Assembly: GCA_022579005.1 (NCBI GenBank)
Contig: MU401457.1
Coordinates: 372,001 to 436,000, forward strand
Direction: 5' to 3'
Length of the DNA stretch: 64,000 nucleotides
DNA from: Poronia punctata
Lineage: Eukaryota; Ascomycota; Sordariomycetes; Xylariales; Xylariaceae
Shown here: positions 1-64,000 of the stretch, one piece after another
How the letters are laid out: every line of letters begins with the position of its first letter
How positions within the stretch are numbered: position 1 is the stretch's first letter
The notes under the pieces: generated by a model
Database searches by the model: none
Told to the model about the DNA's origin: nothing
The model's input: the letters and a program-made list of their open reading frames with translations, nothing else
Made by a program: the position numbers and the translations under genes

Positions 1-1101
1 AACACAGAAACCTAGGTAGGAACCAGCAATGCTGTCGTAGGGGAAACGTCTAGAACAAAAGGAATATACATGCAGCGACATATGGAAGCCCCTCGTTATA
101 AATCTAAGCTATTAGATACATACTGCCACATTTCAGTCTGTCTAGCCAGACAAAGACTGAATGAACTGATGGAATTTGAGACTTGTTCGCGTGCCCCTGA
201 AACCACACCCTCGTGGAACAAACGGGGTTGATGTGTAAAGAGAACGAGGTACCTGCCGGTGCTCTGTAAGCCATGCCCTTAGCAACCTAAAGGTAGATCC
301 GGTTGGTGCCATATGCTCGCTGTTCTTGTTACGCCCAGGGGCCGTCCCATGAAATTATCCCCCTAATCTGTCAATGAGCGGCCCTCTTTCTTCATTGGAG
401 ACTAGCCTCAGGTCTAGGTGCCACTGCTACCGTACAAGTACCTAATCCATCCCACCACACCCGCCTAATAGCATCGCATGAATCTGACCAGCTGTCTTCA
501 TATGATTGTACGGTTTTGAGATGCCACTTTCCCTGCCGTTGCGTTCTTTTATCCTCTTCGATCCTATTTCCAGGATCTCTTCTTAGTTCTCGTCTACTGC
601 TCGCAGTTGCATTGACGTTGGTAACGAATCACACCCGTTCCGTCTTCCGTCCACCCCAGTCAAATCTAGCCATATCCTAGCCGTTCCTCTGTCGGCAACT
701 CTGCCGCGCATACTGTATTTTACCTACCCCTGGACTAGTGAAGACAAGCTTTCATTAGGTCGACCTCTCGCAGCCCACCGCTTCCACTGTTCCCCGGCCC
801 TTCCAGTGCCAGGCTACAGGCTCCAGTCTGCCCATCTCTAGCGGTCCCAGCTTGCGCGACGGAAACAATTCGAAAGCGAAACGAATTGTCATCTTCAGCT
901 TCTCTTTCAACAACACAATCGTTGCTGGAAGGTGGTGAAGAAAAAGTGGTAAATCGCTTCAGGTCAACGAGCAGCTTCTGCTCTGATCTGTAGCAACGGT
1001 CACACGACTTCCGATTCGCACGGCTTTATCGCACGCTGCAGCTCGATTGACACACAAGACGCACTCTTTGTTTACAACATTCCCCAACCAACACAACGGC
1101 C
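1..1101. other. Upstream region of the first gene
   Basis: No gene is supported here. The segment is CT-rich towards its right end, as fungal promoters and 5' leaders often are, and leads into the ATG at 1102. The open frames present are short and have no recognisable protein features. Confidence 0.5.
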
Positions 1102-3630
1102 ATGTCGGGAGTGAGGAATCTTCGGGCCATGTTTGAGCAGAAGGGCGATAACTTGCCGGATAGAGGAAGATCGCCTGGTCCCGGTGGTTTTGGTAAGGTC
1201 TTTTTTCCATCCTCTATTCTTATAAATGTTTATCTCCATACGTCGGAAGAGGGGAGGAGGTCAATTGCTGGTCCCTTCTATTTACCACGTTTTCGTCGCC
1301 ATACCAACCCCCTATTTCCACCTTCCCTCTACCCCAAGCTACCATTTTACCCGCGCCGTCTTTGCCTCTCTATGCACGCCCAACGCTAGATTAGGTGTCA
1401 ACGTCGTATCGGTGCCTTTCTATCGCTTCCTTATTTACTATCGTATCTTCCTTTAACCTATTTTCTGGCCTCAACTTCCTCGGTAATATCAATAATACAG
1501 ACGGCATACGTCACTCAAGGGCAGCACTAGACGGCTATCACTTTTTTAAACTGGGTCCCAAACAAACCTAGCTAACCGCAAACTTTTACATCATCACCAG
1601 GCACACCCTCACCTTCAGCTTCCCCCCGTCCGTTGTCCAAAGTTCGAACATCATTTGTTGCAGTCGAGAAGGACGGCAGAATAGGTCTTAGGAGAGAACC
1701 AAGTGGCGATTCGGTCTCGGTATCCAGCAGACGACTTAGCAACGATACCGAAGCTACTACACCCCAACCACTCTTGGAGAGAGCAGACATATTCGCCGCC
1801 AAGATGTCAACACCTGCAACCGGTTTCAGGACGAACCTGTCCGACGAGCCTATTCCCGAGTCTCCGAGACAGGATACACCCGCTCAGCTATCACCCGGAA
1901 AACAAACCAAAACAGCTTTGCAGCCAAATGCCAACCCCGACAAGGTCACGGATGAAGAGGAGCCCGGAACAAAAATGCTGGCGGGTAACCCTACCGACAC
2001 GTCGGCAGCCCGATTAGGTGGCACCGTTCTCGACGAGGGTGCTGGCAACGCGCTGAACGGCGCGTCGTCGGCTGCGGTCCCGGCTGAAGCACCTAGCAAC
2101 AATGCCGGCAAGTCGATTACGTCCAAGTTGGCAGCTCCGGCATCGTCCAAAGCCACCGCCAGGGGTTCCAAACCAACTACCGCCCCGAAGGTTGCAACCG
2201 GCTCAAGAGAGCCAACTAAGACAACAGGCTCGGCTATAAGAGCTACAACCTCATCAGCAAACGCTAAGAAGCCAACGACTGCGAAGATGGCAGGTTCGAA
2301 GCCCGGCCCCACAGATCTTGCGCCATCCAACGCAAACACGACCAAGCCCAAACCCAAGTCGCCTACGCGACCAGTCAAGCTTCCCGCCTCTCTCACGACA
2401 CATACTGCTGCCTCGGCTCAAAAATTTGGTAACGGCAGCGCATCATCTGCCCCCAGGCAATCGTTGTCACGAGCGTCTAGTAGTGCCCAGCATCTAGCCG
2501 CCAACTCTACCACACATAGAGCACCTAGCCGGACCAGCGTATCTACGGCGAGTGCCGCCACGAAGACGCTCAAGCACAAGGCTTCCAACGCCAATGTCGG
2601 TCGTTCACGTCCCAGCCTCGGGCCTCCACCCAAGCCAGCGTCAAAAGAAGTCCCTACCGTTAAGAAGGAAAGTCATGTAGACGAAAGCTTCCTCGCCCGT
2701 ATGATGAGACCAACACAAAGCAGTGCTCACAAGGCCGCGGATAAGACCCCCTTAACTCCGCCTCGCAAACAAGCTGTACCCGTCAAGAAGCCGGAGCCTA
2801 AGGATACAGAGAAAAATACGAGAAAGGTTGCGACAAAGATCCAAGCTTCATCAGCCAAAGCCAAGGCGGCAAAGGAACCTACTAAGCCTGTAGTGGCTAA
2901 AGGGAAGCCTACTGCCAAAGAGATTGCGCCTGCTGTTGCCCAGGCTGAGACCGCCGACGAGGCTATTGAGGAAGCGAAGCTGTCTACTGACACTGCTGAA
3001 CCAGACGTCGTCGAACAGCAGAAAGCTGGCGGTGATACCCAAGACGGGCCTACCGCCAAGGAAATTGCACCTGTCGTTGCTCAGGCCGAAACAGCTGAAC
3101 AAGCTATACAGGGAGCCAAATTGTCGACGGATACTGCCGAGGCCGCGGTTATAGAGGATCAAAAGCCGGATACCACCGAACCAGCAGCAAACCACCAAGA
3201 AGATACTGCTGCCGCGGAGAATCATGAGGAAGAGGCCGATCCGAGCCCCGAGCCAGCAGTCGAAGACACTCCGGATGTCATGGAGGAGCACAAGCCAGAG
3301 ACTGCTGCCGAGGATAAAGAGGAGCCCTTGGCAGAGGTTGAAACTAGCGCCACAGAACCCGAAATCCAAGTTGAACCTGTGGAGACGACTAATGAGACTG
3401 ATGCGGCGGAACCCAAGGAAACTGTTGAGGCAGAAACTGTCCCTGTTGGGGCTGTCACCGAAGACCCCAATAAAGTGGAAGATATCGAGGATGTCATTCG
3501 CGAAGTTGGACAGTTGAACTTGTCCGAACCAAGTCAGCCTACGGATACAACTGACGATCCGTCAGGCGCGACTTCCGAAGAAATCCCGGCGTCGAAGACT
3601 GCGAGTGGACAGGCAGTTGAAGACAACTAG
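1102..3630 (+). CDS. Conserved fungal low-complexity protein of unknown function
   Basis: Two exons: 1102-1192 and 1601-3630, with an intron 1193-1600 (GTAAGG donor, CACCAG acceptor, phase 1), giving 706 residues. The first exon encodes MSGVRNLRAMFEQ followed by RGRSPGPGG. The junction continues in frame as TPSPSASPRPLSKVRTSF, so this Ser/Pro segment and the following KVRTSFVAVE stretch look like the conserved N-terminal part. The rest is rich in Ala, Thr, Ser, Pro and Lys, becoming strongly acidic towards the C-terminus, with no signal peptide, membrane segment or catalytic motif. A 47-residue unit beginning PTAKEIAP is tandemly repeated (2908-3048 and from 3049). Such proteins are often labelled mucin-like in fungal genomes; the function is not known to me. 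Expected to be largely disordered. Confidence 0.8.
2908..3180 (+). repeat. Two-copy in-frame tandem repeat within the low-complexity gene
   Basis: A 141-nt (47-codon) unit starts at 2908 and again at 3049. Both copies encode PTAKEIAP, then AQAETA, then AKLSTDTAE, with substitutions between the copies. The period is a whole number of codons, so the frame is kept. Confidence 0.8.
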
Positions 3631-5142
3631 CAGTGGCCACAATCCTCCACTCGGCCGTTCCGATCTCCGTTTGATTTCGAGGAGATGTTCGCATATTCCA
3701 TGTCCGGCGTTTCCATTCCCAAGCCAAAACGCCGTACCCACCGTACATAGCGTGGCTTGCAATATTATCTGATTTTCTCAGGCGAGGCTCTTTTCTGATA
3801 CCCCCAACGTCTCGTCCATTCGCTTCTCGGGCAGGGTAGCACGCGATCCCTCGCTTGGCCGCCAATATACGGCATTGGTGTATTGAAAGTGTATTGACTT
3901 TAAAACAAGGTTCTTTCTTGACAAGATGGGACAAGAAACATGTCAAAGTGTGCTGCCCACCTCTTTTTTGTCGTTGTAAGAAGTAGTTATTTTGTTTGAT
4001 TCTCTTCTGAAGGAAGTTAATCGGTTGCCGCGCGAGAATTGGAGTTGCATCAATTTTGAAGCAGGGGGGAGTAGAAGGAGAAAGAGTCGATTGATGGTGG
4101 AAGCATACCGGTACAGGCGTAGGCGTTTAAATTTGTAGAAACTTAGTTAGCGAGAATGGATATTATATTTATACCTTATTATTATCGTAGTTTATGTCTC
4201 TACTTCTTTTTGTATTACTTTCATTCGGCTATTATTGTTGCTGAAAGACTCATACGTGTTGAAATGTTCGTGATTGGAGCAACGAGTGTTTTGCAGTATA
4301 TATAATATTCTGAAATATGATTCTATATCAGGAGGACGATGTAAGAGCGAAGATCAATCTTACCCTCTCTACATCTTACCTACAACTCGATATATACCTC
4401 TTTTGTACAGAGAACTCCCCACAGCTCAATATAATATGTAAATCAATAGGATGTTTGCTTGATATCTGATTAATGGAAAGAGGTGAAGGATATACCTATC
4501 TCTCTATCTACATACATAGACAGGCCAATCGGTCTGAACACGCCGTGGTCTTATACTCTTTTGTTAGGTAGGTAGGTAATCTCTAGACTAGGTGACTTGA
4601 CTTGTAAGGTAGGTAGATTGTACAATGGTTAATTTTTCGTATCAGAAGCTCTTCGATATAATCTATCGTACAGTATACCTCGGCAATATCATTCCAGAGT
4701 TCCCGTTCCCGTTCCCGTTCCGGGGAGAGTGAAGGAAGATCGCCAAATAAAAGATAAATGATGATGATGATATCTACACATGTATATGTACAATAATTTC
4801 TTACATGAGCCCGTCGAGATTGTCCAAGTTACCCAGAAAAGGGGGAGATGTCACTCTCTTTCCGCGTGTCGTAATTGGCTCTGTCAGACAAAAGCCGAAT
4901 TTTTGGGGACTGCCGTCATTTCATGGCCCGGTCTTGGATCCGGGCTCTTCTTTCGATATGAGAGTCCCATGCCTTCATGGTATACCCGGGGTTTTCTCTC
5001 CCTTTCTTCATCCCACACCATACTAGCAGGCTTCTTACCACACCTCCCATCACGCTCGACCCCGGCATAAAACCCCTAGCCGGCAGACCAGAGAATTCCA
5101 TATTCTCACCTTCCAGAAGAAAAAGTAATAGAGTGTAAGAAC
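3631..5142. other. Spacer between convergent genes
   Basis: Convergent 3' ends: the gene on the left stops at 3630 and uS8m on the minus strand stops at 5143. AT-rich stretches (4140-4330 and 4440-4680) and TAGGTAGG tetranucleotides are present. No coding frame is convincing. Confidence 0.5.
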
Positions 5143-5631
5143 TCAAGGCCCAGCACGACACAAGAGCACACCACTCGTCTTCCTCTCCACCGCCTCTCGA
5201 ATCTCCAGCGTGCCACGCGGCGTACGGACAAACATGCACTCGCCGAGATTTAGCCCCCTCTGCTGCGCAGCATCGAATCCACGAGCGAGACGCTCAAGCG
5301 CCGACAGCGGAGCGACGATGCTGCGCTTGGGCGTGGAGATGGGCGACATGGAGCGCAAAACGGGGCCGTGCAAGGTATACTTGAGGCCGACCCAGAGACG
5401 CTGGGACGCGACGTTGGCCGTCGTCAAGGGCTCGGGCTCAAATGTAGCGATTGTGGCTGGATCGGGCGGGTGTGGGCCCCCGCGCGTCACGAAGGCGAGG
5501 AACCCGGCGCGATGCAGGGCTAATGCTACGGCGAGATTGGCTTTGTTGTGTGGTACCGATGTTAGGCCTAGACGTGCGCGGGAGGCGTTTTGAAGGTGCG
5601 AGGCCATGTGGCATATGCTGAGGACACCCAT
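5143..5631 (-). CDS. mrps8: Mitochondrial small-subunit ribosomal protein uS8m
   Basis: Single-exon gene of 162 codons, the usual length for fungal mitochondrial S8. The N-terminus reads MGVLSICHMASHLQNASRAR, close to the yeast Mrps8 start region (HLQN, then an LTS motif). The middle has SQRLWVGLKY, a hallmark of this family, and the C-terminus ends GVLLCRAGP like the terminal VLCRV of the yeast protein. It is a component of the mitochondrial 37S subunit that binds the small rRNA. The ATG at 5631 is chosen because the similarity begins at the first residues. No classical cleavable presequence is obvious, as is also the case in yeast. Confidence 0.92.
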   Translation of the reverse strand: MGVLSICHMASHLQNASRARLGLTSVPHNKANLAVALALHRAGFLAFVTRGGPHPPDPATIATFEPEPLTTANVASQRLWVGLKYTLHGPVLRSMSPISTPKRSIVAPLSALERLARGFDAAQQRGLNLGECMFVRTPRGTLEIREAVERKTSGVLLCRAGP

Positions 5632-7842
5632 TTTGAAAGATTGGCTGCTGGGGTTTTGGTAGGTATTATTAGAGGAAAAGGAAGTCGTTGGATTATATGT
5701 GCCCTATGGGCCCGTGTTTTCGTCAATTTCCCAAACTCTGTTTATCTTCGTATCGTTTGGGGATGTTTTCGGTTTCGCTTTTCAGCCTTTTGTAGGCTAG
5801 GTTCGGGATGGGGGGCTTCGGTGTCGTTTGTATCTTTTTATTTATGGATCGTAATCGGAGAGGCTCGTGGGTGTCGTTTTCTTTCCACGGGGTGTTGTGG
5901 AGAGCAAGTGGTAAAAAAATGGGGGTTCTTTTTTTCTTTTGGCGGAGGAAGCTATCGCGAGCTCCTTTCGTTGGCGGCTTTCACGTCTGACTGCTATAGC
6001 CTAGACCAATCTTCGATTCGATGCTGCAATTGATAGGATTCCAATTGGAAATTTGGACGGAAGGGAAGAATTGCAGCACCGACAGTTCGTTCTTTCGGGG
6101 TATCCACCTGGTACCCGCCCTAACCTTGTTCAGGAACCCCGGCGCTATGATTGGCTAGCCGCGCCAGCTCCCTACTTTTTGTCCCCGGCACTCACCGCAC
6201 GTTCCCATGAACATGGCCAGCCAGCCCAGGTCTCATCATGGACAACTTTAAAAATTCGAAAATACTTTTTACTTGGCGAGTATAACTCCATATGCCTTGT
6301 ATACGTATTGTTTTCTTATGGCCATGAAACATTCATGTACACGTATGATGAGTACATAAGGTAGCTTATGAGCTATGGGATAAGAATTCCTCTTTTCAGA
6401 AATTCCTGCTACTCACCTGATCCAGTTATACGTGTGATACGTGCCTTCTCACCCGCCGGCCGCTAGAATGAAGGAAGCCTCGACGCAGCTCGAAGAGTCA
6501 AAGCAGGTGCTAGTGAACAACTCATAAGCCAAACATCAAGGAGTACCTTTAAATGGATGTAGTCTAGCTAGAGAGCCATATTCTCTCGACCGTGGTTCCA
6601 CCCCTTCATGTCTGATATCAGCCTTGTCAAATATGCTAACTAGAGAGGCTTCCATTGGCAATCCTTGCCATGCCAAACTACTTTTTATGCTCGATATTTC
6701 AATGTTGGCTGTCTATTTCTCAGCGCTGACTCGCTACACTAGTACAACAAGGGTCTTCAAATACTGCTCTATCATTCCACGTGTCATCAATCAGCTTTTT
6801 CACACTGAAGATTTGAGAAGGGCTATCGGTGTATACGTCCATATCCTCGACACCGTACTGCTACATGTGCTCATCAGGCCTATCGGCTCACTACTCGTTT
6901 AGTCTTTACTGCCATGCCTACACCGGGATCAATGGCGTTACCCATCATGCGTACGGGAACATGTGTGCTGTTTCTAACATTATCCGATGGCACTGATAAA
7001 AGGATGGAAATATTCGCATGATCCGTCTCTAGCCACGCACATTAGGTCGGAGCCAGAAATCCCTTCCGCGGCAGAATTCCCTTGTTCTTGCTGTACAAAT
7101 ACGTCTTTTTGTTTGTAGGCTGACAATGCTTACCAATAGGTTTTCGATGTGTGAATAGAAAGGTTGGAAGGTTTGGCTCTGAAAATAAGTACCTGCCGTG
7201 GTTTTGATCCACCACAAGAGTATGAAGCCCGAAGTCGATTGCCCATGCGCACTGGACATAGTTGACCCTAGCGAAACTGCTACAACATATGTTCGCGCAG
7301 CATGAAGGAGAAAGGGAGACTCTACCAAGACTGGCAATGGTCTTATTGTGACACGATAAAAAACCCGTATCTACAGCACCTCGTGGAAATCCAGCCCTGA
7401 TCAGTCATCAGCACACCTCGAAGGATTCTAAACGACACGACGGGAGGGCGCCAAGCGGAACCCCTCCTTAGCTAATGAGACATGCCCAACCCCACATAAC
7501 ATGACGATCTTACATTGGACAGCTAAGCGCCGGCATGGAAATGCTTGGAGATATGCCGTCCTACCGGTATCACCTATCATCCCTACTGCATTTCGACATG
7601 GGAGCTATGTTAAGTAGCTGTTTTTGAGGGGTCCGGTAACTTTTCCCACTTCGCTTCCCCAACTTTTTGCTTTTTCCCTTGATGATTACCGTTGAGCTGG
7701 TTCTCATAGCATCATTCATTGAGGTGGTCACTAATTACCTTATTTTCCTTTCCTCTGAAGTTAGACATACCCATATCAAGGGTCGTCACATCTCGTCTTG
7801 TTAGTTTTTTGAGCTGTTGCTGTAGTACGTCACCCACGAAAG
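5632..7842. other. Long spacer between divergent genes
   Basis: The left end is the promoter side of uS8m and the right end is the CT-rich leader of the gene starting at 7843. Several open frames of 60-147 codons occur (for example 5590-6033 and 6624-6902), but none has family motifs or splice-linked continuation. I see nothing else here. Confidence 0.45.
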
Positions 7843-9490
7843 ATGGCGGTACGACCCGGTGAGGAGAACGTTGCTACGCTGTAAGTGGAAGTGTCTACTT
7901 GAGAATACATAACGTTCAAACCGGATATGTGAAAAGACAAAGTGGCTCATACACCGTTGTGCCCCTCAGGTTTGGCGACGTCCATTATTTCTACGGGCCG
8001 CCTAATGAAGACCCTCCCCATCACCGCTTCGACAAGGGATCATATGTGTACCTGTTCGAGAATGCGAATGATCGCCGGGCGCGCATTGAGATCGCGAACC
8101 GCCCGGGCACAGATGATCAAGACGCATTTGACGGATGTAAGCGCAACAACTGCATACCACTCCCATCTTTGCGCTTGCGATCCTGTTTACTGACGAGGGC
8201 GGGACAGTCCTAGATAGAACGAGGGTGAGATACTCGTATAAACAGGAATGCGTCGTCAACATCACGGTAGACGGTGTCCCAGGTCCACCACCAGACCCAA
8301 GCCAATGGCATCTCCCTACATTCGACCCGCGCAACGAGAATAAATACCACTACAGATTGCATTCACTCGATATTTACTTCTGGACCGCGGCGGATGCGCT
8401 GCAGTTCGTCAACGGTATCAGACGGGTCCTACCCCCTAACCAGGTCGAAGTCGCCGATGAGCCGGCTCCTCCCCCGTCGCACGCGCATACGCACTCGCAA
8501 GATATCAACCCTCTAGTACAGCGTCTAGAGTCTGCCGCGATATCGGAGTCGAGTCTTCAGCATCATCAACCAAAGCCTCAACATGGTATTCCCAGTTTCG
8601 CACCTCCGCCACCACCCGGGCCTCCGCCGCCACAGCAACAACAACAAACTTCGTCTCCGGCAAGTTTCGTCCCCATGGCATACAACCCCGCAGCACCACC
8701 CGAGGCAGAGAAATACCAACACCGGGAAAAGACCCCACCACCGGAAGATGACGGCCCCGATCCCTTAGCAGCAGCCTTAGCACGAGACCAAGCCGGACCC
8801 GGACCTATACCCGGACAAGGTCCTTTCTCTCCGGGATACGGACAAACGACCTTTGGCGCACAAGGTCCCATGAGTCCCGGTCTACCACCTCCGGGGCCTA
8901 TGAGTCCGGGTCTCCCACCACCTTCCGGAGCAGTGACAAGCCCAGGCTTCCCACCGTCCCAATTCGGCCATCTACAGCGCTCATCAACAATGCCTCTCAA
9001 CTCTCCAGGTCTCACAAGTCCTTACGGAGCCAATTTTCCCGCCTCGCCTGGCTTCCCACCGTCCCATACTGCTAGTTTCGCACCACCGCCGACAGGTCCT
9101 AGTCCAGCTAGTTACGCATCACCGCCTGGAGGGGCTAGCTTTGCACCACCCCCTACAGGTCCCAGTCCAGCACACAGCGCACACGCACACGCCACACCTC
9201 CTCCTCATCCTCACGCCCCATTACAAAGTCCCGGGCTACCACCACAACCACCGGGGGGATACACGCATTTCAGCTACGGCACACCCCCACCACAACAAGG
9301 ACAACAGCCCGACTACGGTATCCATCAACAGGTATACCGACCCACGAGCGAGGAACACGTCAATGCATTTACCAAGTATAAGCCCAAAGGCGAGGGACAG
9401 CAGCAGCCTAGTAAGTTGGGACAGAATGCCGAGCGGTTGGAGAGGGGTGTCACGGGTATGTTGAAGAAGTTTGAGAAGAAATTTGGGTGA
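7843..9490 (+). CDS. Conserved fungal protein with N-terminal domain and proline-rich tail
   Basis: Exons: 7843-7880, about 7937-8136, and 8208-9490. The second intron (8137-8207, GTAAGC donor, TACTGAC branch, CAG acceptor) is clear. The first is not: a canonical 56-nt intron 7881-7936 keeps frame and gives 506 residues. The sequence just before 7937 (RIHNVQTGYVKR) is also open in the same frame and looks protein-like; keeping it would leave only a 23-nt intron. The conserved-looking domain covers LRFGDVHYFYGPPNEDP, HHRFDKGSYVYLFEN, the region around NRPGTDDQDAFDG, and LDIYFWTAADALQFVNGIRR. After about residue 150 the chain is Pro/Gly/Ser-rich with repeated SPGLPPP and SFAPPPTGPSPA units, and it ends in a short Lys-rich helix. 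Function not recognised; probably a soluble protein binding SH3/WW-type partners (inference). Confidence 0.75.
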
Positions 9491-12400
9491 TTTTTGCAGG
9501 TAGATGGGGGGTAGGGGTATATATAGCTATCTCAAATCCTTTTTTATAAACTGTCTTGGTTTGTGCGGGTGGTTAAAGTTAAGCGTCGTTTGTGCTGAGA
9601 CGGACAGCCTCAACCTACTATTTAAAGTTGAGTCAATCATTGATGTCTCTGTTTCAGGACGGGAAATATATAAATAAAGGTATGTATGCAATGCGGGCAC
9701 GTGGTGGTTTCTAACCTAAGACATTGTCTCACAAGTGTAAACCTCAACGTTGCATCATGGCGCGGGGACTATAACACCCCGTCCGACGCGGCAGAAATAC
9801 ATTGTAGGTACCTATACTAGGTCGTAGGAAAATGTCGCCGCCTTATTTTCATAAATATATTGATATCTTGACTAGATTTGAGTCGAGGACTTCTCACCAT
9901 GTGATGCGTGTCCAAGTACCTGTAGATAGTATACGTGCACATGTAGAGGAGGATGAGGCCGAAACCGGCCCCCAAATCAAGGGACCTTTACGAGTAGGTT
10001 CTCTTGGGGGTTTTGTTTTCCCTTCGGCTCTGATGGTGGGTTGTAGTGCATACTACAAGATATAGGTAGGTAGGTAACCTAGATTAGGTATTTCATGTAT
10101 GTCTGAGATCGATCTATCTATTTAACCTTACATGATGTACGAGTATTTAAGCAAAGAGAAGGGCCACGAGAGATTTACGCTTGATAGAAAGATTAGGTAC
10201 AATGGAAGTACGAGTAAGCAAGTCCGTTGTTTGAAGCCTTCAATTCTCGTAACACCTATTTTACTCGTACAAATAACCTACCGCTTTCCGACCTATTAAA
10301 GAACCAAGCAAGGCGCAGCGGGACCTAATAACCGTCCAAGCCACGGATCGGCATTTGTTTTAGGTTAGTGTATGGGAAGGGGACTATTGACAAGAAAAGG
10401 GAAATATGTGATTCGACGGACAACTGTTCAATTCAGTGCTTCAAGTTCCAAGTTGCTGCGCCTTTCTTTTATGCAGAAGCCAGCACCCGATGACGCAAAG
10501 GTGCAGTATATTACAGCTATTCTGGGTTTAATGTAGATAATATATTGAAAGATAGTTTTGCTGTAATGACCTTAACTAGACAAAAATTTACCCGCATCTG
10601 TGGTCTGGGTAGCCTACTCGTAGATACCTTAGTCTGGGGTTTTCTGTGTAAATGTGGACAATGTGATTGTTAAGCCCTTTGATCTAATTTGACGGGGTAT
10701 CGGACTCGATGGAGGGATGATCCGTGATGTGATATGTGTTGGCTGATGCCTAGAACTTGATACCTTACTGTTGTAGATCGCTCTGCGTAATGTTCGATTG
10801 GTTGCGTAGTTTCCCTGCCGTACCTGCCAGCCTGCTCCCCCCCTCTTGACTCGCTTGTGTAACAACGACTGGTCTGGTGGTTCAAGCCATTAATGAGGAA
10901 AGTTCGTCTTGTGTTCTACTCGTATTTAGACGGTGAAAAGGAAGGGGAGTAAAGTAGACAAGAGAGATGGATAGAATGAAAACAGCTTTGAATTAATTGA
11001 AATAGACGGAAGGATTTGTCTCTATTTATGGCGCTATCCGTGATCTCATGCTATACTGGATCTGTTGTAGATCAAGGCAGACAGGGCAGAATTGGAGGCA
11101 ATGCTTAGTTACTATGATATGTAGATCTTCAGTAAGCTGGTAATGCACCAAGGTTAGGTAGTCTCGAATCACTCTACTCTACTCTTGACATGTACCTAGG
11201 TAATGGCCTATCTGCTTGGTGATGGGAATCGGGCCATGATATAGATGTAAGCCGGCAGGCTATATTGAGCAAGAATGTCGGAAAGATGCCATGTTCAAAT
11301 ACGAGTTTGATTCGGTGGTCAAAGGCGGACCTTTTGCCAGCGACAGCAACACAACAGCAGACTGTAAACTGTGAATAATTACCAAAGCCCCGATAGCCTA
11401 CAGGGAGATCGATAATCCCGACCCGATCCAGTTTGGCGGCCTTCCCCTCCGCACACCCCCACCTGGCGCATCCGCCTATGGCCCTATGCCCCAACGTGCG
11501 GTCAGGCCCCCAACCTAGTTTAAGGCCATTAAGGCTTCCTGCATGTCTCTCCTGTGCTTATTGGTCTCAGGGTCTTTCTGGTCGCCGATTTTCAGCTACG
11601 AGTAAGTACTCGTGAGTCGTACCTGACCCTATCTACACCACCGACCAACTGACCACGTACCCAAAATGCCAAGGTTAGCACTTACGTCCCAAGGAGTTTT
11701 AAGGATCCTAGCTTAATTGCTAGTTATACTCTGCCTCTTCCCTTCGGCCTTGTTTAACCTCGTATTTTCCACCTAGAGCCTGTCATCCGTCGTCTGCATT
11801 GTCCGGTTTGTCGCGTGCAATCCAATTATTTCTCGAGTTTTTAGCCTAGTTCATCTTCAAATTCTATATGCTTCTCTGCGCATGATCAATATTTTGTCTT
11901 TGGGGTCCCCGTACATTCGATAACCAGTGAACACATTTCATCATACATAAAGTTTCGCTGGTCGTCAGGTTCATCTGTGTATCATTTTACTCGTAGGGCG
12001 AGTATAAGATTCAACCCTAGCACGGGACGCGGGCGCCGGGCTTACCGAAGCAGGCGACAATACCCTTCAATTACCCTCCAATTACTACGGTGGACTGCGT
12101 CTCACTGGGTGCTCCCAGTCTCACTTGTCTCACAATCCCCTGAGCTGAAATCGTCATTGTTCCCTTTTCTTTCCACGAGCCTGCCGTTCCCAACCCTGCC
12201 CAATGTCTTTTCATCTCAGGTGCAAACAACCGAGAGAGACGTCGACGAGTTGAAAGGCCGGAGGTCAGACACTAAACACATAATATATCTCTGGCCTGGT
12301 CTGGACCCTGGTATCTTGCCGATTAAGCAGGCTACTGAAGGGAGTGTGTCTAGCCTTGGGCCACACACAAAAGCCAAGTTTCCGGGGTTCTTTTACATGG

Positions 12401-12821
12401 TACGACCCGGTTTGGAGTACCTACTTCTACCTAACATATACCTACCCCCCTCAAACTCCACTCTGCCTGGCTTTCAATTCTTCTTCGACTCCAACTTCTT
12501 AGCCCAAGCGAGTAAAGCCCCCGAGCAGGCACTCATCCCAACCTTCATTCTATTGAGTGTCAGACATATTTTGAGCGGGAACAGTCTTGGTTGTAATCGG
12601 TGACAATTGGTGTGGTCTTAGTCTTATGCCAAGGTCCAATTGGCCTGGCAGGTCATCGGCTCAAGCTACGACTTGACTCGATCAGCTGCGGAGTATAACC
12701 TGCCTAGTTTGCGTCAACTATCCGTGTTTGACCATTCACTCGTTTGGCCGTGTTTTTCAACCATACACTCGCTCGTTGCTCACTTGCAGCTATCGGATAT
12801 AGCCGAAAGTCTTATTTCGCA
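9491..12821. other. Long spacer without a supported gene
   Basis: About 3.3 kb between same-strand genes, with many short TAGG/CCTA motifs (for example near 10065-10080). Frames at 11977-12603 and 12640-13011 are open but show no family motifs; the second merely overlaps exon 1 of the next gene in another frame. The right part is probably promoter and 5' leader of the gene at 12822. Confidence 0.45.
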
Positions 12822-14296
12822 ATGCCGGTCCCGTATCGTATCCCCGTCCCGCTTCGGGGCGGCCATGTTGTCGACACGCTTCCGCTTCTGGCTCCTCACA
12901 TCGTTCCCAGGTCAACGCCAGCTGACGAGTCGGAAACATCCCCAAACCGGTTACCTACGATTGCTGCTGTACGTCCGATCCCTTTATCCAAATCTTATGC
13001 ATACGTTCTAACGTGCACATGCATGTGACTTGCTAGATTGTCGTTGTAGCCGCCGTCTTCGTAATTTCCATCGCCGCTTTTCTATTCCTGAAGCGACGCC
13101 GCGACCGGGCTCAGCGCGAGTATAAAAGGGCCAACGGTCTTGAACCTAATCGGAGTACCACTTCGATGGGTACCAGCCATCGACGCGGCTCGCAAAGCAA
13201 CGATGACGTCTCGGAACCGGCTCGAACTAGCACTTCTAATATTGACCGTAACACGTCCCTTCGTTCCATCTTGACCCTGCCTGTGTATAGGAGCACGCCA
13301 CAAGAAAACGAGCGAACAATGGGACGCGCGGGTGAACGGGGTGGCGTAGACGTCGTCATTGAGCTACCCAGTGCCGACAATATCGAGTCTTTGCGAGACG
13401 CAGAGATGGAGGCCATATACCAGATTCGACTGGCTCGGAGGCAACAAGCAGCCGAGAGGGAAGAGCGGCGACGGCTTACGCGGGAGGCCCGGGAACGGGG
13501 TGATCAGGCGGCACTGGCCGAGCTCCGTGCTCGCCGCCAGGCCGAGGGCGACAGTTGTGCAATCGACGACCTTCGCGAAACCCAGACCCAAATCCGAACA
13601 CGCCGCGAACGCGCCGTTTCCACCGTCAGCTACCACGACGTGGGCGTTGCACGGCACGACGGATCGCGCATCCGCGCTAATAGCTCGGAGAGTGAGCGCG
13701 TTGGCCTGCTGTCTGATGCTGCAAGTATCGCACTCTCTACGCGGTCGCCGTCGGCCTTGTCGAACCGCCGTATATCAGACGTAACAGGGGCGCTCACTTT
13801 AGAAACAACACGTTCTCTGGATGCACGATCGCCGTCGGCCCAATCGCACCGCCGTATGCATAGCGTTGGCTCCGTCCTGAGTATCGACGATAATGGGGAC
13901 GCGTCTCCCCTGTCGGGCGGTACAACGCCGCGCTTGGGCGGTAATCGCGCGCGCGCGGGTTCGAGTCCTGAGATTGTAACAGAAGCCGACCTGGGCGACA
14001 GCAGTATACCGCCTCCCGACTACGAGGATGTCAGCCTCGAGGATGCGCGTTCCGGCGCCACTACCCCTATGTTCCGTGAACCGCCGCCAACATACTCTGG
14101 CCTTGGGCAAGAACCGACACGCCGGGATAGCGAAGGTGATAGCAGTGACACGGGCCTAGTCGAGGAAAGCAGGAGTAGACGTTCGTCAAATATGTCCTCA
14201 AGAGGCGTAGGCGGCATTCCACAACTACCGAGTCTGAGCTTCGGCCAGCTACCGCAAATTGTGATAGAACCGTTTAACGCCAACCCCGAACGGTAG
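12822..14296 (+). CDS. Single-pass membrane protein with two PPxY motifs (candidate Rsp5/Nedd4 ligand)
   Basis: Two exons: 12822-12968 and 13037-14296. The intron 12969-13036 has a GTACGT donor, a perfect CTAAC branch at about 13009 and a TAG acceptor, phase 0, giving 468 residues. The ATG at 12822 is the only in-frame ATG of exon 1. Residues 1-49 form a Pro/Ser/Thr-rich extracytosolic-type segment; 50-68 (IVVVAAVFVISIAAFLFL) form one transmembrane helix, followed by KRRRDR, predicting a cytosolic C-terminus. About residues 169-222 are a highly charged Arg/Glu helical stretch (possible coiled coil). PPDY (about 375-378) and PPTY (about 399-402) fit the PPxY consensus bound by WW domains of Rsp5-type ubiquitin ligases. 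A role as ligase adaptor is inference from layout only; the family is not recognised. Confidence 0.75.
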
Positions 14297-17200
14297 CTGT
14301 GAGGTTAGGCAATTTACTTGCGAGCTGAACAACCGCCAGGAATTGGTCATATGCGACAAATTAAAGCCATGGACACATTCACGATGGTTGTTATGCTATT
14401 AGTGACGCTGTCGTAAATACAGTGCTTCCTTTTCGTCACGGCCAAGGGCCTAAAGATATCGATGGTTTTGGGCTCTTGCGAGACGGGGCAGAATCAACAT
14501 TCCCGAGTTGAACCTCATGGGTTGGCTATGTCTTTATAAAGGTGTAGCGACAGGCGTTCCGGGATCATGAAATCGGTCACCAGGGTCTTTTTGGAAGTAT
14601 AAGGTAATGGGGCAGACTTCCTCATTATCATACCAAATCTGCAAGATTACCGTCCGATACGAGACAAACCGACAGCAAGACATTCGTCTCGCCGGCCAGG
14701 TGTCTCTCGTGGACTACTCACAACCATAGCATGCGTCTGTGCTATCGGAAAGGCAAATCCAAGCGAGCGCCCCCTTACATTATACGGGGGAATACTAAAC
14801 AGCTATCAAAAGCGAAGGGAACTAGAAGGCCCGAATTGGTGATTAAATAGACTTGACGGAATATTCGGTCTCGTGTTCCTCGTGGAGTCGACGCCATCAA
14901 CAAAGAGCGACCGGACAACAACTGAAATTCGACATATATATCTCGAGGTAGTAATGCTTTTCTACTCTGGAGTGCGGTGGTGGAAAGGGCGTTTATCGAA
15001 ATAATGGATAGGCCACGTTTTGGATACCCTCTGGGCCATTTTTAGGATGATGAGCTATGAAAGGCAGGGCAAAGGAATACATGCCTTTTCTAGCTGTATA
15101 TACGAACACTATGACGACTGTCACAGTACAATGATACCTGGTTAGAGATGCTTTTTATTAGACATACCAACATTTTTCATAACCACAAAAGTATTTCCCT
15201 TGACGTGGTTTACGATGATGAACTGACATGGACACACTCATATATCGAATGAATTGTCAGTTTACGCGGTCAGCTAGAGATGCTAGACATGCTGTCAGCA
15301 AACTGGCGCAACCTCGTTTTAGAGTCTAGACTCGTCTCTTCGCTGCATGGTCCTTTTCCTTACTCTAGCCCGTTCGCCGGGTTGCCGGTAGGATTGTCAC
15401 ACGTATATTAAGTGTAAGTGGTAACTCGTTCTAGATATCAATTTGAGGATAAACCGCGGGAATTATACCTGTCCCCTGTGAAGCCCAATCCTCTAAATAT
15501 ATATACGTAAAAAAAAAAGTCGTTGACATCTCGAACGTTGCATTGGGTGGATGTATCGGGAGCTCTATAATATGTGTTAACCCAAGGAGACCCCGAGTAA
15601 TAACAGAGTAGTTTGATTAAAGTTCCAGATAACCTAGATGTACGGTGTCTTGGTCGTTGGAGGGGTTGTTTACAGATGCGCTGTAACCCCATAATGTAAT
15701 GTACCGTACCGTTGCCAGATGTGCGTGTATGGTTTTGTGTTGCAGTAAAGGTTACCTAGGTGTGTCTAGATTATAGTCATGTTTTCAGGATAGGGAAATT
15801 ATTATATATTTGTTGCGGTTGTTGTCATCATCTACAAATACGAGGACCTACTCGTACTCGAGAGAAGAGTAAAGGAATGCTTTGTCACATATTGCTATAT
15901 GATTACAAAAAGCCCATTTTTGGTATATCTTTTCTCTGTATTATCTAGGTACATTATTAATATCGACACGTATAAGTTAAGTAGAGGTGGAGAGGTGAGA
16001 TTCCTGCAAAGGGGAAGATCGATCAAGCCATTCATTCAATGGTCTGTCTTATGATTTATCAGAGCAGAATTTCGTCAGGATGGATGTGTTGTAAGCAATT
16101 ATTCAGCATGCGAGTTTGTCGACGGGGCTGAATTGGACGATGTTACCTGACTCGAAAACTAGGGTTAGTCTAGTCTAATCTAGGTTACCTGGGTGATTAC
16201 CAAAGAAAGGGAAGAAAAAGATACTTGCTTCTTCCTATTACATGTTAGACTGGGTAGGGGAAGCCAATCGGTTCTTTTCCAAGCGGGACGGAATGAGAGG
16301 GCCAAGACTTTATAGGAGGGGGCATTTCTTTCTCTTTCGTGTCTGTTGTGTCTAATTCTATATTGGATGTAGGAAGTTGGATTTGTAAACATCTCTGTCT
16401 CTGGACTCGTACCTACTATAATCACATGGGCTGAGGGAAAGAATGTAGGGAAATTGCATTTCTAATGGTGACAAACTGTACATCTACATCGATGATTCCA
16501 TAATTGCTGTTTAGATCTGATCTGGATAGGTCGTTTCTACTAGGTAAACCTTTGTTTGTAACTACATGTCGGTAGTCGAGAAGCAAGAAAATAGTAAACT
16601 CGTTCCAGATTAGTCTAGATACGGCAAGGGAACTATTCCGAACAGAGCTTAGATATCCCCACATCTTGAACATTGGTAACAATCTCATCAGCAAAGTCAG
16701 CCGTGAAGCCTTGTGAGATGCAAGTATGTGACCCCGTTTCTGGCATCCTACATACATCATGCAGGGGCTTTGGAGAAAAAAAAGTCTCATACGACTTCTT
16801 CTCGGATGTTACCAATCCATTCATTACACTTTGCTTGTGGTATCTACTAGAAGGATGAGACCTAGCATCCACCTTTTTTCACGGTTACAGTTGGGGCTGT
16901 TACGGCCATGACAAGGAGAGGGGATTCTTGATTGGTTTCTCGACATCTGCAAGTAAGCAAGCCTCTTTCTTCCTCTCTCTCTCTCTCTCTCGCTACTACC
17001 TCATCTTTTTGATATACCGCATGTAGGTTTGTAAGGTGATCCACCAAGTGTTAGAAATGCCCGACCTGCAGTAGCTGGAAAATGTAAGCAATAATGATTT
17101 TCTATCTATCTACGGGCATTGGGTTTCCGTTCTATACCAACTTTAGTCTATGACTAAGACGATACTACTTCCCACTTGGGCCCAGTCCGCCTTGACAACC

Positions 17201-17502
17201 CCTCCCCCTCATCGGTGGCTGTCGCGACAACCCTGCATATGACACGATAGCCCGTATTAGTAACAAGGAGTAAGAAAGAAGATGTGATTATATCTGTAAC
17301 ATAGGTACTTACCTAGGCAAGCGCATGTAGACAGGTATATAAAAACCGCACCTCTCCTACTCATTCACACTCGAATCTATCATCCACCTCATCATCACCT
17401 TTCTAAAAAAGTACTACTCTTGCTACCATTAGCTCTATAATCTTTCAATACTTTGCTTCGCTATACCGTAATCTGATCACTTTATCACACTACATAAACA
17501 AG
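14297..17502. other. Long spacer; right end is the flavoprotein promoter
   Basis: About 3.2 kb with AT-rich parts, TAGG-type motifs and a (CT)n tract near 16973-16991. No coding frame is supported. The last 200 bases contain a TATA-like box and a CT-rich leader. Confidence 0.5.
17336..17343 (+). promoter_or_regulatory. TATA-like box upstream of the flavoprotein gene
   Basis: TATATAAA about 160 bp before the ATG at 17503, followed by a CT/CA-rich stretch typical of fungal transcription start regions. Position and sequence fit a core promoter; untested. Confidence 0.5.
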
Positions 17503-18295
17503 ATGGCGCCCAAGATTGCAATCGTCTACGTAAGTTGCCTCTCTTTCTCTCTCACTTTAGGTGTGCCATACCAAAAATAGGAGGACATACCCTGTCTTCT
17601 TTCAGAGGGTGGGGTAAATATCTGTACTCCCAACCTAGACGGCCTTATTCATAAAGCTCGTCGCCATTATGTCATAAATTCAAAAACTAATCTGACTTCT
17701 TCAGTACTCCATGTACGGGCATATCGCCCAACTAGCTGCCGCCGAAAAAGCCGGCATCGAGAAAGCCGGCGGTACAGCCGACGTCTTCCAAATCCCCGAG
17801 ACTCTCCCCGAGGAGGTTCTCAAGAAGATGTACGCCCCCGGCCAATCCAAGGACGTTCCTCTCCTAGAAGACCCCGCCGTGCTCGAGCAGTACGACGCCT
17901 TCCTACTCGGCATCCCCACCAGATACGGCAACTTCCCCGCCCAGTGGAAGACGTTCTGGGACAAGACGGGCAAGCAGTGGGCCACTGGCGGCTACTACGG
18001 CAAATACGCCGGTCTGTTCGTCTCCACGGGCTCTCTGGGCGGCGGCCAGGAATCTACCGCCATCGCGGCCATGTCGACGCTTACTCACCACGGTATCATC
18101 TACGTGCCTTTCGGCTATACCAAGGCTTTCGCGCAGATGTCGGACCTCACGGAGATTCATGGCGGTAGTCCCTGGGGTGCGGGCACTTTTGCTGGTGCGG
18201 ATGGATCAAGACAGCCTAGCGCGAGGGAACTGGAGATTGCTACGATTCAGGGAGAGGAGTTTTATAAGACTGTTGCTAAGGCTTTCAGTGGCTGA
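17503..18295 (+). CDS. WrbA/Pst2-type flavodoxin-like NAD(P)H:quinone oxidoreductase
   Basis: Two exons: 17503-17529 (MAPKIAIVY) and 17705-18295, intron 17530-17704 (GTAAGT donor, TTCAG acceptor, phase 0), giving 205 residues, the normal length of this family. The FMN-binding phosphate loop is YYSMYGHI at the exon junction. Further family marks are GIPTRYGNFPAQWK, STGSLGGGQE, STLTHHGI and GGSPWGAGTFAG. Proteins of this group (WrbA; yeast Pst2, Rfs1, Ycp4; fungal allergen homologues) are tetrameric FMN enzymes that reduce quinones by two electrons and protect membranes from oxidative stress. The TGA stop at 18293-18295 is followed by CTG and by 58 further in-frame sense codons ending in a CaaX motif (separate entry). 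Convergent with the aminotransferase, whose stop lies at 18665. Confidence 0.92.
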
Positions 18296-18472
18296 CTGCA
18301 TGGCGGAGAGGAGGAGAAGGAAGAGAAGGTCGAGGTAGCGGTTGCGGTTGCCGAGCCGAAATCACAGACGGCTGAGAAGCAGGAAATACCTGTTGCTCCT
18401 ACTGCTCCTGCCGAGAAGAAAAAGGATAAAGGGGAAGGACCTTGTGGACTGCCTAAGTGTGTGGTCTTATAG
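18296..18472 (+). other. Candidate stop-codon readthrough extension ending in a CaaX box
   Basis: In frame with the flavoprotein, immediately after TGA (18293-18295), 58 sense codons run to a TAG at 18470-18472. The tail starts LHGGEEEKEEKVEV, continues Pro/Ala-rich, then KKKDKGEG, and ends PCGLPKCVVL. CVVL fits a CaaX prenylation box (final Leu favours geranylgeranylation), with a second Cys eight residues from the end and a Lys cluster before it, as in Ras-type anchors. The stop context TGA-CT resembles the leaky TGA-CTA signal known from fungal and animal readthrough genes, differing at the last base. No GT-AG intron of reasonable size that would remove the stop is visible. The alternative is a recent sense-to-stop mutation. 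Confidence 0.6.
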
Positions 18473-18664
18473 GGCGGATACCTTACCTAGACATGAACAG
18501 AAAAACTGGATAATGAATTAATGAAATATCAACAATGAAGAACACATTAATCTTCTAAAATGTCAATTTTCCGGATCCGATAAAGTGAAATAACACGAGC
18601 CCTCAGGAATGAATCTAACAGTTGCACAAGACGTATCCTATGCAAGTTTCATGTATGAACGAAT

Positions 18665-20038
18665 CTATCCCAAATACTCCCTAACATAACCCCCCAACCT
18701 CTCCAACGCACTCCTCAAAACCTCCGTCTCACAGACATACCCAATCCTCACAAACCCCCTAAAATCAACCCCTCTCCCGAAACATTTCCCCCCCGGAACA
18801 AACAAAACCCCTGTTTTCTGTAGCACATCCTTACAGAACTCCTCGTCATCAACCGGTTCCCCTTTTGCCGTCTTAAATCTAACAAAAGCCGTAGTACCAC
18901 CCTGCGGTCTCGTCCAATCACAAAAATCTCGGAAATCCTCTTCCACGAATTCCGTCATCAGCGCGAGATTTGTGCGCGCAAGCGCCATATTCCGAGCTAA
19001 TAACTTGTCTCGCGCGGATGTGAGAGCGTACCGCGCGACGGAGTCATCGATTAGGGAGACGCTTATGGTGGTGTAGTCTCGTGCGGAGGTTAGTTGTTTC
19101 ATGAGTGTTTGGGAGCGGGTTGCTATCCAGCCTAGACGGAGTCCGGCTAGGGACCAGGCTTTGGAGACGGAGGATGTGGATAGGATGAGGGGGTATGAAT
19201 GGGAGAGGGATAGGGTCAAAGCGGAAGGGGAAGGGGAAAGGGGGGAATGGAGGAGGGGACGGTAGACTTCGTCGGAGAGGATGGTTATGTTGTGTTTTTG
19301 GGCGATGGAGATTATTTGGGAGAGGATGGGAAGAGGGGTTATTGCGCCGGTTGGGTTGTTGGGGTTGTTGAGGACTAGCATCTGTTTTTTGAGGGGGGGG
19401 GGGTTGTTAGTAGGTGTATTTATTGTAGGTTTTCATTTATGGATGATGGAAAAGGGGGAAAAAGGAGAAAAAGAATGAGATTTAACACTCATAAGTGGAA
19501 ATTCGGAACGAACAGACAAAAAAGAAAAGAAGTAAAATACCTTGGTATTGCTCTTAATCAACTTTTTCAATTCCTCAATATTAGGCACATACCCATCCTC
19601 CTCCCTCAGCCTCCAAAGCGAGACCTCGGCACCCAGAGATTCCGGCACGGAATATAACTGCTGATACGTCGGATACACGCATATAACATGATCGCCTGGT
19701 CCGACGAGAGAGTAAAAGATGAGATGATTCGCAGCTATAGCGCCCTGGGTTATCAGGATGTCGTCCGCGGATAATGGACTCTCATTCTCATTCTCATTCT
19801 CATCATTATATAGAGCGGCGATGCCCCGGCGCAATTCCTCGGTTCCCCTTATCGCGCCGTATGTCAGCTTTGCTGAGAAGTCTATGATTGGTTTTGGTCT
19901 GCCGTCTGCAGAGTTCAATTCTTCGAGTTGCGAGATGGAGATTGAGGAAGAGCATGTCTCGGCTATGTTTAGGACGTCGGGTGTGTTTTCGTACGTGTCC
20001 ATCCATTGCTCTACGTCGAAAGGTTGGATTTTGACCAT
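18665..20038 (-). CDS. PLP-dependent aminotransferase, class I/II fold
   Basis: Two exons on the minus strand: 20038-19541 and 19381-18665, intron 19382-19540 (GTATTT donor, AACAG acceptor, phase 0), giving 404 residues. Fold type I marks in order: AKLTYGAIRG; GAIAANHLIFYSLVGPGDHV (cofactor-binding region); NNPNNPTGA at about 171; SDEVY at about 202 (Asp contacting the pyridine nitrogen); SSVSKAWSLAGLRLGW with the Schiff-base Lys at about 240; and a C-terminal FVRIGY containing the Arg that binds the substrate carboxylate. It resembles the fungal aminotransferases annotated as ACC-synthase-like or capreomycidine-synthase-like; the substrate cannot be read from sequence. The intron carries a G/C homopolymer of about 11 next to the acceptor. 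Confidence 0.9.
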
Positions 20039-21994
20039 TTTGACTTGACTTGTCTTTTTGTCTTTTTTATCTTTTAAGTTGCGATACTTTGGCTGTTCGA
20101 TGATTATGAGTGTTATGATTTTGTTGAAGAACTTGGGGGAAACGGATTTTGGCTTTATATATATCAGGGAGGTTAACTTGTACTACCTCCCTTGATGCCC
20201 CGTATCTGCCCCGTACCCCTCGGCGACCGCCGACCCGGTTTTCCTACGACTACGAAGGGCGCGCTTGGAGGGCGTGCTTACGACTACGAAGGGCGTGCTG
20301 TATGCTAGGATATGCATCCTGATAAGGAGTCGGATTACCTAATACCTACCTACCTACCTTAGGGCCTAGGCGGCAGTCGATGAGATGTAACTATTCCGGG
20401 ACCGGAAAAAAAAAAGAAAAAAAAATCTAAAAGGCGCATTCAATCGGATATATTAGGTACTCATGCTTACCCACGGTGATGCAGGCTGTTGGATATTGTT
20501 GTCCCTTGTTGCGATATTTGAGGAAATGTTAGAAATAATGAGTGATACAGAAATGCCAAGCTAGAACTCCAACATAGGTAGGCAGGTCGATTTCGTTTAT
20601 GTCCCCCCGACCATCACATAGCGTATGCACCACCGTTGGGAGAGAGGTTTCGAAACTCATTCATCATCTTTCTCAAAGACGGTCTGGTACGTGTACGTCC
20701 TACGTAGGACAGCATCGGAGCATTGCACCTCATGAAAAATGTACATATTGCACTTTATTGTCCCGGCTCCTTGGTAGTTTGAATTCCGGTTGATGCTTTA
20801 ACTTAAACATCAGGTTAATTTGTTCTGATGAATAAGAGTTGTATAACATTCCTTTAAGTAGCTGAAGCATTGAGATCAAGTCAGTTTCTCTACAAGTACA
20901 CATTGTAAGTGACTACGGCTTATAATACGGATATGGGATAAACCGACTATGTTGATCAAGACATACAACTTGCTGTCTACTGAGTACCTCCTTAACCTCT
21001 AATAAGATTTGCTATATCTACGCATAATCCTTTTTTACCTCCTACTGAGCACCTGAGGTAGGATTTTGACCGATGCAAATGGAATCACTCAAATGTCGAT
21101 TTGAATCCTATTTATCTTCTTAAGTGTACATGTACATACCTGTACAAGTCAACGGCGGTGTTTACCCCAGATTGAAATATATTGAGTTGGATGGGGCTGT
21201 GTTGCAGGGGGAGTGGAGTGTGTCGTCATGTGCATGTCCAGGACCGTAGGTATCACTCATGTACCTTGTCACCTGACCATCACAGGGGAGCTTCTCCCAT
21301 CACCCTTCCGTAGCTGTAACTGTAGGGCTGTAAGCACTCACTGTAGACAGCTAACTTATCGCCGATTGTTACTTGTGTAGTACCAGCAGCGCATTTACGC
21401 ACGTTTTAACTCTTGACCTGTTGAGGGCCCCGAGTGAAACTGTCCATCATCCTATTGCGGATGGCAATCTTCTCCTGGATCAAACACCTCGTTGTCTAGG
21501 ATACCTCGATTATTTCCACCTACGAGTAGACACTCATGTTGTACGTGTGCTGACGGCAACTCTTCTTTGCCCTACATACGCATACCCGTTTGATTGTTCG
21601 AAATCGGCAAGAGCTTGCTCGCCTCTGTCGGACCGTTGATTCATGATTTGTCTTCTAATCGGCTAGACGTGGCGCTACACTAAGTTGCCCGAGGCCTTTC
21701 TCCAAACACAATCGTGGGGTTATCCTCACCCTCATACCTACTTCTACGTACCGCTTGCCATTCGACGACCGGATTGGTGTTTAATAGGTGGAACATACAG
21801 GCCGCAGCTAGCTCAGCTTCAACGTCGTCAACTCACGCTAAATGTGGTAACCTGTCACGACCATCGTCGACCGCTATCAGCCGCATTCGGCGCCAATTTA
21901 CGACACCCAATTCGACCTAGAGCGATCTGTCCCGATCGGCCAAACGAACCCGTGCGCCTGTTCCAAACCTCAAGGCCTGCGATCATCTTCCAAG
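20039..21994. other. Divergent promoter region between aminotransferase and ABC transporter
   Basis: About 1.95 kb. Contains a 21-bp direct repeat (20245-20265 and 20279-20299, beginning TACGACTACGAAGGGCG, one mismatch), an A-rich tract at 20405-20427 and TACC tetranucleotides. Frames at 21373-21639 and 21685-22083 lack family features; the second overlaps the first transporter exon in another frame. No gene supported. Confidence 0.45.
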
Positions 21995-24900
21995 ATGTTT
22001 CTGCCGGCTGCGCGGTTACTCGCATTGGGGGCAGTGTCCCTATCATGCGTTGTTGCCGCCCAGAAGAATTACACGCAGGTTGATATGTTGCGAGCGCAGT
22101 TGGCCTTGATGGGCGATAGACCGGGCAATTGTCCTCCATGGTAAGCCGTGCTATTTGTACGCGTGGAAATACAACAGTTCAGACGCTGACTTGCGGTCTA
22201 CTACAGCTTCAACTGTCTGCTCCCGGCATACGAATGCGGCCAGTTCGCCGACTGCAACGAGTACAACGGGAAGTGCGAGTGTCCGGCCGGTTTTGGAGGA
22301 GATGATTGCCTACAGCCAAGTTCGACCACCCATATGCCACTACCTGTTTTTGGACTACGTACTAACAGGTGAACAGCATGCGGCTCCCTGGGACGCGGAA
22401 AAGACCGGCCTATTAGAGATGGCGACACTTGCGACTGTGACGAGGGCTGGACCGGTATCAACTGCAACGTCTGCACCGAGAACAAGGCATGCAACGCATT
22501 GATGGAAACTGGGGAGGATGGCGTATGCTACCAGAATGGCGAAGTCGTAAAAGAAAACTACCAGATGTGCGACGTCACCAACTCCAAGATCCTGATGATG
22601 CTGGAGGGCAAGATTCCCCAGGCGACTTTCATGTGCAACAAGGAGACTGGGTTTTGCGATTTCCAATGTGAGTGCTTTTTGCTATGTGTAGGCAATGGCT
22701 GCGCAACTTAGGTATTAACGTGAAATAGTCTGGGTCGACCGCGTCGAGTCTTTCTACTGCCACTTGGAGAACTGCGAATCAAGTGCCGACTTCACTTCGG
22801 ACCAGAACAGCACCTACTACACTTGTCCAAATGTGCAGTGTGGCTGCATCACCGACCGTTTCCTTTGCGGCCAAGACGGCTCTATCGATCTCACCGACTT
22901 CCTCAAAGAATCCGTCGAAGGTCCTGCCAGCTTTGAATGTCTGCAGAAGGGAGGCGGTGTAAACGTCTGCAAGTTCAAGGAACCCCAGCTAGATTGGATG
23001 GTCCAGAATATATTTGGAGACAGGAGCATCGAGTTGGAATGTCGATCCGGCGAATGTCTCTACCACACCGAAGTCCCGGGCTACCAACGACCCGTCAAGG
23101 TCATCAACACCCCCCTGATCGCCGGCGTTATTGCTGGCTGCTCACTGTTCATCGTCGCCGTTATTCTCGTGACTTGGTATCTTTCCCGGCGCCAGTACAA
23201 ATATGGGCCTATTAGCTTGGATGACTCGGACGACGAGGCTACAAAACTCATGACCGACCACAAACCTGCTACGCTCTATTTTGAGAATGTGTGCTACGGC
23301 TTGAACGGAAAATCCATTCTCAGCGACATCCGCGGGATTGCCCACCCTGGCGAAATTACCGCCATAATGGGTGCATCTGGCGCAGGCAAAACGAGCTTCC
23401 TGGACATCCTTGCTCGTAAGAACAAACGGGGGCACTTTACGGGCGATTTCTATGTAAACGGAGAAAAGGTTAGCGATGCCGACTTCAAGTCTGTTGTAGG
23501 CTTCGTCGATCAAGAGGATACCATGTTGCCCACCCTCACCGTACACGAGACGATCCTGACCAGCGCTCTTCTTCGACTACCCCGCCACATGAGCCGTGCT
23601 GCCAAGGAGCAGCGTGTCTACGAAGTAGAGAGACAGCTGGGCATCCATCATATCCGCGACTCTTTGATCGGATCGGAAGAGGGTAAAGGCCGTGGTATCT
23701 CTGGCGGCGAAAAGCGGCGCGTGGGTATCGCTTGCGAGTTGGTCACGAGCCCGTCTATCCTGTTCCTCGACGAACCTACCAGTGGTCTTGATGCCTACAA
23801 CGCGTTTAACGTAATCGAATGTCTGGTAACCCTGGCCAAGACTTATAAGCGAACCGTCATCTTCACGATTCACCAGCCGAGGTCCAACATCGTTGCCCTG
23901 TTCGATCGTCTCATTCTTCTGGCCCAGGGCAAGACGGTCTACTCGGGCCCCTTTTCACAGTGCCAGGAATATTTCGACGAAGTCGGTTATTCCTGCCCGC
24001 CAGGCTTCAATATTGCTGATTATCTTGTTGACCTGACCATGCACGCGAGCAGTGCAGGCGCGTTTGACGACGGAAGTGTCTTGAACGATACCGCTAGCAG
24101 TGTGGGCCCGAGCAGTACCCAAGCTATCAAGTCGGTGGCCAGCATTTCCGGCAGCAGCACAGCCGACGAGGGCTCCGTGGTCGAGTCGTCGTCTAGCCGA
24201 CCGAAAAACATGCGAAAGAATTCCATCAGGGCACGTCAAGAGCGTGAGCTCTTCACTCGGCGGAAACATACGGCTGATACAGCTGCATCGTCTGATGTCG
24301 AGGAAGAGGCCGGGGCATACAAGCTCCATAAACAACCGGCCGGTGTAGTGCCGCCCCAAATCATAGTCGAAGACGTTCATGATCTTCCTCCGGCCGCTGG
24401 AACCAATCTTGACTCGCTTGTCCATTCCTACGTGGAATCCGACATCGCGGGTGCTATACATGACGAGATTGCACAGGCAGTGACTGTTGCGCGAGAGGCA
24501 AATGGTCAAAATGGGGGCGTTGTAACCAATGGCAACGGCAGCGGCAGCGGCGGCGCCATCGGCCGAGGCTATGCCCGAGTTGGTTATACTCGCCAGTTCA
24601 TCATTCTGTCGCAGCGCACGTGGAGAAACCTTTATCGCAACCCTCTCCTGATGCTGACCCACTACGCCATTGCTATCGTCCTCGCCGTCCTCTCCGGATA
24701 CCTCTTTTATGGCTTGACTGATGACATTCCTGGTTTCCAGAACCGACTTGGCCTCTTCTTCTTCCTTCTGGCCCTCTTCGGATTCAGCACGCTGACCAGC
24801 TTGAACGTCTTCGCATCGGAACGACTATTGTTTGTCCGTGAGCGAGCGAATGGCTATTATTCGCCCATCACCTATTTCACCGCCAAGATCCTCTTCGACA

Positions 24901-25415
24901 TCATACCGCTCAGGATCATCCCCCCTGTTATTATGGGAGCCATCATATACCCCATGACTGGTCTGATACCGGACGCGCCACATTTCTTTACCTTTATGTT
25001 GACCTTGGTGCTCTTCAACCTCGCGGCCGCCGGCATTTGCTTCTTCATCGGCATCGTCTGTAAAGATGGCGGGGTGGCTAACCTCATCGGCAGTCTTGTC
25101 ATGTTGTTCTCCTTGTTGTTCGCAGGTCTGCTGCTAAATCACAACAAGATACCGGACGCAGCGCTCTGGCTACAGTCGCTTTCGATCTTCCATTACGGTT
25201 TCGAAGCCCTTATCGTCAACGAGGTCGTCACACTCACGCTGGTGGACAAGAAGTATGGGTTGGACATCACAGTGCCTGGTGCCGCTATTCTGAGCTCATT
25301 CGGGTTCGACAATGGGGCCAAGTGGATGGACATTGCCAATCTCGGCATCTTTGCTGCCGTCTTTGTGGTGCTGGCGTACACGGCGATGCATTTCTTGCTC
25401 GTAGAGAAGAGGTAG
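21995..25415 (+). CDS. ABCG-family half transporter with extracellular EGF-like region (Adp1 type)
   Basis: Four exons: 21995-22140, 22207-22319, 22377-22667, 22729-25415; introns of 66, 57 and 61 nt with CTGAC, CTAAC and TTAAC branch sites; 1078 residues. Order: signal peptide (about 1-22); Cys-rich extracytosolic part with EGF-like [12 protein letters not shown] and [12 protein letters not shown]; a membrane helix at about 312-335; the nucleotide-binding domain with Walker A GASGAGKT (about 398-405), signature ISGGEKRR (about 507) and Walker [14 protein letters not shown] (about 527); a variable Ser-rich and acidic linker; then the ABC2-type membrane domain with about six helices from residue 820. 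The layout matches yeast Adp1 and its filamentous homologues. The substrate is unknown. Convergent with mS26. Confidence 0.93.
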
Positions 25416-25734
25416 TGTTTTGGTGCATCGATGTTGGCCATGGGATACATAGGCTTGGGTTCGGGCTATTTGCCATTGTCATAGGGCTTTTGTTCACATC
25501 TTTGGGTAGTTGCATGTTTGCTACGATCATCCTAATGGCGCTGTGGGCGTTCCTGTAATTACTTGTTTGTTTTTACCACCATTCGAAATACAATTTAATC
25601 GGAATCATGTTTTTATATACATATAGTACATGTAGAAGCAGGAGCAGTAGCGGTGTTACGTCGTCATCTACAAATGATGGGTAGTCCAGCTTCAGCGTTG
25701 GCAACGACAGGGCTATCACAGCCCGGAATCCATA
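25416..25734. other. Short spacer between convergent genes
   Basis: About 320 bases between the stops of the ABC transporter and mS26. Holds only 3' untranslated sequence as far as can be seen. Confidence 0.5.
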
Positions 25735-26712
25735 TTAATCCATCGTGCCACCAGTCAACTCCTCGGCTACCTGCTTTTGTCTCCAGTTGACGAGATTTTG
25801 ACCCAGAGACACGTCCGGTACCACGGTGTCACTGGTACGCTCCGAATCCCTTATCATGCTGTCAACTGACATGGGCAGGCCCTCTGCATCCCAGATGTTG
25901 TATATGTGTTGGCCAGCGGCTGTAGTTCCCTCCTTGGTGAAGTGGTCGTCTGCGAATTCTGCCCGGACGGCAGCCTCGAGCTGTTCCTCGGTCACTATAA
26001 AGCTGCGTGCCTTCATGTACAGTGTTTGGAGAGCGTCGAGGCGCCTCTCGCTCTTCTGTTTCGCGATGGTCGCAGTGCGCTCGGCCGACTCTTTGGCGCG
26101 TTCGAACCGAAGGGGATCAGGGGCGACGTGAGTGACGAGGGTGCCCGCATTAATGGTGCCGCGCGTCAGACGCTCGTCCTCGCGCTCGGGAGCCGTGAAG
26201 GCTTTCTTGAACGCGAGCGCCTTGGCACGGTCGGCGGTCTCACGGCTCTTCCTGGCCCGCTTCTCGCGCTTCCACAAACTCTTCAAACCCGAACTGAGAT
26301 TCTGGCGACGGCTGTCGGCCATCGTCCGCTTCCACTCGACCAGCTCGGCGTGGGGATCTGTGGCCAGTTTCGACCTGAGCGCCTCGCGATCACGAAACTT
26401 GGGCAGGGGTGCGGCCCGCTGCACCCAATCCTCCTTGCTCTTCCTCTCATCCCTGGGGTGGTTGAAGATGCGGCGCGGGGTGGGAAGGAAACCGCGGACG
26501 CGCTTTAGCTCGCGTCGAGCCTCGATGGACTGGTCTTGAGGTGGATTCGGCACGTTGATGAATGCTGGGGACTCGGGAGGGATGCGCTGGGCTTGGACGT
26601 CGGATTTTGATCGGGCGAGCTTGGCGAGTGTGGGAGATGATATCGATGATATGTATGTGCTTGGTCTTGCGCTCCTTGGTAGCAAAGACGTTCTGGGGAG
26701 TAGGGAGGCCAT
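25735..26712 (-). CDS. pet123: Mitochondrial small-subunit ribosomal protein mS26 (Pet123)
   Basis: Single exon, 325 residues. The N-terminus (MASLLPRTSLLPRSARPSTY) is Arg/Ser-rich without acidic residues, as expected for a mitochondrial presequence. The core contains RVRGFLPTPRRIF and a long Arg/Lys/Glu-rich helical stretch. The segment LDALQTLYMKARSFIVTEEQ lines up with the yeast Pet123 segment around LYHVANEFIVTE, followed in both by a Leu and a short acidic part. Pet123/mS26 is a structural protein of the mitochondrial 37S subunit. It is divergent from the Nog2 gene with about 580 bp between the two starts, so two ribosome-related genes share one promoter region. Confidence 0.85.
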   Translation of the reverse strand: MASLLPRTSLLPRSARPSTYISSISSPTLAKLARSKSDVQAQRIPPESPAFINVPNPPQDQSIEARRELKRVRGFLPTPRRIFNHPRDERKSKEDWVQRAAPLPKFRDREALRSKLATDPHAELVEWKRTMADSRRQNLSSGLKSLWKREKRARKSRETADRAKALAFKKAFTAPEREDERLTRGTINAGTLVTHVAPDPLRFERAKESAERTATIAKQKSERRLDALQTLYMKARSFIVTEEQLEAAVRAEFADDHFTKEGTTAAGQHIYNIWDAEGLPMSVDSMIRDSERTSDTVVPDVSLGQNLVNWRQKQVAEELTGGTMD

Positions 26713-27293
26713 TTTAGATGGTTGTGATGTGCCACGAAGGCACTAAAAGTGGCTGATATACTATATGTAATTTTTGATAATTGGCAGGCTAATATTCGAC
26801 TTCTAAGTGAACCTCTACTGCTCTTCCGGAAACAAAGAGTTGCCCGTCGTTAATAATGCCAATGTCAATTGGCAATGACGGTGATGGATAGTAGAGGCTC
26901 ACAAGAGTGAGTGGTAAGGTAGTCGGACTTTTTCAAAAGTTCAAAGTTTGGTCCAATCGATCGAAGGCAGTCCAACAGCTGGCCTTGTGGATCCACTTTA
27001 ACTGGCAGATGTAGGAACCCCAGACAACGACTTTCTAGGCGAAATTTCACAGTCAGTCCAGCCTCCAGGAATTAAAGGCGGTGAATGATTGTGATTGGTT
27101 TAAAGGGTCCAAAAATGGGCAGAATCCGAAAAAATTCAGGTGGGGCTAAAGACTATCTGCGACAGAATAAAACTTTCTGAGCTCCAGTTGTTTTCCCTTC
27201 CCTTTCCCATTTACTTTTGCCAGCCAGTTTTCTGGTCTCAACCACGATCCCACATTTAAATCCCTACCCCTCTACAGATCAGATATTTCGATC
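26713..27293. promoter_or_regulatory. Bidirectional promoter of mS26 and Nog2
   Basis: The 581 bases between the two start codons must hold both promoters because the genes diverge. A CT-rich leader (TTTTCCCTTCCCTTTCCC around 27190) precedes the Nog2 ATG. No other feature is visible. Confidence 0.6.
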
Positions 27294-29816
27294 ATGGGTA
27301 CGGCGAAGAAGGAACGCAACCGTCTTTCCCGAGAGGGGAAGACGGGTAGTATGGACAATGTCAAAATAAAGGGAGAGAATTTTTACAGGTAAGGTAGGAT
27401 CGCGGATGTGTGGGTGGGTTTTCTGTATATGGAGTTGCTAACTCGGACGGTAGAGATGCGAAGAGAGTTCGCGCTCTGAATATTCGCAAAGACCATGGAC
27501 CTCAGAGGAATGCCGAGGGAACAATCACGCAGTAAGTTATAGCTACTTCATCCACGTGCGCCAATGGAAGACCTAACAATGCTCTAGAGCTGCCAAATAC
27601 CGTATGTCTCCGACTTCGATTCGCCTCCTTCGCGACAGCTATTCGGCAAGCTAGATTACTAACTACTGTTCACATCAGAGTCACGAGATGCTCCTGTCGC
27701 TCGGATAGAACCGAACCGCAAATGGTTTCAGAATACCAGAGTTATATCTCAGGAGAGCTTGACGCAATTCCGAGAGGCTATGGCTGAGAAGGCTTCTGAT
27801 CCGTACTCGGTTCTGTTGAAGTCGAACAAACTTCCCATGACACTTATCCGAGATGGCTCCGACATACCCGGTCTAAAGCAGCATCAGGCCAAAATGACGA
27901 TAGAAACATCGTCTTTTGCCGACACCTTCGGGCCCAAGGCGCAACGCAAGCGCGTGAAGCTCGGTGTGAGCTCGCTGTCCGACCTTGCCGAAAACAGCGA
28001 AAATAGTATGGACACATACAAAGATCGCTTGGAACAGGCCAAACTCCTGAGCGGGACGACCGGGATCGAACTGGCTGGCGAAGATAGTTATGAGGTCACC
28101 GACGCCTTATCGATGGCTATCGAACCTGTTTTCAGCAAAGGTCAGAGCAAGCGCATCTGGAACGAGTTATACAAGGTCCTTGATTCTTCGGATGTCGTAC
28201 TTCATGTACTAGGTTGGTGATCCCAAACGTTGAACTTGCCACATAACCATTGCTAACCTTGGCTTCACACAGATGCTCGCAATCCTGAAGGCACCAGATG
28301 TCGTGCTGTCGAGCAATACCTGAAAAAGGAGGCCCCGCATAAACATCTGGTGTTTATTCTAAACAAAGTCGATCTTATTCCCACATCTGTAGCGGTAAGT
28401 GTCATGTTCCCCCTATGTCATTCTTTCCCCCTCTCCTACCCCAATGCTCTAGTCAGGATACTTTCTGCTTTATTGCCTACCCCTGAAAGATATCTGTTAC
28501 AGCATTGGAAAATCAAATATCAAACTTGCTGTTCTCTTGTCTTCGGACCTGAGAACTGATTAGGTTCCGTTTTGGGACCTCTTCATTAGTTTGCCGTGTT
28601 TCACTGAGTTGAGGTCTACCTCTACCGCTTTTCAGGTAGCTTGTGGTAGACTTCTTAGTTACGAATCATACATTCCACTACCCCTTTTTCTTTTTTTCTT
28701 TTTCTCTTCATTTATATATCATGAATGAACGTTCGTATACTAATATGAACAGGCTCAATGGGTTCGTTACTTATCAAAAGAGGTCCCCACGCTGGCCTTC
28801 CACTCTTCGATCAACAATTCCTTTGGCAAGGGTCAACTCATCTCGCTTCTACGCCAATTCTCTTCGCTACACAAAGACCGAAAGCAGATCAGCGTTGGTC
28901 TAATTGGTTACCCCAATGTTGGAAAGTCGAGTTTGATCAACACTCTCAAAGCCAAAAAGGTTACTACTGTTGCACCGGTTCCTGGTGAAACCAAGGTGTG
29001 GCAGTTTGTAACACTTATGAAGAGGATATATCTCATCGAGTAAGTTATCTTGCTTTTCTAAGCAAACCAGTTGAGGAAGAACAAAGCGCTAATTCGTGTT
29101 CTAGTTGCCCCGGTATTGTCCCACCAAATGCCAACGACAAGCCCGTGGATATCTTGCTTCGTGGTGTAGTAAGAATCGAAAAGGTCGAAAACCCAGAGCA
29201 ATACATACAGCCCATGATGGAGAAGGTCAAGCGTCACCATCTTGAGCGGACGTATGAGGTTAGCAACTGGAAAGACCACCACGAGTTCCTTGAGCTTCTT
29301 GGCCGGAAAGGCGGAAGGCTGTTGAAAGCCGGAGAGGTTGACATGGATGGTGTTGCCAAAATGGTGTTGACAGGTAAGCCTTCTATGACCCAAGTGATCT
29401 TGACACCAATGTGATTATGGTTACTGACTTATCCTCGGACAGATTTCATGAGAGGAAAGATTCCTTGGTTTACCGCACCGCCCAAAGCCGCGGCTGAGGA
29501 TGCCACTGTTATTGAAGGTCGCGAAGGCCGGTTAGGCGAGATGCCCAAGAAGCGCAAGCGAGATGCTGGCGACGAGGATGTTTCTACAACAACAAAGCCC
29601 TCTGCGGCCCTGTCTGCGGACGCGAAGGCTGTGGCGGAAGATGATGATAATGACGAAGAAGACGATGAATTTGCAGGATTCAGTGAAGATGACGAGGATG
29701 ACGATTCTTCTGAAGAGGGTGAGGGAGCCGAGGTTGGAGATGAAGAAGATATGATACCCCTGGAGGATTTAAGCGATTCGGATGACGAGTCGGGCGATGG
29801 TGAAGAAAATGGTTGA
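27294..29816 (+). CDS. nog2: Nucleolar GTP-binding protein 2 (Nog2), 60S ribosome assembly GTPase
   Basis: Eight exons: 27294-27388, 27454-27531, 27588-27601, 27679-28212, 28273-28394, 28753-29039, 29105-29373, 29443-29816; 590 residues. Exon 3 is only 14 nt. The N-terminal domain ([16 protein letters not shown] to the region near RIEPNRKWF and [14 protein letters not shown]) is characteristic of Nog2. The GTPase is circularly permuted as in the YlqF/YawG class: NKVD at about 271 (G4), GYPNVGKSS at about 333 (G1), then DCPG at about 377 (G3). The C-terminus is Lys-rich then strongly acidic (Asp/Glu/Ser). Nog2 is essential for late nucleolar/nuclear maturation of pre-60S particles. Every junction keeps frame, and the codons split at junctions give residues expected for the family. 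Confidence 0.95.
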
Positions 29817-30395
29817 AATACCAATTTTTTGTAGATGATAGGAAGTGACCAACATAATGTCAAGCACGCCGATTGTCTACATATTCGTTTCTTCGCTTGG
29901 TATATGAACTTCAACCATCCTGTGACCCCTTGCTTTGGACAATATTGACTCATCAGTTAGGGGGTAGCCAGGCTCCTGCCTGCCTTGTTAGTTATCTGGA
30001 GCCCAGACAGCACACTACATGTGGCAGGAGCCCTCAGGCATACAACACGTACATGGTACGTCCTCTTGTTACTCCTGCCTGCTTATGGTCATGTTGAGTT
30101 TCTGACTGGAGTGGGGAAGTCGCATACGTGAGAAAGGTAAGAACGACTAAGATGGCGTGTCCAGAGACAGCCGTTTTTCAGCGGATGACTGGGGGCGTAT
30201 TCTGATTCTTCAATCATCCAATCTCACACTTTTGGCTGCTCCAGGGCTATATCGAAAGTCGTTTTTTTGCTTCACCGCCGAACCGGTTCTTTGGTTGCTT
30301 TCTTGGGATCCCTTCCAAAATCCATCATTATTGCTTTGTTTCTTGTGCCAAGGGTCGGCAAGTTACAAAAGTGCCTCTGGGCTGGAACAGTGGCC
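29817..30395. other. Spacer upstream of the But2-domain gene
   Basis: 3' region of Nog2 and promoter of the gene starting at 30396. Short open frames only; nothing recognised. Confidence 0.45.
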
Positions 30396-31888
30396 ATGTT
30401 AATACCGTTTCTGACGATTTATTGGCTTCACTCGCTGAGTCTTGTCGACGCCCACGCCTCCCGTGACAATGTAGGCTGTAGCTTTCATCTGTCTTGCACG
30501 GGATCCTATAACGGGTCCATAGGTCAAATGAGCAGCGGCCAGATTCGGGGAGCCAGCGACGTCACGCCGAGATTGTTCACTTGGTTTGGCGATGACTTTG
30601 TTGATCAACAAGGTAGTGGGTGTTGGTGGACTCGTAAGTCGGTTCTTACATTCCATGCACTGAATTGCTTAGTACTACCCGAGTATTGGATGTTTGACTT
30701 TTGGTCATTTGGTGCTGAGACTGACGGCTGATCGTTGGGTTTTGATTAGCTCCGACTTTTACCCTTCAATGCGATCGAAACCAAACACCAGATCATGGCT
30801 TCCAGATCGGATGCGATGGATTGGTATCTTTCAACGGCCAGACTGTGTTTTGGGAGTGTCCGACAGGCCTGGGTGACGAGGTCATAATCAACCTGCAATC
30901 CGCCGGCGGGCAATGCCACGAGATCACTATATACGCCGATGGCTGCGCACCGTCTAGTTGCCCGGGTGGAGGTGTTAGTCCTGCAGGAGGCGCGGGCGCT
31001 GGACCCGTGCCGGGGTCAATGAACTCGCCTAGTTCTACATCAGTGCCGCCAACACCTTCCACGCTCGTCACCTCTCCCTTGACAGGCACGTCAAACCCGC
31101 CAACTTCTACTCCTGTGGGAGGCGCAGGTGCCGGGCCCGTCCCTGGGACAGTGAACTCGCCAAGCTCTGTATCGGCACCGGCAACAGCTTCTACTCTTGT
31201 CACTTCTCCAGCGCCAGGAAACTCGGGCCCGTCATCCTCTACATCACCGGCCTCAGGACCGTCCATTTCACCACTTCCGTCAGGCCCCTTGACCCCCACG
31301 CCATTCATAACGGCAACTAGTCCAGCCACTGAACCAACGACGACAACAAGGGTAACTAGTTTAGTAACGGTCACGACGACGCAGCCGCCCGCCTCTACGT
31401 CAAGTGGGTGTGTTGTGGTACCGCCCGACAGTATCATCCTCACGGACAAAGGCAACCCAGATACGGCGTACGGATCCAACCAAGCAATGCACATTCAAGT
31501 TTCACCCAACGCCTCGTCCATATTTAATTTCCGCCTCGATGATGCAGACCTAGGGAAGACTTGCGAAATGTTGTTTCTATTGCCTGGTCTTGGTAGCCAA
31601 AATGGCGGGAACCCTCCGTATATCCTGACGGGAACGGGTATGGTCACCTTTGCCGCTCTAGATGAGTGGGCGGACGGAAACACGACGTATAGAACAAGTC
31701 CCCGTGTTATGGAGACGATGAGCAATGTGATGCTGGATGGCGGTGTGGTAGCGCTTGGCCTTGGCCAGTTCGAATGTCCTGGGTCCACGGGACGACCAAG
31801 CATACTCTTGACAGAGGATCCATTGGCTGATACCTGTTTGGATTGCTTCCAGGGGTCCGGGATGGGCATGTTTCTGCGAAAGTGTTGA
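30396..31888 (+). CDS. Secreted cell-surface protein with C-terminal But2 domain
   Basis: Two exons: 30396-30633 and 30750-31888, intron 30634-30749 (GTAAGT donor, TTAG acceptor, phase 1), giving 458 residues. Residues 1-22 are hydrophobic and read as a signal peptide. A Cys-containing module follows (CDRNQTPDHGFQIGCDG, FNGQTVFWECPTG, then CHEITIYADGC), resembling the Cys module of fungal cell-wall mannoproteins. A long Ser/Thr/Pro/Gly linker, probably O-glycosylated, separates it from the C-terminal domain, which begins CVVVPPDSIILTDKGNPDTAYG and has SSIFNFRLDDADLGKTCEML, FLLPGLGS and GTGMVTFAALD. That pattern fits the But2 C-terminal domain of extracellular fungal proteins. No GPI-type hydrophobic C-terminus is present. 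Likely located in the wall or secreted. Confidence 0.8.
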
Positions 31889-32672
31889 TTTCGACTGAGC
31901 ATCCAACATTTGAAGAAGCACTGAGGTCGAGGTGAACTGAGGAAGAGGGGAAAGGGGCGGGATGTTGATGGGGAGAGAGATATTTACCTTGGGTGTCGTT
32001 ACCTGATTTCTTACCGTGTCTTTTTTGGGGGGCCTTAGTTTATGAAATGGACAGAACTTGTTATAAAGACGGAATTACGACATATGTTTGTTCTGAGAGA
32101 GGCGCCTGTCAGTCTCTCTTTTACCTTTATCTCCTTTTTGGGCAGCCATGTTAGTGGATAGTCTGACTCCAGACTCCAGACTCGAGAGGGGGGATGTAGA
32201 TGAATAGGGGAATATAAATGGCTAACTTATTCATATTATGTGTGTAGGCTACTCGAATTCTACTTGTTTTATGTAATTGTGTGCGATGTGAATCCTGGGT
32301 GTCGATATACCTCTTTTCTCAGTTTGTCCTGTTCTTCTTCAAAGCTGAATGGGTCTGTAAGTTCAGGACTATCAGTCACAGAGGATCATGTACTGGATGC
32401 GGTGTATTTGAGAGAATTTCTCAATTGATATGTATCATGCCCAGAGGACAGGGTAAAGTATATGCATGAATGGAAAAGGAATATCGGATGCCCAGACTCT
32501 TTTCCCAAAGAAAACAAAAAAACAGTTCCCTTCCTTCCTTTAGTCTATACAAAACAAAAAAGGGAAATCGTCATTTCTGTACCGAGGATACCATGTCGGT
32601 CCCATCAGTGACAGTTGGTCATTCATTCAAAGAAAAGGAATATACAGGGGCTTCAAGCGAAAGTGGTTTGGT
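31889..32672. other. Spacer between convergent genes
   Basis: The gene on the left ends at 31888 and the chitinase ends at 32673 on the other strand. Only 3' untranslated sequence and short frames are seen. Confidence 0.45.
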
Positions 32673-33842
32673 TTAGTACAGGCCACGACGAGCGAAGCGC
32701 AGCGAAGTAGCATTGCGACCACCACCAAGAGCGGTGCGGATACCCTCGAGCATACCCTCGTTCTCGTACAGGGTGCTCATATCCCAGGTCATGATGCCAC
32801 CGAAAGAAGAGTACTGCTTGGTATCGGCAACGATGGGAGCCAAGGCGGTGGCATCGACGTAGCCGCCACCAGCCTTCTCGCTAGCAGGGACACCGATGAG
32901 GACGCGAACGTCGGGGTTCTTGCTGGCGCCTTTCGCCCACTCGTCCCAGACGTTGAAGTTCCACGCGTTCGGGTTGCTGAAGTTGATGACGCCGCAGAAG
33001 TTGTTGTAGAACTGGACGTTCAGGAAGTCGAAGGAGACCTGCCCGTCTAGCATCTCGTTCATGGCGGCGTCGGGAAAGACGCACTGGGGCGCGGCCGAGA
33101 GGAGGTATTGCTTGGATGTGTCGGCGTCCATGAGCTCGCGGAGCTTGTTGGCGAACGGGACCATGTTCTGCGTCGTGGCCTCGAAGTCGAAGTCGATGCC
33201 GTCGATGACGGAGGCGCCGAAGGGGCGGTTCTCCGAGTCGGTCGGGCTGCCGAATAGGTTCCAGATTGCTTGGGCTTGCGTCGTGGCTTGTTCCTCGGAT
33301 TCGAAGCCGCCTTCGGCGTAGGTGGCGCCTCCGAGGGAAAGCATGATCGTCTTGCCCTGTTCTTGGCAGTACGCTATGTCCTCTTCTATCTCGGGGCAGC
33401 GCAGGAGCTGGGTCCCTTCTATGGCGGTGCATTTGTCTCCCGCGCTGGCGAAGTTTGTGGAGGGGTCTTTGAGGCCGATTAGGAAGGAGACGTTGATGAT
33501 CTTTTTTTTTTTAATGTTAGTCTTGTGACAAAAGAATGATTGGGTTTGGTATGGGTGCGGTGAGGAGAGGAGAGGGTCTGGCTTACATCGACGCCGTTGT
33601 CGTCGCAGTAGGTCTGGAGTCTACCCTGGGTATCTGCGCCGTTGGCTGAGTTCTGACCTGTATGTATTTGATAGCGGTTAGTTTTCTGTTCCAAGTCTCT
33701 GATGAAAGGGACCGATAGGATAGAAAAAATGCTTACCCCAGTAGACGGAAATGTTATCCTGTCCATCAGACTTGAAGCCAGCGAGGACGGAAGGGGCCAA
33801 GGCTAAGGCGCCGGCGGCCATCTTGGATAGAGAGGGAGCCAT
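32673..33842 (-). CDS. GH18 chitinase, class III type (secreted endochitinase)
   Basis: Three exons on the minus strand: 33842-33737, 33657-33587, 33500-32673; introns 33658-33736 and 33501-33586; 334 residues. Signal peptide of about 21 residues (ALALAPSVLA before GFKSDG). Then NISVYWGQNS, the usual start of the mature barrel, a conserved MLSLGGATY, and the GH18 catalytic motif DGIDFDFE at about 159-166 with the proton-donor Glu at about 166. FLNVQFYNNFCG and GGIMTWDMS follow as the later barrel strands. No chitin-binding module or GPI signal is seen. The length matches small fungal endochitinases similar to plant class III enzymes. Role: hydrolysis of chitin in wall remodelling, nutrition or attack on other fungi or insects; which one cannot be told. 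Confidence 0.93.
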
Positions 33843-36800
33843 TTTTTTGGGGGGTGTAAGTGGTGAAAGAATGAAGCTACCTGAGCTTTTTTACTAGTTG
33901 TCTAAAAAAGAAGAAGGAATGTCTTTTGTAGAAAAAAGGAGTGTATAGTTTGATGATGATGATGATGGGGAAAAGATTTATGAGATGGTAGGGAGGGTGT
34001 GTTGTAGGGTTATATATATATACATGTTCATATTTCATGGTAGGTATTAATACCTAGGTTGGGGTTGATGGAACCTCACTTGAAGAGGCTCTTTGGATTC
34101 GACCGACTTCAACGTTACCTACTCGATTTGTTCGTTTCTTTGTGGTAAGGTTCATGGTATGTCATGGTGGTGGTGGAACATGATGTGGATCGTAGGTTCG
34201 GGACTGAGTGTGTGTGTGTGTGTGTGTATGTGAATGTTAATGTGACTTCTATGCTACTACTACCACTACTACTACTACAACTGTTACTAAACCCATGTCA
34301 CTCACTCACTCACTCACTGACTATCCGGAAGAGACCCAGAAAAAAGGGTCCAGAATAGCATGAAACCCCACGAGGCAACATGGGATATTGTAGGAAAAGG
34401 AAAGTCGAATTGTATGAAGAAGAAACAAGTGATCGGCATTTTTGACCGTTGTGTTAGTCATGATTCAGAAGCTTGAAAGAGGTTCTTGATCGACAGGAAC
34501 ATGAACTGCATACATAACATACATACCAACCTATCGATCCTACCTAAGGTTAGTCTACTAGCTGAGAGCAATAGTATGCATGTTTTGTGGTTTAAGACAT
34601 GCCAAATCGCGTGGTGGTGTCCGATGCCGAAGTCCACATTTCGGGTTCTGATCGGCAGTTGGTCAAGTAAAGTACCCTTGTCGAGCTTCCGGATCGGTGC
34701 GAAAGGAATTAGGATTTAGGGGGGGTGGGGTTGAAAACGCCCGAGACTACCAGGTTGACGACGAGAAGGAAGGATGGAAGGAAGAGATATAGAGAGATGG
34801 ATTTAGAATGGAGGTGTTTTTTCAGGGTTTCGTAGGCTTTTTGGTTTGTAGTATGTAATGTCTTCTGCTAGGAAACAAGACGGAAAAGACGTCGATATGG
34901 AAAAGGGGGGGGGGGGGGGTGTTAATTACACCATTTGTAAAAGCCAAGCCAGTCGTTCGAAAAGGACGTTTATTTTCGTCTTCATTGGTAGACTTATCTG
35001 ACCTCTAGAATGCCAGTATTCTCCCATCTCATTTCTCACTAATCTAGATACCTACCTTACATGTATTATTATTCGAGTCCCTGGAGATCATAAAAGCTTT
35101 AATCCTAATGTCCTCCCCCCTTGCTTTCCCCAGCTTCCTATTCCGGAGAAGGTGGATCGAATCCGACAAATCATCGCTTGCGAAAGCAACCTTAATTGTC
35201 TAGTATGAAATGATCTACTGTAAATACCTGTTGTCTCTAACTTTATATGGCAAGCGCAAAGGGTTGTTTCATCTCGATATTGTCAAGTAAGTAAGTTAAT
35301 GCGAGTCACTTTGTATAAAAGCCCTCCCCGGAACTAAACCTATAAAGGGAAAGAAGAAGAAAACGTGCCAACAACGGGGCCAATTGCTATTATTATATCA
35401 CTATAAGATTGATTGATGTTTCGTCCTGCCTATAAAGGATATTATAGGTATTATTCATGTTAAGAAGGAAAGTACCTACCTCGGCCAAGATCTTTAGATC
35501 CTCAACTGTTTCATACATGTAAAAGAGAGACGTCCATTCGGCACTCTTAATATCCGTTACATCCACAGCCAGTGAACCCCATCTACGACCTGTCAGTTGT
35601 TTTAGTTTGGTTAGCTGTCATCCCGTCAGGCGTCAGCCCTAAGACATGAACGTACTTGCACCTTCCTCTGAGACATTGCCGTTTGCTGATGGTCAATTTG
35701 ATTTCCCACGAGGCAAAAGTCTATTCCTATCCAAGTGCACACTGGAATACTCGTAGGGCGATGGGATGGATCGTCAGTTTAGAGCCCCCAAATGGCAAGC
35801 CATTATAATCGGATCTGATCCTACACCATATTTTACCTACCTACTTAATTACATAATGTAGTGTTGAGAGGGACGGGACCTGCCTCTCGGTGTTCCTACC
35901 GCAATTGTAGTATTCGTCCCCCTTACCCTGGGGTACCTCCCAAATTGAAATGGCCTCCCGAAACTGGTCAGTCGAGGCGAGACTTGCAACGTTACCATAT
36001 AGCTTCATGTCTGCCTCTCCCTGGAAATTGAACTTATACTTGCCCAACCAAGACTTGTACCAACCCCAGGTCTCCTCCGACTTTCCATTTCTCATAATGA
36101 CTACCAACATGGAGATAGTAGTTACCTTAACCTGGTTAACCTACTACCTTTATTAACTCACCGAGGTGTAGCAAACAGCTTTGTTAGACCGTCACTATAG
36201 GCACCTACCCCAACATTATTTGGAGACATTTACCTACCACACACTCGCTCCGGGGTACCGTATCTCGGCGACTGCACCATGTCGTCGCAACATAAAATAA
36301 TAAATCAAAAAAAAAAACCCCTTCTAATATCACTTCATCTTATCTTACCTCACCTCATGTCACATATCCATCTCTAGGTCGATTCATTTTTAATCCTAAC
36401 CAAAAGGTACCTAGTTAGCAGTTGTTGTTTCAACAATGCTCTTCCTAACGCTGACGCCATATTTTTATATATATAAACCACCTACCCTATCGAGTGATGA
36501 CGACTTCCCCAGGGCCCCTGAGAACGTAACCATGTATACAGACAGAGAGATAAATACCGAGCTTTCTTATGTGGACCAAGGGAGTTTCTCGGGAATGCCG
36601 GTACTTGAAGTTTTCGTTTTTTTTTTCGCCCACCTCCCCGGATTTATTTATAATTAATTAGTAGTAGCCTTACGTGATCTTATTACTACACAAAGAGGAA
36701 GGAGACGATTTGAAAAAGGCTATAAGAGGGTGAAAGGGGTAGTGATGTTATTTATATATATAATATATGTAACCTGGCGTCTGGCGAACACCCGCGACGT

Positions 36801-37521
36801 CGGGTGTTTAAAAATTCTATTCTGCCTTCCTAGTCTTTGGGAATAGTAGGGATCCCTATTCGCTTTTTTTTTTCATTCAAATTTTTTTTTTTTCATTCGA
36901 AGTTGGGAAAGAAGTATATGACCGCCATACCTACTTACTTACTTCTCTTCTACATCTCCCGCTCTTATTTATTGGTCTGTTGATGTTCCCCCATGTTGTT
37001 GTTGTTGTCTCGAAACCCAACGTGCAGGTAGTAAAAAACACGTAAGTGAGGCGCCCGAGTCACGACACAGATAGATAGGTACATATTGTGTAATCGACTG
37101 ATAAGCCTGGGGGAATAAGTAAGTCATTACCTATCTTCCATCTAACATGTTGCGTGTGATATACGCGTAACCTAGGTAGGACCAGGTATCCTACATATCA
37201 AGAGTTTATTGACGAGGTCAGCTAGAAGCCGCCATCCAAAGTTAAGTTCAGACAGACCATTTGCTTTCCGCCGAGAACACGATGCGATTTACTTACGGAA
37301 CAGCAACGACATGGGAAACATTTTTGGTGAAGTAAAGTGAGCCGAGGTCGCTACTAATCATTGAATTACTTGAACCATAGGGACGAATCCATCTGTCTAC
37401 CTACCTTACCTTACCGTCGATCAATCAAACCAATCATTCCAGCTGCCAGCCAAATGAAACAAACACCTTGTAAAATCTTACAAGTTTATCCAACACAAAG
37501 ATACAACAAAAAAACAAAACA
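33843..37521. other. Long gene-poor spacer rich in simple repeats
   Basis: About 3.7 kb. Begins with the chitinase promoter ((GAT)n near 33952 and TATATATATATA near 34011). Then (TG)n at 34207-34227, (ACT)n at 34255-34279, (TCAC)n at 34298-34319, a run of 15 G at 34905-34919, several T8-T10 runs near 36610-36890 and TACC motifs. Open frames such as 35841-36110 (minus) are short and not recognised. Confidence 0.5.
34905..34919 (+). repeat. G15 homopolymer
   Basis: Fifteen consecutive G residues after AAAA and before TG, in a non-coding spacer. Homopolymers of this length are prone to length error in sequencing. Confidence 0.85.
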
Positions 37522-38893
37522 CTACTCCTTCCAAACAAAGATCCCCTTAGCATACAACCCCGAAATAATACCCATCCTCCTATCCGAGTCTCGCACAGCC
37601 GTCGCGCTAGACGGGTACTCGTCATCAGCATACAAGTTCTCGACCCCTCCCTCCTGCGTCCATCGCGCCGCCCACGAAGGCGCCGTAAGTGTGCGACACG
37701 CCTCCTTGGTCGCTTCGTCGGCTTTGGAAAGCTCTTCGGGCGAGTTACACACGAAGCGCGTCTGCGTGAACTTGACTAGTGTCGGCATGTGCGGGTGTCC
37801 CGAGATCATGAGGCCGCCGTCTTTGGATAGGGATAGGTTGTCGGGCATGAAGCCCACGCTGACTTGGAAGGCGTGTTTGAACACGGGTGGTGATTGCGAA
37901 GTCGTCGTCGTCGTCGTCGTCGTGTCAATGTTGAAAAAATAGAGTTTTGCTTTGGATGATGAGGCTACGACGGCTGCTGTGCTGTTGAGCAGCTCGATGC
38001 CGTTGGCAAAAGGTACGCGCGTCACCACGTTGGCCACGGGGCTTTCTTGCGCTATGTCGACGTGTACGACGGTGCCGAGGGGTATGCCGAGATATATTTC
38101 TAGCTTACTCAGCAGGGGATGGTCCCGGGCGAGAAAGTGGTTGTTGTTGGTGACGTAGAACTCGTGCTCGTTGATCCAAATCAGCGAGTTGGGGCCGTGG
38201 ATCAAGGGGTGTTGGATCGAGCGCACGTGTGTGGCGGTGTAGGCTTTGAGGTCTATTTTGAACATCTCTATGGCTGGGGAGTCGTGGCGATGGTTAGCTA
38301 CGAGGAGAGTAGATGATGTCTCGTTGTAGGTCATGCCGAGACTGTGGAAATCGGCTTCGTGCTCGAAGTCGATGAATTCCAACTTCTTGAGGGTGTCGTC
38401 GTCGTCGTCGTCGGACGCAGACGTGTCTTTGTAGTTGTACACGTATAGGTTGCCGCTTGACACGGGATCGGGAAGGAAAACACCCTAAATTTGGGAGGAT
38501 GGTTAGTAAATGTAGATAATGAAGGTTGAATTGGTATGAGGCATGTGACAGGCCGAAGCTTATAAGTATGACTTTTACTCACCATGACAGTATTCCACTT
38601 CTCACGCCCAGGATCGCAAGCCAGGAGAGCTAGACCTTCATCCTCAACGAGAAGCACATCCTCGCAACTACGGATGCGGTCGGCAAACTTGACTTCATGA
38701 GATTTGAACGTGTCAATCTTGACCATTCGTCCCGGCGCATTTCTGTAGAAGATGGCGAGAGTTTGTCCTCGTTCATAGAGGAAGGGCGCTAGCAGCGCCA
38801 AGAGGATAATGCCCTAGACATATAATTGTCGGTTAGGGAGGTCCTCGCGTGATGAGATTGAGATTGTTGACTTACGAATGTCTTGTACGCCAT
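37522..38893 (-). CDS. Paraoxonase/arylesterase-family six-bladed propeller enzyme
   Basis: Three exons on the minus strand: 38893-38876 (only six codons, MAYKTF), 38813-38583, 38484-37522; introns 38814-38875 and 38485-38582, both phase 0; 403 residues. An N-terminal hydrophobic stretch (GIILLALLAPFLY) looks like the uncleaved signal anchor known in PON proteins. Motifs that line up with human PON1: FHSLGM, LLVANH, HEFYVTNNNHF (PON1 FYGTNDHYF), PFANGI (PON1 FANGI), PDNLSL (PON1 VDNIS) and SGHPHM (PON1 GCHPNG). The calcium-ligand Asn/Asp positions are therefore mostly kept. Expected activity is calcium-dependent lactone or aryl-ester hydrolysis at a membrane or lumenal site. Trinucleotide runs encode an Asp tract and a Thr tract in surface loops. 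Confidence 0.88.
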
Positions 38894-40651
38894 TTCTTAC
38901 GAGAGCATGTATAGGTAATTGTTGTTGTCTGCTGAACGCGAAGAGGTTTGGTTTTGTTTTTGTCCTGACCGATTCACCTATACATATACCAACCCCTCCG
39001 TAAGCACTAGCCTGACGAGAATTGGATGAGGACGGGAAATAAAATATGATGAGAAGGGTCTAAACCAGAAAGTTGAGTAATCACAAGCACGGTACAAGGC
39101 GCGCTGGTCCTTCTAGACGTCTTGAACGCAGACGTGTCGAAGCATTCCCAAAGGTTCAAGAGATGCACTCACCGTTCAATTCACCGAAAGTCTAGATGCG
39201 CACTTGGATTGGTTGGTATGCCGGAGATAGCCCCACAATAGCTAGAGGTAGTTTGGATAGTCTCTGCGACAACCAAACGTCGAAATAAATGTAGAATAAT
39301 AATTATGATTAGATGCTAACCTAGGAGTCTACGGGCTCGAAAGAAAAGAGATAAAATCAACAAGTAGAATGGATTTTCGTCGTCAGATGAGATGGAGGTC
39401 AGAAGAAAGCAAGCTGCCGACAGGCGAACGACCGTTACGGCCGTATTCGACTGAGATGAGGATACAGTACGTGATGTAGGCGCTTTTCGTACTGTAGATA
39501 AGGGAAAGTGGCTGACGATATCTGGAACAAAGCAGAGAATGTCGATACGCGCCAATCGTTGGTCGTTGGTTTGCATCGGTAGCTAACATCCGATGAGTGT
39601 GGTCCCGGATGTGCAACAAGAAGTTAGTAGTAGTACCTAGTTTAGCAGGTAGGCGGTGCGATACAGATTCCTACACGTTTTGTATATCATGTTGGGTTAT
39701 CAGGATGAGCGGCAAATGAAGGTACCTTACCCGCGTCCTTCTGCCCAACGCGTCTGTTTGCTGGTTGACATGATTGGTGACAGGTGAGTCCTGACTTCCG
39801 CTGGTTGATGCGCCTCAAGAAGGTCCGATCATCCTACCATTCAGCCAATTCAAGTGAAGAAAACAAGCTTATCAATAAAAGGCACGTTATAAGCCACGAA
39901 GGGCATATCAAGTAGGTAGGTAATTGCCAGGTGTATTGTCGGGTCGTGTTTTGCCTGGGCAAAATACCACCAACCTATTTACATCCTCGACTCAATTAAG
40001 AATCATCCGTATGTACTATAGTGATGCACAATCCATATACCACCTTTCCTGACCATCTCTTGTTGTCATACCGTCCTCCGTGTCGCACCCTCGCCTTATT
40101 CCCTGGGCCAAGTACGAACCGAGATGCAAAGACGAAAAGCTCACAGTGAGCACGTCCGTAGCATCAGGCCTTGGCAAAAATGACAACTTCCTTTCCCTGA
40201 CTGGGACATCGAAGTGAGACCGAGGCCGTGTCTGCAAAGGCAGAAGCAAAAAAGCTGAAAGGATACGAGCTCGCGCCTTATTAATTGCGATTCCTGTAGC
40301 TTAGAGTAGGTCGTTCATAAGCAATGAGGACGCAGTGGGGGCGGTTCTCGAACATCGACTGCTCAATTGAAGAGCCTATATCTTTCCGCCACGGCGAGAA
40401 GAAATTAACAAAAGAAACCAACAGTGGCGGCTTCATCTTCTCGATTCTGTTCTTGTTGATATATTGAGCTGGCAAAGTACGCAATGAGCGGCACTCCAGT
40501 TGTTGTCAAAGGATCGTCGCAGTATATCCATACCAACACAAGTCGAGAAAACCCTGAGCCGTCGAGCACTTATATACCATGCCGTGTCGTCAATGCGTAA
40601 AGGCACCAGAACAATAACAAGACCGAATACCGCCTGCAAAGAGACCCAAAG
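38894..40651. other. Spacer without a supported gene
   Basis: About 1.75 kb upstream of the paraoxonase gene. Several open frames of 65-90 codons occur on the minus strand but show no family features or linked exons. Confidence 0.4.
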
Positions 40652-41881
40652 CTAGGGAAGACCACCTTCGCTGGATGTGCTGCAGCCTGGGAGTGAATTG
40701 GGCCATGAATCACCCGAATCGTAATTGTATGAGGGATTGAAATGGTCCCACCTCATATCCATTCTGTCATCAACGTTGCTTGATTGGGGAACCGCTCTCT
40801 GCGCTGCGCCTGCGAGGGTAAGAGCATCTGCGCCAGTGGCACCTGCAACTGCATTGAAGGCGCCTGCGGGGATTGACGTGCTGGATGCGCCAGGCGCTGA
40901 CGCGTTGGCTCGTTCTGCCGGGGCAAGGGCTTTGGTCATTTCGGCAATACTTTCAGCCGCCTTTCTTCGCCATTCCTCGATTCTTCGCCATTGCTCGATT
41001 CCGATAGGGCGAGTGATCTGTGAAAGCTCGACCGAGTGACGATACGCTTGCCACCTATCCCATTGGATCTGATTCCGCACCTTTGCAGCCGGAGTAAGAT
41101 CGACCAGATCTGGAAGAATGGCGACCGCATAGTCCTCGATCAACGGTCCACCTTTCGACTGGCCCTGTATAAGCTTGGCCAGGTCGACGGCATTGGGGAA
41201 GAACACGCTAACGTCGTGCTCGCGATTCTGACGTATACAAAACCTGCCGTCCTGATGGCGGACCCATCCAATGGTCTTACGGCCGTTGCTCATTCTCTCG
41301 TCCTTTGTGTATAGTACGCGTCTGTCCGTACGCTTGCTAAGGCGCAAATCCTGCTGCCATGCCACCGGTGCATGAAATTCCATGATCGAGGATCTATTTA
41401 TGCTGAAGTACCCCTGCCACATGGAGTTGTAGAACAGGTAGTCAGCTACCATGTGCTGATGCAACGTGAATATCACATCAGGCGTTAGGTGCCACTCCGG
41501 CGTGTGGTTCAATTTAATAAAGTCCCTCAGAGACTGAATCATCGCAGGCGAGCAGAAGTCAACAGACTCCGCCAACCTGTCCTCGTTCCCTCGACTGAGG
41601 TTTAACGCAGGATGCCGACGTGGGGGGGGAAACATGCCTGGCCGATTGCCGTTCTCGTCGATATCATCCTGAGTCTCGCCTTGACGATCATGTTGACCGC
41701 TGCTGGTCTCGGTAGATGGAAGGTAGGACGAACCGTAGTCGTCCTCCTCTTCGGAAAAATCCTCGTCTCTGTTTTCCTCGCCGGACTCGAAATCCTGTGA
41801 GGATTCGTCGCCGGGCTGGTGATGAGAACTAGATTGTTCCTCGGGCATCTGGGGCGTCATAGGTTGAAGAAACAGGTCCAT
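40652..41881 (-). CDS. Hypothetical acidic protein, family not recognised
   Basis: From the ATG at 41881 this is a single open frame of 409 codons. The frame stays open upstream to about 42232 without an ATG, so an upstream exon may add residues. The N-terminal 80 residues are low-complexity and acidic (GDESSQDFESGEENRDEDFS). About residues 110-320 look globular: MIQSLRDFIKLNHTPEWHL, MVADYLFYNSMWQGYFSINR, TIGWVRHQDGRFCIRQNRE, then a helical EQWRRIEEWRRKAAESIAEM. The C-terminal 100 residues are Ala/Gly/Ser-rich. There is no signal peptide, membrane helix or catalytic motif I can name. The even coding quality and the length argue for a real gene. It could be a lineage-restricted protein. Confidence 0.6.
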   Translation of the reverse strand: MDLFLQPMTPQMPEEQSSSHHQPGDESSQDFESGEENRDEDFSEEEDDYGSSYLPSTETSSGQHDRQGETQDDIDENGNRPGMFPPPRRHPALNLSRGNEDRLAESVDFCSPAMIQSLRDFIKLNHTPEWHLTPDVIFTLHQHMVADYLFYNSMWQGYFSINRSSIMEFHAPVAWQQDLRLSKRTDRRVLYTKDERMSNGRKTIGWVRHQDGRFCIRQNREHDVSVFFPNAVDLAKLIQGQSKGGPLIEDYAVAILPDLVDLTPAAKVRNQIQWDRWQAYRHSVELSQITRPIGIEQWRRIEEWRRKAAESIAEMTKALAPAERANASAPGASSTSIPAGAFNAVAGATGADALTLAGAAQRAVPQSSNVDDRMDMRWDHFNPSYNYDSGDSWPNSLPGCSTSSEGGLP

Positions 41882-44714
41882 GGGGTTGACAGTCTGCGGA
41901 AACCGCCTAACCGGCCTGTGGTCACGAATTAATACAAGTCTGTCCAGAATGGGGTTGTCCAGTCTTACCAATAAATCTCTCCTGGCATTGTGTCCGATTG
42001 GAGCTTCGTGAGGAGAGAATGCAAGTATTGGCACCTCTACGAACGAAAGATGCAAAGTGAGCCGATGCGTGACTGGCCAAGTCAAGCAAAGCCATATAAC
42101 TGGAGAGTCAATATGGAATTGTCTGCTAGGAAGTTGAAGGGTAAAGCTCCCCGTATACTTGGTGAACAGAGGTTCGGTACGCAAGTTGGTGAGCCCAAGT
42201 ACGAGTGAGATGAGAACCTTGCAAAGGCTCAACCGGTCAAAATGAAAGAGAGAGTAGTAGCAGCCAAGCCGAGTTCGTCAGATATGAAAACGACCAAGGG
42301 AAGCTGGCCGCAAAGCACAGGGTGAGATGGGCAGGAAAGTGAAATGACAGGATACCGCGGCGGGAAAGCTGCTCATGGGCGTTCTGTATTTCGATTCCAG
42401 AATCAGAGGCCTTATGGGAGTATTACTTCCCAGAGAAGTAGTAGTGAGAAAACACAGAGAGGGTACAGGAAATGAGAAGTGGAAAAGGAAACCCGAATGG
42501 CAGATTTTACCAGTGATCTGATATAGATATGACTTCTTGAAGGCTCTCTCTCTGCATCTGCCTCTGCCTCTGTGCAAGTGGCAGTGGGTGGAAACGGATC
42601 AGATATCAGCCCTGATTAGAAGCATATGATGCTTGTGTAGATAGATGAAGTTGGGGGAGAAGAGATGGGAATGGATATATCTGTAGAAAGATATAAACAG
42701 AAAGAGAAACAAAGTTGATGTTTGGATCTGCAGATGGAGGGCAGAAAAAAACATGAAGAAGAGTAGAATGGAATAGAGGAGTGGGAAAAGAAAAGTCTTT
42801 CTTAACCTACTGCAGCTCGTGTGTACTGGTAAAGGTACCTCTTGAGGGCAAGGGCACTTAAGGGAATGTAAACAAACGTCGAGGGGTAATGGTAGAAAAG
42901 TAAGGAATTACAGGGCCTCGACGCTCAGTATTTTGTCCTAATATTGTGTGGTGTGGGTCGTGTGAAGGGGTCGACGGTGACCTACACGATATCCAGAAGT
43001 ACATACACAATAAGATAACCACAGCAAAAAAAACCGACCAACCAGGGTACATGGTGACTTATCAAATCTTGAAGACGCATGACTGGATAGGTACATTCAA
43101 CAACACCAAGCCGTCGAGGAATGAAACAGCTAATCCTTCAAGCTCATCTGAATATTTATGCCAAAACATGCCTTTAGAACAACAAACCAAAGACATATCA
43201 CATCAAGTTCACTTGCGTACACAACCGCTTGGGCTAGAACAAGAGACTGATGACAAATTTTAGTATAACACTACTTTCTATGTTCCATATGAGTGTGTCA
43301 TTGTGCTATGGAGAATTGAAAGAATCTACAAAAACATACAGAAGAGTATATCTCTTATCATAAAAATGTGCCTCTTGCAATGACATTTGCAGATCGTTGT
43401 ATTGCTATCAAGAACACAAACAGCGTTAGTAATTGCGGTGATAAAGGAATCACGGAAGACACCAAGGAAGTAGAAACTTTGGGACCAAGATCCATTCTAA
43501 ACGTGAATAAAAAGACATGCGAGGAAGAGGCAGGTAGGTACTTGTGAATGTCGCGATTCACAGACCCTAGGTAGCATGAGAAATTTGTCTTTTTATTTGT
43601 AGGCAAGATGGGCCCAGTAGATTTTACATGTGGTTGTTTTGCTGGCATAAGAAACATACATTTTCGGCATGACGGTGAATGGAGGTATCGGGCTGCCGGA
43701 GTAAAGTTAGCTGGTGGAGCCCCGCCCCCGGCCGCTATGCAGCGGTTGACGTTTCTTACCGGGCCGCGCCACGCAATATATCCGATTCCACAAGTCAGGA
43801 ATGGCCCATCAGAAGCCGGTCTTGTTTTATTCTGGCCGCCAGCCTCTATTTTATCACGTAGCCAGGCGCATTAAATGGAACAATGGAACACATTGTGTAT
43901 CTTTACATTTTATTGTCAGGAAAGCTTATTATTAGGCAAAGATTTGTTACCTGTTGATTTTTGATTCAAGTAGATGTTTAACCAATTAGGTAAGTGGCTC
44001 CAATTTATAGCTACAATAGCCAGACCGGCTTATCAGTGATGACTACCACCAAACCACATGCAGGTAAGGTAGTGCTTGGTTTGCCCTTCTATGCTTACAA
44101 GGGCAGGTATTGAGATCTTAAAGAACACATCGCAAAGCCTAAGAAAGCGCTTAGGCGTACAGCCGAAGAGTATAGATAGCATGCAATACGGCAGGAACTA
44201 GATGTAGGTAGCAAGTAAAGTGTACACCGGGTTGAGGTGTTCAACAAGTTAGATTCCGGCCGACGGCAGCCTCACCCCAACATTAGCATACAAGAGCCAT
44301 CGGCAAGACTTGGTGGAAGCTGCGACACAGGATGAGATTTTCTAGTCAAATCATGTGAACTGCTATAGGACAACAGAAAATGCGTCGCACCTTCTTTGGA
44401 AACAATATCACCACCGCAACATCCCCAAGCCTCTGCGTCACTGACACAAGATAATGGATGACGCTATGTCAACCAAATACCTACAGTAACGACGACATCG
44501 TAGCGGCTTTCAGTCCCTTTTGCGCCCGAGTGAAACTTGAGTCCCCAGCCCTATTCAACCTCACAGACGAACACGGCCAATTCAACCTGACAAAAGGAGT
44601 AGTGTAGTCAAACTAGAAGCAAAGCATCATAGTAAATTGTAGAACTACCATGGCTCCAATAATGTATGAGTGGCAACTAGCGCCCTGAACTATAACTAGA
44701 AACCCCAATACCTC
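41882..44714. other. Spacer before tRNA-Lys
   Basis: About 2.8 kb. The first 350 bases are open in frame with the hypothetical gene and may belong to it. The rest includes CT-rich sequence near 42540 and short frames (42946-43263, 43608-43874) without recognisable features. Confidence 0.4.
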
Positions 44715-44787
44715 GCCCGGTTAGCTCAATCGGTAGAGCGTGAGACTCTTAATCTCAAGGTTGCGGGTTCGACCCCCGCATCGGGCT
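44715..44787 (+). tRNA. tRNA-Lys (CTT anticodon)
   Basis: A complete cloverleaf can be drawn. The acceptor stem GCCCGGT (44715-44721) pairs with ATCGGGC (44780-44786). The D arm contains TAGCTCAATCGGTAGAGC. The anticodon stem TGAGA/TCTCA carries the loop CTCTTAA with anticodon CTT, and the T arm has GCGGGTTCGACCCCCGC. No intron. CCA is not encoded, as is normal in eukaryotes. Confidence 0.95.
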
Positions 44788-44818
44788 CAATTCCCGATGC
44801 CTCACTGTATACAGTGAG
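44778..44818. repeat. Hairpin and perfect palindrome at the tRNA-Lys 3' end
   Basis: GCATCGGG (44778-44785, inside the tRNA 3' acceptor) is followed after seven bases by CCCGATGC (44793-44800), its exact reverse complement. Directly after comes the 18-bp perfect palindrome CTCACTGTATACAGTGAG (44801-44818). Confidence 0.8.
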
Positions 44819-44920
44819 AGCCTCATCTTTTTGTTTTTTCCCCCTTTTTCCCCAATGGCAATTGATTTGTTAGGATGTAAACTTTCACCAGTCATATCTC
44901 CAAAGTCGGGCGTTTTTTTT

Positions 44921-44985
44921 GGGCTGTGCTGGATCTGCTGTCGGGTCCGTACTGCGTCTGCTGTTCTGCAGTGGCAGGCGGCTGC
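44921..44985 (+). repeat. Inverted repeat, left arm
   Basis: A 65-bp arm starting GGGCTGTGCTGGATCTGCTG. Its reverse complement is found at 45238-45302 with about eight differences, mostly transitions (A/G, C/T). A T-run precedes the left arm and follows the right arm, so similarity may extend a little further outwards. Confidence 0.75.
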
Positions 44986-45237
44986 AATCACTTGGAATAC
45001 AGTCCGACCTGTAAAACTCCCGGACCCCTAAGTACCCTTTACCTTTGACCTTTGACCTTAATATAAGGTCAATTGGCAATGTGCACATCTTTGCGTTAGT
45101 ACTCCTGTCGTAGGTAATAGGTATCTAAGGTAAGTAACATAAGTACCTACAGGCGACGGGCGGCACAGGGCTAACTAGGACATCGACTCCGCGTACAGTT
45201 TGGCGGCGGGATTATTTACACCGTGCTTCAGGCGCTG

Positions 45238-45302
45238 GCAACAGCCTGCCACTGCACAACAGCAGACGCAGTACAGGTCCAACAGCAGATCCAGCATAGC
45301 CC
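45238..45302 (-). repeat. Inverted repeat, right arm
   Basis: Reverse complement of the arm at 44921-44985, about 250 bp away. Together the arms flank a 252-bp centre, a spacing compatible with a small non-autonomous transposable element or the ends of a larger degraded one. No target-site duplication could be fixed by eye. Confidence 0.7.
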
Positions 45303-45419
45303 TTTTTTTTCCTCTAGAGCTGTTCATATCCATACCTTCAGCTTTGCATGCGATTGTAGCGTGAAAGTATTTTACGTAGCATTAGTAAATAAAACATGGT
45401 CTCTGTTTTAGTTGTTAGG

Positions 45420-45830
45420 AACACAGCACCTACTTGCGGGAAATCCAAAAAATAACGTACAGTACCAGTTCATATGTTTCGAGCAAAAGTAAAAAAATAA
45501 TTTTATGTTAGGAAATTCATAAAAAATAGAATACAACAAATAACAATTGTAAGTTATTAACTATAAGATAGAGATTTTTATTCTCTATTTAATAACACTT
45601 TATTTATTTTAATAGGTATTTTATTTAATTAATTAAAGCAAAAAGAAATATTTTAAAAAAATGGTACTTGCTTAAATCGTCTATATCTTACCGAAAAGTT
45701 AACCAAAAAGAAAAGTACTAGTTACAAAAATAAATGTTTTATTTTCCTTTATTTCATTATATTTTTTATTATTTTTTATTTGTTATAAGGAAAGGGTTAT
45801 AAGCAGTCAAACACGTTAAGTTTTGGTGTA
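45420..45830. other. Strongly AT-rich block
   Basis: About 400 bases made mostly of A and T (stretches such as TTTATTTATTTTAATAGG and TTTAATTAATTAAAGC), unlike the flanks. No long frame. It could be a repeat-induced-point-mutation remnant of a transposon or a mitochondrial-like insertion; sequence alone does not decide. Confidence 0.55.
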
Positions 45831-46488
45831 AAACATCGTGCTGCTCGGAACTTTTGAACTCCCACTGTACATTCCATTTCTTCTCCTCCTAGTACAAAGA
45901 TGGTTCTTGAAAATGAGTTGCCACCTTCCTATTCCACCAGTACCAGTCGGACCTACCGCTCACTTTTGAGTAGCAAGTAGTCACTACCTAGTGGTGACGG
46001 GACTGACCTCACTGCCTGCCAGGCTTAAGTCATTAAGCGTTGGAAAGTACGAAATATTGCTTTACCTATTTGGCTTACCTATGACTTCCATTTATTTATC
46101 CTGACTGATAAGTATAAAGAGACGCAGAATGAACCGATATTTCCCTTTTGCTCCCATGAACTAGACTAGGTACCATTCAAAACGCCTCGTCTTTTTACCT
46201 TACGTGATGTCGTCTCGTCTCGTATAGAAATACGCTCTGTGGCTCGTACGAGGAATATTCCACCCCCTGAGACAGTCGTCTGTGACAGGGTCGCCCAACT
46301 TGCCCAAGGTACGGAGTGGGAGCTGGATACCCCTTCAAATCTTCACTACGCTAACATGTTCAGACGACCTAGGAACAAGCCAAGTGGCCATACCGAGGTC
46401 CCGGGCCACATTAGAGGCCCAGAAAATCGTAGTATGTCTTCCTGATAGAGAGACTCTTAGCTTGTCCTATTGACTCCTATCGTTCCAG

Positions 46489-47232
46489 AGAGACTGGTAT
46501 AACAAGCGATATGTTATCACCGGCGTTTCCGATCCAACACAAGGGGCCCACATCTTTCCCAACTCGATAGAGCGAAACAGGTCGGCGACAACCGACCTGA
46601 TGAACTTGCTAGGATGCTTTTGGCCCGAACGGGAGGTACTAAGGCGAGAGGAGTTGTTGGCCGACCGCGACCACGAAAAGACAAATATACTTATCCTCTG
46701 ACGCGACGTCCACACGCTATGGGACAGACATCACTTTTTGTTTCCGGCCACTGTCGGAAGAGGGCGCAGGCCCCTCGCCAGGGATTGAACTCGAGTTTAC
46801 TTGGCTAAACACCAAACGTGGACAAGATTATCACAGTGGCCGTTCCAAAGTTTGCAATACAAGTTACATCCAGCTGTTCTACACCAGCAGCGGCGGAGCC
46901 AAGTCTATACTGGAGTATGAGAAGAGCTTACTGGGCGTGGAGATTAGCAAACCACGCTCCGAGATCGCCAGACACAACGCGCTGTTTTGAACAAGGAGAT
47001 AGAACAACTTGCTGCCCGAGGTCTTGTATTAAAGATAGAGGGCAGGTGATTTGAGAAGGAAGAGGTGCTGAAACATCTCTTCGAAGGGGATCCGGACTGG
47101 GATGGGGGTGGCGACGAATTTACCAACTATGCGCCATCATTTACCAGAAATTTGATCGATGCCGCCATAGAACTCCAGATTATAGACAGGTCGATAGCGG
47201 AATATTGGCGAGACGTGCTGCCTCTGCAGTAG
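46489..47232 (+). pseudogene. Degraded HNH-endonuclease-domain gene
   Basis: Segments on one strand, split over different frames, match the fungal HNH_2-type nuclease domain: YVITGVSDPTQGAHIFPNSI (the ITG...HIF core), DLMNLLGCFWP, TNILIL, RDVHTLWDRHHFLF, then in another frame RPLSEEGAG and GIELEFTWLNTKR. Lesions seen: an in-frame TGA at 46699-46701 between TNILIL and RDVHTL; a frameshift at about 46741-46745; loss of frame with a TGA at 46988-46990; and a further TGA near 47050. The last piece, ending near DRSIAEYWRDVLPLQ, stops at 47230-47232. A probable splice acceptor (TTCCAG) precedes 46489, and open sequence from 46239 may be an upstream exon. HNH_2 proteins in fungi are mostly uncharacterised. 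Confidence 0.7.
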
Positions 47233-48157
47233 GGTCTGTAGGTCTGTACTTCGTCTGCTGCAGTGTAGTGTCGAACCCCTGGGGCGGACGGAATACGGTA
47301 TGGCCGCCTACCTAATTACCTGGTACCTACCTTACTGCCTCAAGAGATTGAAGCTTTTTGTAGTTTTCGCAACACCTTGCCTGTTACTGTATTATAGAAG
47401 ACAAAGTACCAACTCTATAGCAGTATCCTAAGAAGGTCTAAGATATGGCATGTTTATACAAATACAATGGTATGTTTATACCTACACAGGCATGCTAAAT
47501 AAACAGGGCTTATATCGTGGCTATTATGTTGTAGTGCGCATCTTAACAGACTTGAGAAAGGTAGTATATATCTCAAGTCTAAACAAACAAAGGTACCTTG
47601 TGCTTATCTTCTCACTTTTTAAAGTATAGGTAGCGGCTGTTTTAAGAAAATATATGCATATACCAAGATTGGTAAGATGTAGAACACGGCTTACAAGTGC
47701 TCTATAGTAGCTACCTCTAGTACATCACTTGGTTAATCTTATATATACAACATAGTATATCCCCCTAGACCTCTGCTATACATTACCCTTATCATACATC
47801 AGACTACATATACCAAGAAGACCGTGCTAAGTCTATTACTCAGTTTGTTACCATATCTATATAAAAGTCTCTATTATTTGCGCTGTAGGTAGGGTGACAG
47901 GCGTTGGCGTCTTGCTAATTATGTTCTCTGTACCTTCCAAATTACCTCAAAAAGATACGTACACGAGGGGATTAGTCGAACTTGAAACCTCTCACTGTTG
48001 AAAGACCGTGTACACTTTAGGTAGAGTAGGTTGAGGTGATTTTTGTGCGTCGCTCTTGCCGCGTCTGATAGGTTGCCGGTTGTAGGTACCTAAGTAAGGT
48101 AGATACGGACGGTACCTACTACCTCGAGTATTTGCCGAGCCCCCAAGCAGGAAAACT
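47233..48157. other. Spacer with a third, partial repeat copy
   Basis: Directly after the HNH remnant, 47241-47270 (GGTCTGTACTTCGTCTGCTG and onward) resembles, in the same orientation, the middle of the arm at 44941-44975. The rest is AT-rich intergenic sequence. No gene seen. Confidence 0.45.
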
Positions 48158-49865
48158 TTAGAAGGGTATTATTTCGGGAACCGCACCTCGACTGAACTCT
48201 TGTCCAAGTTCCTTGATCTGTTTTGCTCGGTTAGTGATGACTGAATAAAGATGTCCGGCTGGCGAGGCTCACCTCTGTGAACGTCTCTACGGCTTGATCG
48301 ATGGCGTTCTCTATCCATGCCTTCCTCGCAGCCCACCCCGTGGCCCCCACGCCCCGTGCTAGACTGGCAAGGTAGTTGTTGATATTCTTGAAGTTCAAGT
48401 CCTGTTCCTGAAACAGTGCGTGAAGCTCCGTCAGGGCCTTTAGGGCCGTCTCCATCTTTGGCAGTAACACCTCGAAGTGATTTGCCAGAGCTCTCTCAAG
48501 TTCGAGAGCCTTTACGACGTCGGCCATGTCTTTGTTATCTTCCACAATCTTGGCTACTAACCTATCATACTCGGCCTTTGCCTCACCCGCGTTAAATGCT
48601 TCGACGCCAGTGCCGATAAATACCCACCAGACGAAAATGCCAGCCACAGCCATGCCGATCGACCTTTTCCTGGATTTTTTCTGTTATTGTTGACAGGTTA
48701 GCCCAGATAGCTCTAGCAGGGGTAAATAACAAGGGATCGGGGCGTGGTAGACCTACCCACTCGTCATAATTTAAATTCTTGTTAATAGTGCTGAGAGTGA
48801 TTTCATTTTGCAGTCGTTGGACTTCGGCCGACAGGACACTGCCGTATGGAATTTGCTCTTTACCGTCTGAAGTCAACTTTCGCTTTCCTGTAACAGGGTC
48901 GAGGGGGCCGGTGATCCAATTCTGCTTTACTATCTGTACAGCTTTGTGGTCGTTGATTGTGTTTAACAAGAACTAAGGCGGAAGCAAGTCAGCTTCAAGC
49001 AACGGCGTGACCCTCCCGGCCACATATGGTATGGGGGTTACTGACGTTGTGGAGTAAGTCTATCATCTCCTTGGTGTCTTTGGCATTATCCTGTGCCGAC
49101 TCTCGCAGACCCATGACTGCTAACTGTGCCGTTTCCAAAGCTTCCTCGTACGCCCTGTCCTTGTCCGACTCTTGATACTTTTTGTCCAAGAGAACTTGGA
49201 GAGCGTCATAGAGGCTAATATCCTTCTTTTCTTTAAGGAGTCCTACGGCATATTCGGCAAAAGAGACGGCTCCATTCGCAGCAATTGCTGGCCAAAGTTT
49301 CACTAATGTTAGCATCGGTGGCCTATCTCTCCTGGAGACCGGACGAGCGAAGGAACCTACTCAGTCTTCCCAGTCCCGTCTTGTTGAAGTCTTTACAATG
49401 CAGGGCAATGTTGATAGTCGTATCACGGAGTTGCTAGAGTAGGTTAGTACGAAAAGCAGGCCGACGGAAAGAGAAGGGGGGGTGCGCTTAGGGAGTCACT
49501 CACGTCATAGGCACCCGCATCTATGTCGTGTACCTTGGCGAAGGACTTCCGGGCGTAGGTTTTCTCGAAATTTTCAACGGAATCTTCAAATTTGATGCCT
49601 TCGGTAACGTATAGATACAAGTCTGCTCGCGCGTCAATGATGGCTATTCGTAGCTGAAATTGTTTATCCCAGGGTTCAGGAGTTTACCCTGGTATCCATG
49701 AGTCTGAAGAATGAAGCGGTTCGACTGCCCGTCCGGAGATCGCGTTATGACACTTTTGGGCGAGGTGACGAGTACAGTCTCCAGAGCGGCCTTCAGCTTC
49801 ACGTCATTCTCCGACTCCGGTGTCCACTCCTTATCGCCGTTCGTCTCGATGGTAGTGGTAGCCAT
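48158..49865 (-). CDS. Helical protein with one central membrane segment; possible pore-former-like partner
   Basis: Seven exons on the minus strand: 49865-49688, 49643-49504, 49433-49361, 49302-49046, 48972-48757, 48680-48273, 48217-48158; 443 residues, all junctions in frame. The first intron is only 44 nt. No signal peptide. Most of the chain looks alpha-helical and charged. At about residues 289-295 a basic cluster (KKSRKRS) precedes a single hydrophobic stretch (IGMAVAGIFVWWVFIGTGV), and long amphipathic helices follow (LVAKIVEDNKDMADVVKALE; LPKMETALKALTELHALF). Long helices around one buried hydrophobic segment are the layout of alpha-pore-forming proteins of the ClyA/Xax type, but no motif proves membership. 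Divergently oriented to a MACPF-like gene 780 bp away. Family not recognised; any toxin role is inference from layout and neighbour. Confidence 0.65.
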
Positions 49866-50644
49866 GATGCCAAACGAAAGGATTGGATTTCCAGCGTCTT
49901 CCTAGTAGCGAGGGGGAATGGTGAATGGGGGGTGTTGGCTTGTATTCTGCCAAGATGAAGCTCGAGCAAGACGAGAGGAAGAAGGTGAGCATGCGCAATT
50001 TATACACTTTACACAGACACACGCTTATACTGTACAACTAGACGGCCGCGCAGCAAGCACTCATGATGTCAAGCAGCGTCATATCAAAGACATACCTACC
50101 CGGTTTTTCTCGGCTGCAGACATACGTAGATATCTGCAACAACTCAATAGTCTCAAGACGATCAAGCATCCGAATGGAGACGGGTAGTATTGGGAAAGAA
50201 CATGGCGGCGCGGAAATGTAACTCATCGTGGACCGACAAAGACAACCACGGCTCGGATCGGGAAGTAAGACGTAAATCGACCCCACCAAAAAAGTTCAAG
50301 GACGGTTGGAGGTTTGTGGAGCCGAACATCTATAGGCTAGTGCCCGGATTCGAGCACGCATGCGGCGGCATCATTCAACTGCAAATTTCCACCAAGGGAG
50401 AGATCAGCGTGCCAAGACCTGGCAGCCAGTAACTGGGAAGCCACTCAACTGACGTTAGGGATTTTTTGGTTATATGACAACATGATGAAGAAAAAGGAAT
50501 AAATATTTATATAAAGTAGGCAAGGAGTGCCTTGAGCAAGTGGTTTGGGTATTTCCACAAGTCCACTACCAACAGTCTGTTTTCAAGACCCCCTGAACAC
50601 GATCTTCTGCTTATTTGTACGAACTCAATTCTGTTTCCCTCAAT
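49866..50644. promoter_or_regulatory. Divergent promoter region of the helical/MACPF-like pair
   Basis: The 779 bases between the two start codons. Because the genes diverge, control elements for both probably lie here. A small open frame (50202-50432) occupies part of it. A TATA-like AATATTTATATAAAG is present near 50501-50515, about 130 bp before the MACPF-like gene start. Confidence 0.5.
50202..50432 (+). CDS. Small hypothetical protein between the divergent pair
   Basis: An ATG at 50202 opens 76 codons ending TAA at 50430-50432. The N-terminal half is basic and polar; the C-terminal half (KFKDGWRFVEPNIYRLVPGF, then HACGGIIQLQ) reads like a folded beta-type segment. No family recognised. 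It lies on the same strand as the MACPF-like gene, about 210 bp before it. It could be a real small gene, a remnant of a larger one, or chance. Confidence 0.3.
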   Translation: MAARKCNSSWTDKDNHGSDREVRRKSTPPKKFKDGWRFVEPNIYRLVPGFEHACGGIIQLQISTKGEISVPRPGSQ

Positions 50645-53224
50645 ATGCCTACAGAGTTTCACATCGCCATCATCAGCAATGATGACGCTCTATTCCCTTC
50701 ATTCTCAAGCAAACAGTTGCACGAAGGCGATACTAAAAAGATACAGCTGGCCGATATTCGAAGATATGCATCAGTGTAAGTGGAGACGGCGCCATTCCAA
50801 ACATGCTTTATGCTCACTTCTGCACCGAGCTTCACAGCCCCAGCAAGCTCAGATTCACGGCGGACGGCAAGACCGTCGTTGGCGAGGATACTACGTTGGC
50901 GTACTACATGGGCTTGAAAGGAGAAGTACATTTTCACCTGTTTCTCCTTTGGGCAAACACATACTGACGGACAATTAGGTCGTCGACGATGCTTCCAGCA
51001 GCCCGAATGAAAAAGAAAAGGAAGTGAGGTCGGATGATGCAGCCGATACGACCCCGTCTGATGGAAAGGAGAAAGACTCGTCGCCCAGCACCAGTTCCGG
51101 AAAGATCAAGACATTTCAGGTTGACCTTATCTCAAACAAGGCCGGTGGTACTGGCGCGATAAAGAAAAACCCAACCGTCGACCCGGCCAAGATACAGGAA
51201 AATGTCGACAAGATCATGGATAGCATGAAGACGGATGGCGGGGTGAAGGTGGGCGACCTAACCAGACTTTCGGAAAGTTTGGGGGCTCTCAAGGCCGATT
51301 CTATGAATTTTGCTGGCGAAACCTCGTGAGTTTTGTTCCTTTTATCTTATCCATATTTGACTAAATATAAAGAGTGGCTGACCCAATAACAGAAAGATCG
51401 TCTATCCCGAGCCGCTCGATCTTACCGAGTTGCAGTGGGATGTGGTATTTAGGAACAACCGTGCCCTGCATGGTTGGTATCACAATGGGGACCTATTGGT
51501 CAAGGCTAGAAAGAGAGGTACGGTATTCTCTACAGGATGCTCTCTCCCTCTTTACAAAGGCCTGCCTATACATGGCTTCTTGCTAACAAAAAACAGCCTT
51601 TCAGCTCAAGCCAGCTCCGAATCAAGCTCAGGCTCAGGCTCAGGCTCGCAAAGAACCCAACACTGACAAGGATGGAAAGACGGAAATAGAAGGAAAAGGA
51701 AAGGAGACGACACCTCTCAAGGTAATAAATACCCTACACCCCCACTCTCACCCGACATGAGAGACATGCACATCTAGAGGAAGGGAAACTGACGCAATAC
51801 AACCAGACCGATCCTATACCATCCGCCCCACCCTTCTATGTATGGGATGACGCTACCGTCCAGGTCACAGAAATGAAAAGCGCGCTGGAGAAGACCATGG
51901 CGAGCCAGGGCTTTAGCTCTACTGTGATCAAAGCGTCAGCGTAAGTGGCCAGACCTGTGGTGGTGGGAGAAGGATCAGATACTAATAGAAAATGGTAGTG
52001 GTGGCGGAGTAATGGGAACTGAGGCTACCGCCTCGCTCGCAATCGAAAAAGAGCATTCAAATGCAAACAAGGAACTAAAAGCGTCGCAAGTCAGCGAGTT
52101 GAACGTGTCATACAAGGTACGGAGACAGAAACAGGTCGTCGTTGAGTGTGCCGTAAACTAACCTTTTCCAATCACCAGTTTCCAAGGGCGGCGGTCGAGC
52201 TTGACACCTACTGTCTAGAATTGACAGAAGAGGCCAAACGAGACGCCTTGGCCTGTCGCAATAGAGCCGACGTCGGACGATGGCAACGAGATTACGGTAA
52301 GGGCTGCCTTGCTACCAAACCTACGTCACCCTGTCTCTCTCTCACCGGCCTTCCTTCTGACATCACACAATAGGCAGCGTCTTCGCCACGCAATTCACAC
52401 TTGGGGGTGAACTTGTCAGCTCCCGCCTCTTCAGCGGCACCGACGAGGGCCGACTATCCGCTCTCAAAGACAGTACCAAGATAGCCGCAGGTGCGAGCTT
52501 GACAACCCCGTATGGTTCAGCCAGTGCCAGCTACGGCTCCACAAATTCAACCGAATCGCAAGAGGGCGAGAGGAGCACACAGCAAAGCCTCCGACTGGCC
52601 TGGGAGGCTCGTGGAGGAAATACGCTTCTCTGTTCCAAGTAAGTGACAGACAAAACTTCTCCACTCAATCTTTCTTCTCCTTTCGGATACTGATCTAGCT
52701 TTTTCAGTCCTCCAGCATGGACGAGTACCGTAAAAGACCACCGTCTCTGGCGCATCATGGACGTGAGTAATCACTTCTTTACCTTTCTTTCTTTTTTTTT
52801 TTTTTGGGAACCATACCTATCAAACCGAGGAGCCTGAACTGACCAAGAAAACCTTCCTACACAGCAACAAGGAATAGTCCGCATGATCGATTTTGTAAAA
52901 TCCGTCCATCCCAAAGCTGGCTCCTTCCTACAAAGCCCCGAATTCAGCACCGATCGAGAATCCGATCCAAGCAAAGCCGCGAGCCAAGCCTTCAATCTTC
53001 TCAACTCGGCTCTAGAGTCCAAAGAGAGGAACCCGACGGTAGATAAACTGAAGGCGTTTTACGAAAGTGCCAATTTTGTCATTGGCGAATTCAACGATTC
53101 GCTCGCCAAGGACCAGAAACCCTTGGAGCTGAAGATGAAGACGGCTTGGGCGAAACTGACTTTTGAGCAGAAGATTACTATTGGCATGTTTGCGTGGGAT
53201 AAGAAGGTTATTAACTTTGACTAG
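50645..53224 (+). CDS. Fungal MACPF/perforin-like domain protein
   Basis: Eleven exons: 50645-50775, 50838-50925, 50979-51325, 51393-51517, 51597-51721, 51807-51940, 51999-52116, 52179-52296, 52374-52638, 52708-52762, 52865-53224; 621 residues, every junction in frame. The second exon could instead begin at 50844. No signal peptide. The N-terminal 90 residues look like a small globular domain; an acidic Ser/Lys linker and a Gln-Ala repeat linker (exon 5) separate further parts. The MACPF region is marked by YGSVFATQFTLGGELVSSRL at about 395-414, PYGSASASYGS at about 441, and the fungal hallmark AWEARGGNTLLCSNPPAW at about 471-488. MACPF proteins oligomerise into membrane pores; many fungal ones lack known partners and are cytosolic. 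Whether this one is a toxin, a defence protein or otherwise is unknown. Confidence 0.8.
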
Positions 53225-54371
53225 ATTTACCTACCGTACCTTGGATGGAAAACCATGCAGTTGAACTTGTATTATGTTGTTAGGACAGACTCATACCACC
53301 GACTACGCACTTAAACCGCTTTGTGCCCAATGACATTCAACAAATCAGGTGGTATCGTATAGTGGTTAGTACGGTTCGTTGTGGCCGAACAAACGCCGGT
53401 TCGATTCCGGCTACCGCCAGATAAAATCTCATATGATGTCTTTAACCAACATCAAATCATCTTTTTTCTTGCTCTTTCATTCCACTTCCACATACAGACA
53501 GAATTTAGAGACGGTCTATACATTTTTTTTTCTATGTTTTGTATTGTTTATACTACGTGTATGCTTTTGTAAGTGTATTTGTACAACATGTTATAACTTT
53601 TGCTGTTTTAGAAGCGGGGTGATGGCCCCCTCCCCCTTTTGCCCCTCTTAATATCTTGGCACTCATATATCTACCCTGTTTACGTGTACGTGTACTATTA
53701 TCATGACACCCGTGACCTAACACACTAGAGACAAGTAGACCACACTGGCCGATCTAATAATAGGATTACTAAATCAAATATCCTATCTTCCTTTGCACGT
53801 TGCAGATCTATAGTTATCTCCTGGGAGAGACGAAACACGCGGTTTGAAATATTTTAAAGTGGAGAGAAAATATTGTACAAGGCTCAATTCATATGTTAAC
53901 CCAGTGGCCTGTACGGGGGAGCGCTGCTACCTGGGAACGTGGGCTCACGATGAAGGCATGTTCCGCGGGTAAGTCAACATTGATATCACTAAGGATAGCA
54001 GAGTCTAGACATTCGAGGAAGTATAGGGTTTGAGCAACAAATCTCATCTAAACAATAACCTATTTACCGAAACGCCGGGGTTTCCACTCAAAACATACTT
54101 TCGTGGTATAGCTTTGCTCTGGGCAACAATACTCAAAAACATTGACCACTAGGACATATTTGTGCTGCTTAAGATTTCCATTCAACTATCAAGATACCAC
54201 GGACATCCTTACACAAGCATAGGGCTCTTGGTATATGGAGAAAGACACGGTTTGATTTGATTGCTTGGTATCGGTCTGGTTTGAATGTAGACCCTCTACT
54301 ACCCGGCTACAGACCGTGCCGCTCTCGTGGGAACACTTATCGCACTCAACGAAAATACCAAGTAATCCATC
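53225..54371. other. Spacer containing tRNA-His
   Basis: Apart from the tRNA gene at 53348-53419 only short frames are seen. The 3' end of the MACPF-like gene and that of the propeller-like gene face each other across it. Confidence 0.45.
53348..53419 (+). tRNA. tRNA-His (GTG anticodon)
   Basis: The acceptor stem GGTGGTA (53348-53354) pairs with TACCGCC (53412-53418), with discriminator A. The anticodon stem GTTCG/CGAAC bears the loop TTGTGGC with anticodon GTG. The T arm is GCCGGTTCGATTCCGGC. No intron. As usual for histidine tRNA, the extra 5' G would be added after transcription. Confidence 0.95.
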
Positions 54372-55562
54372 CTATAGGGGCATTCCTGTTACGTGAGGCA
54401 AGACAACACCAGAAACCACCCATTCGTCGGTTCCTGAGAGGAGGCTCCAATGTAGTATCATCCATGTATCCTGCCATCCAGTTCCACACGCGTGAAACAC
54501 AACTGCCTCGGTGTTAGGGGAGTGGCCTAGTCCGTGTTTCATCTGGGATGCAATTGCTATCGGGCTACTAGGGCGCACTCTGTGGCATGGGGACGAACGG
54601 ATATGACTCAACGCTGGTGGGAGAAGGGTCTCGGTAGGCTTCGATGTCGTACCATCCATCGTAAAGGACCTCAGGACAGAACCAGCTGTCTTGAAGACCA
54701 CCTCCATAGTCGCAATACCGGGAACAGGGACATAAGACGTGCATACCATGCCGTGACTGTCCAAGACTGTCCTCGACATTGTCCATTTGCCACCTTGAAG
54801 GCAATATGCGTTAATGGCATTTCTGACAGGTACAAGTGCGGTTAATGGTTTCGATTCCAGCTTATAGAGACAAGCAGGCCCCATAGCATCCGATGTTATA
54901 ACGTCTGCCTTTTTCCATTGGTATCGATCGGCCAGTAGGTTTTTGCCTACGGTGTTCAAGAGGCAACGGTAATGGATCAAGTCTCCCCCCAAAGCAAGGA
55001 CGGTGGTCTCGAGACTGACACCGCCATTTGACGGCATTTGAAGGAGAGGAGAGGCGTCCCTCGTAACTGTTAAATAACTAGGGGTCACTAAGGTAAGTAT
55101 TAGTCTACGTAGCCCCTTCTTGAATGGAACGAAGATTCCGAGGGTAGAGCGGAAAGAGGAATCAGAAGCGACACGGGCGACAGTGCCCGATTTGTAAGAC
55201 TTACCACCCGGAGAAGCTTTGGACTCTTCAATGACATTAACGCTAGCCGAAAGTCGCCAAACAAACACTCCATCATCTTGGGAAACCAGGTTATCTCGTG
55301 TGTAATGCTTCAAGATACCGTCAGATTCAAGAACGAGGACCTCAAACTCGCCGTGGATCTGATCTGGATGTCGCTTTACCAAATTCTCGATGATGGAACC
55401 CCCAGAGATGGGGTTTTCAGATATGATTGCCGAGGTGTTCCATTGGCCCGTCTTCCTGTCTCGGGAGAAGTGTATCAACTTGCGTCTGTTATCACCTCTG
55501 AACCCGGAAACGTTGATGACTGCCTCGAGATTGCCATACGAAGACTGACAGAGACGATTCAT
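54372..55562 (-). CDS. Propeller-like repeat protein of unknown function (possible lectin-like)
   Basis: Single exon of 396 codons from the ATG at 55562. Repeating units are visible in the N-terminal part: GNLEAVINVSGF with KLIHFSRDRKTGQW, then GEFEVLVLESDGILKHYTRD with VFVWRLSASV, and a weaker unit around VLALGGDLIHYR. The pattern G-N/E-x-E-hydrophobic...L-x-H-Y/F-x-R-D, spaced about 45-50 residues, resembles blades of beta-propellers found in some secreted or lectin-like proteins. No signal peptide is evident. No catalytic motif. It lies next to the MACPF-like gene, convergent to it with tRNA-His between. Binding of a surface ligand is a guess only. Confidence 0.6.
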   Translation of the reverse strand: MNRLCQSSYGNLEAVINVSGFRGDNRRKLIHFSRDRKTGQWNTSAIISENPISGGSIIENLVKRHPDQIHGEFEVLVLESDGILKHYTRDNLVSQDDGVFVWRLSASVNVIEESKASPGGKSYKSGTVARVASDSSFRSTLGIFVPFKKGLRRLILTLVTPSYLTVTRDASPLLQMPSNGGVSLETTVLALGGDLIHYRCLLNTVGKNLLADRYQWKKADVITSDAMGPACLYKLESKPLTALVPVRNAINAYCLQGGKWTMSRTVLDSHGMVCTSYVPVPGIATMEVVFKTAGSVLRSFTMDGTTSKPTETLLPPALSHIRSSPCHRVRPSSPIAIASQMKHGLGHSPNTEAVVFHACGTGWQDTWMILHWSLLSGTDEWVVSGVVLPHVTGMPL

Positions 55563-56494
55563 CGCGACTTCAGATTTGCGAGGTCATGAGAGTCTAAAAT
55601 ATGGAGTACGATCAGAATAGATTGCCTTGTCTGGGAATGGTGTAGAAGGCGATAATGCGAAAAGGATAGAAGGTGAGATCTTCCACTTGATTGAGGTTAG
55701 GTACGCCCCCAAGGTACGCTCCTAAGGTACGGACCATTTAGGTATACTTGTGGGATGAATTGCTTGGGTCGTTTTAGTCAATACGAGCCGTACCTACCTC
55801 AATCTATATCGTGCCTACTCTATGACCCGCTGTGCAAATCTATATCTACGCACATGTAGGTTCTTTCTAAGGCATGTACGCACCGCCTCCTACACCTGCA
55901 TTATGTATACACGTATGTAGGTATATGTACATACTTACATCATTTACACAGTGACATGTAGCGTAGAACATCAAACCTGTACCGATTAGTAAATTAAATA
56001 TTTAGCACTTCAAGATGGCGCATTAACTGCTACCAATATGTGTTTGGTGCAAGTAAAAATGCCATCGAAAGCAAGGTAGTCACTGCGTGTTCGGGTATGG
56101 CAAATCCCCTCGTTGAGCCGCCGATAACAAGAGAATGCCGGACAAGGAAGGTCAGGTCTGGGGTGACTACGTCTTAAACATCATTGGCAACACCAGATGG
56201 ATGAGTCTAAAAAATCCTTTTAAAAGCCGGTATCTACTTCTCTTCCTTTCCTTTGCGATTGCCCTCAATTGCCCCTTCTCAAGCAAAGGTACCTCAAGAC
56301 AGTAAAGGAGTCTAACAGGACGTGGCGGCATATTATAAACCCTACTACACTTGGATAACAACGGTTCCAAAAACAGCATCATCAGGAGGGCAGCGGAACA
56401 GTTAAAAAGATGGAAAAGGAATGATACCGACTGCAAGGACATGTCGCTTTATTCTGCAACAACCAAAAAAAAAGCAAAAATGAGATGAAATTGT
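55563..56494. other. Spacer between propeller-like gene and tRNA-Gln
   Basis: About 930 bases with TACC/TAGG motifs near 55700-55930. A short minus-strand frame (56167-56442) has no support. Nothing else seen. Confidence 0.4.
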
Positions 56495-56566
56495 AGGTCT
56501 CCCTGGGAATCGAACCCAGATTAGTGGAATCAGAATCCACTGTGATAACCATTACACTAGGAAACC
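56495..56566 (-). tRNA. tRNA-Gln (CTG anticodon)
   Basis: Read on the minus strand: acceptor GGTTTCC pairs with GGAGACC (one G-T pair); the D arm is TAGTGTAATGGTTATCAC; the anticodon stem GTGGA/TCCAC holds the loop TTCTGAT with anticodon CTG; the T arm is CTGGGTTCGATTCCCAG. No intron. Confidence 0.95.
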
Positions 56567-57356
56567 AGGTATTGTATGTAAAGATGAGAGATTTTGGGGT
56601 TTATACAGATAAATTTGCACTCTAGTCACGTGAGCTCCATTATCTGGCTTTTGTGTCTGTGGTGGTACAAGTAATCAGGTCTCCCACTCTGGCCTGTTGT
56701 CCTCACCAATCTTATTGGCACCTGGAATGTAGAAGAACAAGACATCACCTGTGCTACCCACAATGCAACACTGAACAATTTGTTTGAAACGACTGTGTTT
56801 CTGGTTATGACCATGTGGCCTAATGGATGAAGTATCCACCGCAACGGTACCGCGTTGCATCCGTGACACCATTGAAGATTGATTGGTGGCCCCATTTATG
56901 AGCGACACGATGTAAGAATTTATTAGTTCGACAAGCAGGGTTCCTGCGTACATTCGGCCTTGGTAACACATTCTACGAATTAGTCTGCTACTTGGAAAGA
57001 TATTTCTTGGCTCAATGAAAACAAATCTAGCCCTGGCTATACCTGTCCCCCCTTGGACTCTCGAAATTCTCAAGATGCCAATTGCGGGGTATTCCCCATG
57101 TGCGCATGGACTTGGTGTTTGCAGGTACTCGTACATTATCTTAGCAATTTGGTGGGGTCAAAACAGCCCCCGAAGATAAGGAAGCATCGGCTCCAGCAGC
57201 CAACGGGATAAATAGAATTGTTTATTGCTGAGCTATGTATCTTCCGATTCGGAAATGTGGTGTGAAACATCCTCTTTCTTACAATTCCACCTAAAAGGTG
57301 AGGAAAGAGCCACCGTTTGCTAGACATTGTGAGAAAGAACTGGCGGATTAGTCAGG
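56567..57356. other. Spacer between tRNA-Gln and urease
   Basis: Promoter side of urease. Contains a minus-strand open frame from the ATG at 57136 (see the low-confidence entry). Nothing else recognised. Confidence 0.4.
56675..57136 (-). CDS. Doubtful hypothetical ORF
   Basis: 153 codons from the ATG at 57136. The composition is not obviously biased (for example GTGIARARFVFIEPRNIFPS and MYAGTLLVELINSYIVSLIN), but no family, signal peptide or linked exon is seen, and it lies in the likely promoter region of urease. Listed because it is the longest frame here; may be chance. Confidence 0.2.
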   Translation of the reverse strand: MYEYLQTPSPCAHGEYPAIGILRISRVQGGTGIARARFVFIEPRNIFPSSRLIRRMCYQGRMYAGTLLVELINSYIVSLINGATNQSSMVSRMQRGTVAVDTSSIRPHGHNQKHSRFKQIVQCCIVGSTGDVLFFYIPGANKIGEDNRPEWET

Positions 57357-60300
57357 ATGCATCTTGTACCGAAAGAGGTCCGTAGTTGGTCCCCTCCCCT
57401 CAATTGTCCCCGTCTCGTCTCCACCAGCCAGCCAAAGCCGCATCTCGGCACTGCCTAGGTGTGTCTTGGGAGAGACGTCAAACCGGGAATGACACGGCTG
57501 TGATGTGGGTGGTGAAGGCAGATATAAAGATTAAATATTAACTATTCAAACTCTGCCGTGTAGCTCGATAAGCTCGTCATATCCCAATTGGGACTACTTG
57601 CGCAGAGACGTCTTGCGCGAGGAGTCAAGCTCAACCATACAGAAGCCACGGTGAGTTTCCCGTTACCTAAATTTTACCTCGCAACAGCGACAGAAGGCCA
57701 GTCACGTTATTTTTTCATCACACTGATCCGCACGTCTTGGCTATCAGTCCTGTAACGTGGGACAAGGCTAATGCGAGACACACTTTGTGTCTAACCCCTA
57801 GGCCCTTATCGCCAACAACCTGCAAGAATTGATCCGCGATGGACAACACACCGTGGCCGACCTTATGGGGATCGGCTCCACCATGCTCGGCCGGCGCCAC
57901 GTGCTGCCCTCCGTCGTGCACACGCTACACGAGATCCAGGTCGAGGGAACCTTCCCTACGGGCACGTACCTGGTGACGGTACACAACCCCATTGCCACAG
58001 ACGACGGCGATCTTGAGCGCGCGCTTTACGGAAGCTTCCTGCCGGTGCCGTCCCAGGACCTCTTCCCTCCGGCGGAGGCATCTGCATACGATGCCGCCAA
58101 CGCGCCCGGTGCTGTAGTGGCTGTTAAAGGGCGCGTCCAAATCAACGAGGGCCGTCGCCGTATCAAGCTGAGCGTTACCAGCACAGGCGATCGTCCAATC
58201 CAGGTAGGTAGTCATTACCACTTTGTCGAGACGAATGCGCACCTCTCATTCGACCGCGCCGCTGCGTACGGGTTCCGTCTAGACATTCCCGCCGGCACAT
58301 CTGTGCGCTTCGAACCCGGTGACACGAAGGCTGTCACACTCGTCGAGATCGGTGGACGGCGCGTCATTCGCGGTGGGAATAATCTTGCATCCGGCGTGGT
58401 GGACGCCAGTCGCGTCGATGACATCATTGCAAGGTTACAGGAAGCTGGTTTCGCGCATCAACCCCAGCCTACCGATGACCTAGCCCTTACCATTGAACCC
58501 TATACCCTCGACCGCGCGGCGTATGTCACTATGTTTGGCCCAACAACGGGCGACCTTGTGCGCTTAGGGTCGACCGACCTTTGGGTCAAGGTGGAGAAAG
58601 ACTTAACGGTCTACGGCGACGAGTGCAAGTTCGGTGGCGGTAAGACATTACGCGAGGGCATGGGACAGATGAGTGGATGTCCGGACGCTGACAGTCTGGA
58701 TCTTGTCGTTACGAACGCACTGATCGTTGATTACACGGGTATATATAAGGCGGATATTGGCGTTAAGAACGGTCATATCGTGGGCATCGGCAAGGCGGGC
58801 AATCCAGATGTCATGGACGGCGTTTCGGAGGGCATGATTGTCGGTAGTTGTACAGACGTCATTGCTGGTGAGGGCAAGATTGTCACGGCCGGAGGCATGG
58901 ATTCTCATATCCATTTCATCTGTCCCCAGCAGGCCTATGAATCCATCGCTTCTGGCGTTACCACCATGCTTGGTGGTGGCGTTGGCCCGAGGTAAGCTTT
59001 TTTCGTCCCATATTCTATTACAAGGCATAGGATACTTGGAATGTATCTTGGTGGCGACAGGAATGGCGTCTACCTCCTTTCTACTCACCGTTACTAACAC
59101 GATATCAAACTACAGCGCCGGAACATCAGCAACAACCTGTACACCCGGCGTCAACTACACCCGTCAAATGCTCCAAGCATGCGACCACCTGCCCGTCAAC
59201 GTCGGTATAACGGGCAAAGGAAACGACAGCGAACCAGGAGCTCTGCGCTCACAAATCCTCGCAGGACAATGCGGACTCAAACTCCACGAAGACTGGGGAA
59301 CCACACCAGCGGCCATCGACTCATGCTTGCGTGTTTGCGACGAGCTTGACGTGCAATGTCTGATTCACACAGACACCCTCAACGAATCGGGCTTTGTCGA
59401 GACAACAGTAGCGGCTTTCGCAGGACGAACGATCCACACATACCACACGGAGGGTGCGGGTGGTGGCCACGCCCCCGACATCATCTCGGTTGTCGAGCAT
59501 TCGAATGTGTTACCCAGCAGCACAAACCCGACCCGCCCATACACGCGTAACACACTAGACGAACATCTGGACATGTTGATGGTGTGCCATCACTTGTCGC
59601 GCGACATACCGGAAGACGTAGCCTTTGCCGAGTCACGAATCCGCGCCGAGACCATTGCAGCTGAGGATGTGCTACATGACCTAGGCGCCATCAGCATGAT
59701 GTCTAGTGATTCGCAGGCCATGGGTCGTTGCGGAGAGGTCATCCTCCGCACGTGGAACACTGCCCATAAGAATAAGATCCAGCGAGGCCCCTTGCCAGAG
59801 GACGAGAACACAGGCGCGGATAATTTCCGTGTCAAGCGCTACGTCAGCAAATACACGGTGAACCCTGCCCGTGCTCAAGGCATGGGGCACATTATCGGTA
59901 GTATCGAGGTTGGCAAACTGGCCGACCTCGTCCTCTGGGATCCTGCCTGGTTTGGCACGAAGCCTACGACTGTTGTTAAGAGTGGGTTGATTGCTTGGTC
60001 ACAGATGGTATGTCTCCCTCCTTCCTCTTCTTTCCCTCCTTTCTCTTCTTTCCCTCCTTTCTCTTCTTTCTCTCCTTTCTCTTCTTTCTCTCCTTTCTCT
60101 CCTTTCTCTCCTTTCTCTCCTTTCTCTCCTTTCTCTCCTTTCTCTCCTTTCTCTCCTTTCTCTCCTTTCTCTCCTTTCTATCCTTTCTCCCCTTTCTCTC
60201 CTTTCTATCCTTTCTCTCCTTTCTCTCCCATACCCAGAAAACTAACATATGCAAAACAAGGGTGACCCCAACGCCTCAATCCCCACCGTCCAACCCGTCA

Positions 60301-60581
60301 TCGCAAGACCTATGTACGCGCCCCTAGTACCACGAACGAGCATCCTGTTCGTCTCGCAAGGCAGCATCGACAACGGCGCAGTATCAAGCTACGGACTACA
60401 TAAACGCATCGAGGCCGTGCGCGGCTGCCGCACAGTCAGTAAGCGCGACATGGCCTTTAACGACGTCATGCCGCGCATGAAGGTAGATCCCGAACGATAT
60501 ACAGTCGAAGCGGACGGGAAGCATTGTACAGCGGAGCCGGCGGAGACGTTGCCTTTGGCGCAGGATTGGTTTGTTTATTAA
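57357..60581 (+). CDS. ure1: Urease (nickel-dependent urea amidohydrolase)
   Basis: Five exons: 57357-57377, 57564-57650, 57802-58991, 59116-60007, 60261-60581; 836 residues, the normal length of the single-chain fungal/plant enzyme. Exon 1 holds only MHLVPKE; the in-frame TAG just before [10 protein letters not shown] makes an upstream exon necessary, and this one fits the usual urease N-terminus. Gamma, beta and alpha regions follow in order. Active-site residues, two below jack bean numbering: HIHF (Ni ligands, about H405 and H407), GLKLHEDWG (carbamylated Lys about 488), [28 protein letters not shown] (flap His) and SSDSQAMGR (Asp ligand). It hydrolyses urea to ammonia and carbon dioxide in the cytosol and needs accessory proteins encoded elsewhere. 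The last intron (60008-60260) is filled with a pyrimidine repeat. Confidence 0.96.
60022..60230 (+). repeat. Pyrimidine minisatellite in the last urease intron
   Basis: About 200 bases built of TTTCTCTCC/TTTCTCTTC-type units of nine bases, with occasional variants (TTTCTATCC). One strand is almost purely C and T. It lies between the donor at 60008 and the acceptor at 60259-60260, so it is not translated. Because nine is divisible by three, it leaves several frames open by accident. Confidence 0.9.
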
Positions 60582-62552
60582 TTAATCTGAGTATTTTGAA
60601 TAAGTGATGGGAGGGAAAGTAGGTAGTTGGATAAGGGGGGTCTTTGTAAGGTGGCCAAGGTCCTTGGTTTTAACCATTCTCTTTATTTATATATTTCTTT
60701 CAGAATAAGTTTCCAAAGCTGCTGGTACCGTTGAATATATACCATGTTCTACTCCATGTTTCCTAATTGATTAGTCGAAATATGAACATACTAGATGGTC
60801 AGGATAGAAGGTAATAGTCACAAGCGAGTTGGGAGTACACAGGCAGTCCTTTGAAGTATTTATCCTAGAGGGACATTATATGCTCCGGTAGGTGTTCTAT
60901 CTACCTATTTTACTTGGTAACTAAAAGATATAGTACTCGCTACCAGTAACAGCACTGGGTTAGCAGGAAAGGAAGGCCAAGGAATTAATATACCTACTCA
61001 CTTACCCGTCCACTGTTCTAGGAAGGTAGGTACGTACTGGGGCGAGTAGAGAGGTAGGTACATGTATGTAGGTTGACTGACAACGTGCAGGGAGGTTTCA
61101 GCGGGGTGCTTGACATACCTACCTAGATAACCTAGAATGGTAGGTAAATATCATAAGTAGGCTAGATAGAGGTTTGGATTTCGATGCGGGTAGGTAGAGA
61201 GTCTAGGGAGAAGTATTCGAAATGCGATGAAAGCTCTGCGGTGGAGGGGATGAAGACGTATTAAAATCTACCTACTTTAGGTAAGTAACCTACCCAGCTT
61301 GACAGACAGTTGGAAAAAATATACGCAGCCAGGTTAGGTAGGTAGGTAGGTGCCTACCTACTTACTTAGACGAGAAGCCCGTTCATTTTGCCCGGCAAGG
61401 AGGAGACAGAGGAGTAGGTAGTTAAAAACGGTGTAAGATGATTGGTTACCTAACCCAGGTACTTTGTAGGTTCCCTTATATAGGAGGCTGATGAACCCCT
61501 TACGAGTACCTAAATGTTGGAATTTATGGAGTAGGTAGGTAGGCACATATAATGTAGCTATTTATCTATCTACCTTGCTCTAGAGTATGTAGGTAAGTAG
61601 ACATTTGTACACGTAGGTAAAATAGGTAGGTGAATAGAAAAGATACTTACTTACCTGCAAAGAAGTTTATTTCTAAAACTGCGCTACTCTCTCGGATAAT
61701 AGGTAAGTAGGTAGGTAGGTTAGAGGTAGGTGATCCTAAAGGCCTGTCGTGCTGTGTGCCCTATATAGAGTTGCTGTGAGCCCTATTTCCTGAAATTTGG
61801 TACTTAACTTAAGTAGGAAAAGTATGCAAAGGGACATGGCAAGGTAAAGGGGCTCCCTAGACTAGATTATGGTGAGCTGTATCTGCTAAATATGAGAGGT
61901 ATAGGCCGACAGGATACGTCTATAGTGGAGGATACACCATTGCTGGTCATATATAGCAGGTACTGGAACCCTCGGGTCGTTCTGCTACGGCCTACTTGTA
62001 TAGTAGTGAGAAAAAGTGTACAGGCTGCATACCTTTGGGAGAGAAGTCAATCCTGAAACATGTTAGTTACTTAGTTGATCTACTGTCATTCATCGTTATG
62101 GTAGAACAGACACCACAATCATGGACCAGACATTCTTGATCTCAAGTTGATTACTTGTAATTTTACACAACGCATTCCCTTTGTATACATGACATCCAGA
62201 CCCTTTAAACGCCCCAGCCGCAACCCCTAGAACCCCTAGAGCCAAGTGAAGGAGGCTTTACTTGACCTGTCACGGCAAAACCCATTGGCCCATTTTCATA
62301 ATTCATACAGACTGCCACACCAGGTAGAGTGGCCAACCGGCCCTGGTGTTATAGCCTTAGCACCGAATAGAGGGGGTGGGGGAGACACTTGATCTGCGAC
62401 AGAACACGGCAAAGCCCATAAAGCCCATAATCCCTTCTATAAACAAATCCCTGGCAAGCACCATCCCGTCTTGCCCTCGAGAAAACAAAGAGGTATCTCA
62501 ATAACAAGAAACACAAGCGCGCAATAGACAAACCCAAAGTTGTGGAATTCGT
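60582..62552. other. Gene-free spacer dense in TAGG/CCTA tetranucleotides
   Basis: About 2 kb. From roughly 60890 to 61740 the motifs TAGGTAGG, ACCTACCT and AGGTAAGTAGG occur again and again on both strands, for example the run at 61334-61352. No coding frame is supported. Confidence 0.55.
61334..61352 (+). repeat. (TAGG)n run
   Basis: Four TAGG units in a row within a cluster of interrupted TAGG/CCTA repeats spanning about 60.9-61.75 kb. Followed at once by its inverted form GCCTACCTACTTAC. Confidence 0.8.
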
Positions 62553-64000
62553 CTACTTCTTCTTGCGAGCAGACTTCTTAGGCTCCTCGGGGATTTCCGG
62601 AACCTTGGACTGCCGCTTGCGCTTCTGAACCGGGCTAGAGGGCGTTGCGTTCTTAGCGGCACTGCTCTCGCCGTCGTCGAGTTCGCCAGCGGCACTCTTT
62701 CGCTTGCGCGTCATCTTGCCCTTGGGCGTCTTGGAGCCATCGTCACCGATAGAAGGGGTGGCCATCTGGAGCTGCTCTGCGATGGCATCTTGATCGTTTG
62801 GCGCCAAGGCCTCATCACTAATGACATCCGCCTGGGGAATGCCGTTGGCATCGGCATAGGCGAGCGCGTCACCGTCGGACATGTTTCTCGCATCAGGATT
62901 TCCAGCCTTGTACGAGTGCACGCGGGCATTATACAGACGGAGATTGAACTGGTAAGCATTGTTCCAAGCCTGAGAGATACCCAACGTTAGTTAGCTGCTA
63001 CAGCCCAAGGTCTTCACAGAACCAGGTAAAACGTACGACTTTCTCTTGGGGGCCCATTGAAGCCCATCGCCGTTGGCCTTCTTCTTGAACAGCACCCTTG
63101 GGGGCATCGGCACCCAGGTCGTTGGCAATGATCGGTCGGGCTGTTTGCATGTACAAGAAGTAGGGGGTCAAGGGTCTCTTCGGGGCATTGGGATCGTGTG
63201 TTCGCTTCTTGCGTTCCTTCTTCTCCTCCCCGTGATGACCGAAAATGTCACCAAGACTACCAATGCCATCGAGCGTTGCAACAAGAGACTGCATCGAAGG
63301 ACCGGCGCCATTATCAAATGGAGCCGGCTCCCCGATAAGAAGATTGGTCTGGCGCAAGAAGTCATCTGCAAAGTTCTTCATCAACGCTGTTATGGTATTG
63401 AATCTTTGGTGGACCTGAATATCTGTTAGCACCACGCGTTCTTCTCCTCTTGCTTCTCCAATAAAGACATTGTGTTGGGCTTCAACTATTATCCCCTCTC
63501 TCGCCTCTCGAGTGTAGCAGCTCATCTCAGGGCTTTACCAATGACCCCAACGTGACGGAAAGAGATCAACATAAATGGCCGACATGTGAGATGCGACATG
63601 TTACAGAAACAGGCAGATAGGCTCAGACTTGTTTAGGTTGCTCCTAGGTCTAGGACTGCACTTGTCTGCCAACTGCAGCCATAATGAACTCCACGTATGC
63701 AGATACAGAGTGAGAAAATTGGATAAGGAAGCGAGGAAGGAACAATCAAATACATAAAACTGGAAAGAGGTATGGAAGGCGCTGACTTACACTATCGCGG
63801 ACCCTGATAAACTCATCAACGCCAATGGTGCGCTGTTGGGGAGGCAGGCCGCCTTGCATCGGCTGCATAGGAGGCTGCTGGGCGATGGCCTGGGGCATCT
63901 GGTGCGGATGCTGGGGGGCCATCTGGTGAGTACTATGGTGGTGCATCTGTTGATGCGGTTGCATGCCAGCCATTGCGGGCATCGGTACCATAGCAGGAGC
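62553..64000 (-). CDS. HMG-box protein, 5' end beyond the window
   Basis: Three exons visible on the minus strand: beyond 64000 to 63791, 63414-63037 (or 63040), and 62969-62553; the start is not in the window. The first visible exon is Met/Gln/His/Pro-rich and ends GVDEFIRVRDS; the next begins VHQRFNTITALMKNFADDFL. The HMG box starts at HDPNAPKRPLTPYFLYMQTA and is split by the last intron, continuing WNNAYQFNLRLYNARVHSYK. The C-terminal part is acidic, then Lys/Arg-rich (GKMTRKRKS, QKRKRQSKV, KKSARKKK), typical of nuclear DNA-binding proteins. The box resembles non-sequence-specific (NHP6/HMGB-like) types rather than mating-type regulators. The role is probably in chromatin or transcription. 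Confidence 0.85.

Follow-up and report, generated by a model that had tools for sequence, protein, structure and literature searches.

A possible UGA-CU readthrough that would supply a CaaX box to a WrbA/Pst2-type quinone reductase of Poronia punctata

Yeasts provide a precedent for the protein considered here. The Ycp4 proteins of Candida albicans and Saccharomyces cerevisiae combine a WrbA/Pst2-type domain with a C-terminal extension. In C. albicans, this extension is reported to be ~90 amino acids long with a CAAX box at its end, and GFP-Ycp4 made from a strong promoter is described at the plasma membrane (PMC4556627). The same report also places Pst1, Pst2, and Pst3, which do not have the Ycp4 extension, at the plasma membrane, and thus an anchor is not strictly needed for this location (PMC4556627). 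S. cerevisiae Ycp4 is described as having 49 extra amino acids, is thought to be probably dimeric as opposed to the tetrameric Pst2, and is said to be palmitoylated (PMC7943015). One source lists it with Ras1 and Ras2 as a substrate for palmitoylation by Erf2 (PMC5364179), and another gives residue 243 as a UniProt-annotated palmitoylation site, in a table that holds no experimental site for it (PMC3929663). A sequence-only reading of the present locus, which proposed that stop-codon readthrough may add a prenylation anchor to a quinone reductase, had compared the gene with membrane-associated flavodoxin-like proteins of yeasts; the extension and CAAX box of Ycp4 (PMC4556627) and its listing as an Erf2 substrate (PMC5364179) bear this comparison out.

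The second group of described systems involves leaky stop codons. In Ustilago maydis, UGA followed by CU is reported to be the central motif for efficient readthrough, and a sufficient one; it is also reported to work in human cells, with an A in the third place further raising readthrough in HeLa cells (PMC4207609). In some fungi, GAPDH, PGK, TPI, and RPE have readthrough isoforms (PMC3798809, PMC4207609); for example, GAPDH of Aspergillus nidulans is reported to gain a peroxisomal targeting signal (PTS1) by readthrough (PMC4973966). Prenylation has also entered this literature: a farnesyltransferase signal is predicted for the readthrough extension of Drosophila Syx17 (PMC3840789), and human readthrough extensions have been screened for prenylation sites (PMC4359377). 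The earlier suggestion that a CaaX box supplied by readthrough would be new therefore has to be narrowed, as the Syx17 signal had already been predicted (PMC3840789); what stands is that our literature search, in which subscription journals were thinly covered, returned no experimentally shown case of a CaaX box added by readthrough, and no report of readthrough for the WrbA/Pst2 family.

We analyzed a 64-kb window (G000:C4:372001-436000) and searched the genome to which it belongs (45.05 Mb, 573 contigs). Its short introns, its genes, and the similarities of its proteins indicate a filamentous ascomycete; a search of the genome for 5.8S rRNA gave no match. Judged on its sequence, the end of the quinone reductase gene in this window is best explained by functional UGA-CU readthrough, to which we assign a probability of roughly 0.55. 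The relevant features, in window coordinates, are these:

17503..17529, plus strand: first exon of the gene for the flavodoxin-like quinone reductase (MAPKIAIVY), its reading frame continuing in exon 2 beyond a GTAAGT...TTCAG intron.
17530..17704, plus strand: intron 1, with donor GTAAGT, CTGAC near its 3' end, and TTCAG, from the sequence.
17705..18295, plus strand: exon 2, the remainder of the WrbA/Pst2-type domain, ending ...YKTVAKAFSG-TGA, from NCBIfam and PDB matches.
18293..18298, plus strand: stop codon in a leaky context, TGA-CTG, from the sequence and the UGA-CU motif of Ustilago maydis.
18296..18472, plus strand: 58 further codons in frame, closed by TAG; the encoded extension is acidic at first, then rich in Ala/Val/Pro, then Lys-rich, from the sequence, codon score, and shuffles.
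18443..18445, plus strand: upstream Cys codon, a candidate palmitoylation site, from the sequence, with its role inferred from Ycp4.
18458..18469, plus strand: CaaX box CVVL directly before TAG, from the sequence.

The gene model, with its two exons and one intron, was read by eye, and the short product computed from it has 205 amino acids, a mass of 21.98 kDa, and no cysteine. A 196-residue query scores 184.9 bits against NCBIfam model TIGR01755 (cut-off 132.5; residues 1-191) and 191.5 bits against NF002999 (cut-off 141; residues 1-192), such that the family-model cut-offs for WrbA-type NAD(P)H:quinone oxidoreductases are passed over nearly the full length. The best solved relative is yeast Pst2 (PDB 5mp4, E 3.4e-73, 59% identity). 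The gene product is, by sequence, a WrbA/Pst2-type NAD(P)H:quinone reductase with predicted enzyme activity. The last residue aligned with Pst2 (197/198 of Pst2) is the Lys of TVAK, after which come four more residues and then the TGA. Alt a 7 of Alternaria, a YCP4/flavodoxin homologue, is listed at 22 kDa in a review (PMC10219211), and with both the Pst2 alignment and this size in hand, the stop position of the short form looks, if weakly, ordinary for the family. The short product ends at the TGA (18293-18295) at what looks like a normal length for the family, as the sequence-only reading had it.

The gene appears to be the single representative of its family in the genome. A search with the protein and a TIGR01755 search each returned one place, and no second family gene was found in the 45.05 Mb by either search, both of which score best candidates only, such that a distant second gene could escape them. 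In a bacterial genome collection, 8 WrbA loci are 42-49% identical and are uninformative for the tail, and two scans of viral contigs returned no relative. As for the surroundings of the gene, a convergent neighbor of two or more exons on the minus strand (window 18665-20038), which we take to be an aminotransferase, ends ~190 bases after the TAG of the tail, and a large ORF at window 22998-25415 presumably encodes, by its motifs, an ABCG-type ABC transporter.

Beyond the TGA, the same frame stays open for 58 sense codons (18296-18469) and closes at TAG (18470-18472), its end being TGT GTG GTC TTA TAG. The tail, of which TAEKQEIPVAPTAPAEK is a part, has only two cysteines, residues 50 and 55 of 58, and the upstream one lies five residues before that of the CaaX box; the open frame, the CVVL end, and the second Cys that had been described are all there in the sequence. 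Two features expected of a readthrough gene are thus present, namely UGA followed by CU (18293-18298) and a coding-like extension that ends in a predicted targeting signal, here a CaaX motif. As a Ycp4-like gene the locus is ambiguous: the extension and CVVL follow the domain in frame, but behind a TGA. No Pfam or NCBIfam model matches the tail, even with E values of up to 1 allowed, and no second copy of the tail was found in the genome. Four bases past the TGA, an ATG opens a short overlapping frame in another phase (MAERRRRKRRSR, window 18300-18338).

Is this tail coding sequence? We derived codon log-odds from 264 kb of the genome, with its 52 long ORFs as the training set. On this scale the tail scores 0.235 bits per codon, which is central in the distribution of 406 coding windows (mean 0.222, sd 0.135), whereas the 52 windows that come after long ORFs have a mean of -0.134 (sd 0.150). 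Just one of these 52 matches the score of the tail, and because an 819-codon open frame continues after it, that window looks like an exon end rather than a gene end; more generally, long-ORF ends include exon ends, which means that this set of post-stop windows is a mixture rather than 3' UTR alone. None of the five other frames of the tail exceeds 0.13. Among 5000 dinucleotide shuffles of the tail, 120 were open and 83 scored as high, but none did both. The GC content drops from 54% in the tail to 36% in the next 188 bases. Third-position GC falls along the gene, from 0.88 in mid-core to 0.42 in core codons 161-200, with 0.69 in the first half of the tail and 0.31 in the second, so there is no sharp break in composition between the end of the domain and the tail. 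The tail is very likely real coding sequence, and its composition is protein-like, as was originally noted.

These numbers bear on the simplest competing account, in which the downstream frame is untranslated and both its openness and its CVVL end are due to chance. Open frames of at least 58 codons are not rare after long ORFs (7 of 52, some of them exon ends), and across a genome of 45 Mb with many genes, a CaaX end that arises somewhere by chance is expected and would not be surprising. To gauge how often this happens, we counted open stretches in 264 kb in all six frames. A strict CaaX motif, C-[VIL]-[VIL]-[LMFSQACT], ends 11 of the 8016 stretches of at least 20 codons and 1 of the 1722 of at least 58 codons, the one being this tail, which agrees with the earlier remark that a CaaX box directly before the next stop is unlikely by chance; a looser motif ends 38 of 8016 and 12 of 1722, respectively. 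The CVVL end draws its weight from being joined with coding-like sequence in a family known for CaaX tails. With a codon score like that of coding sequence, no shuffle that equals the tail, a drop in GC after the TAG, and known CaaX tails in the family all opposing it, we regard a chance frame as quite improbable.

If the tail is coding, a more serious competitor to readthrough, and in our view the main one, is a recent stop in an ancestrally long, Ycp4-like protein, introduced by a nonsense change or by a base error in the assembly, with the tail as a fresh relic. Such an origin would explain the coding-like tail and intact CaaX box without any recoding, and long forms do exist in yeasts. The TGA, however, is located where short relatives end, both by the Pst2 alignment and by the 22 kDa of Alt a 7; it has a TGA-CT context, which is found after just 1 of the 52 long ORFs; and the tail is without visible decay. 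A frame error is unlikely because the core of the domain and the tail are in one frame. On balance, a derived stop strikes us as unlikely, though worth serious attention.

The stop context itself deserves a closer look. That TGA followed by CT is a known leaky context holds true, given the sufficiency of UGA-CU in U. maydis (PMC4207609), and the single TGA-CT among the 52 long-ORF ends is at the apparent exon end that the 819-codon frame follows. The third base after the stop is G (CUG, not CUA), which counts against readthrough, and no unusual RNA structure was seen near the stop in two 111-nt folds (z -0.80 and -0.07). We also inspected four other enzymes of this genome, GAPDH, PGK, TPI, and RPE, whose counterparts have readthrough isoforms in some fungi. 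The GAPDH gene ends TGA-CTA-CCC-AAA-CTA-TAA, and readthrough would add X-Leu-Pro-Lys-Leu:

L010 1288-1271 (G000:C299), reverse strand: end of the GAPDH gene, TGA-CTA, where four codons, the last three for Pro-Lys-Leu, separate the TGA from a TAA.

PTS1-like signals have the consensus [SAPC][KRH][LM], and 84 of 20212 open stretches end with it. A peroxisomal GAPDH isoform made by readthrough, like that of A. nidulans, is likely. The PGK gene ends TGA-AGG and the RPE end seems to be TAG. The TPI gene (L041, reverse strand, G000:C140) ends VDIINSKL-TGA-GGA, with a PTS1-like SKL in its ordinary frame, an end that depends on our reading by eye of the last short intron; a TPI end at a TAA was rejected, as that TAA is intronic. 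A second TIM-like gene ends in TAG. TGA-CT is thus present at one of the four enzymes, GAPDH, as expected from A. nidulans, which suggests, without proof, that UGA-CU readthrough may be in use in this fungus; that three of the four are without it counts against readthrough.

Another route to the long form would be alternative splicing that removes the TGA, as with A. nidulans PGK and U. maydis GAPDH; splicing and readthrough are reported to interchange among fungi (PMC4973966). At this locus, the stop is overlapped by a branch-point-like CTGAC, and its removal in frame would be possible with 238 GT/GC-AG pairs. In the best 12 of these 238 pairs, however, the donors are imperfect (e.g., GTGCGG), the acceptor region is purine-rich (0 to 39% pyrimidines), and excision would cost ~33 or more C-terminal residues of the domain, including conserved motifs; most of the domain is spared by the 47 pairs whose donor lies at 18240 or beyond, and the best of them reaches 9 of 12 consensus points. 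The real intron 1, in contrast, has GTAAGT, CTGAC, and TTCAG. Splicing around the TGA, which the sequence-only reading had wanted checked, has best-ranked candidates that are either weak or domain-breaking, and it seems to us very unlikely. We rejected a spliced targeting isoform, having found among these best-ranked pairs no good set of donor, branch point, and acceptor that removes the stop while sparing most of the domain.

RNA editing is a further means by which stop codons can be overcome; for example, the UAG stop of hepatitis delta virus is overcome by A-to-I editing. Here, editing of UGA to UGG would open the tail. In Fusarium graminearum and Neurospora crassa, hundreds of genes are reported to undergo stop-loss editing in the sexual stages (PMC11156358). 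Fungal A-to-I editing, described in Sordariomycetes and one Pezizomycete, strongly prefers a U before the A (PMC11156358), as in UAG and UAA; with G before its A, UGA is a poor site, and we hold editing to be extremely unlikely.

We return, then, to readthrough. As we picture it, most ribosomes would terminate at the UGA to give a soluble, cysteine-free enzyme of 205 residues, and some would decode the UGA of UGA-CUG as an amino acid and continue into a 58-residue charged, probably disordered linker that ends in Cys-Val-Val-Leu. A CaaX box with Leu as its last residue directs a protein to geranylgeranyltransferase I, and it is probably this enzyme that would prenylate CVVL; the Cys upstream of the box may be palmitoylated. 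Matches to PF00432, the repeat found in prenyltransferase beta subunits, lie at six places in this genome, spread over three contigs. A minor, membrane-anchored form of the enzyme would be positioned near membrane quinones, and a single gene would provide the short and the long form that yeasts encode separately, as Pst2 and Ycp4. We infer the readthrough itself as well as the lipid attachment, localization, and function of the long form; given both readthrough and a functional CaaX box, a membrane-anchored isoform would follow. More tentatively still, and with less than even odds, programmed UGA-CU readthrough may, in filamentous ascomycetes with a single gene of this family, yield a prenylated plasma-membrane form in place of the separate Ycp4 of yeasts, in which duplication would have split the two forms. 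There is a parallel in yeast IDP3, which was reportedly preceded by cryptic peroxisomal signals, in that case by frameshift (PMC4526572).

If true, this would be the first shown lipid anchor supplied by readthrough, as far as the literature searched goes. Most of the fungal readthrough isoforms in the literature examined here are peroxisomal. With a CaaX anchor, the same mechanism would also serve to attach an enzyme to membranes, and termination efficiency would determine how much of the anchored form is made. The isoforms of such a gene come from a single transcript and are missed by annotation built on transcripts; further extensions with lipid anchors may therefore be hidden.

How does the locus compare with known systems? 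Among the closest are the PTS1 readthrough systems (Tpi1, Art1, and Rpe1 of U. maydis and MDH1 and LDHB of animals, all with UGA-CU, and GAPDH of A. nidulans), which share with it a leaky stop, an in-frame extension with a C-terminal targeting signal at its end, and, as we propose here, a dual location for a metabolic enzyme. They differ in that the signal is PTS1 (peroxisome) rather than CaaX (membrane); in addition, the 58-codon tail is long, and readthrough here is predicted. Drosophila Syx17 shares a readthrough extension with a predicted prenylation signal, but that prediction stands in a table of ribosome-profiling extensions and concerns an unrelated animal protein. In the large form of the hepatitis delta antigen, overcoming a stop likewise adds a prenylated tail, although this system is viral and works through RNA editing of UAG. 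In domain and extension, and for C. albicans in the CAAX box also, the locus resembles Ycp4, whose tail lies in the main frame of a separate gene, whereas the tail described here lies behind the stop of the only family gene found. Readthrough at this stop would pair recoding in one species with separate genes in another for the same two forms.
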